Shown: positions 1 through 64,000 of the stretch, in pieces
Numbering within the stretch: position 1 is the stretch's first letter
Layout: each line of letters starts with the position of its first letter
Source of the DNA: Acidobacteriota bacterium
GTDB taxonomy: Bacteria > Acidobacteriota > Vicinamibacteria > Vicinamibacterales > JAKQTR01
Assembly: GCA_026393755.1 (NCBI GenBank)
Contig: JAPKZO010000032.1
Coordinates: forward strand, 62,001 to 126,000
Reading direction: 5' to 3'
Length of the DNA: 64,000 nucleotides
The notes under the pieces: generated by a model
The model's database searches: none
What the model was told of the DNA's origin: nothing
What the model saw: the letters and a program-made list of their open reading frames with translations, nothing else
Position numbers and translations under genes: made by a program

Positions 1-138
1 CACCGTGTCGCCGCCCTGCGCCCGCACATCCGCGACATCCGTGCGGTAGATCCACGGATGTCCGGCGCGACCGCGATCTTCGCCGCGGGCGGTGACAACG
101 ACGCTGGGTTCGGCTGGGTGGCTCACGGTACCCATCAT
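1..138 (-). CDS. RlmI-like 23S rRNA cytosine methyltransferase, N-terminal part (runs off left edge)
   Basis: Reading leftward from ATG at 138 gives 46 uninterrupted codons to the window edge. The peptide contains RGEDRGRAGHPWIYRTDV, which matches the start of the PUA domain of class I rRNA m5C methyltransferases of the RlmI/YccW type (basic stretch, GHPW, aromatic-R/S). Known members methylate C1962 of 23S rRNA with S-adenosylmethionine. The catalytic domain lies outside the window, so the activity cannot be confirmed. It is divergent from rpiB, and the 53-bp gap must hold both start regions. A second ATG (135) follows the first, and no strong ribosome site is visible for either. Confidence 0.68.
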   Translation of the reverse strand, partial: MMGTVSHPAEPSVVVTARGEDRGRAGHPWIYRTDVADVRAQGGDTV

Positions 139-191
139 GACAGAAAGGAGACCGGGTTTTCTCGGGGAGCCGAGCAAATCAGGTAAGATCC

Positions 192-647
192 ATGATTGTG
201 CGCATCGCGATTGGTTCCGACCATGGCGGCTTCGAGCTCAAGCAACACATCAAGCAGTTGCTGGCCGAGTTGAACGTCCCATTCGAGGACCTCGGCACGT
301 TCACTCCGGATCCGGCCGACTACCCCGACATCGCGGTTCTGGTGGCCAGAGGCGTCGCCAGCGGCTCGTACGAGCAGGGCATCCTGATATGCGGCACCGG
401 CATCGGCATGTCGATTGCGGCCAACAAGATCCCGGGCATCCGGGCGGCGCTGGTCACCGACATTGAAACCGCCCGCCTGAGCCGTCAACATAACGACGCC
501 AACATCATGACGATCGGCGGGCGCACGACGCGGGTCGATCGCGCCCGCGACATCGTCCGCGCGTTTCTCGAGACTGGATTCGACGGGGGCGGCCGCCACA
601 GCCGCCGCGTGGACAAGATCTCAGCCCTCGACTGCAAGGACTCATAA
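192..647 (+). CDS. rpiB: Ribose-5-phosphate isomerase B
   Basis: 151 residues, the normal length for RpiB. It interconverts ribose 5-phosphate and ribulose 5-phosphate in the non-oxidative pentose phosphate pathway, in the cytoplasm. Visible hallmarks are the N-terminal SDHGGFELK phosphate-binding motif, [12 protein letters not shown] around residues 73-84 (the cysteine of ILICGTG just before it is the catalytic base in this family) and RHNDANI-like [10 protein letters not shown] near 101-110. The start is ATG 192 with a weak AGGTAAG upstream. Two bases separate its stop from glyA, so the two are probably co-transcribed, a pairing seen in many bacteria. Confidence 0.96.
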
Positions 648-649
648 CG

Positions 650-1927
650 ATGGATACCAGCGCGCTCGTCGCGGCTCATCGCCGCTCGCTCCGAGACACC
701 GACCCCGACATCGCACAGGCCATCTGCGATGAAACGGACCGCCAGACGTCTGGCCTCGAGTTGATCGCCTCGGAGAACTTCGTCAGCAGCGCGGTACTTG
801 AGGCGGCCGGATCGGTGTTCACCAACAAGTATGCTGAGGGCTATCCGGGCCGCCGGTACTACGGCGGCTGCGAGCACGCGGACGTCGTCGAGCGCCTCGC
901 CATCGATCGCGCCAAGGCGCTGTTCGGCGCGGATCATGCCAACGTGCAGCCCCACTCGGGGGCGCAGGCCAACATGTCGGTGTACTTCACCCTGCTGAAG
1001 CCCGGAGACACGGTCCTCGGCATGAACCTGTCGCACGGCGGCCACCTGACGCATGGCCATCCCCTGAACTTCTCCGGCAAGCTCTACAACATCGTCGCCT
1101 ACGGCGTGCGCAAGGAGGACGAGCGGCTCGACTACGACGAACTCGAGCGGCTCGCCATGGAGCACAAGCCGAAGATGATCATGGTTGGCGCGAGCGCCTA
1201 TCCGCGCGTGATTGATTTTCCGCGCATTCGGACGATCGCTGATCGGTCCGGCGCCGTGATGGTGACCGACATGGCGCACATCGCCGGGCTGGTGGCGGCC
1301 GGCGTCCACCCCAGCCCCGTGCCGCATTCGGACTTTGTCACCACCACGACACACAAGACGCTACGCGGCCCCCGTGCCGGCATGGTGCTGTGCCGGGCCC
1401 AGTACGCGAAGGACCTCGACAGGAGCGTGTTCCCCGGCGTGCAGGGCGGCCCGCTGGTCCACATCATCGCGGCCAAGGCCGTGTGCTTCAAGGAAGCAGC
1501 CGAACCCGCGTTTGCCGTCTACCAGAAGCAGACCGTCGCCAACGCCGCACGACTGGCCGCCGTCATCGCATCGCACGGCTTCAGGATCGTCTCCGGCGGC
1601 ACGGACAACCACCTGATGCTGGTCGACGTGTTCTCCAAGGGTGTCACCGGCAAGGCGGCGACCGCCGCGCTTGGCAAAGCCGGCATCACCGTCAACCAGA
1701 ACACGATCCCGTTCGACCAGAATCCGCCGCTCGTCGCCAGCGGCATCCGCATCGGCACGCCCGCCTTGACGACGCGCGGTATGGCGGAGGCCGAGATGGA
1801 CGTCGTGGGCGACCTGATCGCCCGCGTGCTGGCCGCCCCCGAAGACGGGCACGTGCACTCGATGGTCAGGGCCGAAGTGGAAGTGCTGTGCAGGACATTC
1901 CCGCTGTATCCAGACAAGCGGATCTAG
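650..1927 (+). CDS. glyA: Serine hydroxymethyltransferase
   Basis: 425 residues. A PLP enzyme that converts serine and tetrahydrofolate to glycine and 5,10-methylene-tetrahydrofolate, the main cellular source of one-carbon units. The PLP-binding lysine is K236 in [12 protein letters not shown], and the usual LIASENF (39-45), QPHSGAQAN (100-108) and [10 protein letters not shown] (205-214) blocks are all present. It starts two bases after rpiB. The last 40 bases overlap the probable GTG start of the downstream helicase. Nothing is truncated. Confidence 0.98.
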
Positions 1928-3900
1928 AAGCCGCGGTCGATCGCGTTTTCGCCGGCGACGGCCCTCTGGCGCGAGCCCTCTCGGAATTTGAACCGCGGGA
2001 AGGCCAGCGCGACATGGCGGCGGCGGTCGCGCGCGTATTCGCGCGGGGCGGGGTGCTGCTGGCCGAAGCTGGCACGGGCACCGGCAAGACGCTGGCCTAT
2101 CTGGTTCCGGCCATTCTCGCCCGCCAGCGCGTCCTGATCTCGACCGGCACGAAGAACCTCCAGGAACAGATCTTTTTCAAGGATCTGCCCATCCTGCGCG
2201 AAGCCCTGCGTCTGCCCTTTTCGGCCGTCTACATGAAGGGGCGCGGCAACTACCTGTGCCTTCATCGATTCGCCGCGTGGCGTGATGACGTCGAGGCAGG
2301 TTCGCCAGCCGATCGTCTCTATCTCAGGCTGGTGGACGACTGGGCGGCCACCACCGAGACCGGCGATCGCGCCGAGATTCAGGACCTCCCGGAAGATGTC
2401 GCCTTCTGGAACGAAATTGCCGCCACGGTAGAGAACTGCGTCGGCACGCAGTGCCCCGAGCGCGACGAGTGTTTCGTCACGCTGATGCGGCAGCGCGCCG
2501 CCGAGTCGGACGTGGTGATCGTCAATCACCACCTGATGTGCGCCGATGCCGCGGTGCGCCAGAACGCGCACGGCGAGGTGATCCCGGACTGTCCGCTGGC
2601 TGTCATCGACGAAGCCCACAACCTGGAGGATGTGGCGACACAGTACTTCGGGTTCTCCGTCAGCAACTACCGCCTGGACGAGCTGACCCGGGATCTTGAG
2701 CGACTGCTCGCCTCCCGCCAGATTGCCGACGGAGAAGGCCAGCTTGGGCGAGCCCTGAACCGAATTGACGACCACGCCCGGCTGTTCTTCTCGGCACTCG
2801 GACTGGCCAGGCACGACTATCCGCCCCTGGCCGATGCCTTCACCGCTGGCGGTGGCGAAGACCGTGCGAGAGTTTCGCCGGATCTGCTCGAGCCCGTGCG
2901 GGAGCCAGGGCGGCACCTCCTCGACGCGCTCACGGGCCTCGAGGCCACCGTTGCGCTCGCGCGCGACTCGTCCGAAGACCTGCGCGCCATCGGCCGCCGC
3001 GCCGCTGAGTTGCGTGACGAACTCCGCTTCCTGCTCGACGCCAACGACCGCGACTACGTCTTCCACCTCGAGTTTCGCGGTCGCGGCCAGTTTCTCCGTG
3101 CCTCGCCGATTGACGTCTCCACGCTGGTCCGTCACCTGCTGCTCGATCGGTTTGCGGCCACGGTGCTCACCTCAGCCACGTTGACGGTCGAAGGCGCGTT
3201 CACCTACGTTCGCTCCCGCCTCGGGGTGGAGCGCGCCGAAGAACTCCAGCTGCCTTCGGAATTCAACTACCGCGAGCAGGCGATTCTTTATCTGCCGCCC
3301 CGGATGCCGTCTCCGAAGACGCGGGAGTTCGCCCAGGCGGCCGCCCGCGAAGTGGTCGGCATCCTGACGCGCACGCAGGGTCGGGCATTCGTGCTGTTCA
3401 CCAGTTACGCGATGCTTCGGCTGGTGCAGCCGGTCGTCGCATCGGCGCTCGACTACCCGATCCTGGTCCAGGGCACCGCGCCGCGCTCGGCGTTGCTCGC
3501 GCAATTCCGCGAGACGCCGCATTCGGTGCTCCTGGCGACGTCGAGCTTCTGGCAGGGCGTGGACGTCGTCGGCGATGCCTTGAGCTGTGTGATCATCGAT
3601 CGTCTTCCTTTCGCCTCGCCTGGGGATCCGGTCATCGCGGCGCGCATCGATGCGATTGTTCAGCGGGGCGGTGACGGCTTCGCCGACCTCCAGGTGCCGC
3701 TGGCAGTGCTGACGCTGCTCCAGGGACTTGGCCGGCTGATTCGCCACCGGCGAGACCGCGGCGTGCTGGCCATTCTCGATCCCCGGATCACCGCGATGCC
3801 CTACGGGCGCCGGTTCCTGGCGTCGCTTCCCCCTGCTCCAATCACTTCGGATATCGAGGACATTGTGGAGTTCTTTGCGGACGCCCGGAGGCCGGCATGA
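1888..3900 (+). CDS. DinG/YoaA-type ATP-dependent helicase with Fe-S cluster
   Basis: About 670 residues. An XPD-like superfamily 2 helicase that unwinds DNA 5'-3' and resolves damaged or structured DNA. Visible: Walker A ([10 protein letters not shown], ~59-68), four cysteines placed as the Fe-S cluster ligands (C124, C184, C189, C195), the DEAH box (240-243), motif V/VI-like WQGVDVVGD and QGLGRLIR near the C-terminus. The open frame continues far upstream inside glyA. GTG 1888 is chosen because conserved sequence ([19 protein letters not shown]) begins just after it and GGAAG lies upstream. That gives a 40-base overlap with glyA. DinG and YoaA cannot be separated from sequence alone. Confidence 0.88.
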
Positions 3901-4092
3901 CGGGTTGCGGCCGCAGGCGGCTCAAAACACGAGGATATCGGCCTGGTTCCAGCTGGTACGTCATGTGCACAGGACGAGGTCGGCGGTTTCGCGCGGTGCC
4001 GCCTTTGATGTAGACTGGATCGGATTGACTCTCTTACGTGATCTGGTTGTTCTTTCAACGTTTTGCTCTCTTTCTTCCTATGGAGGAGCGTT

Positions 4093-5064
4093 ATGCTTCG
4101 CCTCTTCTCTGGCCGCCGCTTGGTGGTATTCGTCCTGACGGCGGTTGTGGCCGTTGCGCTGGCAGCCCCTGTATTTGCTCAGACTGGCTCAGTCAAGGGC
4201 AAGGTCGTCGATCCAAAGGGTAAACCGGTCGACAAGGCCGTGATCCTGATCGAGTTCACCGACGGCATCACGTACAAGGTCGACACCAAGACCAACAACA
4301 AGGGCGAGTTCATCCAGATCGGCCTCCGGCCGGGCAACTACAAGGTGACCGCCTCGACCAAGGAGCTGGGGGACCAGGCGTTCAACGTCCGCGTCCGGCT
4401 GGGTGACCCGTCTGAGGTCAACTTCACCCTCGGCGGCACCAACACGGCCGCGGCCGCAGCCGAAGCCGCGAAGAACGAAGCGCTCAAAAAGACATTTGAT
4501 GAGGGTGTGAACTTGAGCAAGGCGGGGAATTTCGATGCGGCGATCGCGAAATTCACCGAGGCCGCTGCGCTGGTGCCGAAGTGCTTCGACTGCTATTACA
4601 ACGTCGGCTTCGCGTTCATGCAGAAGAAGGAATACGACAAGGCCGAGGAGGCGTTCAACAAGGCGATCGAGTTCAAGGCGGACTATTTCGAAGCCTACAA
4701 CGGGCTGGCGACCGTCTACAACGCCCAGAAGAAGTTCGACAAGGCCGGGGAAGCCAGCCAGAAGGCGAGCGAACTGGCGGCGGCTGCGGGGCCAGCTGGA
4801 GGCGGAGGCAGTGTCGACGCCGAATACAACAATGGCGTGATCGACTGGAACGCCGGCAAGATTCCGGAGGCCCAGGCGCACTTCCAGAAAGTGATTGAGC
4901 TCAAGCCCGACCACGCCGAGGCGCACTATCAACTGGCCATGTCGTTCCTCAACCAGGGGAAGATGCCCGAAGCGATCGCCATGTTTGAGAGGTACCTCGT
5001 CCTGGCGCCGCAGGGACCGAACGCGGCGACCGCGACAGGCATCTTGAAGACGCTCAAGAAGTAA
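4093..5064 (+). CDS. Exported CnaB-like/TPR protein
   Basis: 323 residues. The start is ATG 4093, preceded at good spacing by GGAGGAG. Residues 1-30 form a signal peptide ending in APVFAQ. Residues ~32-115 are a carboxypeptidase-regulatory-like (CnaB) beta-sandwich (GSVKGKVVDPKGKPVDKAV, then a GLRPGNYKV turn). After an alanine-rich linker come at least four TPR-type helix pairs (~140-320) that include KAGNFDAAIAKF, KKEYDKAEEAF and GKIPEAQAHF. Periplasmic or outer-membrane facing scaffold, function unknown. The gene stands alone between the helicase and yggS with about 190 bases upstream. Confidence 0.8.
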   Translation: MLRLFSGRRLVVFVLTAVVAVALAAPVFAQTGSVKGKVVDPKGKPVDKAVILIEFTDGITYKVDTKTNNKGEFIQIGLRPGNYKVTASTKELGDQAFNVRVRLGDPSEVNFTLGGTNTAAAAAEAAKNEALKKTFDEGVNLSKAGNFDAAIAKFTEAAALVPKCFDCYYNVGFAFMQKKEYDKAEEAFNKAIEFKADYFEAYNGLATVYNAQKKFDKAGEASQKASELAAAAGPAGGGGSVDAEYNNGVIDWNAGKIPEAQAHFQKVIELKPDHAEAHYQLAMSFLNQGKMPEAIAMFERYLVLAPQGPNAATATGILKTLKK

Positions 5065-5082
5065 CGCAGAAAGGTGGAGTCC

Positions 5083-5784
5083 TTGTCGTTGCAGGACGCC
5101 ATCGCTGCCAACCTTACCGACATTCGAAGCCGGCTGGCCCGCGCCGCGGAGCGGGCCGGCCGACGTCCCGCCGATGTCCGCCTGGTCGCCGTCTCCAAGA
5201 CCTTTCCGATGTCCCACGTCCTGGCTGCTCTTGCGGCCGGCCAGCGTGTGTTCGGCGAGAATCGAGTCCAGGAAGCCCTGGAGAAGATCGCCCTCTCGTC
5301 CGATACACCTATCGAGTGGCATCTGATTGGCCACCTGCAGTCGAACAAGGCCCGGAAAGCGGCGTCCTCGTTCGCGTGCATCCATTCCATTGACAGCGTG
5401 GAACTGCTGCGCCGGGTGGATGGAGCCGCCGAGGAGGACGGGCATCAGCCCGAGTTGCTCATCCAGGTCGATCTGGCGGGTGAGCCGACCAAGCACGGCA
5501 CGGCGGTCGACACGTTGCGCGCCATCTTCGACGCGGCGGCGGTGTGCCGGGCGGTGCGCGTGACCGGGCTCATGGTGCTGCCGCCGTTCATGGACGATCC
5601 CGAGGATGCCCGCCCCTACTTCCGGCGGCTCCGCGAGATCCGCGATGAATTGGCGGGCCACGGCGTTTCTCCTTCGATGCTCGGCGAACTGTCGATGGGC
5701 ATGAGTCACGATTTCGAGATCGCCATCGAGGAAGGCGCGACACTCGTCAGGATTGGCACGGCGATCTTCGGCGGCCGAGGCTAA
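5083..5784 (+). CDS. YggS/PROSC-family PLP homeostasis protein
   Basis: About 233 residues. A cytoplasmic PLP-binding protein of the alanine racemase N-terminal fold; family members buffer pyridoxal phosphate and do not racemise amino acids. The PLP lysine is K39 in VAVSKTFP, followed by FGENRVQEAL, WHLIGHLQSNK and GLMVLPPF, and SMGMSHDFEIAIEEGATLVRIGTAIFG closes the phosphate site. The open frame also offers GTG 5074, but the ribosome site AAGGTGGAG (5071-5079) fits TTG 5083 better. It lies upstream of a DivIVA-domain gene, an arrangement echoing the yggS-divIVA order of many Gram-positives. Confidence 0.92.
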   Translation: MSLQDAIAANLTDIRSRLARAAERAGRRPADVRLVAVSKTFPMSHVLAALAAGQRVFGENRVQEALEKIALSSDTPIEWHLIGHLQSNKARKAASSFACIHSIDSVELLRRVDGAAEEDGHQPELLIQVDLAGEPTKHGTAVDTLRAIFDAAAVCRAVRVTGLMVLPPFMDDPEDARPYFRRLREIRDELAGHGVSPSMLGELSMGMSHDFEIAIEEGATLVRIGTAIFGGRG

Positions 5785-5857
5785 GTCGGCCCGCCTTCGC
5801 CTGGCAGGCATCGAAGCTCGGCCCGCCAGGCTACGGCGTCGCTTTCAGGAGACAGAC

Positions 5858-6472
5858 ATGAACGTGACTCCACTTGACTTGCGGCAGCAGCAGTTTCGCT
5901 CTTCCATGCGCGGGTACGACCGAGACGAGGTCAAGGCGTTTCTCGCGGAAGTCGCCGCCGACTACGAGGCGGCTCTGATGGAAGTCGACAAGATGCGGCA
6001 GGAGGTGGCGCGGCTCGAGGGCCTCGTCAACGTGAACCGCGAGCACGAGCACAATCTCCGCAACACGCTGCTCACCGCCCAGCGGCTCGCCGACGAAGTG
6101 AAGGACGCGGCCAATCATCAGGCCGCCGTCATCGTGAGCGAGGCCGAGGGGCGCGCCGACCTGATCCTGGAAAAAGCGCAGGCCAGGGTTGACGATGTGC
6201 ACCGCGAGATCGACGGGCTGCGGATGAAGCGTCGCGAAGTCGAAACGTCGGTCGAGTCGCTGATTGCGTCCCTCACCAATACGCTCGACTTCATCCACGA
6301 TCAGGACCGGCGCGACCACGACGACAAGATCGCGATTCATCGTCCCCGCCAGGCTGACGGCCGCGAGGGCGTGTCGATCTGGGGTCAGGATCGCCAGGAG
6401 CGCAGCCAGCAGCGCGGCGAGCGTGAAGATCTGCCGCGCACTGTGACATCGCCGGCCGAGCGCCAGGCGTAG
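5858..6472 (+). CDS. DivIVA-domain coiled-coil protein
   Basis: 204 residues from ATG 5858, which follows CAGGAGAC. Residues 1-35 (PLDLRQQQFRSSMRGYDRDE) are the DivIVA/GpsB N-terminal membrane-binding and polar-localisation motif. A heptad-rich coiled coil runs to about residue 150. Such proteins mark poles or septa and recruit cell-envelope enzymes. The last ~50 residues are charged, arginine-rich and of low complexity. The opposite strand there is open and hydrophobic, so the exact C-terminus is the least certain part. It shares the yggS-divIVA neighbourhood. Confidence 0.78.
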   Translation: MNVTPLDLRQQQFRSSMRGYDRDEVKAFLAEVAADYEAALMEVDKMRQEVARLEGLVNVNREHEHNLRNTLLTAQRLADEVKDAANHQAAVIVSEAEGRADLILEKAQARVDDVHREIDGLRMKRREVETSVESLIASLTNTLDFIHDQDRRDHDDKIAIHRPRQADGREGVSIWGQDRQERSQQRGEREDLPRTVTSPAERQA

Positions 6473-6577
6473 CCGTCCGGCTTCGAAGCAGTTCGATGGC
6501 CGCTGCCGGTGCGGGAGTCTCTCTTTTCCCACTGACCGGGTTCTCGGGATACGATGCCCACGTATCGGGAGGGTGCG

Positions 6578-7816
6578 GTGGGCACAATCATCATCCGAAA
6601 CGCCAAGACGATCATCACGTGTGCGGGGACCGCACCCAGGTGCGGTCCCGATCAGGGTGATATCCGCGCTGTCGCAGGCGGTGCAGTCGTTGCCACCGAC
6701 GGCCGCATTGCCTTTGTCGGGACAACCGCGGAATGTGACGAGCGCTACGCTGCCGGCGAGGGCTTCGACGTCATCGACGCGGCGGGATGCACGGTCCTCC
6801 CGGGCTTCGTCGATCCCCATACGCATGTCGTGTTCGGCGGTGATCGCCGTGACGAACTGCGCCGGCGGCTGGCGGGCGCCACCTATGCCGAGATCGCCGC
6901 CTCGGGTGGTGGGATCCTGTCGACAGTCCGAGCCACGCGGGCCGCCTCCGAGGAGGACCTCGTCGCCGCAACCACGGAGCGCCTGGATCAGATGCTCCGA
7001 TGCGGCACGACGACGTGCGAGGCCAAGAGCGGGTACGGGCTGGAAACCGACGCCGAACTGAAGATGCTGCGCGCCATCAGGCGCCTCGACCAGCAGCACC
7101 CCATCGATCTGGTTGCCACGTTCATGGGGGCGCACGAAATCCCCATCGAACACCGCGCGAACCGCCGCTTCTACATCGATCAACTGGTTCGGCAGATGAT
7201 TCCCGCGGCGGCACGCGAGGGGATGGCCGAGTGGTGCGACGTGTTCTGCGAGGCTGGCGTCTACACGCCCGAGGAGTCGACGGAGATTCTTCTGGCCGGA
7301 AAGCGCCACGGGTTGAAGGCGCGCATTCATGCTGACGAACTGGAAGAAAGCGGCGGATCACTGGTGGCCGCGGCCGTCGGCGCCCGATCGGCCGACCACC
7401 TGCTCTACGTCTCGCCGCGCGGAATCCACGCGATGAAGCAGGCAGGCGTGGTGGCCACGCTGCTGCCCATCGCGGCGTTCTACCTGAAGCTTGGACGGTA
7501 CGCGCCGGCACGGGAACTGATCGAGGCTGGAGTCCCGGTGGCGCTGGCCACCGATCTGAACCCGGGCGGCGGCTTTTCGCCCTCGATGCCCTTCGCGATG
7601 TCGCTCGCGTGCTTCTCGATGCGGATGACGCTCGAAGAGGCGCTGGTCGCCTCGACCATCAACGCGGCCTACGCCATCGATCGGCACGATCGGATCGGCA
7701 GTCTCGAAGTCGGCAAGCAGGCCGACATGGTGATCGTCAACGGCGAGGCGGTCGATCTGGTGAAGGTGGGCGTTCCGGCGATCCGGATGGTGATCAAGAA
7801 GGGCGAGGTTGTCTAA
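6578..7816 (+). CDS. hutI: Imidazolonepropionase
   Basis: 412 residues from GTG 6578. An amidohydrolase that opens 4-imidazolone-5-propionate to N-formimino-glutamate, step three of histidine degradation. Metal and substrate motifs: DPHTHVVFGGDRR, CGTTTCEAKSGYGL, FMGAHEIPIEH, ARIHADELEESGG and ATDLNPGG. An in-frame ATG 6554 lies upstream, but GGGAGGG (6567-6573) points to GTG 6578. No hutH, hutU or hutG is near, so the pathway is split here. Its stop overlaps that of convergent cydB by four bases. Confidence 0.94.
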   Translation: MGTIIIRNAKTIITCAGTAPRCGPDQGDIRAVAGGAVVATDGRIAFVGTTAECDERYAAGEGFDVIDAAGCTVLPGFVDPHTHVVFGGDRRDELRRRLAGATYAEIAASGGGILSTVRATRAASEEDLVAATTERLDQMLRCGTTTCEAKSGYGLETDAELKMLRAIRRLDQQHPIDLVATFMGAHEIPIEHRANRRFYIDQLVRQMIPAAAREGMAEWCDVFCEAGVYTPEESTEILLAGKRHGLKARIHADELEESGGSLVAAAVGARSADHLLYVSPRGIHAMKQAGVVATLLPIAAFYLKLGRYAPARELIEAGVPVALATDLNPGGGFSPSMPFAMSLACFSMRMTLEEALVASTINAAYAIDRHDRIGSLEVGKQADMVIVNGEAVDLVKVGVPAIRMVIKKGEVV

Positions 7817-8832
7817 TACGACGTCGACTCCAGCTTGACCTTCCCGCGGAAGATCCAGTAGACGCTGACGGTGTAGGTCAGCACGAGCGGCATCCCGACG
7901 GCAGCCATGATCAGCATGATCCACAGCGTCTTCGGGGAGGATGCCGCGTTGTAAATCGTCAGTTGCCTGGCCGGTTCCCACGCGTTGACGAGGGTCGGGT
8001 ACATCCCGACTCCGACCAGCGCGAACAACCCCAGCACGGCGCACGAAGACGACACAAACGCCTCCCGATGACGGGTGTGACGGATGGCACGGGGCACGTT
8101 CGCAATCGCCAGCATGGTCAGCACCGGCAGCGCGAACAGCACCGGCCGGGCCTTGATCGCGGCCGTCATCTCCGGCCGGTAGATCAACGTCGCCATTGTG
8201 GTGGTCGCATAGCACACCAGAAAGAAGACGATCGTGTTGCTGGCCCACCCCTTCACCATCTCCTGGGTGTCGCCCTCGGTCTTCAGCAGGAGATAGATCG
8301 CGCCGTGCATCGTGAACAGGGCGACGGTCGTGACGCCGGTGAGCAGCGCATACGGTGTGAGGAGTGACAGGAACGACCCCGCGAACTCGCCGGCCGCGTC
8401 GATGGGAATGCCCCAGATGATGTTGCCGAACGCCACGCCCATCAGCAGGCTGGACGCGACCGACGCGATGGCGAAACTGCCATCCCACGCCCGCCGCCAC
8501 CCCGCGCCGGGTTGCTTGCTGCGGAACTCGATCGCGACGGCCCGGAAGATGAGCCCGACCAGCAGCAGCATCATCGCCACGTAGAAGCCGGAAAACACCG
8601 TGGCGTAGACAATCGGGAATGCGGCAAACAGCGCTCCCCCGCCGGTAACGAGCCACACTTCATTGCCGTCCCATACGGGGCCAATCGCGTTGAGGAACGT
8701 CCTGCGCTGCACGTCCGTCCTGGCGAACAGGTGCAGCGCACCGACGCCGAGGTCGAATCCGTCGAGTACGGCGTAGCCGGCCAGCAGAGCGCCGACCAGC
8801 AGGTACCACGCGGTGTTCAGATCAAGGCTCAT
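7813..8832 (-). CDS. cydB: Cytochrome bd ubiquinol oxidase subunit II
   Basis: 339 residues with about nine membrane helices. Together with CydA it forms the bd-type quinol oxidase of the inner membrane, a high-affinity oxygen reductase. The N-terminus carries GYAVLDGFDLGVGAL and PVWDGNEVWLVTGGGALFAAFP, both diagnostic for CydB. ATG 8832 is chosen because the conserved sequence begins there; upstream codons in frame are cysteine-rich readthrough of cydA. The gap to cydA is ten bases, so the two form one operon. No cydX-like ORF was noticed downstream, where hutI ends convergently. Confidence 0.96.
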   Translation of the reverse strand: MSLDLNTAWYLLVGALLAGYAVLDGFDLGVGALHLFARTDVQRRTFLNAIGPVWDGNEVWLVTGGGALFAAFPIVYATVFSGFYVAMMLLLVGLIFRAVAIEFRSKQPGAGWRRAWDGSFAIASVASSLLMGVAFGNIIWGIPIDAAGEFAGSFLSLLTPYALLTGVTTVALFTMHGAIYLLLKTEGDTQEMVKGWASNTIVFFLVCYATTTMATLIYRPEMTAAIKARPVLFALPVLTMLAIANVPRAIRHTRHREAFVSSSCAVLGLFALVGVGMYPTLVNAWEPARQLTIYNAASSPKTLWIMLIMAAVGMPLVLTYTVSVYWIFRGKVKLESTSY

Positions 8833-8842
8833 GCCGGTATCC

Positions 8843-10195
8843 TCACGCCCGGTGCCTCTCTTCGCCCGGATGATCTTCGGCCAGCGGGCCGTGCTGGATC
8901 TCTTCGTTGAGGAGATACAGGAACAGCACAAAGAGCAACGTGTACACGAGGGTAAACAGCACGAGTGAAAAGATGACATGCGATGAGCCGACCACCGGCG
9001 ACAGTCCGTCGATCGTGCGCATCACCCTGTAGACGATCCAGGGCTGGCGGCCGATTTCAGCGGTGGCCCACCCGAGCTGGTTGGCAATCTGCGGTCCGAC
9101 GACGGCGCCGACAAAGCTCCACAGCAGCCATCGGGTTCTGAACAGCCTGCCCTTCGGCAGATAGATCAGTCCGCATGCAATCAGCGCAGCCAGCGTCATG
9201 CCAATCGCCACCATCACGTGGAACGCCTGGAACGTGGCGTTGAGCGGCGGGAGATCGCCCAGGGGGAACGACTGCACACCCGGAATTGCCGCGGACGCGT
9301 CTCCCGCGATCATCCGGCTCAACAACCCGGGAATCTCCAGACCCACCACGCGCTGGTTGGCGCCATCCACCCAGCCGAGGATGTGCAGGCCGGCGGGTGC
9401 CGACGCTTTCATCACGCCTTCCATCGCGGCGAACTTTTCCGGCTGATACCGCGCGACGAGGCGGGCCGACAGATCCCCGGTGGCGATCGACGCCAGCGCC
9501 GCCACCGTCGCGAGCGCGAGGCCGATTCGCATCGAGGCTCGAGCAAACGTCTCGTGCCGCCGCTTCAGGAGGTAGTATGCGGCAATCGAGAGCACGAAGA
9601 AGGCGCCTGTCGCCCACGCGGCGGCGATCGTGTGCAGCAGGCGATCGACGCTGGACGGATTGAACACGACCGCCCAGAAATCGGTGATTTCCGCTCGCGG
9701 CCGGCCGGCCGCGTCCGCGACCACGTGATACCCGGCAGGCGTCTGCATCCACGAATTGGCGACAATGATCCAGATCGCGCTGAAATGTGCGCCCAGGCAG
9801 ACGGCGACCGTCGACAGAAGGTGCAGGCGCGGCCCGATCCGGTCCCAGCCGAACAACAGCAGCGCGAGGAATCCGGATTCGAGGAAGAACGCGAAGAGGC
9901 CCTCTGCCGCCAGCGCACTCCCGAACACGTCACCGACAAAGCGCGAGTACGCGGCCCAGTTCGTGCCGAACTCGAACTCCATGACGATGCCGGTGGCGAC
10001 GCCGATGGCGAAGACCAGGCCGAAGATCCGGGTGAAGAACCGCGCCATCTGGTGGTAGAGCGGGTCCTTCGAGCCGAGCGACATCGCCTCGATGACGACC
10101 AGCATCATGCCGAGGCCGATCGAAAGCGGCGGATAGATGTAGTGGAATCCGATGGTCAGCGCAAACTGGAGGCGAGCAAGAAGACCGACGTCCAC
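8843..10195 (-). CDS. cydA: Cytochrome bd ubiquinol oxidase subunit I
   Basis: 450 residues starting at GTG 10195. It carries hemes b558, b595 and d, and the quinol site. Heme-ligand region [19 protein letters not shown] (9-27), the Q-loop element [13 protein letters not shown] with the conserved Lys/Glu pair, and the GRQPW motif near 390 are all visible. The protein is about 70 residues shorter than E. coli CydA, because it has the short Q-loop version that lacks the C-terminal insertion. It is the first gene of cydAB. Confidence 0.96.
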
Positions 10196-10240
10196 AGCAT
10201 GACCCCATGGAAGCGGGCAGGTCCGCGCGGCGACTCCGGG

Positions 10241-10588
10241 CTACTTGGTTCGACCGCCCGGCATCCGCCAGCTCTCGGCGTTGACCGCGAACGTCCAATT
10301 GTACTGGTACCAGGGCAGGATCTGAACGGGCCTCGTGTAGACGACGTCGATGTAGATGTGATCCATCACCTTGCGGATGCTGACGCCGGCCGGATCGATC
10401 CGGATCCCGATCTTGCTGCCCTCCGCGACCACCACGGTGCGCGTCTCGTCATCATCCCGGTCCCCGCGGAATTCGGCGACCTGGCGGACTGAATCCTCGA
10501 ACTTGAAGTGGTCCAGTTGGGCGGATCCTGCCTGCCAGGCGGCATAGAGCACAAGCGCGGCGATGGCGAGTTTGATGAGTTTGCCCAT
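10241..10588 (-). CDS. Small membrane-anchored protein next to lepB (DUF4845-like)
   Basis: 115 residues. One N-terminal membrane helix (3-20) is followed by a soluble domain with an IDPAGVSIRKVMDHIYIDVVY strand and a proline/aromatic-rich end (ILPWYQYNWTF). The arrangement resembles small one-helix proteins of the DUF4845 kind that follow signal peptidase genes; that link is from memory. It starts two bases after the lepB stop, so it is the third gene of the lepA-lepB operon. Function unknown. Confidence 0.72.
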   Translation of the reverse strand: MGKLIKLAIAALVLYAAWQAGSAQLDHFKFEDSVRQVAEFRGDRDDDETRTVVVAEGSKIGIRIDPAGVSIRKVMDHIYIDVVYTRPVQILPWYQYNWTFAVNAESWRMPGGRTK

Positions 10589-10589
10589 A

Positions 10590-11240
10590 CTAGTGGATCT
10601 GATGCAACAGACGACCCCAGCGTGTGCTGGTCAGGAGGCTGAACAGCCCGCCGGCATCGGGGTCGTACGACCAGTAAATCATCAGCGCCTGTCCCTTGAT
10701 GTTATCGCGGGGCAGGAACCCCCAGTAGCGCGAGTCCTCCGAATTGTCGCGGTTATCGCCCATCACGAACAGCATACCCGACGGCACGATCTCCGGGCCG
10801 TACTGCTCGCGCCTTTCGTCTGAGGTCACCTCGACCAGCGTTCCGCCATCCGAGCGCGGAAGATAGTGGGCATACGGTTCATCGAGCGGCCGCCCGTTGA
10901 TGTGGATTTGGTGGTTCTTCAACTCGACCGTCTCCCCGGGCAGGCCGATGACGCGCTTGATAAAGTCGCGCTCAGGATCGGTCGGAAACTTGAACACCAC
11001 AATATCGCCGCGCCGGACCGCCCGGGTGGGCAGCAGTCCCCGTTCGACCGCCGAATCCGTCGGCGAAAAGACGAACTTGTTGACCAGCAGGTGATCGCCG
11101 ACCAGCAGGTTGGGCTCCATCGATCCGGTCGGAATCTTGAACGCCTGAACGACAAACGTCCGGATGAACAGCGCCAGGATGACGGCGATGACAATCGACT
11201 CGAAGTACTCGCGCGCCACGGACTTCCTGAACTCGGGCAC
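10590..11240 (-). CDS. lepB: Signal peptidase I
   Basis: 216 residues. A membrane-anchored serine/lysine endopeptidase that removes signal peptides from exported proteins. One N-terminal helix (13-33) precedes the catalytic Ser40 in IPTGSMEPNLLVGD. The general base lysine is K95 in RDFIKRVIGLPG, and box D/E is MGDNRDNSEDSRYWG. The start is GTG 11240, directly abutting the lepA stop, with AGGAG inside the lepA end. The lepA-lepB order is widespread. Confidence 0.95.
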   Translation of the reverse strand: MPEFRKSVAREYFESIVIAVILALFIRTFVVQAFKIPTGSMEPNLLVGDHLLVNKFVFSPTDSAVERGLLPTRAVRRGDIVVFKFPTDPERDFIKRVIGLPGETVELKNHQIHINGRPLDEPYAHYLPRSDGGTLVEVTSDERREQYGPEIVPSGMLFVMGDNRDNSEDSRYWGFLPRDNIKGQALMIYWSYDPDAGGLFSLLTSTRWGRLLHQIH

Positions 11241-13049
11241 CTACTCCTCCGTTCCCATCTTGAGCACGGCGAGAAACGCCTCCTGGGGAATCTCCACGCG
11301 GCCGACGCGCTTCATGCGCTTCTTGCCTTCCTTCTGCTTCTCGAGCAGTTTGCGCTTGCGGGAGATGTCGCCGCCGTAGCACTTCGCGAGCACGTTCTTC
11401 CGCATGGCCTTCACGGACTCGCGGGCCACAATCCGGCCGCCGATGGCCGCCTGGATGGCCACCTCGAACATCTGCCGCGGGATCAGTTCTCGCATCTTCT
11501 GTGCCAGCGCCCGCCCGCGCTGGTACGAGGCATCCCGATGCACGATGGTCGACAGGGCATCGACCGGGTCGCCGTTGACCAGGATGTCGAGCTTGACCAG
11601 CGGCGATTCCCAGTATCCGCTCACATGATAATCGAGTGACGCATAGCCGCGCGAGATTGTCTTGAGCCGATCGTAGAAATCGAGCACCACCTCGTTGAAC
11701 GGCATCTCGTAGGTGATCAGGACGCGTGCGGTGGCCAGGTACTCGAGCGTCTTCTGCACACCACGCTTCTCCTGACACAGGTTCAGGATGCCGCCGACGT
11801 GCTCGGCCGGGGTCAGGATCATCGCGGTGATGACGGGCTCTTCGAACTTCTGGATTCTCCCGACATCTGGCAGCTTGGCCGGGCTGTCGATGTCGTGCAC
11901 CTCGCCATCGGTCGTCGTCACGCGGTACAGGACGCTCGGGGCCGTGGTCACCAGATCCTGGTCGAATTCGCGCTCGAGCCTCTCCTGCACGATATCCATG
12001 TGCAGGAGGCCCAGGAAGCCGCACCGGAACCCGAAACCAAGCGCCGCCGAACTCTCCGGCTCGTAGAAGAACGATGCGTCGTTGAGGCGCAGCTTCTCCA
12101 GGGCATCCCGCAGTTGCGGGTACTCGTGCCCCTCCACCGGATACAGCCCGGCGAACACCATCGGCTTCAATTCGCGGAAGCCTGGGAACGGCTGCACGGC
12201 CGGGCGGGACACCTCCGTGACGGTGTCGCCAAGCCGGGCGTCGCTCACCTTCTTGATCCCCGCGGCGATGAACCCGACTTCCCCGACGCCGAGCTCATCC
12301 ATCTCGACGGGCTTGGGAGTGAACGCGCCGACCTGCTCGACTTCGTACTCCTGCCCCTCGGCCATCAGACGGATCTTCATGTGCGGCCGGATGACGCCGT
12401 CGAGCACCCGAAGGACGATGACGACGCCGCGGTACGGGTCGTACCAGGAATCGAAGATGAGGGCCTTGAGCGGCGCGGCCGGATCGCCTTCCGGCGGCGG
12501 GAGGCGTTCGACAATCGCTTCGAGCACGTCGTGCACGCCGATGCCGGATTTCGCGCTCGCGAGGATGGCGTGAGAGGGATCGAGGCCGATGATCTCGGCC
12601 AGCTGCCGGCGCGATTCCTCGGGCTGCGCGCTGGGCAAGTCGATCTTGTTGATGACGGGAATGATCTCGAGGTTGTTGTCAACGGCGAGATACGCGTTGG
12701 CGAGCGTCTGCGCCTCGACGCCCTGCGAGGCGTCGACAATCAGCACTGCGCCTTCGGAGGCGGCGAGCGACCGGGTGACCTCGTAGGAGAAGTCGACGTG
12801 CCCGGGCGTGTCGATCATGTTGAGCACGTACTGCCGGCCGTTGTCCGCGGCGTAGGTCAGCCGGACCGGATGCGCCTTGATCGTGATGCCGCGCTCGCGC
12901 TCGAGATCCATCGAGTCGAGCACCTGCGCCTCGATCATCTCGCGCGGCTGCAGCGCGCCGGTCAGTTCGAGAAATCGGTCCGCCAGCGTCGACTTGCCGT
13001 GGTCGATGTGCGCGATGATCGCGAAGTTCCTGATGTACTGCTGGTCCAT
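11241..13049 (-). CDS. lepA: Elongation factor 4 (LepA)
   Basis: 602 residues, full family length. A ribosome-associated GTPase with G1 [16 protein letters not shown]2/G3 [12 protein letters not shown] and G4 NKIDLPSA, followed by EF-G-like domains and the LepA-specific C-terminal domain ([21 protein letters not shown]). It acts in translation initiation or back-translocation. It starts the lepA-lepB-small protein operon. About 100 bases lie upstream and contain the palindrome at 13084. Confidence 0.97.
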
Positions 13050-13083
13050 CTGCGTCTACGGATTCTTTCGATGATACCCCGAA

Positions 13084-13108
13084 GAAAATGGGGTCAGGCC
13101 CCATTTTC
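13084..13108. terminator. Perfect palindrome, probable terminator or dispersed repeat
   Basis: Ten-base arms GAAAATGGGG and CCCCATTTTC flank the five-base loop TCAGG, with no mismatch. Read leftward, it is a G+C stem followed by ATTTTC, placed 39 bases after the stop of the 13147-13563 gene and 35 bases before lepA. The A/T flanks make it terminator-like in both directions. A degenerate partner (AATCAGGCCAGGCCCAAT) follows at about 13125-13141. The AAAATGGGGTC...CCCCATTTT theme occurs as a scattered repeat in many bacteria, so it may be a mobile palindrome. Confidence 0.55.
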
Positions 13109-13146
13109 AAGGACCGTGGAAAAATCAGGCCAGGCCCAATCGCTGG

Positions 13147-13563
13147 CTATCGCCGCTTCACGACCGGACGGTAGATGAGACCGACGATGGCGCCGTAAAT
13201 CGCCATCTCGATGATGCTGTCGACGATCATCGCCGCCGCGAAGGCTGCCGAGATTGGCATCATCACGTAGCCCCACACGCCGCCAAACACGGCGAGCAGC
13301 AGCCCTATCAGGACCCCGTATCGCAGTCCTTCGACCAAGCCGGCGCCGCCCTCGTAGCCCTTGGCGTACGCATACGAGAACACGAAAAACCCGACGAGCG
13401 ATGCGCCGTACCCCAGCACGAGGTTCATGTCCGACGCCGCTCTCAGCAGCGCGGCGTCCTGGCGGGAAAGACCTGGCAGAACGATACCCCAGATGAGGCC
13501 GCTCAGGCCGAGGTGCGCGAACCAGCCCACCAGCGCCGCGGCCGCCAGTCGCCCGAAGTGCAT
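13147..13563 (-). CDS. Four-helix membrane protein, unknown
   Basis: 138 residues with four predicted membrane helices (about 5-30, 50-70, 82-105, 112-132) and a short basic tail (RPVVKRR). It lies eight bases after the cellulose-synthase-like gene, so it is probably co-transcribed and could be a membrane partner or accessory of that transferase. I do not recognise the family. Confidence 0.65.
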   Translation of the reverse strand: MHFGRLAAAALVGWFAHLGLSGLIWGIVLPGLSRQDAALLRAASDMNLVLGYGASLVGFFVFSYAYAKGYEGGAGLVEGLRYGVLIGLLLAVFGGVWGYVMMPISAAFAAAMIVDSIIEMAIYGAIVGLIYRPVVKRR

Positions 13564-13571
13564 CCGGGTTC

Positions 13572-15071
13572 CTACTTGCCGCGGGCGACTTGTGTGCTCA
13601 GCACGACGCCGCTGCCGCCGAATTGCTGGACGAGCGACATGAGCCCCATGTAGAGGAACCCGAACTGGAACAGCACCAGGAACGGCAGCGTGCCGTAGAT
13701 GCCGTGGGCCAGCGCGTAGAACACCGTCATCGTGAAGTAGAGCCCCAGCGCCGTTTCGATGAGCGGCTGGATGGCCACCACCTGGCGGTACTTCTTGGCG
13801 CCCCAGTCGTCGGACCCGCGTTCGATGCCGTACTTGGGGGTGCGCGCGAAGGCCGACTCGTGGCCCATCATCGCCTCGATCACCGCCCGGGTGTTGTTGA
13901 CGGCGAGGCCGATGCCAATCGACATCAGGAACGGAATGTACCGCAACCGCGCCTTCCAGTCGGGATACAGCTCACGCTGCGATACGACGTAGAAGTTCGC
14001 CACCGACGCGGTGGCCAGGAAGAACAGCGGCACGTCGATCAGCAGCATCTCGTACCAGCCCATGTTGTAGCGAATCACCATCGCCGGGAACATGAGGACC
14101 GAGAGGAGCGACATGAGCAGGTAGTTGAAATTCGCCGTGAGGTGGAAGAACGCCTCCGCCTTCACCCCAAACGGCAGATCCGACTGGAGGATGCGCGGGA
14201 GCACCTTCAGGCACACCTGAATCGAGCCTTTCGCCCAGCGGTGCTGCTGCGACTTGAAGGCGTTCATTTCGACCGGCACCTCAGCAGGCGCGACCAGGTC
14301 GGGCAGGAAGAGGAACTTCCAGCCCAGCAGCTGTGCCCGATAGCTCAGGTCGAGATCCTCGGTGAGCGTGTCGTGCTGCCAGCCGCCGGCCGCGGGAATG
14401 ACCTCGCGGCGCCACACGCCGGCCGTGCCGTTGAAGTTGAAGAAGTGCCCCGCGCGGTTGCGCCCGCCGTGTTCCAGGACGAAGTGGCCGTCGAGCAGGA
14501 TGGCCTGGGCCTTGGTCAGCAGCGAGAAATCGGCGTTGACATGGCCCCAGCGGGCCTGCACCAGGCCGATCTTCTCGTCCTGGAAGTACGGGATCGTCTT
14601 CTGCAGGAAGTCGACGCTCGGAATGAAGTCCGCATCGAAGATGGCCACGAACTTGCCGCGCGCCACCTTCAAGCCGGCATCGAGGGCGCCCGCTTTGAAC
14701 CCGGTCCGGTTGGTGCGATGGATGAGCGTGATGTCGAACCCTTCGGCCGCCAGCCGATCCACGGCGCGCTGGGCCACCTCGGTTGTCTCGTCGGTCGAGT
14801 CGTCGAGCACCTGGATCTCCATCAACTCGCGCGGGTAGTCGATTCGCGCGGTCGCCTGGAGCAGGCGATCGGTCACATACATCTCGTTGAAGAGCGGCAG
14901 CTGAATCGTGACCACGGGCAGAAGACCGTCCCAGGCCGGAGTCGGCCCGGGGACCTTGTCCTTGTTCTTCATGTAGGCGTAGACCAGATAGTAGCGGTGC
15001 CACCCGTAGACGCCCAGGATGACGAGGACAAAGAAGTACAACCCGAGGATGAGAGATTCAAGTGGGCTCAT
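13572..15071 (-). CDS. Cellulose-synthase-like membrane glycosyltransferase (GT2)
   Basis: 499 residues. A processive-type inverting glycosyltransferase of the plasma membrane. One N-terminal helix, the cytoplasmic GT2 domain and at least four C-terminal helices are visible. Catalytic signature: [17 protein letters not shown] (DxD), [10 protein letters not shown] (base) and QQHRWAKGS (QxxRW). It resembles glucomannan/CSL synthases rather than BcsA, since no PilZ domain or bcsB neighbour is present. ATG 15071 is preferred to a codon 39 bases upstream because the hydrophobic anchor begins there. The sugar made is unknown. Confidence 0.88.
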
Positions 15072-15220
15072 GAGTGTTTGGCCAGTCCAGTGTCGTGCCT
15101 CAGGGCACAATCGATCATTTTACAGCCGTCCTGCAGAAAAGCCTAGTCTGGCGCGGTCTCGCGCGGTTTTGCTGGAGATTTCGCACATCGCGGAGGCGGG
15201 AAGAACGACTTGTTACAACC

Positions 15221-15355
15221 TCATTTTGCTGGCGCAGTGGTCGAGTCTTCGAAAACCCCGAGTTCGCGCCTGCGCACGCCAACTGTGTTGTCCACGCACA
15301 GCTTCGGACGAATGCCGACACTGCCGCTCACGAAGAACGTCTCCCCCTTGATCAC
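15221..15355 (-). CDS. Candidate 44-residue ORF beside the attC-like element
   Basis: GTG 15355 to TGA 15221 reads 44 codons (begins VIKGETFFVSGSVGIRP, ends STTAPAK). It starts four bases beyond the distal core of the attC-like element at 15359, which is where a cassette gene would start. The remaining bases from 15072 to 15374 hold no other ORF I can support; a minor hairpin GTGCC-TCAG-GGCAC lies near 15095-15108. There is no recognised family and no clear ribosome site, so it may be a relic. Confidence 0.3.
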   Translation of the reverse strand: MIKGETFFVSGSVGIRPKLCVDNTVGVRRRELGVFEDSTTAPAK

Positions 15356-15358
15356 ATC

Positions 15359-15447
15359 GGCTGACCACCGGCGCTCAGCCGCGCACGCGCCCCACTGTCT
15401 TGGAAGTGGAGCGCTTCGCGCGCGTCTGCTGCATGCGTGTGTTCGCC
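15359..15447 (-). repeat. attC-like imperfect palindrome C
   Basis: 89 bp. On the plus strand the outer cores are GGCTGAC (15359-15365) and GTTCGCC (15441-15447). The left arm GGCTGACCACCGGCGCTCA faces the right arm CGTCTGCTGCATGCGTGTG with extra unpaired bases, the layout of integron attC sites. Its first 11 bases equal those of element B, and the CGTCnGnTnnAT block is shared with A and B. The antitoxin gene ends inside it at 15375. Core bases deviate from GTTRRRY, so recombination competence is uncertain. Confidence 0.5.
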
Positions 15448-15689
15448 GGCGCTTGTGGCAGCAACCGTCCCGTCGATCGTCGGCTTGCCCGAACGAGATC
15501 GACGAGTTCCGGGGCGGTCAGACTGGACTCAACTCCGGGCACGTCGAGCGGCGACCCTCCGCGAAGAGCCGGCTGCACGAGGAACAGTTCACCGTCGCGA
15601 CGCCGGATTTGCGCCTGCCCTTCGCGCTTGGCCTGCCGCAATACATCAGCAAACCGCTGGCGCGCCTCCGAGTAGGTGTACACCTTCAT
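15375..15689 (-). CDS. Phd/YefM-like antitoxin with C-terminus read into repeat C
   Basis: 104 residues from ATG 15689. The N-terminus (MKVYTYSEARQRFADVLRQA, then IRRRDGELFLVQP) is the DNA-binding fold of Phd/YefM antitoxins, which neutralise a partner toxin and repress the operon. Residues ~80-104 (NTRMQQTRAKR...) are encoded by the attC-like repeat and are unlikely to be ancestral. The start overlaps the toxin stop as ATGA (15686-15689), so toxin and antitoxin are translationally coupled with the toxin first. Confidence 0.75.
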   Translation of the reverse strand: MKVYTYSEARQRFADVLRQAKREGQAQIRRRDGELFLVQPALRGGSPLDVPGVESSLTAPELVDLVRASRRSTGRLLPQAPANTRMQQTRAKRSTSKTVGRVRG

Positions 15690-16099
15690 GTCGGTAACTC
15701 CATGACCGAGACGCCGATCGACCGCGCGGCCCGAGCCAGGGCCGCGTCGAGTGTGAGCAAGGGCGCCCCTTCCCTTCGGGCCGCTTCCAACATGTAGGCG
15801 TCGTAGGCGTAGACGCGAAGCGCGACTGCCAGCTCCAGCGCTTTGGCAACGTCGAGCTGTGCCAGGCGCACCGAAATCATGCGGTAACTTGCCCAAGCCG
15901 TCAGGACCATTTCCTCGGTAAGTCTGCGTTTCCGGACTCCGGCAATTAGGGCGTTCCCGACTTCCCACGGGAGCGACGGCGCCGAGATCAGAGAGCACCC
16001 GTCGGTCACGGCGATGAGCGCCGCCCGCGACGGTTCACTGAGTAACACGGCGAGAATGGCGGACGTGTCGATGGCGATGGTCACTGGGCGATCCTGCAT
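15686..16099 (-). CDS. PIN-domain toxin (VapC-like ribonuclease)
   Basis: 137 residues from ATG 16099. The PIN fold is shown by four acidic residues in standard spacing: D11 (AIDTSAILAV), E46 (LPWEVGNAL), D100 (YAYDAYML) and D118 (LLTLDAAL). Family members cleave tRNA or rRNA and are blocked by the cognate antitoxin. A TTG start lies nine bases upstream, but the ATG sits where transcription is predicted to begin, so the mRNA may be leaderless. It precedes its antitoxin, the reverse of the classic vapBC order. Confidence 0.8.
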   Translation of the reverse strand: MQDRPVTIAIDTSAILAVLLSEPSRAALIAVTDGCSLISAPSLPWEVGNALIAGVRKRRLTEEMVLTAWASYRMISVRLAQLDVAKALELAVALRVYAYDAYMLEAARREGAPLLTLDAALARAARSIGVSVMELPT

Positions 16100-16100
16100 T

Positions 16101-16116
16101 TTGTACAATTGTACAA
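16101..16116. promoter_or_regulatory. Palindromic operator of the toxin-antitoxin pair
   Basis: TTGTACAATTGTACAA is a perfect 16-bp palindrome that lies between the predicted -10 box and the toxin ATG, overlapping the -10. Phd- and VapB-type antitoxins bind such TGTACA-containing palindromes for autorepression. Binding by this particular antitoxin is inferred. Confidence 0.7.
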
Positions 16117-16136
16117 CTAGAACGGTTGCCGTTCAA
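16108..16136 (-). promoter_or_regulatory. Sigma-70-type promoter of the toxin-antitoxin operon
   Basis: On the minus strand, -35 TTGAAC (16131-16136), a 17-base spacer and -10 TACAAT (16108-16113). Both hexamers are close to TTGACA/TATAAT. The predicted start of transcription is at about 16100, immediately before the ATG at 16099, which predicts a leaderless message. The spacer contains a short palindrome, AACGGTTGCCGTT. Confidence 0.65.
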
Positions 16137-16153
16137 TGGTAGGCGTTCTGTCC

Positions 16154-16227
16154 GGCTGACCACCGCGCTTCACCCGCGACGCTTCACGATCGCACTAGGA
16201 ACCGTCGGTTGGATGCGCCTGTCAGGC
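16154..16227 (-). repeat. attC-like imperfect palindrome B
   Basis: 74 bp. Plus-strand outer cores are GGCTGAC (16154-16160) and GTCAGGC (16221-16227), complementary but for one base. The left arm GGCTGACCACCGCGCTTCA matches element C. The right arm ACCGTCGGTTGGATGCGCC carries the same CGTCnGnTnnAT block as A and C. It lies between the exported CnaB gene and the toxin gene, 64 bases after the former's stop, as a cassette boundary would. Confidence 0.5.
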
Positions 16228-16291
16228 TCCGTACCCACCTGGCTCCGACCGCCTGTTTGCGTCGTGAATAGCAACGACACTCCTGCCGGGT

Positions 16292-17086
16292 TCACCGTTC
16301 CCGGCCCATGGCTCGCAACGTCGAGAGAAAATCGGCGGTGGTCATGCTGGCTGTGCTCACGGGCGAGTGGAAACTGACGACTTGGTCTCCGGTGATCAAG
16401 AACGCGTAGTAGGGCCCGGCCAAACGCCACAGTTCCTGCTTGGACCCGACCAAGAAAACGATCATCTGTTGGCCGATTCGGTAAGGCGTGCGCTCGCTCA
16501 CCCAGTTCTCTTGCCTGAACACGAGTTGACGCCTGGCCTGCGTCTCTGCGCCGCTCTTGAGACTCTCGATGACGTCGGCCGTATGTAGAACGTCGTTGGT
16601 GGGACATTCTGACCGCACCGGGTTCGTTGCCACAATGCGGACATAGGCAACGATGGCTGCCTGTTTCCACGCCGCGCCGAGGCTGCCAGGCACGGGCCAG
16701 TCGACCTCCCAGAGAGGAGCCAGACAGAGCGCGAAGTCTAACGGACTCACCAATTGGCCATCGCGAAGCGCGATGCCCTCCCGCTTCGTGGTCACGAACC
16801 CCACCAGGGACGCTGTGATGGAGTAGGTCCCGGCGGGTAAGCCCGCGAGACGATAGCACCCGGACGAATCGGTGACGGCGCGCTGCTGTGTGCTCGAGCC
16901 GGAAGCGATAACTTCCGCGCCCGGAAACACCGCCCCGCTCTTGTCCGTGACGCATCCGCTGATGCTGCCCTGTCCATTGGCGGCGGCTGGCGCGAGAGCG
17001 AAAGCGAACACAAGCCACGCGACGTTCCACCCGTGCGAAAGAGGCGCTCGACGTTGGTGACGGGAGTGCATATCGACTGTCTCCAT
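16292..17086 (-). CDS. Exported protein with CnaB-like domain
   Basis: About 264 residues from ATG 17086 (ATG 17071 is equally possible). A signal peptide (NVAWLVFAFALAPAAANG) is followed by a carboxypeptidase-regulatory-like domain (GSISGCVTDKSGAVFPGAEV, then AGLPAGTYSITASLVGF). The C-terminal half contains AAIVAYVRIVATNP and YAFLITGDQVV segments I do not recognise; they recall TIMP/NTR-like surface domains only loosely. The open frame extends upstream into element A, but those codons (MEPTRW...) are repeat readthrough. Secreted or cell-surface role, unknown. Confidence 0.65.
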   Translation of the reverse strand: METVDMHSRHQRRAPLSHGWNVAWLVFAFALAPAAANGQGSISGCVTDKSGAVFPGAEVIASGSSTQQRAVTDSSGCYRLAGLPAGTYSITASLVGFVTTKREGIALRDGQLVSPLDFALCLAPLWEVDWPVPGSLGAAWKQAAIVAYVRIVATNPVRSECPTNDVLHTADVIESLKSGAETQARRQLVFRQENWVSERTPYRIGQQMIVFLVGSKQELWRLAGPYYAFLITGDQVVSFHSPVSTASMTTADFLSTLRAMGRER

Positions 17087-17122
17087 TGCGTCTGCGCGGT
17101 ACCGAGGTCTCAACGCCAGTAA

Positions 17123-17189
17123 GCCTAACGTCTCAAATGAACCGCGTGCGTTCACGAGCCAGCGCGTCGGCTCCATTTGGATGTTAGCC
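17123..17189 (-). repeat. attC-like site A with near-consensus cores
   Basis: 67 bp, the best of the three. On the minus strand it reads GGCTAAC ... GTTAGGC. The distal core GTTAGGC (17129-17123) fits the integron R' consensus GTTRRRY exactly, and the proximal core GGCTAAC differs by one base from its complement. Inner arms CCAAATGGAGCCGACGCG and CGCACGCGGTTCATTTGAG pair with extrahelical bases as in real attC sites. The TAA stop of the upstream ORF (17184) lies inside the proximal core, which is typical of gene cassettes. Confidence 0.62.
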
Positions 17190-17534
17190 AGCTCCTTGCG
17201 AGGTGACCGTTCCTACCTCTTCTTTCGGAACGCAAGCCTCGCCCTTGAACGTGATCCAGTCGAATGCGTCTCCTTGTCGCCCGTCACCGAGCACAACGTC
17301 CCGGACCTGAAAGTCAGTGATGACAAACGACAGCCGGCCTCGGCCGAGTTGGTCCATTCGCTTCAGGGTTTCCTCCGCCGACCGAAGGTCAATGGCGGCC
17401 CTGGCTGCATCGTAGTCCGCGCGCGTCACCACGAATCGAAGCGGACGCTCTTGACGTCCCGCCGTGGGACGACCCGGCGACCGCATCGGAGAACGTCCCG
17501 CACGACATGACCGACGACGTCTCGGTGTTCCCAT
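17184..17534 (-). CDS. Hypothetical protein ending in attC-like site A
   Basis: 116 codons. The first ~30 residues are arginine-rich and doubtful. From about residue 31 the sequence looks like a folded protein ([52 protein letters not shown]). The stop TAA overlaps the GGCTAAC core of element A. The 5' end runs into the larB leader, so this may be a truncated last cassette. Family unknown. Confidence 0.42.
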
Positions 17535-17680
17535 CGCAACTCGTCACCGTTGAGGCGTTGCAACGACCGGTTGAATCCACCCGGCATTCTTGCGCCGGAA
17601 ATGCGGCCATTATCGACATGGGGTCCGGAATCGGTGATCATAGCCCCCATGTGCTGTGGACTCAAACGCCGGGCCGCCCG

Positions 17681-18439
17681 ATGAACCCGCCTCTCATCCA
17701 CGAGGTGCTCGCGCAGTTGCAGGACGGGGCGCTGACGCTGGAGGCCGCGGAAGCGCGCCTGACCGAGTACGTGCGCGGCCTGCCATTCGAGGATCTGGGA
17801 TTTGCCCGCGTGGACCATCACCGGGCCATCAGGCTCGGCATGCCGGAAGTGATCTTCGGCTTGGGCAAGACTCCCGAACAGATTGCCGCGATTGCCGCCA
17901 GAATCGCCAGCCGCGGCCAGACGCTCCTGGTGACCCGGGCCAGCCGCGCCGCGTACGACGCGGTCGTGGCCGAGGTGCCCGACGCCACGTATCACGGGGA
18001 GGCGCACGTCATCGCACGGCGCCAGGACGACCTTCCTCGGGGCACGGGCACCATCCTGATCGCGTCGGCCGGCACCTCGGACCAGCCGGTGGCCGAGGAA
18101 GCCGCCATCTGCGCCGAAGTGATGAACAACGAGATCGACCGGCTCTATGACGTGGGCGTGTCCGGGTTGCATCGGCTGCTCAGCTCCCGCGACCGCCTGG
18201 ATGCCGCGCGGGCGGTGATCGTCGTGGCGGGCATGGAAGGCGCGCTGCCGAGCGTCATTGGTGGGCTGGTGCGCGTGCCCGTGATTGCCGTACCCACCAG
18301 CGTCGGCTACGGCGCCAGTTTCGGTGGGGTGGCGGCGTTGCTCGGAATGCTGAACTCGTGCGCGCCAGGCGTGGCGGTGGTCAACATCGACAACGGATTC
18401 GGCGCGGCCTGCATTGCCAGCCAAATCAATCACTTATAG
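17681..18439 (+). CDS. larB: LarB, pyridinium-3,5-biscarboxylic acid mononucleotide synthase
   Basis: 252 residues, the usual length. LarB carboxylates and hydrolyses nicotinic acid adenine dinucleotide in the first step of nickel-pincer nucleotide synthesis, the cofactor of lactate racemase and related enzymes. Its C-terminal half is PurE/AIR-carboxylase-like: [46 protein letters not shown] and [12 protein letters not shown]. An in-frame GTG 17651 is an alternative start to ATG 17681. No larA, larC or larE is in the window. Confidence 0.92.
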
Positions 18440-18601
18440 CTGAATACCTCTTGACTCCAGGGGCCCGGGCGGCAGATATTTAAGAGTTGCGAGTGTCTAG
18501 CCGCCATGCTAATCTAAAGGGCTTTCCTCGGGTCGAAGGCGGTCGGCCGAGCAATAGGGGGTCATCCCCTCAAGTTGAGTCCCAGGGGTCCCTGACAGAT
18601 C
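18440..18601 (+). promoter_or_regulatory. Leader region before mutS2-dnaG-rpoD
   Basis: 162 bases without an ORF. Weak promoter candidates are TTGACT...GATATT near 18450-18480 and TTGCGA-17-TAATCT near 18488-18516. A short hairpin AGGGG-GTCAT-CCCCT lies near 18556-18570. None is strong. The region is the only place long enough to hold the operon promoter. Confidence 0.3.
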
Positions 18602-21100
18602 ATGCATCCAGCCGTCCTGCAGGCGCTCGAATTCACACGCATCATCGATGTCGTGTGCAGTTTCGCCGCCACCCCGCTGGGGGAAGCGCGGCTCGCGAGC
18701 CTGCGGCCGTCGTCTGATCCACGCCGGGTGGCACAGTGGCAGGCGGCAACCTCCGAAGGCGTCCGGTTCAACGAGCACGCAGGGGGGTTCGCGCTGACGG
18801 CGCCCAAAGACCTGGCCTCGATCCTGGCCAGCCTGGCCATCGAGGGGCGCGCCCTCGAACCGCTTCGACTGATCGCGCTCGCGGACTACCTCGATTCGGC
18901 CGACGCGACACGCGCCGCGATCAAGCGGGCAGAAGGATCGTTCCCGACGCTCAAGGCGCTGGCCGAATCCGGCGCGTCGTTCCGCACCGAGACCACCGAG
19001 GCGCGGCGCAAGATCGATCCCTCGGGCGAGGTCGTAGACGAGGCGACGCCGGAGTTGCGCGCGCTGCGCGATCGGCTTCGCCGCCAGCGAACCAGACTCC
19101 GAGGCACGTTCGAGTCGTTCCTGCGCAATAAAGATACGGCCAAGTACCTGCAGGAGCAGATCGTCACCGATCGCAACGGCCGCTTCGTGCTGGTGGTGCG
19201 CGCCGAGCATCGGTCGGCCATTCCGGGCATCATCCACGGCAGTTCGGCCAGCGGCGCGAGCCTCTTCCTCGAACCGCTCAGCACGGTCGAGATCAACAAC
19301 GACATCGTCGCGCTGGAACAGCAGGAGGCCGAGGAAGTCCGGCGAATCCTGCTGCACCTGACCGATCAATTCCGCCGGCGGGCCCTCGATCTGCAGCGGA
19401 CCATCGAGTCGGCGACCGAGCTCGACGTCATCCAGGCGAAGGCGCGGTTCTCGGCGGTCATCAACGGCGTCGAGCCGGCCGTATCGGCCGATGGGGCCTT
19501 CGAACTGCTGGCGGCCCGCCACCCGCTGTTGATGCCGGCGGTGACCAGCCGGCTGACGGACGCGCGGCCTGCGGCCTCGGGAGCCGATGCCGAGCGAGAC
19601 GCGAACCCGAACGCGCCAGCGCGTACAGATGATCCGCAGCCCGTCGATATTCGGATGATCCCGCCCACGACCGCGCTCGTGATCACCGGACCGAACACGG
19701 GCGGAAAGACGGTCGCGCTCAAGACGGCGGGCCTGCTCGTGCTGATGGCCCAGGCCGGCCTGCACGTGCCCGCCGCGGGCGGGTCGCGGCTGCCGGTGTT
19801 CAGGTCGGTGTTCGCCGACATCGGCGACGAACAGTCGATCGCCGCCAGCCTGAGCACGTTCTCGTGGCATATGACCAACATCGTGCAGATGGATCGGTCG
19901 CTGGCGTTGCCGGCGCTCGTGCTGCTCGACGAGGTCGGCGTCGGCACGGATCCGATCGAAGGCGGTGCGCTCGGCCTCGCCATCGTCGACCATCTTCGGC
20001 GGCGTGGCGCGCACTTGGTCGCGACGACGCACTACGAGCAGTTGAAGACGTATGCGGCCACCACCGAAGGGGTGGCGGGCGCTGCGTTTGGTTTTGATGC
20101 CGACACGTTTGCCCCGACCTACCGCCTGGTCTACGGCACCGCGGGCCGCAGTCTGGCGCTCGAGATCGCGTTGCGGCTGGGATTGAATCCGACGATTCTC
20201 GATGAGGCGCGACGCAACATCAGCGCGCGCGAGGCGCAACTGGCGGAGCATCTCGCCAAGATCGACGCGGATATCAGGAGTCTCGAGCACGAGCAGAGGC
20301 TGGTCGGACGCGAGCGGGAAGCGCTGGCCGAAGCCGAATTGCGCCTGCGGACGCGCGAACAGTCGCTCAAGGAGAAGGAAGACCGCGCGCGGCAGCGCGT
20401 CGACACCGAGCTCGAGGCTCGGGTGCGCGCCGCGAGGCAGGAAATCGACGGGGTGGTCGACGGCCTGCGGATGCAGGTGGAGCGCTTGAACGCCGAGGCG
20501 GCCAGGCGCGCGCAGCAGGGATCGCAACTGCCGACCAGTGAGGCGGGAACCGCGAGGGCGGGGGCGCGCGCGGCCCTCGACAAGGTCGCCGAGCGCATTC
20601 ACGAAAGTTCCACCAGCGAAGTGGCGGCACCGGCCGTCGACGCCGGCGCCGCAGCAGCTGTCGGCGATCGGGTCACGCTCCAGGGGATCGGGCTCGAGGG
20701 CCGGGTGGTGGCCATCTACGGAAGCGAGGCCGAGATCGACGTGCGCGGCAAGCGGCTGCGGGCGCGCACCGCCGAACTCCACGTCGTTGGCAGCGCGGCG
20801 AGCGCGCCGCCGGCGAAGGTCAACGTGAGCGTGCAGGTGCAGGCCCACGAAGCGACCGGGACCGATATCAACGTGATTGGCTGCACGGTAGACGAGGCGC
20901 TGGGCCGCGTCGAGCGGTTCCTGGACAACCTGCTCATGAGCGACGAGCGGTCCGTGCGCATCATTCACGGGCACGGCACCGGGCAGCTGCGTCGCGCGAT
21001 CGCGGAGTTTCTCCAGCGCCACCCGCTGGTGGCACACCATCAGCCGGCCCCGCCCGAACAGGGCGGCGGCGGGGTCACGGTGGCGGAGTTGAAAGACTAG
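18602..21100 (+). CDS. mutS2: MutS2 family DNA-structure ATPase/endonuclease
   Basis: 832 residues. MutS2 suppresses homologous recombination and, in some bacteria, rescues collided ribosomes. It lacks the mismatch-recognition domain of MutS. Walker A TGPNTGGKT (~361), Walker B LLDEVGVGTDP (~443), a long coiled coil (~540-640), a KOW-like GDRVTLQGIGLEGRVV segment (~685) and a C-terminal Smr domain (~753-832) with HGHGTGQLR are all visible. It is the first gene of the operon; its stop overlaps the dnaG GTG by one base. Confidence 0.95.
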   Translation: MHPAVLQALEFTRIIDVVCSFAATPLGEARLASLRPSSDPRRVAQWQAATSEGVRFNEHAGGFALTAPKDLASILASLAIEGRALEPLRLIALADYLDSADATRAAIKRAEGSFPTLKALAESGASFRTETTEARRKIDPSGEVVDEATPELRALRDRLRRQRTRLRGTFESFLRNKDTAKYLQEQIVTDRNGRFVLVVRAEHRSAIPGIIHGSSASGASLFLEPLSTVEINNDIVALEQQEAEEVRRILLHLTDQFRRRALDLQRTIESATELDVIQAKARFSAVINGVEPAVSADGAFELLAARHPLLMPAVTSRLTDARPAASGADAERDANPNAPARTDDPQPVDIRMIPPTTALVITGPNTGGKTVALKTAGLLVLMAQAGLHVPAAGGSRLPVFRSVFADIGDEQSIAASLSTFSWHMTNIVQMDRSLALPALVLLDEVGVGTDPIEGGALGLAIVDHLRRRGAHLVATTHYEQLKTYAATTEGVAGAAFGFDADTFAPTYRLVYGTAGRSLALEIALRLGLNPTILDEARRNISAREAQLAEHLAKIDADIRSLEHEQRLVGREREALAEAELRLRTREQSLKEKEDRARQRVDTELEARVRAARQEIDGVVDGLRMQVERLNAEAARRAQQGSQLPTSEAGTARAGARAALDKVAERIHESSTSEVAAPAVDAGAAAAVGDRVTLQGIGLEGRVVAIYGSEAEIDVRGKRLRARTAELHVVGSAASAPPAKVNVSVQVQAHEATGTDINVIGCTVDEALGRVERFLDNLLMSDERSVRIIHGHGTGQLRRAIAEFLQRHPLVAHHQPAPPEQGGGGVTVAELKD

Positions 21101-22863
21101 TGGCACTGTTTCCGTCCACCTTCATCGACGACCTGCGAACCCGCGCGGATATCGTGCAGGTGATCCAGGAACACGTGTCGCTCAAGAAGGCCGGAACCAG
21201 TTACAAGGGGCTGTGCCCGTTCCACGGCGAGAAGACGCCGTCGTTCCACGTCAATGCCGAGAAGGGATTCTTCCACTGCTTCGGCTGCGGCGTGGGGGGC
21301 GACGTGATCAAGTTCGTGGAGATGCACGAGAAGGTCGGATTTGCCGAGGCCGTTCGCCACCTGGCACGCAAGGTGGGGCTGACGATTCCGGAATCCGGAC
21401 CCGATGCCAGCGAGAGCGATACCCGCGAGCGCGAGACGCTGCTCAAGATCCACGAAGTGGCGGCGGCATACTTCCGAGAGCAACTCGAGGGGCCGGGCGG
21501 CGCGCGGGCACGCCAGCAGTTGACGGCGCGGGGCCTGTCGCCCGAGACCATGGCAACGCTCGGGCATGGGTACGCGAGTTCGGCCAGGGACGCGCTGAAG
21601 ACCCGGCTGCTGGAGCAGGGCTTCTCGATGCCGCTGCTCGTCCGGTCGGGCCTCGTGCTCGAACGCGACAACGGCGAGATCGTGGATCGGTTCCGCAACC
21701 GCCTGATGATCCCGATTGCGCGCGACACCGGGACCGTCGTCGCCTTTGGCGGTCGGGCGATGGATGCCGACCAGGTGCCGAAGTACCTCAATTCGCCGGA
21801 GACGCCGATCTATACGAAAGGCCGGACGCTGTACGGCCTGAACCACACGAAACCGTTGCTGAGAACCACTGGATTCGTGGTGCTGGTCGAGGGCTACTTC
21901 GATTTCGCTCAGGTGTTTCAGGAATGCCGGCTGCCGGTAGTGGCTTCTTGCGGCACGGCGTTGACACCCCAGCACGCGCAAATCCTGAAGCGGTTCGTTT
22001 CGAAGGTCGTGCTGAGCTTCGACCCGGACGCCGCCGGGCAGGGCGCCGCCGCGCGGTCGTGCGACCTGCTGGTGGCGGAGGGCTTCCAGGTGAACGTCGC
22101 GGTTCTGCCGGGCGGGGACGACCCGGACGCGTTCATCCAGAAGCGGGGCGGACGACAGTACAGCGCGCTGCTCCAGCAGTCGCAGCCGTATCTCGAGTAC
22201 CTGCTCGACCGTACCGTCGCATCGCACGACCTGCGCAAAGACGACAGCCGGCGGGAATTCCTGCAGGAGATGCTGGGCGTGGCGGCGCGGATTCCGGATG
22301 CGGCCGCCCGGGATCAGTTCGCCGATCGGATTGCCCACCGCGCGCGGATTACGGAATCGGTGGTCCGCGACGAAATTCGCAAGGCGGCGGTCGAGCGCCG
22401 CACGACGGTTGGCACCCGCGAAATGCCTTCGCTCGGCCAGTTGAAGCCGGCCGAGCGGGGCCTGATCTGGGCGCTGCTGAATCAGCCGGACGAAGCTGTT
22501 CGTGCGCTGGCCACACTGGATCTCGAGGATGTGGAGGCGTTGGCCGGCGCTCCGATCCTGCAGCAGGCATTGGAGTTGGGGCGATCCGAGGGGAACTTCT
22601 CACCAGCATCGCTGCTGGAGCGTCTAAGTACTCAAGAGGCCCAACTGGCAACGGGCATCGCCACCGAACCCCATGCGCCCGCTCCGGCCATGGCATGCGC
22701 GCAGGCGCTGCGCCGGGTCCGATTCGAGCGTCAGAACGCCGCCGTGCAGAGTGAGATCGACCGTCTCCAGGAGTCGGGCGGCGGATCGGAAATTGATAGG
22801 TTGTGGCAGCAGAAACGTGAACTGCTCCAGCGCATCGCCGCGCTGGAGATGTCTCGCACTTAA
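21100..22863 (+). CDS. dnaG: DNA primase
   Basis: 587 residues starting at GTG 21100 (TAGTG overlap with mutS2). It makes RNA primers at the replication fork. The CHC2 zinc finger is C39, H42, C60, C63 (CPFHGEKTPSFH / FHCFGCG). The TOPRIM domain has the catalytic glutamate in VLVEGYFDFAQV (~262) and the acidic pair in LSFDPDAAGQGA (~306). The C-terminal helicase-interaction domain is shorter and less conserved. It is followed 12 bases later by rpoD. Confidence 0.97.
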   Translation: MALFPSTFIDDLRTRADIVQVIQEHVSLKKAGTSYKGLCPFHGEKTPSFHVNAEKGFFHCFGCGVGGDVIKFVEMHEKVGFAEAVRHLARKVGLTIPESGPDASESDTRERETLLKIHEVAAAYFREQLEGPGGARARQQLTARGLSPETMATLGHGYASSARDALKTRLLEQGFSMPLLVRSGLVLERDNGEIVDRFRNRLMIPIARDTGTVVAFGGRAMDADQVPKYLNSPETPIYTKGRTLYGLNHTKPLLRTTGFVVLVEGYFDFAQVFQECRLPVVASCGTALTPQHAQILKRFVSKVVLSFDPDAAGQGAAARSCDLLVAEGFQVNVAVLPGGDDPDAFIQKRGGRQYSALLQQSQPYLEYLLDRTVASHDLRKDDSRREFLQEMLGVAARIPDAAARDQFADRIAHRARITESVVRDEIRKAAVERRTTVGTREMPSLGQLKPAERGLIWALLNQPDEAVRALATLDLEDVEALAGAPILQQALELGRSEGNFSPASLLERLSTQEAQLATGIATEPHAPAPAMACAQALRRVRFERQNAAVQSEIDRLQESGGGSEIDRLWQQKRELLQRIAALEMSRT

Positions 22864-22875
22864 CTGGAGGATGCC

Positions 22876-24558
<1,683 letters not shown>

Positions 24559-24578
24559 GGGCGCGATTCATCGCGCCC
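24559..24578 (+). terminator. Hairpin directly after rpoD
   Basis: GGGCGCGA and TCGCGCCC form a perfect eight-base stem around the loop TTCA, beginning one base after the rpoD TAG. There is no T-run after it, so it may be an mRNA-protecting or Rho-related hairpin rather than a classic terminator. Confidence 0.45.
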
Positions 24579-24640
24579 GAGCAGAGGCACGGAGCACGCT
24601 TCTTGCTTCTTGATTCTTAGTTCTGACGATAAGCTATCGT

Positions 24641-24716
24641 GGGCCCATAGCTCAGTGGTTAGAGCCGCCGGCTCATAACCGGCCTGTCCCAGGTTCGAAT
24701 CCTGGTGGGCCCACCA
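24641..24716 (+). tRNA. tRNA with CAU anticodon (Met elongator or Ile2), CCA encoded
   Basis: A full cloverleaf can be drawn. Acceptor GGGCCCA/TGGGCCC pairs 7 of 7, D-stem GCTC/GAGC, anticodon stem GCCGG/CCGGC with loop CTCATAA (anticodon CAT at 24674-24676), T-stem CCAGG/CCTGG with TTCGAAT, discriminator A and encoded CCA. The body is not that of an initiator, since the first acceptor pair is matched. The CTCATAA loop in a GGCTCATAACC context also fits tRNA-Ile2, whose C34 is modified to lysidine by TilS; sequence alone does not decide. It lies between rpoD and the zinc-ribbon gene. Confidence 0.93.
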
Positions 24717-24724
24717 GAACCGAT

Positions 24725-25477
24725 ATGCATCCTGATCTTGAACACGTCATCCGGCTTCAGAAACTCGAGGACGCGGCCGAACAGGCTCGTCGGACGGTCG
24801 CCAGCGAACCGGCCCGGCACCAGGAACTCGACGCCAGACTGGCCGCCGCCCAGGCCGAACTCGATGGCGAGCGCCAGCGCCTGGCCGCCAACCAGACGAG
24901 CCGGCGCGAAATTGAGAAGGAACTGGCCGGGCAACAGGTCAGGCTGTCGAAGTTCAAGAACCAGTTGATGGAGGTCAAGACCAACCGCGAGTACCAGGCG
25001 GTGCAGAAGGAGATCGAGGTCGCCCAGCATGAGATTCAGACGCTCGAGGATCACCTGCTGGAACGGATGATCGAGTTCGACGAAGTGACGCGACAGGTCA
25101 AGAATGCCGAAAAGTCATTCGCGGAACGGACGATCGCCATCGAGGACGAGCGGCGCGATCTCGCGGTGCACCTCGCCGAGGCCCAGGCCGCGACGGGGCC
25201 CCTGGCTGCCGATCGCGAAGCGCTGATGGCCCAGATGAGCCGGTCGGTGGTCACCATTTTCGAGAAGGTGATGAAGTATCGCGGCATCACCGCCGTCGCC
25301 ACGGTGGAAGAAGGCCGGTGCAGCGTGTGCGGGGTGCGCATGCGACCCCAGGCCTACAACGACCTGCGCCGCAACGACATGATCTTCCAGTGCGAGAGCT
25401 GCCAGCGGATCCTCTACTTCACCGGTCCACCACCCGCCCCCAACACCAATACCAACACCCCGCCCGACGCGTCGTAA
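24725..25477 (+). CDS. C4 zinc-ribbon coiled-coil protein (DUF164/CdsZ family)
   Basis: 250 residues. A long antiparallel coiled coil (~5-180) is followed by a zinc ribbon with [10 protein letters not shown] and [12 protein letters not shown] (two CxxC pairs, ~199-231) and a low-complexity tail. Family members occur widely beside RNase HI and are proposed to act in RNA or DNA metabolism. It starts eight bases after the tRNA. Its TAA overlaps the ATG of the RNase H gene by one base. Confidence 0.85.
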
Positions 25478-26004
25478 TGGAATTCTGGATTGACGGCGGC
25501 TCCAGAGGCAATCCCGGTCCCGCTGGTTACGGCGTGGTCGTCGGCGACGACAAAGGCCAGGTGATTGACGAACTCTACGCGTCAATTGGCGCCGCCACCA
25601 ACAATGTGGCCGAGTATCGCGGCCTTCTGGCGGCGCTGCATTACGCCATTGATCACCAGTGCGAGCACATCACGATCAGGTCCGATTCGCTGCTGCTCGT
25701 CTGCCAGATGAAAGGCGAATACCGCGTCAAGAATGCCGGCTTGAAGCCGCTGCATGCCGAGGCCCGGCTGCTTGCGAGCCGGCTCGGGCGCGTGCGGTTC
25801 GTGCACGTGCGACGCGAGCAGAACGCCGAGGCCGACGCGCTGGCGAACCGGGCGATGGACGAGGGGAAGAAGCAGGACGCCAGCAGCAAGGAGCCAGAAG
25901 AAGCTGGAGGCCCGGCCTTCCCTACGACGACGCCCACGCCGGGCAGACCCGGTAACGAAAAGCACGCAGCCGGAACCTGGCCACCGACAGGGCGTTTGTT
26001 CTGA
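25477..26004 (+). CDS. rnhA: Ribonuclease HI family protein
   Basis: 175 residues from ATG 25477. It removes RNA from RNA:DNA hybrids. The four catalytic acids are in place: D6 (WIDGGSRGNPGPAG), E46 (NNVAEYRGL), D70 (IRSDSLLLV) and D120 (QNAEADALAN). The last ~45 residues are a charged, proline-rich tail absent from E. coli RnhA. It resembles the RnhA-like branch that lacks the basic handle. It is translationally coupled to the zinc-ribbon gene (TAATG). Confidence 0.9.
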   Translation: MEFWIDGGSRGNPGPAGYGVVVGDDKGQVIDELYASIGAATNNVAEYRGLLAALHYAIDHQCEHITIRSDSLLLVCQMKGEYRVKNAGLKPLHAEARLLASRLGRVRFVHVRREQNAEADALANRAMDEGKKQDASSKEPEEAGGPAFPTTTPTPGRPGNEKHAAGTWPPTGRLF

Positions 26005-26103
26005 ATCTGAATTCAACTCTCAGACAGTCTCCCTTTTCTTTCCTATGCGGACATTTGGCAGCGTGCACGCGGGGAATGGAACTGGAAGGAACCGGTCAAC
26101 ACC

Positions 26104-26376
26104 GTGTTCGGAGCCCACGCGCTGTTCATGCTGGAGGGTTTGGGCCAGCGGTCTGACTATCTCGGGAGCTACGCGTTCGGGTATCTCATGAACGCCTGGG
26201 ATCCGATCGGACCTAATACGTGGCTGGCGAGATGGGGAGGTGCCGGCTTCAACCTGTACGACTCATTCAAGAGCGGGGGCAATCCGTTCAAGGGGTCTCT
26301 GTTCACCGGATACGAAGACCCCCGGGACTTCGTCGCGATCAATGCCGGCGCTGCCCTGTACTGGAGGACGCGATGA
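26104..26376 (+). CDS. Uncharacterised fragment at the start of the accessory island
   Basis: 90 codons from GTG 26104, but the frame is open and protein-like back to 26011 (FLSYADIWQRARGEWNW) without a start codon, so the 5' end is probably lost. The rest is rich in glycine and aromatics (GQRSDYLGSYAFGYLMNAW, ARWGGAGFNLYDSF). I do not recognise it. Its TGA overlaps the next gene's ATG (ATGA), which shows it was a real upstream gene. Confidence 0.4.
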   Translation: MFGAHALFMLEGLGQRSDYLGSYAFGYLMNAWDPIGPNTWLARWGGAGFNLYDSFKSGGNPFKGSLFTGYEDPRDFVAINAGAALYWRTR

Positions 26377-26846
26377 CGTGTCGGTTATCCAGGGCTGGGC
26401 TCGTAGCGTGGACATTCCTGATCGCTGTACTTCCCCTTGGCTGCGGGGGGCGCGAGTTCGGCAGCCAAGGAGAAGCGGTCGCACATTTCCGGGCACATCG
26501 CTCGCAGTTTGAGCGAGTGGCGCAGTTGCTTCTGATCTCAAAGATCGTGTCCCTAAACGTGCCCTCGGTACCGTCGGCGAATGTCGAGTCTGACCTCGTC
26601 CGATTGAGTCGCGATCTGCGGGTGCGGAATGTTGCCCGGGTGCCAGGGGTGGAGACGGAAGAGGAGCAGTGGATCGAGTTCCGTCTCGCCCAGCGCCCGC
26701 TCCAGTCATCGTACGGCTTCCTGTACGTGCCTGATGGGCACGAGCCGGCTTTGAAGATGATTGCTTTTCTAGCGCGTTCACCGACCCACGGCATTCGCGT
26801 AATACGCCCAATCGAGGGTCGTTGGTTCTACTACGACTACGATTGA
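26373..26846 (+). CDS. Putative lipoprotein, unknown
   Basis: 157 residues from ATG 26373, with GGAGG eight bases upstream. The N-terminal signal ends in the lipobox LPLGC (Cys ~24), so it should be acylated and membrane-anchored outside the cytoplasm. The mature part contains FRAHRSQFERVAQLLL and a YGFLYVPDGHEPALKMIAFL stretch; it resembles small orphan proteins often found in toxin/immunity islands, with no recognised family. It is coupled to the fragment before it. Confidence 0.6.
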   Translation: MTCRLSRAGLVAWTFLIAVLPLGCGGREFGSQGEAVAHFRAHRSQFERVAQLLLISKIVSLNVPSVPSANVESDLVRLSRDLRVRNVARVPGVETEEEQWIEFRLAQRPLQSSYGFLYVPDGHEPALKMIAFLARSPTHGIRVIRPIEGRWFYYDYD

Positions 26847-26921
26847 TCTCCGGAGGCGCAACTCGATGTCGAGCTGTTTCCGGGATGGTTGTTCCGTTTG
26901 TGGCGCCAGGGAGGATGTTGA

Positions 26922-27110
26922 CCTGGGCGGCGCCTGCTCCGGCTGCACGGCCTGACCGGCGCCCGGATTGATACGGCCGCGCTTGAGGACGTCGGTGATC
27001 ATGTGGTCTGGGTGACGCACGGCGCCACGGAGACCGGCGAGGCGGTGGCCGTTCATCTGGAGCCGCTGACAGGTAAACTGATTGCGTTCTACGTGGGAGG
27101 TGAGCGATGA
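26922..27110 (+). pseudogene. Open-frame fragment upstream of the RHS remnant
   Basis: 62 codons from just after a stop (26919-26921) to TGA 27108, with no usable start codon near its 5' end. It reads RLLRLHGLTGARIDTAALED then HVVWVTHGATETGEAVAVHL. The TGA overlaps the following ATG as ATGA. Identity unknown. The 75 bases from 26847 to 26921 hold nothing I recognise. Confidence 0.3.
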
Positions 27111-27484
27111 GCCGCGGAATGCGGACGTCGGGGATCGGCGCGGTCGTTCGTGCGGTCACCGCTGGCGCGGCGCGTAGCAGACGACGGGTGGCCTCCTCTC
27201 TCTCTCGCATGGGTGTCGCGGGCCTGCTGGTGCTGCTGCCGACGTCCGCGCTGGCGCAGTCGGGGCAGATCGTCGAGTACTTCCACCTCGACGCCCTGGG
27301 CTCGGTGCGCGTCGTCACCGATCAGACGGGGCAGGTAGTCGCGCGCCACGACTTTCTGCCGTTTGGGGAAGAATGGAATCCGCCGCCGAACGCGAAAGAC
27401 AAGAAACTCTTCACGGGCCATGAGCGCGACGCGGAGAGCGGCGAATGGGGAGGCGGAGGCGGTCAAGGCACCGAAGATGGTTAA
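27107..27484 (+). pseudogene. Truncated RHS-repeat core remnant with signal peptide
   Basis: 125 codons. A signal peptide (GVAGLLVLLPTSALAQ) is followed by EYFHLDALGSVRVVTDQTGQ, VARHDFLPFGEEW and KLFTGHERDAESG. This is the RHS repeat-associated core, which in full genes continues to an ARYY/GR-type block and a toxin tip. Here the core breaks off at ESG and turns into low-complexity glycine. In another frame (from 27420) the sequence continues to RY-stop at 27513, so a deletion with frameshift is likely. Full RHS proteins deliver C-terminal toxins. Confidence 0.7.
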
Positions 27485-27518
27485 GCAGGCGGCGGCGAAA
27501 GCGCAGAGGTATTGAGTT

Positions 27519-27953
27519 GTGACTGAGACGAACGAGAACATGTTCAGCCCGTTCTTGAGCGACGAACACACCCGCACTCTTCGCGAGGTAAGAATGTATG
27601 CCTCGGCGGAGTTGCCCGATTCCGTCGAAGCCCTCGATCTCTTTTTCGATCACTTGGTCGTCCGCGTCTCCGTGGAGTCACTCGACGACACCGTCTATTG
27701 CGTTAGGCTGTCACCGCCAATTGCGGCGCCGGGCGAGCATATGGAGACCCTGACCAGTGGATTCTGGCAACCACTGCTGGGGAAGGTACTGACAGCCACG
27801 TGGCGCATGACGAATGAACGCGGGTACAACGATGCCGTGGAACTTCAGCTGAGGGATTCGATCAACCAAGGCGGCTACGCCCTCGTCCGGATTGAAGCGG
27901 CCGCATCAGGACTCTGGATCGCGGAACTGGCTCCAACTAGGTCGGTCAGGTGA
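27519..27953 (+). CDS. Uncharacterised small protein, candidate RHS immunity protein
   Basis: 144 residues from GTG 27519 (ATG 27540 is possible). Acidic, soluble, no signal peptide. Features are LREVRMYASAELPDSVEALD, a central DDTVYCVRLSPPI strand pair and WRMTNERGYNDAVELQL; it may belong to a DUF6334-like group (from memory, weak). It starts four bases after the last stop of the broken RHS reading frame, where immunity genes normally sit. Confidence 0.55.
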   Translation: MTETNENMFSPFLSDEHTRTLREVRMYASAELPDSVEALDLFFDHLVVRVSVESLDDTVYCVRLSPPIAAPGEHMETLTSGFWQPLLGKVLTATWRMTNERGYNDAVELQLRDSINQGGYALVRIEAAASGLWIAELAPTRSVR

Positions 27954-28169
27954 AGCGATACCGCGGTGAGAAGTCACGGCCGCGCTGGCGGGCGCCTTGT
28001 GATTTCAGGTGATGTTGGATCGCGTGCCGGTGCGGGGAACGCCGAGGACCGCGTGGCGGCGCTGTGCGCCTTCGACTTCAGGTATCGACAATGTGACCAT
28101 TATGGCAGAGGGTTTCCCGTACGCCATTCCCGGGGGTGGAACCTGCCCCTGCTCGAAGTGAGGGCCAAC

Positions 28170-28574
28170 ATGGGCGTCTGGCTGTTAGCACCGGCTCTCG
28201 CCGTTGGAGCATTGATCATCTGGGCCTTCAGAGTCCATTCGCGAAGATCACTCGTGAAAGGGCGCGAGCCGAAGTCGCTGGCGGATCTGCAAGCGGAAGT
28301 GCCGGATCAGGTGTCGCCAGACGTGTTCCGAGAGGTTTGGACCACGATCGGAGAAGCATTCTCGATTGATGCTCGACTGATCAGGCCGAATGACACGCTG
28401 GCGGCCCTCACGAACATGGCCAGTTGGGACTTGGGAAACGGAGAGGATGCCCTGAGCGAGTGGTTCGAGAAGGAGGGTTGGGGAAGGCCGCCTGCGCCTG
28501 CGACGGTGCTCGACTTGGCGAGGTGGGTGCAGTCCTGCCGAGCGAGGACAGAACACTGCCACAGAGCCAAGTGA
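28170..28574 (+). CDS. Membrane-anchored protein with acyl-carrier-like (DUF1493-like) domain
   Basis: 134 residues from ATG 28170 (GTGAGGG upstream). One N-terminal helix (1-20) precedes a soluble domain, DVFREVWTTIGEAFSIDARLI, NDTLAAL and DALSEWFEKEGW, whose helix pattern recalls acyl carrier-like DUF1493 proteins. The phosphopantetheine serine motif DSL is not seen, so carrier function is doubtful. The 216 bases before it (27954-28169) hold no gene I can support. Confidence 0.5.
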   Translation: MGVWLLAPALAVGALIIWAFRVHSRRSLVKGREPKSLADLQAEVPDQVSPDVFREVWTTIGEAFSIDARLIRPNDTLAALTNMASWDLGNGEDALSEWFEKEGWGRPPAPATVLDLARWVQSCRARTEHCHRAK

Positions 28575-28585
28575 GCGGTGCCGGG

Positions 28586-28687
28586 CGTACTCACTCGCCT
28601 GAGGTTCGAGAACGCGCCATCCTCGTGGTGGAGGAGTCCACCTGGAAGCATACCTCCCACTGGACCGGCTTTCGAGTTGACCGTTGA
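28586..28687 (+). mobile_element. IS3-family OrfA remnant
   Basis: 33 codons to TGA 28685 read THSPEVRERAILVVEES, then HTSHWTGFRVDR. This matches the N-terminus of IS3-type OrfA transposases (SPEVRERAVRMV...E...SQW). Only the first helix survives; no OrfB, terminal inverted repeats or target duplication was found nearby. It marks a past insertion in the island. Confidence 0.6.
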
Positions 28688-28702
28688 TGTGGGAGACCGA
28701 AA

Positions 28703-29098
28703 ATGTGTCAGAGATTCCGGATGGTTCATTTCCTGTTGGTGATAGTCCTACTGCAGGGCTGTTCAATCTGGCCTGAGTTGCCTCCGCGTCCTCCAAACGT
28801 GCCGGTGGATGCGGTGCGGCTCGGGGGAGCCAAAGCGCAGTGGTGGGTCAAGTGCTCGTACAAGTCCGGTGCCAACGTCTGCCGCGTGTTCAATGGCGGT
28901 GGCGTCGTGTTGGAGGACGACAGTGTGTACCGGCCGTACGATGGAGGGCCACCGGTGCCCGAACAGGAACTTCGAATCGATCCGCACCAGTCGATGATAC
29001 AACGGTTGTACCTTGAGAACGGCCGCATCCTCCTTCTGGCCAGGGCGTTCGACTTCCACAAAGGAGCGATCGACGCGATGGGTCGCGCAAAGCGGTAA
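28703..29098 (+). CDS. Putative lipoprotein, unknown
   Basis: 131 residues from ATG 28703, with GGGAGA at proper distance. The N-terminal hydrophobic stretch ends in the lipobox LLQGC (Cys ~20). The mature part holds AKAQWWVKCSYKSGANVCRVFNG and YRPYDGGPPVPEQEL. No family is recognised. It immediately follows the OrfA remnant. Confidence 0.58.
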   Translation: MCQRFRMVHFLLVIVLLQGCSIWPELPPRPPNVPVDAVRLGGAKAQWWVKCSYKSGANVCRVFNGGGVVLEDDSVYRPYDGGPPVPEQELRIDPHQSMIQRLYLENGRILLLARAFDFHKGAIDAMGRAKR

Positions 29099-29294
29099 AT
29101 GGGCATTTCCGAAGAAGTTCCGCGACTCCGATGCGAGCGTGATCGACGTTGGATCATGAGATTCGTGTGGGATGTCTGGCGGCGCCTCTTCAGCCGAACA
29201 ATATTCCTGTACCGCCTTGGGGAGCGTCTGGCAGTGGGCACGTTGAGTCAAGCCTTCGTGCCTTTGCATGTTCCTGGACACGCGTGAGCTACGG

Positions 29295-29789
29295 ATGTCA
29301 TACCAAACAGTCTTTGACGTCACCGAGAGAGGGTACGAGTATCCGTTCCTTCCACTAGTCGCCCTCCTCTTCGTGGGTCTCGGGATCGCATGGTGGCGTC
29401 TACTGCATCGCTCACCAGCGTGGCCCCAAGGAGCCAAGAATCGCATTGTTCCCGGCGTGATGCTCTGGTTCGGGGCGTTCGTGATATCCGTGTTCTCCGC
29501 GACGGGATTCCTGCAGCACGAACGCTTGCGAAGCAGACTCCGGGCGGGTGACTACGTCCTCGTGGAAGGGCTGGTTGTGGACTTTCGTGCCGGTTCCCCG
29601 GAACAGCACGTGGCGGAGCAGTTCCGAGTGGACGGTCATTTCTACTCCTACTCCGACTACATCGTGACTCCAGGGTTCCATCGCACTCGTTCGCGGGGAG
29701 GACCCCTGAGAGAGGGACGGTGGGTCCGGATCGCCGACATCGATGGGGAGATTGCCCGTTTGGAGATTGCGACAGAAGCGACAAGGTGA
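29295..29789 (+). CDS. Two-helix membrane protein with C-terminal beta domain
   Basis: 164 residues from ATG 29295. Helices lie at ~20-36 and ~55-75. The C-terminal part, GDYVLVEGLVVDFRAG, FRVDGHFYSYSDYIVTPGF and GGPLREGRWVRIADIDGEI, is a beta-rich domain seen, from memory, in many small orphan proteins of toxin/immunity islands. The 196 bases before it (29099-29294) contain only short overlapping ORFs I do not trust. Confidence 0.6.
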   Translation: MSYQTVFDVTERGYEYPFLPLVALLFVGLGIAWWRLLHRSPAWPQGAKNRIVPGVMLWFGAFVISVFSATGFLQHERLRSRLRAGDYVLVEGLVVDFRAGSPEQHVAEQFRVDGHFYSYSDYIVTPGFHRTRSRGGPLREGRWVRIADIDGEIARLEIATEATR

Positions 29790-29895
29790 GCGCAGTCGGT
29801 CACAAGCGTTGTGGGCTTGCACCTGCGCGTGCCCTGTCTCCTTCGGCGCACCGCGCCGCCATGGCGGGTCTCCTGCTCAGCGTCCGTGAGGAAAC

Positions 29896-30168
29896 ATGCA
29901 GCTACACTGGCTCTCTTGGATCGGGATTGCACTGATATTCGCGGCCAACGGTCTCTACTACGTCATGGCTCATGATGCGAACAAAGCGAGTCCACCTGAC
30001 AGACGGTTGCCGTTTTGGGGAGGCCGCTCTCTGTTCTCGGTCCAGGTCAGGCATGCGGAGCTGTTCCCAGCCAGCCGAGCGCGCCTCGTGATGTGGCTTC
30101 TCGCTGGATCCGGTTTCGTCTGCTTCCTCCTCGGCGTTCTGCGGAGATTGCCGCCGTACGGGCACTAG
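29896..30168 (+). CDS. Small two-helix membrane protein, unknown
   Basis: 90 residues from ATG 29896, after GAGGAAAC. Helices are at ~4-24 and ~65-83, separated by a basic/aromatic loop (RRLPFWGGRSLFSVQVRH). It is the last gene of the island; 24 bases separate it from the convergent pgeF stop. Confidence 0.55.
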   Translation: MQLHWLSWIGIALIFAANGLYYVMAHDANKASPPDRRLPFWGGRSLFSVQVRHAELFPASRARLVMWLLAGSGFVCFLLGVLRRLPPYGH

Positions 30169-30192
30169 CCTGCCCGTGTCAATCCCGAATCC

Positions 30193-31038
30193 CTATTCCC
30201 TGACCCGTATTACCCCCACCATCCGTCCCGCCCCCGGCCCATCGACGCGGTAGGAATGGAAGACGTCCCGGGCGCACGATGTGCAGAACCCCGCGACGTG
30301 CACGTTCTCTGTCGCCAGACCCGCCAACGCTAACTGATCCGACACGACGCTCCACATGTTGAGCCAGAGAGGCGGACGGCCGTCCGGCGACACCGGCTCC
30401 GAACCGGGCACGCCGCGCAGAGCGAGAATCGGCGGCGACGCCGTGAACCAGCCGTCGATGGCATCAGCCGAGTGGCCGGCATCCAGAAACCGGTCCCGCA
30501 GTTCGGGACCGACGCGGTAACAGCACGGCCCGATGCTCGGGCCGACGGCCGCGACCAGGTCGGCTGGGTCGGCCAGGAACGCTGAGGCGAGCGAGCGCAC
30601 GGTGGCCGGGATCACACCAGAGGCCGCGCCTCGCCATCCGGCGTGGACGGCCGCGACCGCGCCCGTCCTCCGGTCACCAATCAGCACGGGCACGCAGTCG
30701 GCCACTCTTACCGTAAGGGCCACGTCCGCGCTATCGGTCACTGCGGCATCGGCGGCGCCCCACTCGTCGATCGATGCGCGCATCACATCGGTCGTCCTGA
30801 TGGTCATGACACCGGCACCGTGGACCTGGCGAAGCCGGACGAGGCCCTCGCGCGGCACACCGAATCCGTGGGCGATGTTGTGCCAGCCATCACCGTTGGT
30901 GCCGTCGCCGGAGGGAATCACCGGCTGGCGGGTCGTAAAGCAATGCTGCGCGACGGCCGCCAGCGGCCGGCAGCGCAGGGCTTGGCCCCACGGATATCGC
31001 ACCCACTCAAAGGCGTCGGAGGTCTGGAGTTCGGGCAT
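30193..31038 (-). CDS. pgeF: Peptidoglycan editing factor PgeF/YfiH (multicopper-oxidase-like)
   Basis: 281 residues from ATG 31038. YfiH proteins are metal-binding cytoplasmic enzymes with purine-nucleoside and laccase-like activities, and in E. coli act to keep L-Ser out of peptidoglycan stems. The His-Cys-His metal site is visible in LRQVHGAGVMTI, VRVADCVPVLIGD and AAVHAGWRGAASG. The C-terminal CTSCARDVFHSYR motif is also typical. It is divergent from acpS with only nine bases between the two start codons. Confidence 0.9.
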   Translation of the reverse strand: MPELQTSDAFEWVRYPWGQALRCRPLAAVAQHCFTTRQPVIPSGDGTNGDGWHNIAHGFGVPREGLVRLRQVHGAGVMTIRTTDVMRASIDEWGAADAAVTDSADVALTVRVADCVPVLIGDRRTGAVAAVHAGWRGAASGVIPATVRSLASAFLADPADLVAAVGPSIGPCCYRVGPELRDRFLDAGHSADAIDGWFTASPPILALRGVPGSEPVSPDGRPPLWLNMWSVVSDQLALAGLATENVHVAGFCTSCARDVFHSYRVDGPGAGRMVGVIRVRE

Positions 31039-31047
31039 ACTGTCTCT

Positions 31048-31431
31048 ATGAGTATCATCGGCATCGGGATTGACGCCACCGACATTCCGCGCATCGACCG
31101 GGCGCTCAAGCGGTTTGGTGATCGATTCGCGCAACGGTTGTTTACCGAGGCCGAAATCGCCTACTGCACCGACAAACACTACCCCGCACCGCACTTCGCC
31201 GCCAGGTTCGCCGCGAAAGAGGCCGCCATGAAAGCCCTGGGCACCGGATTGTCACAGGGCGTGACGTGGCGCGATATCGAGGTCGTGCGCGGCGGCGGCC
31301 CGCCCCGGCTCGTTCTGCGCGGCGGCGCTCTTCGGCGTTTCGAGCAACTCGGCGGAACGTCTTCTCTGCTGAGCCTGACGCACGCCGAGACGATCGCGCT
31401 CGCGCAGGTCGTGCTGACCAGCGCCGAATAG
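31048..31431 (+). CDS. acpS: Holo-[acyl-carrier-protein] synthase
   Basis: 127 residues from ATG 31048. It transfers 4'-phosphopantetheine from CoA to acyl carrier protein. Signature blocks are GIGIDATDIPRIDRAL with the magnesium-binding D9, and ARFAAKEAAMKALGTG. No ribosome site precedes the ATG, and CATACT six bases upstream could be a -10, so the message may be leaderless. A GCCAAC...GTTGGC hairpin (31437-31458) follows the stop. The 292 bases to the next gene hold nothing else I can support. Confidence 0.93.
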   Translation: MSIIGIGIDATDIPRIDRALKRFGDRFAQRLFTEAEIAYCTDKHYPAPHFAARFAAKEAAMKALGTGLSQGVTWRDIEVVRGGGPPRLVLRGGALRRFEQLGGTSSLLSLTHAETIALAQVVLTSAE

Positions 31432-31723
31432 ACCCGGCCAACCGCAACCCGCGTTGGCATGCGCGCCGTCAGCCTCCAGCAGCCCGATCACTTCCCCGCC
31501 CGCCCGCCGCGCCGAACTCTTTTCTCTTCCGCATGTTAGGCCGCCCGGATCCCGAGCGCGATCCGACGGCACCGGGCTTGCCCTTCGTCACGGCGTGACG
31601 CGGGCCGGCTTCAACAGTGCCGCTCCTCTGCGCCTGGGGACAATGACCCTCTCCGGTCCGCTCACTTTCACTGCCGCCACCACGTGGCGCCCGGGCACAC
31701 GACGGCCGAATGCGGAGTTCACC

Positions 31724-32026
31724 ATGATCGTCAAGTTCTCGCCCAACGACAAAGGCAATCCTCCCGGCAAGCTCGCCGAAGCCGAGCTGCACTTCGGCGA
31801 GGGCAACCTGAACGGGATGAAGCTGATTGGATTCGGCATCTGGGAACGGCGGAACGGCTCCGGCCGGAACGTCACGTTTCCGGCGCGCCAGTACACGGTC
31901 AACGGCGAGCGACGCAGCTTCGCACTGCTCAGGCCGGTCGCCGACGCGGCCAGCCAGGAACAGCTGCGCGATGTCATTCTGCAGGCGTACACCGAGTACG
32001 AGGCGCAGATGGCTATGGCTGAGTAA
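31724..32026 (+). CDS. Small conserved protein, possibly SpoVG-like
   Basis: 100 residues from ATG 31724, preceded by GGAG. An in-frame ATG at 31643 would add 27 less convincing residues. The sequence AEAELHFGEGNLNGMKLIGF, VTFPARQYTVNGERRSFALL, then a C-terminal helix (QEQLRDVILQAYTEYE), mirrors the strand-strand-helix order of SpoVG-type RNA/DNA-binding proteins. This is my inference by pattern only. Its last 14 bases overlap the convergent radical SAM gene. Confidence 0.6.
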   Translation: MIVKFSPNDKGNPPGKLAEAELHFGEGNLNGMKLIGFGIWERRNGSGRNVTFPARQYTVNGERRSFALLRPVADAASQEQLRDVILQAYTEYEAQMAMAE

Positions 32027-33740
32027 CGGCGGCGCGCTTCGGATCGAGCGTCACGTCGGCGCGCTGGCCCTTCTCGAATTCGGCCCTGTAGAAGGACGCC
32101 TTCATGCCGCCGTCAATGATGTCCCACGGAAGCACGGTGTCGCGGCTCCGATCGCGGAACACGTAGAAATGAAGATCGACACCCGTCTCGGCGAGTGCGG
32201 CCCGCCACTGCCCGCCATTGCGTTCGGCGGCTGCAACGACCGGGGCTATGCGCCTATCGCCCAGCGACAGCAGGGCCTGGTAGAGGGAGTGGCGCTCCGA
32301 CTTGAAGGAAAAGTACACGTTGTCGAGGTCGGCCACAAGCGACCGCAACCGCTTGAGCTTCTTCTCGACCACTTTCGGATCTTCCATCGGAAGCCACTGG
32401 TACGCGGTCCCCGGTTTGGGAACGAGCGGGTTCACGCTCGCGCTGATCCGGCCGACGCGGCCGCGCTGGCGCGCGTGGACCATCATGCGCTCGCGAATCT
32501 CCGCCGTCAGATCGCGGATGGCCACAAGGTCATCGTCGGTTTCGGTCGGCAGCCCGATCATGTAGTACAGCTTCAGGTTCTCGAACCCGCTCCCGAAGAT
32601 CTGGTCTGCCCTTTCGAGGATCTCCTCGTTGGTCATGTTCTTGTTGATCACGCGCCGGAGGCGATCGGACCCGGCTTCGGGCGCGATGGTCAGCGAACGT
32701 TCCCCGCTCTGCTGGAGCAGGCGGATGAGAGGATCGGTCAGGTCGTCGAGCCGGAGAGACGCGGGGCTGATGGTGTATCCCATCTCGATCAGGCCGGCCA
32801 GCAGGCGCTCGATGTCCGGATGATCGCAGAGCGCGATGGACACGAGGCCGATGCGGCTGGCGTGGGGACGAGCCGCCCGGGCAATCCCGAGAATCCGATC
32901 CGCTGGAAAGGCGCGAACCGGGAGGTAGTTGTAGCCGGCCCAGCAGAATCGGCAGAGATTCGCGCAACCTCGCACGACCTCGATCAGCAGACGCGACCCG
33001 AACTCGGTCGCCGGCGTAAAGATGCTGGTCGCTGGCGGATCCACGGCTGCCTTCGCCGCGAGCGCCGCTTTCCGGACAGGGACCGGGGCGAGGCTGTCTG
33101 CCAGCGGCACGAACGCCTCGATCGTGCCGTCCGGCTCGTAGCGAACCTCGTACAGCGACGGCACGTAGAACCCGCGCTGCTGCGCGAATGCGCGCAGTTG
33201 CGCGGCACGATCGCCCGCCGCCCGCAGGTGCTCGACCAGCACCGGCACGAGCACCTCGCCTTCGCCCGCCGCGATCAGATCGGCGAATGGCGCCAGCGGT
33301 TCCGGATTCAGAAAGGTGACGGCGCCGCCGACCACCACCAGCGGATGGCGCGCATGCCGGTCGGCCGCATAAATGGGCAACCCGGCCAGCCGCAGCATCG
33401 ACACGACGTTCGTGTAGTCCCACTCGAACGAGACGGAAAACGCCAGCACGTCCATGTCGCGGACCGGGGTCTGCGACTCGATCGTGACGAACGAGCCTGG
33501 CGACTCGAGCGCGTGAGCCAGATCCTGCTTCGGTGGCAGAAACGCGCGCTCACATACGACGTCTTCGTGGGCATTGAACAGCCGGTAGACGGACTGGAAG
33601 CCCAGGTTTGACATGCCGACGAAGTACGAGTTCGGAAACGCGAGCGCCACGCGCAGCCGGTCGTGATGGGGCTTGCGCACGACCCCGATCTCGCGCGCCG
33701 GCGCAACATGTGACCGTTCCCGATGTGATGTCTGACGCAT
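32013..33740 (-). CDS. Radical SAM protein with N-terminal B12-binding-like domain (TIGR03960 type)
   Basis: 575 residues. The [4Fe-4S] motif is C259, C263, C266 in VVRGCANLCRFCWAG (CxxxCxxC). The N-terminal ~200 residues (RVALAFPNSYFVGMSNLGFQ, VVVGGAVTFLNPEPLA) form the cobalamin-binding-like domain of this group. The SAM-domain core includes SIALCDHPDIERLL and SLTIAPEAGSDRLRRVINK. Family members are often adjacent to ribosomal or rod-shape genes; the reaction is unknown. It lies downstream of ftsZ on the same strand across a 174-base gap (33741-33914) in which I see no gene. Confidence 0.86.
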   Translation of the reverse strand: MRQTSHRERSHVAPAREIGVVRKPHHDRLRVALAFPNSYFVGMSNLGFQSVYRLFNAHEDVVCERAFLPPKQDLAHALESPGSFVTIESQTPVRDMDVLAFSVSFEWDYTNVVSMLRLAGLPIYAADRHARHPLVVVGGAVTFLNPEPLAPFADLIAAGEGEVLVPVLVEHLRAAGDRAAQLRAFAQQRGFYVPSLYEVRYEPDGTIEAFVPLADSLAPVPVRKAALAAKAAVDPPATSIFTPATEFGSRLLIEVVRGCANLCRFCWAGYNYLPVRAFPADRILGIARAARPHASRIGLVSIALCDHPDIERLLAGLIEMGYTISPASLRLDDLTDPLIRLLQQSGERSLTIAPEAGSDRLRRVINKNMTNEEILERADQIFGSGFENLKLYYMIGLPTETDDDLVAIRDLTAEIRERMMVHARQRGRVGRISASVNPLVPKPGTAYQWLPMEDPKVVEKKLKRLRSLVADLDNVYFSFKSERHSLYQALLSLGDRRIAPVVAAAERNGGQWRAALAETGVDLHFYVFRDRSRDTVLPWDIIDGGMKASFYRAEFEKGQRADVTLDPKRAAVTQP

Positions 33741-33914
33741 GCGTTTCTGGCGGGTTGACGGGTCCGTGCCGTCGACAAGCCCCGCTCGTCCTGAACCTCT
33801 CGCTCAGGCGGCGGCGCTCGAAGTTGCCGTGGTTGTACTCAGTGTACCACGCAGCGGCGGACCCGATGGCGACGGGCGGTGCGGTCGACAGCCCGACCGA
33901 CGAGTGGAACGACC

Positions 33915-35192
<1,278 letters not shown>

Positions 35193-35240
35193 CAACGGCC
35201 TCCACTACTCGTGTGCATGATGATCGCGGGTTCCGGTTGG

Positions 35241-36497
35241 CTACCCACGAGTGTCATCCATGAAGAAGAACTGCTTGAACACCCCGATCAGACTGTCAGT
35301 CAGCCGGCCGAACGAGGATGCCCCGGTGTGCTCCAATGCCTGCATGCGCTGCTGGCGCGCGCGCAGCAGCAGCCCGACGGCGGTCGCAAACGACGGGTTC
35401 CCGATGTGGTCCGCCAGGCCGCCGACCACGCCGGTCGGCACGCCTCGCCGGACGGGCAGATCGAAGATCTGTTCGGCGATCTCCGGCATGCCCTCGAGGT
35501 TGGCCGCGCCGCCTGTCAGGACGATCCCCGAATTCAGCAATCGCTCGTAGCCGGCGCGGTGGATCTCGTCCCAGACCAGGTGGAACATCTCTTCTGCCCT
35601 GGGCTGCACGACATCCGAGAGAATGCGCCGTGCGAGCGTTCGCACGGGCCGTCCCCCGACACTGGCGACCTCCATCACTTCGTCATCGCCGACCATCGAC
35701 GAGAGCGCGCACCCGCACTTCCGCTTCAGCTTTTCCGCCTCCGGGATCGGCATGCGCAGCCCGACGGCGATGTCGTTGGTAAAGTGGTCGCCGCCAATCG
35801 ACACGACGGCAGTGTGCCACAGACAGCCCCGTTCGAAGATGGCAAGATCGGTCGTGCCGCCGCCGATATCCACAACCGCTACGCCGAGTTCCTTCTCGTC
35901 CTGGGTCAGCACGGCGTCGCTCGCCGCGAGCTGTTCGAGGACGGATTCCTTGACGCTGACACCCGCGCGATTCACGCAGGCGACGAGATTCTGCGTCGTG
36001 GTGGTGCCGCCGGTCACGATGTGGACGTTGACCTCGAGCCGCGATCCGGTCATCCCCACCGGATCGTTGATGCCGTCCTCTTCATCGACCACGAAATCCT
36101 GGGGCAGCACGTGGAGGATCTCGCGTCCGCTCGGCAGGCTGACCGCGCGAGCCGTCTCGATCGCCCGCCGCACATCGTCACGCGTGATCTCCCGGTTCTT
36201 GCCGGCGACCGCCACGACACCCCGGCTGTTGAAGCCTTTGATGTGCGTGCCCGACAACCCGAGATAGATGTTGTCGATTTCGATGCCGGCCGTCAGTTCG
36301 GCTTCGTCGATCGCCTTGCGAATCGACTCCACGGCCGCCTCGACATTGACCACGACGCCGCGCCGGATGCCCTGTGATTCGGCGACACCGAGGCCGATGA
36401 TGCCGACATCGCGACCGTCGAGAAATTCGCCGACAATGGCCGCCACCTTCGAGGTGCCGATGTCGAGTCCGACCAGATGCCGCTCTTTACGTGCCAC
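35241..36497 (-). CDS. ftsA: Cell division protein FtsA
   Basis: 418 residues from GTG 36497 with GGAGGACGA upstream. An actin-like ATPase that tethers FtsZ to the membrane. Phosphate 1 is VGLDIGTSKVAAIV, phosphate 2 VVDIGGGTTDLAIF and the adenosine motif GIVLTGGAANLEGM. The C-terminal amphipathic helix (SLIGVFKQFFFM) is the membrane anchor. A 132-base gap separates it from ftsQ and may carry an extra promoter. Confidence 0.98.
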   Translation of the reverse strand: MARKERHLVGLDIGTSKVAAIVGEFLDGRDVGIIGLGVAESQGIRRGVVVNVEAAVESIRKAIDEAELTAGIEIDNIYLGLSGTHIKGFNSRGVVAVAGKNREITRDDVRRAIETARAVSLPSGREILHVLPQDFVVDEEDGINDPVGMTGSRLEVNVHIVTGGTTTTQNLVACVNRAGVSVKESVLEQLAASDAVLTQDEKELGVAVVDIGGGTTDLAIFERGCLWHTAVVSIGGDHFTNDIAVGLRMPIPEAEKLKRKCGCALSSMVGDDEVMEVASVGGRPVRTLARRILSDVVQPRAEEMFHLVWDEIHRAGYERLLNSGIVLTGGAANLEGMPEIAEQIFDLPVRRGVPTGVVGGLADHIGNPSFATAVGLLLRARQQRMQALEHTGASSFGRLTDSLIGVFKQFFFMDDTRG

Positions 36498-36629
36498 TCG
36501 TCCTCCGCTGCTATGTGCTTCGACTCGCCATAACCACCGTGTCTGCTTACAAGTCGATCCGGTTATCCCGCTCGCTCGGCACAGAGTCCTGAAGGCACAA
36601 GTCCGTTGCCGGACTGGTGCCTCGAAGGA

Positions 36630-37511
36630 CTATGGCTGCTGCCGCTCGCCAGGACCGCGAGGCGGTCGTGTTGCCGCCGGCTGAAGCGTCGCGCCTGTCG
36701 CCCCGTGAGCGGGTCCGACATACACGCGCTCGCCGAAGCGCAGATCCACGTAGTCAATCTCCTGCACACGCTCCCGCAGCGTGGCCTGCAGATCCGCGTA
36801 CAACTGCAGGCGTTCGGCGAACTGCGCGTCGCCGAGACGGATGACGGCTGAATCGCCGTCGAGAATCACGTGCACGTCGTGCGCGTCGCTGATGTCAATT
36901 TGTGACACCCGCCGCGCCAGCGCAGGCCTGGTCCGCAGGTCGGCCATCATGCGGCCGACCGTCTGCGCGCGCCCGCGGTCGACCCTCGGCCTGGCCGACG
37001 CCGCGTCGGCGACGAGGCCGTCGATCATCGGCAGGTCGATGTCCGAATAGCGGGGACCGTACTCGTCAATGGTGCCGTCCTGGTCCACCAGGTGAAGTTC
37101 GTGGCCAATCCGCGCGAGCCCCAGCGGCTGGCGCTCGTGAATTTCGATCTCGATGGTCGCGGGCAGCCGCCGTCGCAGAGTCGCGTCGGCGATCCACGGC
37201 GAGGCCAGCAGGCGCGAACGCCAGCGATCGAGGTCGGTGGAGAGCAGACTGTCACCCTTGAGGCCTTCAACCAGCAGGTTGATCTCGCTGGTCGGCACGC
37301 GCTGGTTGCCCGTCACGCTGATGTGCTGGACCCTCAGCCACCGCAGGTCTCCTGCGGCACGGGCAGCCCAGTAGCCGCCGGCGATGAGCACGCCGGCAAG
37401 CACCAGGACCCGTGCGATGCGCACGACGGGCCGGACGCGGAGTCGTCGCCGCCGCGGCGTGTGCACCTGGCTGCGAAGGAAGTGCTTGTCGGACGGGACG
37501 GTGACGGCCAT
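36630..37511 (-). CDS. ftsQ: Cell division protein FtsQ/DivIB
   Basis: 293 residues from ATG 37511, one base after the murC stop. A basic cytoplasmic tail (RRRRLRVRP), one membrane helix (~32-52), then a POTRA domain (RVQHISVTGNQRVPTSEINL) and the FtsQ beta domain (LPATIEIEIHERQPLGLARI). It links FtsL/FtsB to the early divisome. The C-terminal ~30 residues are low-complexity. Confidence 0.92.
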   Translation of the reverse strand: MAVTVPSDKHFLRSQVHTPRRRRLRVRPVVRIARVLVLAGVLIAGGYWAARAAGDLRWLRVQHISVTGNQRVPTSEINLLVEGLKGDSLLSTDLDRWRSRLLASPWIADATLRRRLPATIEIEIHERQPLGLARIGHELHLVDQDGTIDEYGPRYSDIDLPMIDGLVADAASARPRVDRGRAQTVGRMMADLRTRPALARRVSQIDISDAHDVHVILDGDSAVIRLGDAQFAERLQLYADLQATLRERVQEIDYVDLRFGERVYVGPAHGATGATLQPAATRPPRGPGERQQP

Positions 37512-37512
37512 G

Positions 37513-38949
37513 TCAGCCTCGCCCTCCTTCCGTCTGCCGGAGTTCCGCGAGCAGGCGATCGCCGATACCGCCGACAGATCCGGCTCCGAGCGTGAAGACA
37601 GCGTCACCAGGACGAACCAGCGACAACACCATCGGCACCACGGCGTCGAGCGTCTTCACGAGGTGAACGGGTCTGGGCCTCCCGGCGTTCATCGCCGCCG
37701 CGAGCTTCTCAACGGTCACGCCAGGAATCGGATCCTCGCCTGCGGCGTAGATGTCGGTGAGCACCACTTCGTCGGCCAGCCGCAAGGCGGGACCGAACTG
37801 GTCGAGCAACCGGGCCGTTCGCGTGTAGCGGTGTGGCTGAAACACCGCGACGATCCGCCGCCTGAGCGTCGCGCGCGCGGCCTCCATCACGGCCGCGATC
37901 TCGGTCGGGTGGTGGCCGTAGTCGTCGACCACGAGCACTCCGCCTTCCTCACCCCGCCGCTGAAATCGGCGATCGACGCCCTTGAACGACGCGAGCGCCT
38001 CGGCGATGATCGCCAGTGGAACGCCAAGTTCGAGCCCGACGGCCACCGCCGCGAGCGCGTTCTGAAGGTTGTGGCGCCCAGGTGCCTGGAGCCGCAGCTC
38101 GCACGACCCGGTGTCAGATCCGGTGGCGTGTCCCCACCCGGCCAGCACGCCTGCACCGACCTCGACGCGGCAGATCCACTGCTCCTCTTCCTGCCGAACG
38201 TTGCACCCGCGGACGTCCGCCGCGCGGGTTTCGAGGCCGTACGTGATCACCCGGCGCGTCAGGCGAGGCAACAGCGCCTGCACATGGTCATCGTCTGCGC
38301 ACGCGATGATCGCGCCGTAGAACGGGACCTTGTTGGCGAAATCGACGAAGGCGTCGCAGAGATCATCGAAGTCGCGGTAGGCCTCGAGATGCTCGCGGTC
38401 GATGTTGGTGACGACCGCCACAGTCGGCGACAGCCGGAGAAACGACCGGTCGCTTTCATCGGCCTCGACGACGATGTACTGTCCGCGCCCGAGACGGGCG
38501 TTGCTGCCAAACGCGCTGAGCTTGCCGCCGATGACCGCGGTGGGATCGAGGCCCGCGTGCTCGAGCACGACGGCAATCATCGACGTGGTCGTCGTCTTGC
38601 CATGCGCGCCGCCCACCGCGATGCCGAATCTGAGTCGCATCAGTTCGGCCAGCATCTCCGCCCGGGGGATGACGGGAATCCTCTGCCGGACCGCCGCGAT
38701 CACCTCAGGGTTGTCCTGGCGCACCGCCGAGGACACGACCACCACGTCGGCCTCGCCGACGTGTTCGGCCGCATGCCCGATCGCGACGCGGACGCCGAGG
38801 GTCTGGAGGCGCGCGGTCACGTCGCTGGCTCGCTGGTCGGATCCCGACACGGCATAGCCGAGATTGGCCAGCAGTTCGGCAATGCCGCTCATGCCGATGC
38901 CGCCAATCCCGACGAAGTGCACGCGCCTGGTCCGTCCCAACATCTTCAC
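37513..38949 (-). CDS. murC: UDP-N-acetylmuramate-L-alanine ligase
   Basis: 478 residues, GTG 38949 start after AAGGATAGGA. It adds L-Ala to UDP-MurNAc. HFVGIGGIGMSGIAELL (UDP site), GGAHGKTTTTSMIA (ATP loop), EADESDRSFL and DDYGHHPTEI are all present. It follows ftsW by three bases; murG, which usually sits in that spot, is absent. Confidence 0.98.
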   Translation of the reverse strand: MKMLGRTRRVHFVGIGGIGMSGIAELLANLGYAVSGSDQRASDVTARLQTLGVRVAIGHAAEHVGEADVVVVSSAVRQDNPEVIAAVRQRIPVIPRAEMLAELMRLRFGIAVGGAHGKTTTTSMIAVVLEHAGLDPTAVIGGKLSAFGSNARLGRGQYIVVEADESDRSFLRLSPTVAVVTNIDREHLEAYRDFDDLCDAFVDFANKVPFYGAIIACADDDHVQALLPRLTRRVITYGLETRAADVRGCNVRQEEEQWICRVEVGAGVLAGWGHATGSDTGSCELRLQAPGRHNLQNALAAVAVGLELGVPLAIIAEALASFKGVDRRFQRRGEEGGVLVVDDYGHHPTEIAAVMEAARATLRRRIVAVFQPHRYTRTARLLDQFGPALRLADEVVLTDIYAAGEDPIPGVTVEKLAAAMNAGRPRPVHLVKTLDAVVPMVLSLVRPGDAVFTLGAGSVGGIGDRLLAELRQTEGGRG

Positions 38950-38952
38950 GTC

Positions 38953-40056
38953 CTATCCTTCGGCCGACGCTTGTTGAGAAATGTTCAGGAGCGCGCCCGT
39001 GGCCGCCAGACTGACGATGAGCGAAGACCCGCCGGCACTGACAAACGGCAACGGAATTCCCTTGGTCGGCATCAGGCCCAGCACGACGCTGATGTTCACG
39101 AACGCCTGGACCGCGAGCATGGCGGTGATGCCGAGCGCAAGAAACGACCCGAACGCGTCAGGCGCACGCGACACCACGCGCAGCCCGCGCCACGTCAGGA
39201 TGGCGAAACACACGAGCATGAGCGTGGCCCCGACCAGCCCGAGCTCCTCCGCCGTCACGGCGTAGATGAAGTCCGTGTGCGGATACGGCAGATAGGCCAT
39301 CTTCTGGATGCTCTCGCCGAGTCCCCGGCCCGTCACGCCGCCCGTGCCGACAGCGATGAGCGACTGCAGGATCTGGAAGCCGTCTTTCAGCGGATCCTGT
39401 TCGGGATGCAGAAAGATCAGAAACCGCCGGACCCGGTAGGGCTCAAGGATGGCGAACAGCGCCAGCAGCGGGATCGCCCCCGCGCCGATGAACACGAGAT
39501 AGCGGATGGGAATGCCGGCCGAAAACACCATCACCGCCACCACGACCACGACTGCCACCGCGCTGCCGAAGTCCGGTTCAAGCAAGAAGAGCGCAAACAG
39601 GACCGTCAGCGCGACCGCAATCGGTCCGAGGGAGTAGCGCAGCTCCTTGATCCGGTCCATCCGCTGCTCGAGCACCGCCGCTGCGAAGATGATCATCGTG
39701 ATCTTGGCGAGTTCAGACGGCTGGATGCTGACGCCGGCCAGGCGGAACCACCGGTGCGTGCCGTTGATCTTCGGGCCGAGGACCAGGACGGCCAGGAGCG
39801 CCACGAGCGTGATGGTCAACATGGTCCAGATGAACGCCGGCATCCGGTAGGCGTGATAGTCGAACTTCATCGCGGCGGCCATGACGGCGAGGCCGAACAC
39901 GGTGAACAGCACCTGCTTGATCAGGAAGGCCCCCGACTGGCTGCCGTCCTGCGGCGTCAGCATGTTCGACGCGCTGTACACCATCACGAGGCCCGAGAAG
40001 GCCAGGACAATCGTGGTGTAGAACAACATGCGATCGAATTTCAGCTTTCGCGCCAT
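38953..40056 (-). CDS. ftsW: Septal peptidoglycan glycosyltransferase FtsW
   Basis: 367 residues, ten predicted helices. The SEDS-family polymerase that works with FtsI. Conserved blocks: GTHRWFRLAGVSIQPSELAK, LLEPDFGSAV, GTGGVTGRGLGES and MPTKGIPLPFVSAGGSS. It starts at ATG 40056 after the 232-base gap that holds the large inverted repeat. Confidence 0.97.
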   Translation of the reverse strand: MARKLKFDRMLFYTTIVLAFSGLVMVYSASNMLTPQDGSQSGAFLIKQVLFTVFGLAVMAAAMKFDYHAYRMPAFIWTMLTITLVALLAVLVLGPKINGTHRWFRLAGVSIQPSELAKITMIIFAAAVLEQRMDRIKELRYSLGPIAVALTVLFALFLLEPDFGSAVAVVVVVAVMVFSAGIPIRYLVFIGAGAIPLLALFAILEPYRVRRFLIFLHPEQDPLKDGFQILQSLIAVGTGGVTGRGLGESIQKMAYLPYPHTDFIYAVTAEELGLVGATLMLVCFAILTWRGLRVVSRAPDAFGSFLALGITAMLAVQAFVNISVVLGLMPTKGIPLPFVSAGGSSLIVSLAATGALLNISQQASAEG

Positions 40057-40140
40057 GATCCCCGCATCACCCTAAAGTCCACCCGCACTCCCACCGAGAT
40101 CACGAGAAGCACCATTCACCGGGGATTCTGAATCCCGGGT

Positions 40141-40269
40141 GTCGGGCCGTCAGCAGTCATCAGTCAGCCAACGTCCAGGAACGCCAGCTACCCGCGCCGG
40201 GGCGGCGCGGGGTCCCAGCAGCCAGACTCCTGTCTCGTTCGGCCGACTGACGACTGCTCACGGCCCGAC
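40141..40269. repeat. 29-bp inverted repeat in the murD-ftsW gap
   Basis: Arms 40141-40169 and 40241-40269 are inverted copies with three mismatches in 29 bases, beginning GTCGGGCCGT and ending ACGGCCCGAC. The 71-base interior contains its own hairpin, CCGCGCC-GGGGC-GGCGCGG. A further short palindrome, GGGATT-CTG-AATCCC, lies at 40122-40136. The element sits in the only long gap between murE and ftsQ. It could be a MITE-like insertion or a transcript-level control hairpin. Confidence 0.75.
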
Positions 40270-40288
40270 GTCGAGCCGCTTCCTCCCG

Positions 40289-41650
40289 TCACCGTGTCCG
40301 CAGACGTGCGACCTCGGCCTTGAAGGCCCTGCCCCGCGCCGCGTAGTCCGCGAACATGTCCAGGCTGGCGCACCCCGGCGCCAGCAGTACCGTCCCCCCG
40401 CGTGTTCCCGCTCTCCTGGCCTCACCGACCGCCTCAGCCATCGAGGCCGCCTCGACGACCGGCACCGCTGGACCGAGAGCGTCACGGATGAGCGGCCGGG
40501 CCTCACCAATCGCCACGACGCTCGCGCGTCGCGCCACGAGCGCCTCGCGAAGGCTCCCGAAGTCGCCGCCCTTGTAGCGGCCGCCCATCACCACAACCAG
40601 ACCAGCGCCGAAGGTGTTGATGGCGTGCATCGCCGCGTCGATGTTGGTGGCCTTGGAGTCGTTGACGTAGCGCACGCCGTCAATCTCGTCGACCCACTCC
40701 ATCACGTGCTCGAGGCCCCGAAACGCCGACACCGCCGCCGCAATGTGTTTCGGTAACGCGCCCGCCAGTCGCGTGATCGCCGCCGCCGCGAGCACATCGG
40801 CCATCAGGTGTGGACCGATCAGCCGCACGTCTGATGTCCGGACCAGTGGCATGTCGCCTGTGTCTGTGCGCTCAACCACGATTCCGTCGGCCACCGTGAC
40901 GTCGGCCGTTGCGCCGCCTTGCAGGCCGAACTGCCGCCGACGCGCACGCCCGCGTCGCGCCAGTTCCAGCGTCTGCGGATCGTCCGCGTTGACCACCGCC
41001 CAGTCCTGTTCGGTCTGCCGCACGAAGATCCGCGCCTTGGCGTCGGTGTACTCCAGGAAGTTTGCGTGCCGGTCGAGGTGATCGGTCGTGAGGTTGAGCA
41101 GCGCGGCAATCCATGGATGAAACGTGTCGACCGTTTCCAACTGGAAGCTGCTGACCTCCACGACGTGGATGGAAGCCGGCGTCGACTCCCCCACCTGCCC
41201 CGACAGCGGCGTGCCGATGTTCCCGCCGACCAGCACGTGACATCCGGCCTGCTCGAGAATCCGTCCAGTCAACGCGGTGGTCGTCGACTTGCCCTTGGTG
41301 CCGGTGATCGCGACGACGCGTCCGCGGATCCACCGGGACGCCAGTTCGACCTCGCCGATGATCGGCACGCCCCGTTCGCGGGCCGCCACGATCGCTTCCT
41401 GCGTGCGCGGCACGCCTGGACTGACAACGATCAGATCGGCCGAGGTGAACAGGTCGAGCGGATGCGATCCCAGCACGAGCCTGACGCCCGCACCGGCCAG
41501 CGAGGAGGCATCGGCGATCGTGTCGCGCAGATCGGTGAGCGTGACGGATGCGCCGCGTTCGACGAGCAGACGCGCGGCGGCGACGCCGCTGCGGGCGCCT
41601 CCCACCACGACCGCCTGTTGTCCACGCACGCTGAACCTGGTCATATGCAT
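40289..41650 (-). CDS. murD: UDP-N-acetylmuramoyl-L-alanine-D-glutamate ligase
   Basis: 453 residues. It adds D-Glu to UDP-MurNAc-L-Ala. VVVGGARSGVAAARLL (UDP site), VAITGTKGKSTTTALTG (ATP loop), NLTTDHLDRH, VNDSKATN and the C-terminal LLAPGCASLDMFADYAARG are present. ATG 41650 and ATG 41644 are both possible starts. The gap to murF is 13 bases; mraY, normally between them, is absent. Confidence 0.97.
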   Translation of the reverse strand: MHMTRFSVRGQQAVVVGGARSGVAAARLLVERGASVTLTDLRDTIADASSLAGAGVRLVLGSHPLDLFTSADLIVVSPGVPRTQEAIVAARERGVPIIGEVELASRWIRGRVVAITGTKGKSTTTALTGRILEQAGCHVLVGGNIGTPLSGQVGESTPASIHVVEVSSFQLETVDTFHPWIAALLNLTTDHLDRHANFLEYTDAKARIFVRQTEQDWAVVNADDPQTLELARRGRARRRQFGLQGGATADVTVADGIVVERTDTGDMPLVRTSDVRLIGPHLMADVLAAAAITRLAGALPKHIAAAVSAFRGLEHVMEWVDEIDGVRYVNDSKATNIDAAMHAINTFGAGLVVVMGGRYKGGDFGSLREALVARRASVVAIGEARPLIRDALGPAVPVVEAASMAEAVGEARRAGTRGGTVLLAPGCASLDMFADYAARGRAFKAEVARLRTR

Positions 41651-41663
41651 CCGTTGACGATCT

Positions 41664-43091
41664 CTAGCGCTGCGCTTCCTGTGTCATCGCTCTTACGCGA
41701 TCCGCGACCACGTCCATCCGCACGCCGTGCGACCCTTTGACCAGCACCAGGTCGCCCGGGCGCAACGCACCCGACACCACGTCGGCGGCGTCGAGGCTGG
41801 TCGCCACGTGTGTCACGGCCGCGGGTTCAAGCCCCGCCTCAACGGCCGCCTCGGCCATCGCCAGCGCGGCTGGCCCTCCCACGGTGACGAGTCTGGCGAT
41901 GCCCGCCTGTGCGGCAGCCTGCCCGCATTCCTGGTGCCATCTGGTTCCCTGGCTGCCAAGTTCGAGCATCTCTCCCAGCACCGCCACGCGTCTGGCGAAG
42001 CGGTGTTCCGTGGCCATCACGTCGAGCATCCCTCGCAGGGCGCGCGGATTCGAGTTGTACGAGTCGTCAACCAGCGCGATGCCGTCACCGAGCCGCCACA
42101 CTTCTCCCCGGCGCGGAGCCGGCGTCAGCCGGGATGCCCGATCGGCGACGACGTCGAGCGGGACGCCGAACGACAGCGCGACGGCAATGCCGGCCAGTGC
42201 GTTGGACAGGTGCCCTCGGCCGAGCAGGGAGATCGTGAGAACGGTCTTGCCCGTTGGCGTCGCGACCTGCGCGGTCGTTCCGGATATGCCGGCATTCACG
42301 ACGCTGGTCGCCATCACGTCGGCCCGCACATCCACGCCGAACGTGACGACCCGAGCCGCCGACTTCTGCACGCGCGCCATCACCCGGGGATCGGCGGCAT
42401 TGGCGATGACCAGGGTGTCCGGGCCGGCGCCTTCGAGTATCTCGGCCTTCGCGTCGGCAATCGCCTCGATCGACGCGAAGAACTCCGCGTGGACGTCGGC
42501 GACGTTGGTCCAGACGCGAACGTCGGGTTCGGCGAGCCTGGCGAGCAGACTGATTTCGCCGGCGTGGTTCATGCCCATCTCGAGGACGGCAATGTCGGGG
42601 CCGTGCCGAAGCTCAAGCAGGGACAACGGAAGGCCGATGTGGTTGTTGAGATTGCCCTGTGTGCGAAACACCCGGTAGCTGGTTTCGAGAAGCGCGGCCG
42701 CGACGTCCTTGGTGGTGGTCTTTCCCGCACTGCCCGTCACCGCTACGACGCGGGTGCGAGACTCGCGGCGAATCGCGCGGGCCAGCACCTGCAGCGCGCT
42801 GGTCGTATCGGCCACGTGGATCACCGCCGCGCCTGCCGCCACCTGCGGCGGTAGACACGACGGATCGGACACGACGAATCCTCCGGCGCCTGCCGCGCCG
42901 GCAGCTGCGATAAATCGATGCCCATCGAACCGGTCCCCGACAATCGCGAAGAAGACGTCCCCGGACCGAAGCGTGCGCGAATCGATTGAGAATCCGCCGA
43001 TCGTCAAGTCGGGAGAGCCTGACACGAGCGTTCCGGACATGGCCCGTGCGATCGACGCGGCGGTGAGCTCGACGCGGCTGGCGGCCATCAC
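41664..43091 (-). CDS. murF: UDP-N-acetylmuramoyl-tripeptide-D-alanyl-D-alanine ligase
   Basis: 475 residues. It adds D-Ala-D-Ala to the tripeptide precursor. SIDSRTLRSGDVFFAIVG, AVTGSAGKTTTKDVAA (ATP loop), LEMGMNHAGEI and DDSYNSNPRALRGML are all conserved. GTG 43091 or ATG 43088 starts the gene, the latter overlapping the murE stop as TGATG. Confidence 0.97.
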   Translation of the reverse strand: MMAASRVELTAASIARAMSGTLVSGSPDLTIGGFSIDSRTLRSGDVFFAIVGDRFDGHRFIAAAGAAGAGGFVVSDPSCLPPQVAAGAAVIHVADTTSALQVLARAIRRESRTRVVAVTGSAGKTTTKDVAAALLETSYRVFRTQGNLNNHIGLPLSLLELRHGPDIAVLEMGMNHAGEISLLARLAEPDVRVWTNVADVHAEFFASIEAIADAKAEILEGAGPDTLVIANAADPRVMARVQKSAARVVTFGVDVRADVMATSVVNAGISGTTAQVATPTGKTVLTISLLGRGHLSNALAGIAVALSFGVPLDVVADRASRLTPAPRRGEVWRLGDGIALVDDSYNSNPRALRGMLDVMATEHRFARRVAVLGEMLELGSQGTRWHQECGQAAAQAGIARLVTVGGPAALAMAEAAVEAGLEPAAVTHVATSLDAADVVSGALRPGDLVLVKGSHGVRMDVVADRVRAMTQEAQR

Positions 43092-44632
43092 ACCCGCTCC
43101 TTGCGCCGGGTCCGCAGCGCGTCCTGGCCAACCACGACATCATCGAACGGGAGTTCCCGATCGCGAATGACCTGCGTCTTCTCGTGGCCCTTCCCCGCAA
43201 TGACGATCACGTCACCGGGACCGGCATCGGCGATGGCGCGGGTGATCGCCGCGCGCCGGTCGGTCATGCGCATCCACGGCGTCGGTGTTCGTGCGCGGCC
43301 GTCGGCCGCGGCACCGGAGGCGAGGCGCGCCCGTTCCGCCGCTGGCGCGATGCCGCGCTCGATTTCGTCAATGATGGCGTCGGGATCTTCGGTTCGCGGA
43401 TTGTCGGAGGTGATCACGACCAGGTCGCTCAGCCGGGCGGCCACCGCTCCCATCAGCGATCGCTTCGTGCGATCGCGATCGCCCCCGCACCCGAACACGG
43501 TGATCATCCTGGCCCGGGCCAGCGGGCGAACGGCCTCCAGCAGGTTCTTGAGCGCGTGCGCGTAGTCCACGATGACGACGACATCGTCTTCGGGGGCGCT
43601 GACGATCTGGAACCGGCCAGGCACCGCCGTCACCGCAGCCAGGCCGGCTTCGACCGCAGAGAGCGGCAATCCCAGGCCCACTCCCGTCGCGGCCGCCGCG
43701 AGCAGGTTGTAGAGGTTGAACCGGCCGGCCAGGCGCGAGTGGACGTGCATGGTGCCGGCGGGCGTACGCGCGTCGAAGGTCAGTCCCATCAGCGACGCGG
43801 GTGGCAATACCGGCATCACGTCGGCGTCGCGATCGACGGCGAACGTCACGACCGACTGCCGGCGATCGGCCAGGGAAGCCGCGCGCGGATCGTCGACATT
43901 GAGGACCGCCGGCGCCCCGGCCGGCAGCATCTCGAAGAGCCGGCGCTTCGCCGCGAAGTACGTGTCCATGTCGTGGTGGTAGTCGAGGTGGTCGCGCGTG
44001 AGGTTGGTGAACACGCCTGCGGCAAATCGGGTGTCGTCGACCCGCCGCTGGGCGAGCGCGTGGGACGACACTTCCATCGCGCATGCGCGGCAGTCTGCAT
44101 CGACCATCTCGCGCAGCATGCGCTGGAGATCGACTGCCTCCGGCGTCGTGCGCGACGCCTCGTGCGCCTGGGGGCCAACGCGGTACTGCACCGTCCCCAT
44201 CAACCCGCACGAAAGACCAGCCGCCTGCAGCACCTCGCGCACGAGATACGCCGTCGTGGTTTTGCCGTTGGTCCCCGTGATGCCCACGATCAGCAGGGCG
44301 CGGCTTGGATGCTGGAAGAAGGCCGAGGCCAGCACCGCCATGGCGAGCCGGGCGTCCCGCACCCGCACCCAGGGCGCCGACACCTCTGCAGGCCGCTCGC
44401 GCTCCGACACGACGGCGATCGCACCCTTGGCGACCGCCTGCGGCGCGAAGGCCGCACCATCAACGTGCTCCCCACCGACGCCCACGAACACGGCGCCGGG
44501 CACCACGTTCCGCGAGTCGTACTCGAGAGCCGCCACCTCGCGGCCGGCAGACTGCTCCGCACCCGAAGGAACGCCGGAACGGACCGTCAGGCCGCGCGCA
44601 TCGATCGCGCCGATGAGTTCACGAAGCGTCAT
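43088..44632 (-). CDS. murE: UDP-MurNAc-L-Ala-D-Glu:meso-diaminopimelate ligase
   Basis: 514 residues. It adds the third residue of the peptide stem. GITGTNGKTTTAYLV (ATP loop), NLTRDHLDYHHDM and FGCGGDRDRTKR are visible. The DNPR motif (SDNPRTEDP, near 409) is the signature of meso-DAP specificity, so the cell wall is predicted to be of the A1-gamma/meso-DAP type. Its ATG overlaps the end of ftsI by four bases. Confidence 0.97.
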   Translation of the reverse strand: MTLRELIGAIDARGLTVRSGVPSGAEQSAGREVAALEYDSRNVVPGAVFVGVGGEHVDGAAFAPQAVAKGAIAVVSERERPAEVSAPWVRVRDARLAMAVLASAFFQHPSRALLIVGITGTNGKTTTAYLVREVLQAAGLSCGLMGTVQYRVGPQAHEASRTTPEAVDLQRMLREMVDADCRACAMEVSSHALAQRRVDDTRFAAGVFTNLTRDHLDYHHDMDTYFAAKRRLFEMLPAGAPAVLNVDDPRAASLADRRQSVVTFAVDRDADVMPVLPPASLMGLTFDARTPAGTMHVHSRLAGRFNLYNLLAAAATGVGLGLPLSAVEAGLAAVTAVPGRFQIVSAPEDDVVVIVDYAHALKNLLEAVRPLARARMITVFGCGGDRDRTKRSLMGAVAARLSDLVVITSDNPRTEDPDAIIDEIERGIAPAAERARLASGAAADGRARTPTPWMRMTDRRAAITRAIADAGPGDVIVIAGKGHEKTQVIRDRELPFDDVVVGQDALRTRRKERV

Positions 44633-46644
44633 TGCGGCGACGACGACGGTGGCGGAACCATGACGCGCTCGAGCTTGAGCCGGCAGATGGTGTCGGGCTC
44701 GAGCAGGGTGCCAGGAGCGGGGTCTTGCTCGGTGACCACGCCGTCGCCGGTCAGCCGCGAAACGAGGCCCAGACGGGCGAGGCGATGGATCGCGTCCCGG
44801 GCGCCGAGGCCTCGCACGTCTGGCACAACTGGTGGGCCGGTGACCACGTCGAGGCCCGACGTGGACACCCGGTTCGTGGTCGGCATCATCGTCGGAACCG
44901 GTTCGGCGGCCGATGCGGTGACGACGATTGGCGGAACGGGATTGATGGTTCGCGGGACGCCCAGGTGCCGTAGCGCAGCCTCGGCGATCCGCTTGAAGAC
45001 CGGCGCGGCGACGGAGCCGCCGTATATCGCGCCACGGTGCGGCGAGTCGATCACGACGATCGCGGCAAAGGCGGGCTGCCGCGACGGCACGAATCCGACA
45101 AACGATGCGTGGTACTCGGTCTTGGAGTACCGTCCATTCACGATCTTTGCGGCCGTGCCAGTCTTGCCGGCAATCGTGTAACCCGGGATCGCGGCCGCCT
45201 TCCCGGTGCCGCGCTCCACGACCTGTTCCATGATCGCAAGCAGTTCGGCGTACGTCTCCTTCGCAATCGTCCGGCGCAATTCGAGCGGCGTGACCTCGGT
45301 GCGAGACGAGCCCTGCCGCAACGCGCGAACCACGCGTGGCTGCACGAACACTCCTCCATTGGCGATCGAGGACACCGCGGCGGCCATCTGCAGCGGCGTC
45401 ACCCCGACTTCGTACCCCATCGCGACAGAGGCGAGGGTGCTGTCGCTCCAGTGTCCGGGATCTGACACCATGCCGGACGTTTCCCCCTGCAAGTCGGGGC
45501 AGATGCGCGTGCCGAATCCGAACCGGTGGATGTACCGGCCGAATCGCTCGGACCCGAGACGCAGCCCGATCTTGATCGCTCCCACGTTGCTCGACTTCAC
45601 GATGACGTCGGTGAAGCTGAGGACGCCGGACGCGTGAACGTCCTTGATTTCACGTGAGCCGACGTGGATGGCGCCGGCGCTGACATCGATCAGTTCGTCG
45701 GTACGGAACGCCTGTTCTTCGATGGCCGCCGAGGCGGTCACAACCTTGAATGTGGAGCCGGGCTCGTACAGTTCCTGCACACTGCGGTTGCGGCGGTCCT
45801 CTTCCCTGGAGGCGTTATAGGCGTTGGGGTTGTACGTCGGTTCGTTGGCCAGCGCGAGAATCTCGCCGGTCCGCGGGTCCATCAGGATGGCCGTCCCGCC
45901 GGCGGCGTTCTGTTCGACGACGGCCGCGTGCAGTTCACGCTCCGCGATGTGCTGCAGCACGCTGTCGATGGTCAACTCGACCGTCGCGCCATCGATGGGC
46001 GCGCGCCTGACGCGCTTGGCGAACACGTTGTGATGGACGTCGGCCTCGATCAGAACCTCGCCGGCCTGGCCGCTGATCTTCGAGTTGTAGGCCGCTTCGA
46101 TGCCGCCAAGGCCCTTGCCTTCCGCGCCGACATAGCCAATCACATGCGCGGCCAGTTCGCGGTTCGGGTAGACCCGCTGCGGTTCGGTGATCAGGCTGAC
46201 GCCTGGCAGCTTGAGTGCGGCAACGCGGGCCGCATCATCGGGGGGAATCTGTCGGCGGAGGACAACGAACTGAAGATTCTGGCGAAGCCGCCTCGCGTAC
46301 AGTTCCTTCTCCTTGGGCTGGCATCCGCCGATCGCCTGACAGATCAGCGCGATCGTGGCATCAGGATCCTCAACCTCCTTCGGCACGGCCCAGATCGACT
46401 CGGCGTCCACGCTGAGCGCGAGCATCTGGCCATTGCGATCGACGATGTCGCCGCGGCGGGCGGCCACTTCAAGCGTGCGCTTCTGCTGCTGGTCCGCCCG
46501 CATGACGTAATAGTCGTGCTGGTACACCTGGAGCCACACGAGTCGGGCTTCGATCGCGACCACCCACAGGGCGAAGAACGCCGCCACCACCAGGACCCGG
46601 CTGCGAATCGTCGACTGCCACGCTCGATTGGTCGGGTCGCTCAT
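44629..46644 (-). CDS. ftsI: Septal penicillin-binding protein 3 (FtsI) with one PASTA domain
   Basis: 671 residues. One N-terminal helix (~16-33), a dimerisation domain and a class B transpeptidase domain with S297-TFK (PGSTFK), SSN 351-353 and KTGT 494-497. A C-terminal PASTA domain (~600-662: VPDVRGLGARDAIHRL, VTEQDPAPG) makes it resemble the Spo5D/PBP2X-like form more than E. coli FtsI. GGAG precedes the start. It cross-links septal peptidoglycan with FtsW. Confidence 0.96.
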   Translation of the reverse strand: MSDPTNRAWQSTIRSRVLVVAAFFALWVVAIEARLVWLQVYQHDYYVMRADQQQKRTLEVAARRGDIVDRNGQMLALSVDAESIWAVPKEVEDPDATIALICQAIGGCQPKEKELYARRLRQNLQFVVLRRQIPPDDAARVAALKLPGVSLITEPQRVYPNRELAAHVIGYVGAEGKGLGGIEAAYNSKISGQAGEVLIEADVHHNVFAKRVRRAPIDGATVELTIDSVLQHIAERELHAAVVEQNAAGGTAILMDPRTGEILALANEPTYNPNAYNASREEDRRNRSVQELYEPGSTFKVVTASAAIEEQAFRTDELIDVSAGAIHVGSREIKDVHASGVLSFTDVIVKSSNVGAIKIGLRLGSERFGRYIHRFGFGTRICPDLQGETSGMVSDPGHWSDSTLASVAMGYEVGVTPLQMAAAVSSIANGGVFVQPRVVRALRQGSSRTEVTPLELRRTIAKETYAELLAIMEQVVERGTGKAAAIPGYTIAGKTGTAAKIVNGRYSKTEYHASFVGFVPSRQPAFAAIVVIDSPHRGAIYGGSVAAPVFKRIAEAALRHLGVPRTINPVPPIVVTASAAEPVPTMMPTTNRVSTSGLDVVTGPPVVPDVRGLGARDAIHRLARLGLVSRLTGDGVVTEQDPAPGTLLEPDTICRLKLERVMVPPPSSSPQ

Positions 46645-46730
46645 AGATGCTCCTCGCGAAGCCAGACTGTCCTCGTCCCGAACCAGGGTGGCGAGACTCG
46701 CTGCAAGACCGCACCAAAAACCGACGGTCG

Positions 46731-47132
46731 CTACCGGCGCGCCACCAGTCCCTTTGCGGGCGCCGGCGACGGCGTGACGCGCTCGATTACGACGACGTCC
46801 CCGTTGGCCGGAGCCGTGAGGTTCAACTGCGGCGCCAGCTGCTCAATCCGCTTCAAGGAACGCAGCGACTCGAGTTCGACCCGGAGGTGATAGTTCGCAG
46901 CCTCTTCCGCCGCGAGCGCCTTCTGCTGCTTCTCGAGCTCGATGCCGAACTGCCGGACCTCGGCCTGCTGCCACAAGGTCACCAGGACAACCACCAGGAG
47001 CACAACCGAAGCGAGCACGATGAGCCACATCTCGCGATGCCGCACCCGATCGACTTCGCGGACCGGATGGTTGAGGATGTCCTTCTGAACGGCGAATCCC
47101 ACCGGAACTGCTGTTCTGGCGATTTCGATCAT
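46731..47132 (-). CDS. ftsL: FtsL-like division protein
   Basis: 133 residues. A short cytoplasmic tail, one helix (~36-55: MWLIVLASVVLLVVVLVT) and a heptad coiled coil (~60-100) ending in a SLKRIEQLAPQLNL motif that fits the FtsL/DivIC fold. Sequence conservation in this family is low; position between rsmH and ftsI is the main evidence. It bridges FtsQ and FtsW/I. Confidence 0.85.
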   Translation of the reverse strand: MIEIARTAVPVGFAVQKDILNHPVREVDRVRHREMWLIVLASVVLLVVVLVTLWQQAEVRQFGIELEKQQKALAAEEAANYHLRVELESLRSLKRIEQLAPQLNLTAPANGDVVVIERVTPSPAPAKGLVARR

Positions 47133-47138
47133 TCCCCT

Positions 47139-48017
47139 TCACCCAATCCGTTCGATGGCCCGAAGCCTGGCGCTGCGCGCGCGAGGGTTCTGCCTGGTTT
47201 CCTCGGACCCTGGTACCACGGACTTCTTCGTGAGAACCCGAAACGCCGGCTGCTCGGCGGCGATGGCCCGAAACGTGTGCTTGACGGGCCGATCCTCCAG
47301 CGAATGAAACGTCACGACGGCAAAGCGCCCCCCGACGCGCAACCTCCCGCACACCGCCCGCAGAAAGACCTCGAACTCCTCGAGTTCGGCGTTCACCCAG
47401 ATCCGCACGGCCTGAAACGTCCGGGTGGCCGGGTCGATTCGTCCGCGGCGCGCGACGACGCGGCGCACCAGCGTGGCCAGTTGCGCCGTGGTCCGCAGCG
47501 GCTCGACCCGCCGCGCGGCGACGATGGCGCGTGCAATGGCCCTGGCCCGCCGCTCTTCGCCGTATTCAAAGATCACGTCGGCCAGTTCCGCTTCGCTTGC
47601 CCGCGCCAGCAGATCGGCCGCCGTCGCCCCGCGGCTCTGATCCATGCGCATGTCGAGCGGCTCGTCACGCTGAAAACTGAAACCCCGCCCGGGTTCCTCC
47701 AACTGCATCGACGACAACCCGAGATCCGCGACCGCCCCGTCGATCGCCTCGATCCCGCGCTGGTCGAGCAGCCGCGGCAACTCCCGGTAGTCCGCGTGCA
47801 CAAGCTCAACTCTGTTCTGCCACTCGGCGAGGGCCGCGGTGGCCAGCTCCAGCGCGTGCGCGTCGCGATCGATGCCCAGCACGCGCCCGGCCCCAGCCTC
47901 AACGAGCGCCCGCGAGTGCCCGCCGAGGCCGACCGTGCAATCCACGAAGAGCCCGCCGCGCTCTGGGGCGAGCGCGGCCAGAATCTCCGCAGTCATTACG
48001 GGAACGTGTACGGCCAT
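47139..48017 (-). CDS. rsmH: 16S rRNA (cytosine-1402-N4)-methyltransferase
   Basis: 292 residues, formerly MraW. HVPVMTAEILAAL, VDCTVGLGGHSRALVE (SAM site), DLGLSSMQLEEPGRGFSF and FRAVRIWVNAELEEF-type FQAVRIWVNAELEEFE are all diagnostic. It methylates C1402 in the ribosomal P site. It follows mraZ by 20 bases and precedes ftsL by six. Confidence 0.97.
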   Translation of the reverse strand: MAVHVPVMTAEILAALAPERGGLFVDCTVGLGGHSRALVEAGAGRVLGIDRDAHALELATAALAEWQNRVELVHADYRELPRLLDQRGIEAIDGAVADLGLSSMQLEEPGRGFSFQRDEPLDMRMDQSRGATAADLLARASEAELADVIFEYGEERRARAIARAIVAARRVEPLRTTAQLATLVRRVVARRGRIDPATRTFQAVRIWVNAELEEFEVFLRAVCGRLRVGGRFAVVTFHSLEDRPVKHTFRAIAAEQPAFRVLTKKSVVPGSEETRQNPRARSARLRAIERIG

Positions 48018-48037
48018 CGAACGGCACCAGGCCAGCG

Positions 48038-48493
48038 CTAGATCCCAAACTGCGCCAACGCGCGCGCGTCGTCATCCGTGAACGCGTCGCTCGCGAGCTT
48101 GGTGACGAAGCGCTCGTGGTTCCACACCTCGAAATGGTCGTACTGCCCGAACACATCCACTTCGCCCGCCATGCCGGCGGCATCCCGCAACCGCGCGTGG
48201 ATCAACACGCGCCCCTGGTTGTCGAGTTCGGCCGTCTGCCCGTAATAATTGACACGGCTGAAGAACCGGACGCGCGACGGATGCGTGGAGGGAATCTGTG
48301 CGAGCTTGCGTTCGATTTCGACCCAGACCGGCATCGGGTAGATGCGGACAGACTCGCCCGTCAGGCTCGTGACGAAGAGGTCACGGCCGTACTGGGTCTC
48401 GAGAACGCTCCGAAACCCCGTGGGAATCTTCAGCCGGGCCTTGTCATCAATCTTGGCCGGCGCGTTCCCTCTAAAGACGGCAACCTGGTCCAC
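48038..48493 (-). CDS. mraZ: Transcriptional regulator MraZ
   Basis: 151 residues from GTG 48493 with GGAG upstream. A double AbrB-like (SpoVT) DNA-binding protein: KIDDKARLKIPTGFR and AELDNQGRVLIHARLR are the two repeats. MraZ represses its own dcw promoter by binding GTGG-type direct repeats, which are present just upstream. It is the first gene of the operon. Confidence 0.95.
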   Translation of the reverse strand: MDQVAVFRGNAPAKIDDKARLKIPTGFRSVLETQYGRDLFVTSLTGESVRIYPMPVWVEIERKLAQIPSTHPSRVRFFSRVNYYGQTAELDNQGRVLIHARLRDAAGMAGEVDVFGQYDHFEVWNHERFVTKLASDAFTDDDARALAQFGI

Positions 48494-48513
48494 TTTACTC
48501 CACCAACGACCAC
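48490..48513 (-). promoter_or_regulatory. MraZ-box-like direct repeats
   Basis: On the minus strand GTGG occurs three times at exactly ten-base intervals (48513, 48503, 48493), the last being the mraZ start codon itself. Known MraZ boxes are short G-rich direct repeats separated so that the period is about ten bases. The position between the -10 and the start codon fits autorepression. Confidence 0.65.
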
Positions 48514-48517
48514 CCGG

Positions 48518-48546
48518 ATATTAGAGGACAGGCTCTAGGTTGTCAA
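48518..48546 (-). promoter_or_regulatory. Sigma-70-type promoter of the dcw cluster
   Basis: Minus strand -35 TTGACA (48541-48546, consensus), a 17-base spacer and -10 TAATAT (48518-48523). The predicted start lies near 48510, so the MraZ boxes overlap the start of transcription. This is the best promoter seen in the window. Confidence 0.75.
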
Positions 48547-48703
48547 CGCCAAAATCTTGTTCTGTCAGGAGTTAGCGGGAATCACATACGTGTTTTCTTC
48601 GCTTTTATAGACGCCGGGCGGCCGCCGGCAGAAAGGCATGGTAGGATTTGAAATTCGGGTTTCCTGGGCATTTCTGTCCCTATTTGGCCCGATCATAGGC
48701 ATC

Positions 48704-49813
48704 ATGCTCCGCACCGCACTGATCGGCTACCCGCAAGTCGGCAAGACGGCGTTTTTCCAGTTGCTGACCAACGCGCATGAGGAGGGGCGCCTCTCGCATG
48801 GGAAACTCGAAGCCACGATGGGAGTGGCGCGAGTGCCGGACGCGCGTCTCGACGTGCTGACCGCCATGTTCAATCCGCGCAAGCGCGTGCCGGCGACGGT
48901 CGAGTTCGCGGACATCCCGGGCCGTTCCTCAGCCAGCGGCGCCGAGGCGCTGCTCGACGTGGCGGCGTACCGCAATGCCGATGCGCTCGTACACGTGCTG
49001 CGCGCATTCTCCGATCCGGCCGTTGCGCACGCGGCCGGTTCGATCGATCCGCGGCGGGACGCGCGGACGATGGAGGACGAACTGATCCTGGCGGACCTGG
49101 CCGTGGTCGAGAAGCGTCTCGATCGGCTGGCCAAGGATCTCAAGAAGACCCGCACGCCGGAATTGGAGCGCGAACAGGACATCCTCGTGCGCTGCAAGGC
49201 GCAGCTTGAATCGGGTGCCCCGCTTCGTGCGATGGGACTCGGCGATGACGACAAGCGGCGGCTTCGGGGTTTCCAGTTTCTCTCGGCCAAACCCCTTCTG
49301 CTTGTCGTCAACGTGGACGAGGCCGATCTCGCCGGGGACCTCGGCGCGGCGTCCGGGCTTGACGGCATCGTGGCGCGCTACGATCTCGGCTCGGTGGCGT
49401 CCGGCGCCTCCACCGGGATGGTGGCGGTGTGTGCGAAGATCGAGCTCGAGATTGCGCAGCTCGAGGCGGCCGACGCGGCGGCGTTTCTGGCCGATCTGGG
49501 ACTGAAGGAATCCGGGCTGGATCGGGTGATCCGCGCGAGCTATGACCTGCTGGGCTACCTCTCGTTCTTCACCGTCGGCGAGGATGAGTGCCGCGCGTGG
49601 TCGATTCCGCGGGGTCTGACGGCACAGGCGGCGGCGGGCGAGATTCACACGGACCTGTCGCGGGGATTCATCCGCGCGGAAGTGGTCACGTACGAGCGGC
49701 TCACGTCGCGTGGCACGATGCAGGCGTGCCGCGAGCACGGCGAGGTCCGTCTCGAGGGCAAGGAGTACATTGTCCTTGATGGCGACATCATGAATGTGCG
49801 ATTCGCCACGTAG
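48704..49813 (+). CDS. ychF: YchF/OLA1-type GTPase-like ATPase
   Basis: 369 residues from ATG 48704. G1 is GYPQVGKTAFF, a variant of the usual GLPNVGKS. G3 is FADIPGRS, the NxxE adenine-type motif is VVNVDEADL and a C-terminal TGS domain (RAWSIPRGLTAQAAAGEIHT) follows. Family members bind ATP, associate with ribosomes and act in stress responses. The G1 differences place it in a divergent branch. It is divergent from mraZ and precedes the glycan cluster by 17 bases. Confidence 0.86.
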   Translation: MLRTALIGYPQVGKTAFFQLLTNAHEEGRLSHGKLEATMGVARVPDARLDVLTAMFNPRKRVPATVEFADIPGRSSASGAEALLDVAAYRNADALVHVLRAFSDPAVAHAAGSIDPRRDARTMEDELILADLAVVEKRLDRLAKDLKKTRTPELEREQDILVRCKAQLESGAPLRAMGLGDDDKRRLRGFQFLSAKPLLLVVNVDEADLAGDLGAASGLDGIVARYDLGSVASGASTGMVAVCAKIELEIAQLEAADAAAFLADLGLKESGLDRVIRASYDLLGYLSFFTVGEDECRAWSIPRGLTAQAAAGEIHTDLSRGFIRAEVVTYERLTSRGTMQACREHGEVRLEGKEYIVLDGDIMNVRFAT

Positions 49814-49830
49814 AGGGTCGATCGAAATCG

Positions 49831-50874
49831 ATGGCCATCCGCACGATTCTCGTCTGTGAGGCGCAGGTGCCGCTTGTGTACGGCGGGGCCGAAAGCCACG
49901 TGCGCCAGTTGGTGACGCATCTCGAGGCGCATGGCTACCAGGTTGGCCTGGTGTCGGTGCCGTTCAAGTGGTATCCCAAGGAAGAGATTCTGGCTCACGC
50001 CGCGGCCTGGCGGCTGCTCGACTTGAGCGAGAGCAACGGCGTGCCGATCGATCTGGTGATCGCCACCAAGTTTCCGTCGTACTTTGTCCGGCACCCGAAC
50101 AAGGCCGCCTGGCTGATTCACCAGTACCGGGCGGCGTATGAATTGTGCGGCACCGGGTACAGCGATTTCGCTCATGTCGATCTCGACGTGGGCCTGCGGC
50201 AGAAGCTCATCAGCCTCGACACCGAGATGCTCGGCGAATGCCGCCGCCTGTATACCAACGCTGGAAACACCGCGAACCGGGTCGCGAAGTACAACGGTCT
50301 CAAGGCCGAACCGCTGTATCATCCACCGAGACTGGCGGATCGGATCGAATCCGGACCGTTCGGCGACTACATCCTGTCGGTTGGCCGCCTGGAAACGGTC
50401 AAGCGCGTTGATCTCGGCATCCGGGCCATCGCCGCGACTCGCGCGATGACTCGCCTGATCGTGGCCGGCACGGGCACGCAGGACGAGGCTCTCCGGCGGC
50501 TCGCGGCCGATCTGGGAGTGGCCGATCGCGTCGAGTTTGCCGGAGCGGTCGATGACGAGGGGTTGATTCGGCTGTATGCCGGCGCGCTGGGCGTGCTGTA
50601 TGCGCCGTTCGACGAGGATTTCGGCTACGTCACGCTCGAAGCGTTTCTCGCCCACAAGCCGGTCATCACGGCGCGGGATTCCGGCGGCACGCTCGAGTTC
50701 GTCGAGGACGGCGTGAACGGGCATGTCTGCGACCCCGAACCTCAAGCGATTGCCGACGCCTTTTCCCGGCTGGCCGATGATGTCCCGCGGGCCAGGTCGC
50801 TGGGCGACGCGGGGTACGAGCGGGCAAGACTGGTGACGTGGGACGGGGTGGTGGAGAAGTTGGTGGGCGAGTAG
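49831..50874 (+). CDS. Glycosyltransferase family 4
   Basis: 347 residues. Retaining GT-B fold: VPLVYGGAESHVRQLV at the N-terminal acceptor side, YILSVGRLETVKRVDLGI at the nucleotide-sugar side and APFDEDFGYVTLEAF (E-x7-E) with PVITARDSGG. Cytoplasmic, sugar unknown. First gene of the glycan cluster. Confidence 0.88.
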   Translation: MAIRTILVCEAQVPLVYGGAESHVRQLVTHLEAHGYQVGLVSVPFKWYPKEEILAHAAAWRLLDLSESNGVPIDLVIATKFPSYFVRHPNKAAWLIHQYRAAYELCGTGYSDFAHVDLDVGLRQKLISLDTEMLGECRRLYTNAGNTANRVAKYNGLKAEPLYHPPRLADRIESGPFGDYILSVGRLETVKRVDLGIRAIAATRAMTRLIVAGTGTQDEALRRLAADLGVADRVEFAGAVDDEGLIRLYAGALGVLYAPFDEDFGYVTLEAFLAHKPVITARDSGGTLEFVEDGVNGHVCDPEPQAIADAFSRLADDVPRARSLGDAGYERARLVTWDGVVEKLVGE

Positions 50875-50876
50875 AA

Positions 50877-50896
50877 GTTCGGGGTTCGGGGTTCGG
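50877..50896. repeat. Short tandem heptamer repeat
   Basis: Almost three copies of GTTCGGG in tandem right after the GT4 stop. A small GCACCG-C-CGGTGC palindrome follows near 50903. It is the only untranslated spacer of any size (93 bases) in the glycan cluster. Confidence 0.6.
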
Positions 50897-50967
50897 AAGG
50901 CACCGCCGGTGCGGAGGAACTGTCGTCCCGCAGACGCGGGGCGGCCTTGAAGATGCGACGAGACCAG

Positions 50968-51987
50968 ATGAAGTTGATCATTCAGATTCCGTGCCTGAAC
51001 GAGGCTGAGACGCTGCCGTCAACGCTCCGCGATATTCCGCGGTCCATTCCAGGCATCGACACGATCGAGATCCTCGTCATCGACGACGGGTCGCGCGACG
51101 GCACGGCTGAGGTGGCGCGGCAGCACGGGGTCGAGCACGTGATTGGCTTCACGTGCCGGCGCGGCCTGGCGTCTGCCTTCAGCGCGGGATTGGATGCGGC
51201 CCTGAAGCTGGGCGCGGACATCATCGTCAACACGGACGGCGACAACCAGTACTCCGGCCACGATATTCCGCGGCTGATCGGCCCGTTGCTCAAAGGAGAG
51301 GCCGACATCGTCATCGGCGATCGCAACGTGCAGGATCTCGACTCCATGTCGCCGACGAAGAAGCTCCTGCAGCGGCTGGGCAGTTGGGTGGTGCGGCAGG
51401 TCTCCGATACGCAGGTGCCCGACACGACAAGTGGATTCCGCGCCTACACCCGCGAGGCCGCGTTGCGCCTGACGATTGTGTCGGACTTCACCTACACGCT
51501 CGAGTCGATCATCCAGGCCGGCAAGAAGCGCATCGCGATTGCTCACGTGCCGATCCAGTCGAACGCGCGCACGCGCAAGTCGCGGTTGTTCTCGAGTGTC
51601 TGGACGTACGTGAAGGCGTCGGCAGCCACGATCGTGCGCATCTACGCGATGTACGAGCCGCTGAAGGTGTTCGGCCTGATTGGTCTGATGGTGTTTCTGG
51701 CGGGCGTCGCGATCTCGGCGCGGTTTGTCTATTATTTCCTGGGCGGTGCCGGTCAGGGACACGTGCAGTCCCTGATCGTGTCGGCGGTGCTGATGATTGT
51801 CGGTTTCCAGATCGCGCTGATTGGGCTGGTGGCTGACGTGATCTCCGGCAACCGGAAACTGATCGAGGATCTGCTCTATCGCGTGCGTCGGATGGAGTTG
51901 ACCGCCGCCACGGACCGGCTGATCGGCGACCGGCCGGTCGCCGACGGCGGTGGGTCCCGGGACAAGGGGGTCGGACCGCGTGGCTGA
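50968..51987 (+). CDS. GT2 membrane glycosyltransferase (polyprenyl-phosphate sugar synthase type)
   Basis: 339 residues from ATG 50968 (TTG 50947 is an alternative). The GT-A domain has LVIDDGSRDGTAEVA, NTDGDNQYSGHD (DxD) and VPDTTSGFRAYTRE. Two C-terminal helices (~240-265, ~278-300) match DPM1/ArnC-like enzymes, which load a sugar onto polyprenyl phosphate. The next gene overlaps its end by eight bases. Confidence 0.86.
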   Translation: MKLIIQIPCLNEAETLPSTLRDIPRSIPGIDTIEILVIDDGSRDGTAEVARQHGVEHVIGFTCRRGLASAFSAGLDAALKLGADIIVNTDGDNQYSGHDIPRLIGPLLKGEADIVIGDRNVQDLDSMSPTKKLLQRLGSWVVRQVSDTQVPDTTSGFRAYTREAALRLTIVSDFTYTLESIIQAGKKRIAIAHVPIQSNARTRKSRLFSSVWTYVKASAATIVRIYAMYEPLKVFGLIGLMVFLAGVAISARFVYYFLGGAGQGHVQSLIVSAVLMIVGFQIALIGLVADVISGNRKLIEDLLYRVRRMELTAATDRLIGDRPVADGGGSRDKGVGPRG

Positions 51988-52840
51988 TCCGTCATCGATC
52001 TCGATCGTGGTCCCCGCCTTCAACGAGCAGGACGCCATCGGCCCGCTCGTCGAGCGGCTTCGGGAGGCCGGAGCCTGGCACGAAATCCTGGTGGTCGACG
52101 ACGGATCGACTGACGACACGGCGGCGCGAGCGCAGGCGGCCGGCGCGACGCTGATCCGTCATCCCTACAACAAGGGAAACGGTGCGGCCGTGAAGTCGGG
52201 CATTCGCAAGGCCACCGGCGAGTTCATTCTCATCATCGACGGCGACGGCCAGCACCGGACTGGCGATGCCAGGCGAATCACGGCGCGGCTCGGCGAGTAC
52301 GATCTCGTGATTGGCGCGCGCTCGGCCGGCACGCAGGCGACACGGGCGCGCCTGCTCGGCAACAGCGCCCTGAACTGGCTGGCCAGCTACATGACCGGCC
52401 GCCACGTCCCGGATCTGACGTCGGGATTCCGGGGCGCGCGCACGGCGTGCCTGCGCGAGTTCCTGCACCTGCTGCCCAACGGATTCTCGACGCCGACGAC
52501 GACGACGCTGGCGTTCATCAAGGCGGGGTACAACGTCACCTTCGAGCCGATCGACGCGGACGCGCGCGCAGGTGCGTCCAAGATCAGGCTCGCCCGCGAC
52601 GGCGTGAAGTTCCTGCTGATCGTCCTGAAGATTGTCACCCTGTTCAATCCGCTCCGGGTCTTCCTGCCCATCAGCCTCGGATCGTTTGCCGCCGGCGCGG
52701 CGTACGCGGCGTGGACCATCGCGACGCAGTCCCACATCGCGAACGCGTCGGTCCTCCTGATCATGCTCGCGGTCATTGTGTTCCTCGTCGGGTTGGTCTC
52801 GGAACAGATCGCCGCGCTCAGGTTCGAGCGGCGCGAGTAG
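51980..52840 (+). CDS. GT2 membrane glycosyltransferase
   Basis: 286 residues from GTG 51980. LVVDDGSTDDTAARA, IDGDGQHRTGDARR (DxD), VPDLTSGFRGARTA and two C-terminal helices. It is a second, differently sequenced polyprenyl-phosphate glycosyltransferase, implying two lipid-linked sugar donors. Confidence 0.86.
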   Translation: MADPSSISIVVPAFNEQDAIGPLVERLREAGAWHEILVVDDGSTDDTAARAQAAGATLIRHPYNKGNGAAVKSGIRKATGEFILIIDGDGQHRTGDARRITARLGEYDLVIGARSAGTQATRARLLGNSALNWLASYMTGRHVPDLTSGFRGARTACLREFLHLLPNGFSTPTTTTLAFIKAGYNVTFEPIDADARAGASKIRLARDGVKFLLIVLKIVTLFNPLRVFLPISLGSFAAGAAYAAWTIATQSHIANASVLLIMLAVIVFLVGLVSEQIAALRFERRE

Positions 52841-52852
52841 GGCGCTCAGCCG

Positions 52853-54166
52853 ATGACCTCAGAGCGGGACATGCGTCAGACCCCGACCCTGCGATGGGCC
52901 GCCCGGCCGCTCGTCGCGGCGGCACTCCTGACTGGGCTCACGCTCCGGCTCGCCTTCGGCCTCGGCTGGTGGGTCGACAAGCCGTTGACGCTCGATGAGC
53001 AGGAGTACCTGATACTCGCGCAGAGCCTGGCCGAGGGCCGAGGCCTCACATACTCGTCGCCTTCGGCGAGTCCAGGCGGCACGAGACATTTCGAACGGCC
53101 GCCCGGATATCCGGTGTTTCTGGCCGGCGTGATGACGCTCAGCGGCGGATTCGCCGGTGTCCGCCACGACGCCGGCGTGCCGGCACCCGTCAAGGTGGTC
53201 CAGTCGATCGTCGGCCTGGTAACCGTTCTGCTGATCGGGCTCATTGCCCGCCGTGCCGCTGGCGAGCGGGCTGGTACGATCGCCGTGTGGATCGCGGCGA
53301 TCTATCCGCCGCTGGTCTGGTCGTGCGCGTACGTCTTGTCGGAAACGCTTTACACGCTGCTCGCGTTCGCGGTCGTTCTGCTGCTCGGTGATGCCTTCGA
53401 CGACGACCGGTCGAATGGCTGGAAGGTGTGCACCGCCGGAGTCGTCACGGGCGCGGCACTGCTGACCCGGGAGGCCATGCTGTTCTTCCTCGTCCTGGGC
53501 GCGCTCTGGCTGGTGGCTCACCGGCGATGGAGGTTCGTGGCCACCTTTCTGGCTGGCGCACTGATCGTCCTGCTGCCGTGGATCATGCGCAACGCCATCG
53601 TGCACGGCGGGTTCGTCGTCGGGGCGCCGCACGGGGGCGTGACGTTCTGGACGGGCAACAACGATCTGGCGCGGGGTGAGGGCGACATGGCCGCCAACCC
53701 GGCGCTCCGGGGGGCCTCTCTGGACATCGAAGCCCGGAATCCGGGATTGAGCGCCAGGGAACTCGATGGGCTGTACTACGGGATCGCTTTCGACTACATC
53801 ACCAGTCACCCGATCGCCTGGGCCTGGCTTGAGGTGCGAAAGCTGTTCTTCGTCATCGCGCCCGTCGGACCGTCCTACCGACTGCACTCGCCGCTTTATT
53901 TCTGGGCGTCGATCGTCTCGTACCTCGGTGTGCTGCCGTTTGCTCTGGCAGGATGCCTCAGGCTCGTGCGGCGCGAGCGGCCTCCGATCGCCCTCTGGTT
54001 GATGGCGCTGTCGGCGGTCCTGTTGTCGCTGGCGCTCTTTCCGCAGGAGCGCTTCCGCATTCCCGTCATCGACCCGGCACTCATCGTCTGCGCGGCCAGT
54101 TGGTGGGCGCTGCGGCCGGCCGCGGCGAAGCTCCCGGATTCGGAGTTGCGCGCATGCATGTCCTGA
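52853..54166 (+). CDS. GT-C membrane glycosyltransferase (GT39/ArnT-like)
   Basis: 437 residues with about nine helices. The catalytic loop LTLDEQEYLILAQSL carries the D-E pair of ArnT/PMT enzymes, followed by FERPPGYPVFLAGV. Such enzymes use polyprenyl-phosphate sugars to glycosylate acceptors on the outer face. It lies between the two donor synthases and a third. Confidence 0.84.
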   Translation: MTSERDMRQTPTLRWAARPLVAAALLTGLTLRLAFGLGWWVDKPLTLDEQEYLILAQSLAEGRGLTYSSPSASPGGTRHFERPPGYPVFLAGVMTLSGGFAGVRHDAGVPAPVKVVQSIVGLVTVLLIGLIARRAAGERAGTIAVWIAAIYPPLVWSCAYVLSETLYTLLAFAVVLLLGDAFDDDRSNGWKVCTAGVVTGAALLTREAMLFFLVLGALWLVAHRRWRFVATFLAGALIVLLPWIMRNAIVHGGFVVGAPHGGVTFWTGNNDLARGEGDMAANPALRGASLDIEARNPGLSARELDGLYYGIAFDYITSHPIAWAWLEVRKLFFVIAPVGPSYRLHSPLYFWASIVSYLGVLPFALAGCLRLVRRERPPIALWLMALSAVLLSLALFPQERFRIPVIDPALIVCAASWWALRPAAAKLPDSELRACMS

Positions 54167-54885
54167 TCATCGTCCCGACCTACAACGAGCGCGAGAATCT
54201 GCCGATCCTGCTCGACTGGATCCTGGCGCACTACGATTACCGTGTGCTGGTCGTCGACGATCAATCGCCGGATGGAACAGGTGCGGTGGCGGACGAGTAC
54301 GCCGGGCGACATCCGGATCGCATCGATGTCCTGCACCGGACGGGACCGCGTGGACTCGGACGCTCGTACATCGACGGGATGAAGCGGGCTCTGGCAGGCG
54401 ACCATGACGTCATCTGCCAGATGGACGCCGACTTCTCGCACGATCCCAAGTACCTGCCCGACTTGATCGCTGCGACGGCCCAGTGCGATCTCGTGATTGG
54501 ATCGCGCTACCTGCGGGGTATTTCCGTCGTCAACTGGCCGCTTCGGCGGGTGATTCTCAGCTCGTTTGCCAACTGGTACGTCCGGACGATTACGCGACTG
54601 ACCGTTCGCGATTGCACGGCGGGATTCAGGGCCTGGCGCCGCGAAGCCCTCGCCAGCATTCCGATTGACGGCATGTTGTCGGAAGGCTACGCGTTCGTGG
54701 TGGAAATGACGTTCGAAGCGGCACGACGGGGCTATCGCATCGGCGAAGTGCCCATCATTTTCGTGGAGCGGCGCGAAGGCGTCTCCAAGATGTCGACGCG
54801 CGTGTTGACCGAGTCGATGCTGATGCCGTGGCGGCTGGTCTGGCGGGGTCTCTGGCGGACGGGCACCGGAGGCGCCGGCTCGTGA
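54154..54885 (+). CDS. Polyprenol monophosphomannose synthase (DPM1-like)
   Basis: 243 residues from ATG 54154 (13-base overlap with the previous stop). LVVDDQSPDGTGAVADEY, QMDADFSHDPKYLPD (DxD), GSRYLRGISVVNWPLRR and CTAGFRAWRREAL are the DPMS blocks. There are no C-terminal helices, as in the short bacterial DPM1 forms. It makes polyprenyl-phosphate mannose or a related donor. Confidence 0.88.
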   Translation: MHVLIIVPTYNERENLPILLDWILAHYDYRVLVVDDQSPDGTGAVADEYAGRHPDRIDVLHRTGPRGLGRSYIDGMKRALAGDHDVICQMDADFSHDPKYLPDLIAATAQCDLVIGSRYLRGISVVNWPLRRVILSSFANWYVRTITRLTVRDCTAGFRAWRREALASIPIDGMLSEGYAFVVEMTFEAARRGYRIGEVPIIFVERREGVSKMSTRVLTESMLMPWRLVWRGLWRTGTGGAGS

Positions 54886-56150
54886 CGACGCGTCAGGTCG
54901 TCGTGATGGTGACGACCTCGTACCCCAGGTTTCCGGGAGACACCATCGGGACGTTCATGGAGCCAATCGCCCGGGGGCTCGCGGCGCGCGGGCACCGCAT
55001 CCACGTGGTGCTGCCATGGCATCCGCGCCTCACGCGCCTCGGCGTCGACGAGGGCATCCACTTCCACCCGGTTCGCTATGCGCCGCACCCGAGCCTGAAC
55101 GTGTTCGGCTACGCCGAATCGCTGCAGGCCGACGTGCACCTGCGTCTCGCCGCCCTTCTGGCGGCGCCGCTGGCGCTTCAGGCGCTTGTCCGCACCACCC
55201 GGCGCGTGGCGCGCGAGGTGGGCGCCACGTTGCTGCACGGCCACTGGCTCATTCCCGGGGGCGCGGTCGCAGCGGCAGCCGGCACAGCACTACCGGTGGT
55301 GACGAGCCTGCACGGATCCGATGTGTTCCTCGCCGAACGACACGCCGTCGCGCGCCTCGGCGCCCGGTTCGCCCTGCGCCGCGTGGACTGGATCACCGCG
55401 TGCAGCGACGACCTGCGCACCCGCACGATCGCGCTCGGCGCCTCCGCCGATCGCATCGAGACGATTCCGTACGGGGTCGATGTCGATCGGTTTCGGCCGG
55501 ACCCTGATATCCGCGCCGCGAGCCGGCGCGCGCTCGAGCTCGCGCCGGACGACGTGATGTTGTTTACGGCGGGGCGGTTCGTCCGAAAAAAGGGATTCGA
55601 GTACTTGATAGATGCGGTCGGCCGCCTGGCGCCGCGGTGGCCCGGCGTGCGCCTGATCATGGCCGGAGGAGGCGACCTCGATCACGAGTTGCGGGATCGA
55701 GTCGACAAGCTGGGCATCGGCGGCCACGTCCGATTCGTCGGTGTGCTGGCACAGCCGGATGTGGCCCGGCACCTGGCGGCCGCGGATATCGCGGTGATGC
55801 CGTCGATTCGAGACGACGCGGGCAATGTCGATGGCCTGCCGAATACGGTCATGGAAGCGCTGGCGTCGGGAACGCCGCTGGTGGCGACCACGGCTGGCGG
55901 CATCCCGTCGGTCGTCACCCATGAACAGAACGGGCTGCTGGTGCCGGAGAAGGATGTGGCCGCACTCGAGGCGGCGATTGAGCGGCTGATCGCCAATCCG
56001 GCGGCCCGAGCCACGCTCGGCGCCGCCGCCAGAGCCGACGCGGTGGCCACCCGAACGTGGGACCGGGTCGCCGAACGGATGGAACAGGTGTACGATCGGG
56101 CGGCTGATTGGCGTGACAGGCACTGCGGTACCGGACGGGACTCTCGATGA
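54882..56150 (+). CDS. Glycosyltransferase family 4
   Basis: 422 residues from GTG 54882 with GGAGG upstream (GTGA overlap). N-terminal TTSYPRFPGDTIGTFMEPIA, then GAGRFVRKKGFEYLIDA-type TAGRFVRKKGFEYLIDAVG and GLPNTVMEALASGTPLVATT. A cytoplasmic retaining transferase. Coupled to the gene before and after it. Confidence 0.9.
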   Translation: MTTRQVVVMVTTSYPRFPGDTIGTFMEPIARGLAARGHRIHVVLPWHPRLTRLGVDEGIHFHPVRYAPHPSLNVFGYAESLQADVHLRLAALLAAPLALQALVRTTRRVAREVGATLLHGHWLIPGGAVAAAAGTALPVVTSLHGSDVFLAERHAVARLGARFALRRVDWITACSDDLRTRTIALGASADRIETIPYGVDVDRFRPDPDIRAASRRALELAPDDVMLFTAGRFVRKKGFEYLIDAVGRLAPRWPGVRLIMAGGGDLDHELRDRVDKLGIGGHVRFVGVLAQPDVARHLAAADIAVMPSIRDDAGNVDGLPNTVMEALASGTPLVATTAGGIPSVVTHEQNGLLVPEKDVAALEAAIERLIANPAARATLGAAARADAVATRTWDRVAERMEQVYDRAADWRDRHCGTGRDSR

Positions 56151-56914
56151 CAGCACCTCCACAGGCGCCGGGGTTGAGCATCTTCTTCCCCGCCTACAAC
56201 GACAGCGGCACGATCGCCAGCATGGTCATCGGTGCGATCGTGGCCGCGCGGGCCCTGACATCTGACTTCGAGGTGCTCGTCATCAATGACGGCAGCCGCG
56301 ACCTGACGCCACAGATTGCCGACGAACTGGCGCGTGTCTATCCCCAGGTCCGGGTCGTCCATCACCAGGCCAACCGCGGATATGGCGGCGCCTTGCGCAG
56401 CGGCTTCGCCAGCGCGTCGAAGGAGTACATCTTCTACACCGATGGCGACGCACAGTACGATCCGTCGGAGATGAGCATTCTCTGGAGCAGGCTCGGGCCA
56501 GGCGTGGACATGGTCAACGGGTACAAGATCAGCCGGTCGGACCCGCTCCATCGCATCATCATCGGACGCCTCTATCACTACACGGTCAAGATCCTCTTCG
56601 GTCTGAAGGTCCGTGACGTCGACTGCGACTTCAGGCTGATGCGCCGGTCCATGTTCGACACGGTGCACCTGGAGAAGACGAGCGGTGTCATCTGCCTGGA
56701 GATGATGAAGAAGATCCACGACGCCGGCTTCGCCATCGTCGAAGCGCCCGTGCACCATTACCACCGTGCGTACGGAAAGTCGCAGTTCTTCAACTTCGGC
56801 CGCATCCTGCGAACGGGCATCGATGTCCTCGCACTGTGGTGGGCGCTGGTCATCGAGCGCCGACACATGGCGCCGGGCCAGACGCCGGGCCAGACGCCGT
56901 CATCGGGAACATGA
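56147..56914 (+). CDS. GT2 glycosyltransferase
   Basis: 255 residues, ATGA overlap on both sides. LVINDGSRDLTPQIADE, YTDGDAQYDPSEM (DxD) and VDCDFRLMRRSMF mark a GT-A transferase of the DPM-like kind. There is no membrane tail except a weak helix near 225-242. Confidence 0.86.
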   Translation: MTAPPQAPGLSIFFPAYNDSGTIASMVIGAIVAARALTSDFEVLVINDGSRDLTPQIADELARVYPQVRVVHHQANRGYGGALRSGFASASKEYIFYTDGDAQYDPSEMSILWSRLGPGVDMVNGYKISRSDPLHRIIIGRLYHYTVKILFGLKVRDVDCDFRLMRRSMFDTVHLEKTSGVICLEMMKKIHDAGFAIVEAPVHHYHRAYGKSQFFNFGRILRTGIDVLALWWALVIERRHMAPGQTPGQTPSSGT

Positions 56915-57936
56915 CCATGGACGGGACCTTCTACCGCAACCGGCCCGTGATGATCACGGGGGGACTCGGGTTCATCGGCAGCAACCTCGCCCACCGGCTG
57001 GCCGATCTCGGCGCCGACGTCCTGCTGGTCGATTCGCTGATCCCGGATTACGGCGGCAACCTGCACAACATCGAGGGCATCAAGGACCGCGTGCGGGTCA
57101 ACATCGCCGACGTCCGGCAAGAGAGCACGATGAACTACCTCGTGCGCCAGGTCGACGTGATCTTCAATCTTGCCGGGCAGGTCAGTCACATCGACAGCAT
57201 GCGGGATCCGTACACCGACCTGGAGATCAACTGCCGCAGCCAGTTATCCCTGCTCGAGGCCTGCCGCCGGAACAACCCGAAGGCCAAGGTCGTCTTTGCC
57301 GGCACCCGCCAGGTCTACGGCAAGCCGGATTCGCTGCCAGTCACCGAGCGGCACCTCGTGCGGCCGACTGATATCAATGGCATCAACAAGGTCGCCGGTG
57401 AGTACTACCATCTGGTCTACAACAACGTCTTCGGCGTGCGCGCGTGCTCGTTGCGGCTGACCAACGTCTATGGCCCGCGCCAACTGGTGAAGCACGACCG
57501 CCAGGGATTCATCGGCTGGTTCATCCGGCTGGTGGTGGAGGATCGCGAAATCGAGATCTACGGGGACGGATCACAGTTGCGGGATTTCGTCTTCGTCGAT
57601 GATGCGGCGGAGGCGTTCCTGGCCGCGGGCGCGTCGGACGCGTGCAACGGCGAGGTCTTCAACGTCGGCGGCCTCGAACCCATCAGCCACCGCGATCTGG
57701 TCCACCTGCTGATCGAGGTCGCGGGCACCGGGCGTGTGCGGTACGTGGACTGGCCGGCCGAGAAGAAGGCCATCGACATCGGCAGTTTCTACGCCGACTC
57801 CAGCCGGTTCACGACGGCGACCGGGTGGCGGCCCCGCGTGGGCCTGCGAGAGGGCCTGGCCAGGACGGTGGCGTTCTACCGCGAACACCTCGCGAAGTAC
57901 CTGGAGCCGGCGCCCCACGCACCGGAGCGCGCATGA
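56911..57936 (+). CDS. NAD-dependent epimerase/dehydratase (extended SDR) with atypical active site
   Basis: 341 residues from ATG 56911. Rossmann motif TGGLGFIGSNLA (16-27). RQVYGKPDSLPV, NVYGPRQLVKHDRQGF and RDFVFVDDAAEAF fit UDP-sugar epimerases/dehydratases. The canonical YxxxK is replaced by N156-GIN-K160 (TDINGINKVAGEYY), so the catalytic tyrosine is asparagine. The substrate is unknown. ATGA overlap with the previous gene and coupling to the aminotransferase suggest an amino-sugar route. Confidence 0.85.
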   Translation: MTMDGTFYRNRPVMITGGLGFIGSNLAHRLADLGADVLLVDSLIPDYGGNLHNIEGIKDRVRVNIADVRQESTMNYLVRQVDVIFNLAGQVSHIDSMRDPYTDLEINCRSQLSLLEACRRNNPKAKVVFAGTRQVYGKPDSLPVTERHLVRPTDINGINKVAGEYYHLVYNNVFGVRACSLRLTNVYGPRQLVKHDRQGFIGWFIRLVVEDREIEIYGDGSQLRDFVFVDDAAEAFLAAGASDACNGEVFNVGGLEPISHRDLVHLLIEVAGTGRVRYVDWPAEKKAIDIGSFYADSSRFTTATGWRPRVGLREGLARTVAFYREHLAKYLEPAPHAPERA

Positions 57937-59027
57937 CCTCGCCCCGCGTGCCGTTCATGCGGCTGAAGCCCGGCGAGGACGGCCCCGCGATCGACCAGGC
58001 GATCCGCCGCGTCATCGACGGCGGGTGGTACGTGCTCGGCCCCGAGGTCGAGGCCTTCGAACAGGCGTTCGCCGGCGCGTGCCATGCCTCCTACGCCATT
58101 GGGGTCGGCACCGGCACGGACGCCATCGCGATCATTCTCCGCGGGCTGGGCATCGGCGCCGGCGCCGAAGTCATCACGACACCGCTGTCGGCGGCCTACA
58201 CCGCGCTTGCCTGCATGATGGTGGGCGCCAGGCCTGTATTCGCGGATCTCGATCCGGCGCGGCTGACGCTGGACCCGGCCGCGGTCGAGGCCCAGATCAC
58301 GTCGCGGACCGCGGCCATTCTGCCCGTCCATGTGTACGGCCAGCCGGCCGACATGCCCGCGATCATGGCGATCGCCTCGCGCCATCAACTCGCCGTCGTT
58401 GAGGATTGCTGCCAGGCGCATCTGGCGACATGCGGGGGACGGCCGGTCGGCAGTTTCGGTATCGCCGCCGCGTACAGCTTCTACCCCACCAAGAATCTTG
58501 GCGCGCTCGGCGACGGCGGCGCGATCACGACCAACGACGCCACGCTCGCCTCGCGAGTCAAGCGTCTGAGGAACGGCGGACAAACCGATCGCTACCATCA
58601 TGCGGAGATGGGCGTGAACAGCCGGCTGGACGAAATGCAGGCGGCCATCCTCTCGGCACGCCTGCCGTTTCTGCCCACGTGGACCGAGGCGAGGCGACAG
58701 CACGCCGCCACCTACCGCCGCCTGCTGGCCGGCGCCCCGATCGTGGTGCCGCCCGAACGGGACGCAGGCCACGTCTACCACCTGTTCCCGATTCTCTCGG
58801 GCAACCGTGATGCGCTGCGGCTGTGGCTGACGGATCAGGGTATCGACACGCTGATCCATTATCCGGTACCGATCCCCCAGCAGCCCGCGGTGTCGACCGT
58901 CAATCCAACGGCCTGCCCCGTTGCGGATCGGGTGTGCCTGGACATCTGCTCGCTGCCGCTGTACCCAGGACTTTCAGAGGCCGAAATCTCGCTGGTTGCC
59001 GACGCCATCCAGCGCTTCGCGCCCTGA
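57933..59027 (+). CDS. DegT/DnrJ/EryC1 family sugar aminotransferase
   Basis: 364 residues. A PLP enzyme that aminates a keto-sugar nucleotide. K187 in YPTKNLGALGDGG is the PLP lysine, and GTGTDAIAIILRGLG, VVEDCCQAHLA and MGVNSRLDEMQAAIL are family blocks. Its ATG overlaps the SDR stop, so the pair probably acts in sequence. Confidence 0.93.
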   Translation: MTSPRVPFMRLKPGEDGPAIDQAIRRVIDGGWYVLGPEVEAFEQAFAGACHASYAIGVGTGTDAIAIILRGLGIGAGAEVITTPLSAAYTALACMMVGARPVFADLDPARLTLDPAAVEAQITSRTAAILPVHVYGQPADMPAIMAIASRHQLAVVEDCCQAHLATCGGRPVGSFGIAAAYSFYPTKNLGALGDGGAITTNDATLASRVKRLRNGGQTDRYHHAEMGVNSRLDEMQAAILSARLPFLPTWTEARRQHAATYRRLLAGAPIVVPPERDAGHVYHLFPILSGNRDALRLWLTDQGIDTLIHYPVPIPQQPAVSTVNPTACPVADRVCLDICSLPLYPGLSEAEISLVADAIQRFAP

Positions 59028-59030
59028 CGC

Positions 59031-61577
59031 ATGCCATACGCCCTCCTCACCCTCATCGTCATCGCGTACCTGCCAGGCACGCTGATCTTCCGGATCCCGG
59101 TCGGTCAGCGCGAACGGCGAAGCGCGCTGCCGGCCGAGGAGCGCGCGTACTGGGCGATTATCCTGAGCGTGCTGCTCAGCACGTCGGTCGCGCTCGCCCT
59201 GGCAGCGGCCGGCGTGTACTCGCTCGGGCGGCTCGTGGCCATCGACGCGCTCGTCTCCGCCCTCATCATCGCGCGGTGGCGGTTGCGCCTCGGGCTGGAG
59301 CCGTCCGCGCCGACGCTCGGCCGCTCGGCCCTCGTGCCGGCCATGCTGCTCCTGCTCGGCTTCTGGGTCTTCTTCCCCTCATCGGAGTACGTCATCGGCG
59401 GCAAGGACCCCGGCACGTACATGAACGAGGGCGTGCAGATCGCGCGAAGCGGATCGCTCATCATTCCCGACCATGTGATCGCAGAGATGCCCCCCGCCGC
59501 GCGCGACCTGTTCCTGGGGGATCCGCGCGGCGGCGCCGACGACGGTCTGCAGGAAGGCCCCCGATTCATGGGCTTCTTCGTCCTGAGCCGGGATCGGGGC
59601 GAGGTGGTCGGTCAGTTCCCCCATGCCTTCCCTGTGTGGATCGCGGTTGGTTATGCGCTCAATGGACTGTCGGGTGCGCTGAGCACGGTGGGCGTGTGGG
59701 CGCTTCTCGGGCTGCTGAGCGTGTACTTTGCGTGGTCACGCCTGATTGGACGCCTCCCGGCCGCGATCGGCTGCGCGCTGTTGGCGTGCAACGTGGCGGA
59801 GGTCTGGTTCGCGCGATATCCGAACTCGGAAATGATGCAGCAGGCACTGCTGTTTGCCGGCATTCTGGCGGTCAGTCGAGCGTATCGTGACGGCGATCTC
59901 TTCTTCGCGCCGGTCGCCGGCCTTCTGCTCGGCTCGGCGGTCTTCGTTCGCTTCGACTCAATCATCATGCTGGCCATCGTGTGCGGTGCGCTGCTCATGT
60001 GGGCGGCCGATCACGTGCAACTCGGCCTCTCGTTCCTCGTGCCCTTCTTCGCGCTGCTCGGCGCCGCGGCGATCTATTACCAGACGCTCATGAAGGCGTA
60101 CATTGTTATCGCCCTGATCGTGCTGAGCGGCAGCGGGATCAGCGGTGACGGCGAACGGCGGCTCGTCATGGCGGCCATGGGTTTTCTGCTGATGGTCGCG
60201 CTCGTCAGATTCGTCTGCACCCGCTGGCCAGGAGCGATCGGGTCGCTGAAACCGTGGATTCCACGAGCACTCGCGGTCTCGGTTGCGGTGCTGTGGGCCT
60301 ATGCCTACTTCCTGCGCAAACAAGGTGGGCTGCTCGCCGCTCACGATGCCGACGCCCTTCGCACGTTCGCCTGGTATGTCGGGCCTATTGGCCTCGCCGC
60401 CGCGGTCTTCGGATTCTGCCTGACGACGTGGCGGTCGTTCTGGCGGGATCCGGTGCTGCTGACGACGAGTGCGCTGGTTTCGATGTTCTTCTTCTACAAG
60501 ATCCGCATCGTTCCCGAGCACTTCTGGCAGGCCCGCCGGTGGATCCCGATTATCCTGCCGGCGGTGTGCCTGATGATTGCGGGAGGCGCGCTCTCGTGGC
60601 TGCCGGCATGGTGGGCCAACCCTCGCCCCCGCGGCCACGGCAGACCGGCGTGGCCTGCTACGGCTGCGCGCCTGGCGTTGTCTGCCGCACTGCTGATCGT
60701 CGTCGGCTGGCGATTCGCGGTGACCACCGCGCCGGTGTTCGCTCACGTGGAGTACCAGGGAGTCGTTGCCCAGCTGGACAAGCTGGCCAGCCGGATCACC
60801 GACCGCGACCTCCTGGTTGTCGAATCCCGAAGCTCGTCGGACCTGCACGTCCTGGCCACGCCGCTGGCCTGCATGTACGGCAAGCACGTGCTGCTGCTGT
60901 ATACGCCAAAGCCCGATCCAGAGTTGTTCAGGCAGTTTCTCGTCTGGGCAAGCGCCCACTACGATCGCGTGCTCTTCCTGGCGGACGGCGGGACGGACCT
61001 GGCATTTCCCTTTGTTGCGGCAACACCGTCCGGGCTCGAGCGTTTCCAGATCCCGGAGTACGAATCGGCGTACCAAGCCTGGCCTCGCGTGGTGCGCCAG
61101 AAAAAGTTCAGCCTGACGCTGTATACACTGAGGTATGCGGCGACGCCGGCGGTGGTCACGGACATCGACGTCGGCGGGGCCGACAACCTGTGGGTGTTTC
61201 GTATCCACGCCCGGGAGGACAGCGAAGGCATCAGCTTCCGCTGGACGCGTGACATCTCGTACGTGACGGCGCAAGGGCTGAGCGCCGGGAGCCGCACCGT
61301 CACGCTGTGGATGAATGACGGTGGACGGCCTGCGAATGCCGGCGCGGCACGGGTTCAGATCATATTGAACAATCACCCGCTCGGAGAGGTGAGGGTCAGC
61401 ACTGATTTCCAGCCCTACACGTTCGCCATTCCGTCATGGGTGGCGGCCGAGGCGGCGGGCCGCACGCAGGCATCGGTCTTCAAGCTCGTCAGCACGACCT
61501 GGCGGCCATCGGCCGTACTGGGCAATTCAGACACGCGCGAGCTCGGGGTGATGCTGCGCCGGGTCCGGGTCGAATAG
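59031..61577 (+). CDS. Large GT-C-type membrane protein with extracytoplasmic C-terminal domain
   Basis: 848 residues. About 12-13 helices in the first ~560 residues, then ~280 residues of a soluble domain. The first loop GGKDPGTYMNEGVQIARSG replaces the usual D-E pair of GT39 enzymes. FVRFDSIIMLAIV and PEHFWQARRWIPIILP are conserved-looking. It probably moves a lipid-linked sugar outside; function is inferred from topology. Confidence 0.72.
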   Translation: MPYALLTLIVIAYLPGTLIFRIPVGQRERRSALPAEERAYWAIILSVLLSTSVALALAAAGVYSLGRLVAIDALVSALIIARWRLRLGLEPSAPTLGRSALVPAMLLLLGFWVFFPSSEYVIGGKDPGTYMNEGVQIARSGSLIIPDHVIAEMPPAARDLFLGDPRGGADDGLQEGPRFMGFFVLSRDRGEVVGQFPHAFPVWIAVGYALNGLSGALSTVGVWALLGLLSVYFAWSRLIGRLPAAIGCALLACNVAEVWFARYPNSEMMQQALLFAGILAVSRAYRDGDLFFAPVAGLLLGSAVFVRFDSIIMLAIVCGALLMWAADHVQLGLSFLVPFFALLGAAAIYYQTLMKAYIVIALIVLSGSGISGDGERRLVMAAMGFLLMVALVRFVCTRWPGAIGSLKPWIPRALAVSVAVLWAYAYFLRKQGGLLAAHDADALRTFAWYVGPIGLAAAVFGFCLTTWRSFWRDPVLLTTSALVSMFFFYKIRIVPEHFWQARRWIPIILPAVCLMIAGGALSWLPAWWANPRPRGHGRPAWPATAARLALSAALLIVVGWRFAVTTAPVFAHVEYQGVVAQLDKLASRITDRDLLVVESRSSSDLHVLATPLACMYGKHVLLLYTPKPDPELFRQFLVWASAHYDRVLFLADGGTDLAFPFVAATPSGLERFQIPEYESAYQAWPRVVRQKKFSLTLYTLRYAATPAVVTDIDVGGADNLWVFRIHAREDSEGISFRWTRDISYVTAQGLSAGSRTVTLWMNDGGRPANAGAARVQIILNNHPLGEVRVSTDFQPYTFAIPSWVAAEAAGRTQASVFKLVSTTWRPSAVLGNSDTRELGVMLRRVRVE

Positions 61578-61591
61578 CGGGCATTCAGGCC

Positions 61592-62782
61592 ATGTTCACA
61601 CATCTCCAGATCGCCGACCCCGGAGAGCGATGGCTTGTGGGCATTGCTGATGCCTTGTTGTCCGTGGTCGCGATGCCCGGGCGGATCTCGAGGCGGGCGC
61701 CACGCGGCCCGGTCGAGCGGGTTCTCCTGTTCCGTCTGGAACGCGTGGGCGATCTCCTCATGGCCAGGCCGGCGATCGAGTCGGTCAGACGCTTTCTACC
61801 CGACGCACGAATCGATCTGGTCGTGGGCAGTTGGAATCGAGCGCTGGCTTCTCTGATACCCGGCATCGATTGCGTGCACGTGCTCGACCTCCCCTGGCTC
61901 GCCCGCGGCGCTGCGTCGGCGACGCTGGCGGACGTGTCAGCGGCAATCAGGATCTGGCGGAAGCCGCGTCATGATCTCGCCATCAATTTCGAGGGAGACA
62001 TTCGCAGCCACGCGCTGATGTGGGCTGCCGGAGCAAGGCGCCGCGTCGGATTTGACATGGCCGGCGGCGGTCCCCTGTTGACGGATCGGGTGACGTTCGA
62101 CCCGCGCTCACACGTGGCGGCCAATTGCCTGCGGCTGGTGGCGCGAGCGTGCGATCGGCCAGACGGCGAATTCATCCCCGAGCCGGCACCGCTCTCGATT
62201 CCTGAGGATATTCGGGCCGAAGGATTGCGACGCCTCGGTGTGGTACCGGCAATGCCGAACGGACTTCCCCGGCCGCTCATCGGCGTTCACGTGAACGCGG
62301 GCCGGCTCGTCAAGCAATGGGAGCCCGCAGCGTTCTCACGCGCGGCGGCTGAACTGGCCCGCCGGCACGAGGCGGCGATCGTGCTGAGCGGCAGCGATGA
62401 TGACCGCCCGATTGTCGACGAAGTGAAGGCTGGGCTGCCCCCAGACGTGACGGTGATCGACCTGGTGGGAAGGCTGGATCTGGTTCAACTGGCGGCGGTG
62501 TTTCAGCGCCTGCAACTCGTGCTGAGCGTGGACACCGGGCCCATGCATCTGGCTGCCGCCGTCGGAACGCCCGTCGTCGGCGTGTTCGGACCGTCGGATC
62601 CGCGGCGATGGGGCCCGATCGGGCCGTCCGTGGTCACTGTCCGGATCGACCTGCCGTGCAGCCCGTGCAATCGCATCCGGCACCCGCCGACACGATGCGT
62701 CGGCCACATCCCCGATTGCCTGATGGGCGTCACAGCCGAGCAGGTGATCGACGCAGCCGAGATGCTGCTCCGGCGAACGTGA
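61592..62782 (+). CDS. Glycosyltransferase family 9 (heptosyltransferase-like)
   Basis: 396 residues from ATG 61592. VLLFRLERVGDLLMARPAIE, VGRLDLVQLAAVFQRLQL, SVDTGPMHLAAAVGTPVVGV and FGPSDPRRWGPIG are the ADP-heptose transferase blocks. Gram-negative LPS core enzymes belong here; the sugar in this organism is not known. It is coupled to the next gene by TGATG. Confidence 0.92.
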   Translation: MFTHLQIADPGERWLVGIADALLSVVAMPGRISRRAPRGPVERVLLFRLERVGDLLMARPAIESVRRFLPDARIDLVVGSWNRALASLIPGIDCVHVLDLPWLARGAASATLADVSAAIRIWRKPRHDLAINFEGDIRSHALMWAAGARRRVGFDMAGGGPLLTDRVTFDPRSHVAANCLRLVARACDRPDGEFIPEPAPLSIPEDIRAEGLRRLGVVPAMPNGLPRPLIGVHVNAGRLVKQWEPAAFSRAAAELARRHEAAIVLSGSDDDRPIVDEVKAGLPPDVTVIDLVGRLDLVQLAAVFQRLQLVLSVDTGPMHLAAAVGTPVVGVFGPSDPRRWGPIGPSVVTVRIDLPCSPCNRIRHPPTRCVGHIPDCLMGVTAEQVIDAAEMLLRRT

Positions 62783-64000
62783 TGACGAAAGGGCCGATCT
62801 TGGATCACGATGAGGCGGTCTTGCTGGTGCGCTCCGCGCGGGGGGCGCACCGCGTGGCGCTCACGGAGTGGCTTGGCGCCGAACTCGCGGAACAGGCGGA
62901 GATCGACGCCAATCGCTGGATCAAGGCACTCCGGCATGCCCGGGTCGGCGGCCAGACGCTGCGCGATCGCTTCACCCACCGCGGGGATTCGCTCTGGTGG
63001 TTTGGGGAGCTCTACTTCCACAAGACACGGGTCATCAACACGATCTTCCGGACCCTCTATGCTCTCGAGGCCCTGGTGGCGGCCGAGCAGCCGCAGCGGT
63101 TGAGTGTCGTGCGAGGCAGTCCCGAAGTCCGATTCCTTGCCGCGCGAGTCGCCAGGCGCGCCGGTGTTGAGTGGGCAGGCGGCGGACAGTCATGGCCGGT
63201 TGGGCTGGCGCCACGCCTCGATGTCGTCGTTCGCGCGCACGCGTTCGTCGCCGGTGCCGGCATCGCCCGATGGCGAACTGCTCGCCGGCAGGTGTCGGCA
63301 CGAGCGACGGTAGCCGGATTCGTGCACGCGGCCTTCTGGCGCGGAGACGGGGAGCAGTACATCGGGCCGATTCTGCGCCGTCTCAGCACGTCAGGCGCGA
63401 CGGCCTCGCTGGCGCTGGTTGGCGTGGGCCCGGGCACAACGTACCGGGCTCGCTCGTGGCGCAACCGGGTCCGGAGCCTGGCGGGACTCGGCCTCGAGTC
63501 GGCATCGTTCACTCCGATCGACGCGTTTGCCTCGGCGCGAGATCTGGCGCCGTCTCGAGAGATCTGGCGGCAGCGGGCTGGCATCCTCCGCGAGATGCTG
63601 AACAGTGCCGACCTTCGCAGTGCGGCGATGATTGGCGGCTGCGATACCTGGCCGCTGTTGACGCCGGTCCTGGCTGGCGTCGCGTATCTTCAGTTTCCGT
63701 GGTCTGCGCACGTGATGGACCAGTTGGGGGCGTCGCTCGACGCGCTGAAACCGGGCGTCGCGCTCACGTACGCCGAAGCTGGCGGATGGGGCCGCGCCCT
63801 CGTCCTCGAGGCGCGCCGACGCGGCATTCCGACCGTCGGCCTGCAGCACGGGTTCATCTACCGGCACTGGCTCAACTACCTGCACGAGCCGGACGAAATG
63901 GCGCCGTCGGTGTGCAATCCCGCGGACCGGGGTTTCCCGCACCCAACACTGACGCTGCTCTACGACACGTTTGCCGCCGAGCACCTCCAGACGGCGGGGC
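62782..64000 (+). CDS. Probable polysaccharide biosynthesis protein, partial (runs off right edge)
   Basis: ATG 62782 gives at least 406 codons open to the window end. A GT-B-like C-terminal domain is suggested by GIPTVGLQHGFIYRHWLNYL, a motif shared with capsule and Kdo-type transferases, and by AEAGGWGRALVLEARRRG just before it. The N-terminal half (RGAHRVALTEWLGAEL) is not recognised. It is coupled to the GT9 gene. Confidence 0.62.
   Translation, partial: MTKGPILDHDEAVLLVRSARGAHRVALTEWLGAELAEQAEIDANRWIKALRHARVGGQTLRDRFTHRGDSLWWFGELYFHKTRVINTIFRTLYALEALVAAEQPQRLSVVRGSPEVRFLAARVARRAGVEWAGGGQSWPVGLAPRLDVVVRAHAFVAGAGIARWRTARRQVSARATVAGFVHAAFWRGDGEQYIGPILRRLSTSGATASLALVGVGPGTTYRARSWRNRVRSLAGLGLESASFTPIDAFASARDLAPSREIWRQRAGILREMLNSADLRSAAMIGGCDTWPLLTPVLAGVAYLQFPWSAHVMDQLGASLDALKPGVALTYAEAGGWGRALVLEARRRGIPTVGLQHGFIYRHWLNYLHEPDEMAPSVCNPADRGFPHPTLTLLYDTFAAEHLQTAG

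Follow-up and report, generated by a model that had tools for sequence, protein, structure and literature searches.

At positions 17123-17189 of the minus strand of the window (the whole stretch of 64,000 nucleotides analysed here, on contig C32), a gene ends in a short sequence with integron-like recombination cores. The question raised by this locus is whether that sequence is a genuine attC site and, if so, what kind of element it belongs to. We are highly confident that it is a genuine attC, and the best preserved of three in a three-cassette CALIN (cluster of attC sites lacking integron-integrase; IntegronFinder, PMC9024848) placed between a glycosyltransferase gene (GT2) and larB. The initial annotation had already read the sequence as an attC; a covariance model, the genomic context and an empty-site comparison all agreed with that reading, but the three-attC array and an integrase elsewhere in the genome had been missed.

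Cores, arms and predicted fold of attC site 1

attC site 1 is 67 nt long and presented the layout R''/L''/L'/R', with its two cores forming an inverted R'/R'' pair. As the initial annotation had described, the distal core R' (GTTAGGC, minus strand 17129-17123) matched GTTRRRY exactly, the proximal core R'' (GGCTAAC, 17189-17183) was one position off RYYYAAC, and the upstream ORF (17534-17184, minus strand) ended within this core, its TAA codon (17186-17184) lying inside GGCTAAC. The inner arms, L'' with an extra G and A and then L' (CAAATG[G]AGCCG[A]CG / CGCGGTTCATTTG), also paired as proposed and left two bases unpaired; the arms covaried, and the extrahelical bases were found on the R''-L'' arm. 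The recombining (bottom) strand is here the plus strand of the window, where the extra bases read C and T. The core motif alone was no evidence for an attC, since GTTRRRY was no commoner in the window than in shuffled sequence (45 occurrences vs. 57 expected).

Sedentary chromosomal integrons of the Acidobacteria type have attC sites (59-base elements) with this layout and length, and an attC model for Acidobacteria was made by Ghaly et al. 2021 (PMC8352920); further features in common were a bottom-strand G just after the AAC of R' and a pair of extrahelical bases that lie seven positions apart. The bottom strand folded better relative to shuffles (z = -2.9) than the top strand (z = -1.7). 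Of the hairpin that had been anticipated for it, the T bulge and extra bases were present, but the central spacer, expected to be unpaired, was mostly paired in the lowest-energy predicted fold. The ideal open-spacer fold, whose L stem contains one A.C mismatch, was less stable (-4.0 vs. -14.4 kcal/mol). The R and L boxes of attC site 1 are spaced by 3 and 4 nt, and much of this spacer is paired in the predicted fold, unlike in known attC sites; VCR spacers are 5 nt long, 3 of them unpaired.

Related sites in the genome and in the order

BLAST of attC site 1 against its own 4.43 Mb genome retrieved copies on contigs C16, C17 and C39 that have the GGCTAAC..CNAATGGAGCCGACG arm in common with it. 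A first covariance model (R1) was built from the structural alignment of six sites, attC site 1 included, with 22 pairs, 90% paired, 7 of which had changed on both sides. R1 gave 11 sites in the same genome at E < 0.011, scored attC site 1, a member of its training set, at 69.1 bits, and was run on 60 genomes of the order. It matched 34 of them, the sites often forming arrays on one strand, whilst 26 genomes had no match. A second model (R2) was made without attC site 1, using 53 attC sites that all came from other genomes, although these training sites had been gathered with R1, whose training set included it. In the R2 alignment 93.5% of the positions to be paired were paired and 14 pairs had changed on both sides, vs. 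9.5 in shuffles.

R2 scored attC site 1 at 61.9 bits (E 8.8e-14) and found two further sites in the window (33.0 and 26.4 bits), all three on the minus strand and each downstream of a gene. In the whole genome it recovered 18 sites at E < 0.01 on seven contigs, plus weaker ones; several copies were near contig ends, as expected when repeats break assembly. Outside this genome, R2 placed attC arrays next to the integron integrases of named Acidobacteriota MAGs, of Xanthomonas, Frateuria, Stenotrophomonas and Rehaibacterium, and of Chloroflexi. This indicated that the model recognises attC sites in general.

The three-cassette cluster at the GT2-larB junction

Read along the minus strand, the cluster comprised ORF1 (17534-17184), attC site 1, a gene for a carboxypeptidase-regulatory-like domain protein (16292-17071; Pfam PF13620, E 3.4e-21; alternative in-frame start at 17086), attC site 2 (16154-16227; R2 33.0 bits, E 3.2e-6; R1 18.8 bits), a PIN/Phd-type toxin-antitoxin-like pair and attC site 3 (15359-15447; R2 26.4 bits, E 1.7e-4). 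The R' core of attC site 2 is decayed (GTCAGCC), as are both R'' and R' of attC site 3 compared with the copy to which it was aligned in the sister genome G001 (G001:C41:851-939). The best homologues of the carboxypeptidase-regulatory-like gene had no attC within 1.5 kb. The three same-strand attCs span 15359-17189, and no integrase is present in the cluster, the only IntI of the genome above the cut-off being on contig C36; it is therefore not a complete integron with intI, attI and array together. The cluster is a further example of a known element type, the CALIN: it looks degraded, and it has cassette genes and two or more attCs with no integrase close by. It differs in that its core-gene setting could be shown through empty relatives and that an integrase exists elsewhere in the genome. 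attC sites 2 (16150-16165) and 3 (15355-15370) had 12 identical bases around R' (GGTGGTCAGCCG), an identity possibly due to gene conversion or common origin. R2 found no attC at 27107-30168 of the window, where small plus-strand ORFs follow one another in DNA of lower GC content, the first of them an Rhs-repeat-like fragment.

BLASTN of the flanks and junction sequences indicated that the stretch from about 15200 to 17583, limits set by the break of homology with G001, is absent from three genomes of the same family (G002, G003 and G004), where the flanking GT2 and larB genes lie about 130-180 bp apart without insert. A conserved gene crossing attC site 1 in relatives had been named as an argument against the site; none does, because the whole stretch is missing from them. 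At the same junction G001, a sister species of the same genus, carried an unrelated insert of 5.7 kb (G001:C3, L080 6470-12124) with a kinase, a response regulator and a PD40 protein. A tRNA-Leu considered within this insert was found neither by ARAGORN nor by Rfam. The GT2-larB junction is possibly an insertion hotspot.

Cassette 3 holds a toxin-like gene with a PIN domain (15686-16108, minus strand; PF01850, E 1.7e-8) and an antitoxin-like gene resembling Phd/YefM (15442-15692, approximate limits, minus strand). Toxin-antitoxin cassettes are common in chromosomal integrons, and this pair resembled them in forming one cassette, unlike them in that its antitoxin matched Phd/YefM families only below the curated cut-offs (PF02604, E 4.7e-5; TIGR01552, E 0.002). 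The toxin gave no match in plasmids and has an orthologue in a cassette of G001. There the PIN/Phd unit (G001:C41:138-923; 86.6% DNA identity) sits between attC sites at 61-144 and 851-939 (68 and 58 bits), so that the pair is mobile as a cassette-sized unit bounded elsewhere by attC cores. Homology started at the G of R' (window 16160, GTCAGCC; GTTAGCC in G001) and stopped inside the unit's own attC. As judged from the alignment, these limits are those of the unit that integron recombination would give, with the attC copies in the window having drifted from the consensus cores. Taken together, the empty-site comparison and the toxin-antitoxin cassette in common with G001 show that in uncultured Acidobacteriota integron cassettes come to lie among housekeeping genes, away from the integrase, where they decay.

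The outermost cassette was less complete. Its ORF (17184-17534, minus strand; 116 aa), with the stop codon inside R'' of attC site 1, was homologous only over its C-terminal ~77 aa to ~190-aa proteins of G003 and G056 (tblastn) and lacked the N-terminal ~108 aa of these homologues; the missing part was not found upstream. These weak homologues emerged only through the whole-genome search, peptide patterns having given no relatives in genome_contigs or viral_contigs. In G003 the homologue starts directly after a same-strand attC. Upstream of ORF1, at the outer junction, there was no crossover core (GTT), and cassette 1 does not form a unit running from a preceding R' to its own attC. By this protein comparison, ORF1 is the 5'-truncated remnant of a ~190-aa protein. 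Given this N-terminal loss, the outer end of the array was probably severed by something other than clean cassette exchange. Since the outermost cassette is truncated and R' has drifted in both attC site 2 and attC site 3, the cluster is probably of old age and for the most part immobile.

Three other explanations were weighed against a CALIN. The one that fared best, and which we nevertheless regard as unlikely, is that a single IntI-mediated insertion placed one isolated attC or one stray cassette (SALIN-like) at a non-classical genomic site (attG): such insertions are mentioned in the literature (PMC12901181), the cluster is set among core genes and only attC site 1 has an intact R' core, but the two additional same-strand attCs with genes in between (E 3e-6 and 2e-4) rule out a lone site, and the truncated ORF1 and the outer junction devoid of GTT do not fit it either. 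A hairpin repeat of the REP/MITE kind, with no relation to integrons and dispersed in the genome, would account for about 20 copies over several contigs; it is very improbable, considering that the loop regions of the copies vary while cores and arms are kept, that copies occur in same-strand arrays, one of them beside IntI, that R2 also finds classical Xanthomonadaceae arrays and that homology of the G001 unit begins at the crossover core. Equally improbable is a palindrome arisen by chance, or a transcription terminator, in the gap between two genes, since, common as core motifs and intergenic hairpins are, chance was ruled out by the score of the independent model R2 (E 8.8e-14), and the extra-base geometry common to dozens of sites and the cassette in common with G001 contradict it.

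The integron integrase and the extrahelical cytosine

A complete IntI was present on contig C36 (101592-102536; 426 bits vs. a cut-off of 265 bits), and an attC precedes the start of this gene by ~1.5 kb. The integrase could be aligned with VchIntIA (2A3V) along almost the entire sequence, and its nearest named relatives were from Acidobacteriota (63-68% identical), which points to a host in this phylum. On G000:C7, an attC (63880-63950, 39 bits) has an IntI-like tyrosine recombinase (65427-66233) as a neighbour at a distance of about 1.5 kb; the recombinase scored under the IntI cut-off, and its matched pieces were separated by a gap.

attC site 1 forms the 3' end of a gene cassette of integron type that is read along the minus strand. 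In the proposed mechanism, its bottom strand would fold, presumably also in the cell, and be bound by IntI, which would cut the R' core at G^TTAGGC; cleavage has been placed at R' of the folded bottom strand (PMC2727003). The cassette could then be excised, or joined to attI or to another attC, and the IntI of contig C36 could act in trans on the cluster. Recombination, like the route of the cassettes to the GT2-larB place, is a step that we infer.

attC site 1 departs from most known attC sites at one extrahelical position, where G20''/G16 is replaced by C. The same substitution (top-strand G, bottom-strand C; A3 column 16) occurred in 52 of 53 sites of the order, whereas the extrahelical base was G (top-strand C) in the aadA1 site, found exactly in plasmids, and in the Xanthomonadaceae and Chloroflexi sites read. 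In VchIntIA, H240 and P232 have been described as holding the extrahelical T12''. Many Acidobacteriota IntI, though not all, have F or Y at the H240 position, the IntI of this genome included. F or Y there, often together with a non-proline at P232, was seen in this IntI (L001), in G001, G006, G008 and G056, and in others. A strict coupling of F240 to extrahelical C was discarded, as G019 keeps H240. That the order-wide C is a lineage rule, with integrases perhaps adapted to read such sites, is a tentative and rather doubtful proposal, in which the adaptation of the integrase is conjecture. The first extrahelical C is known to be tolerated, C16 in VCR having cut integration only 2.7-fold (PMC2727003), and C at this position raised excision by several integrases, blaVIM-2 being the sole natural example known to those authors (PMC3053210). 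The order-wide extrahelical C is a natural test of these earlier mutant results (PMC2727003, PMC3053210).
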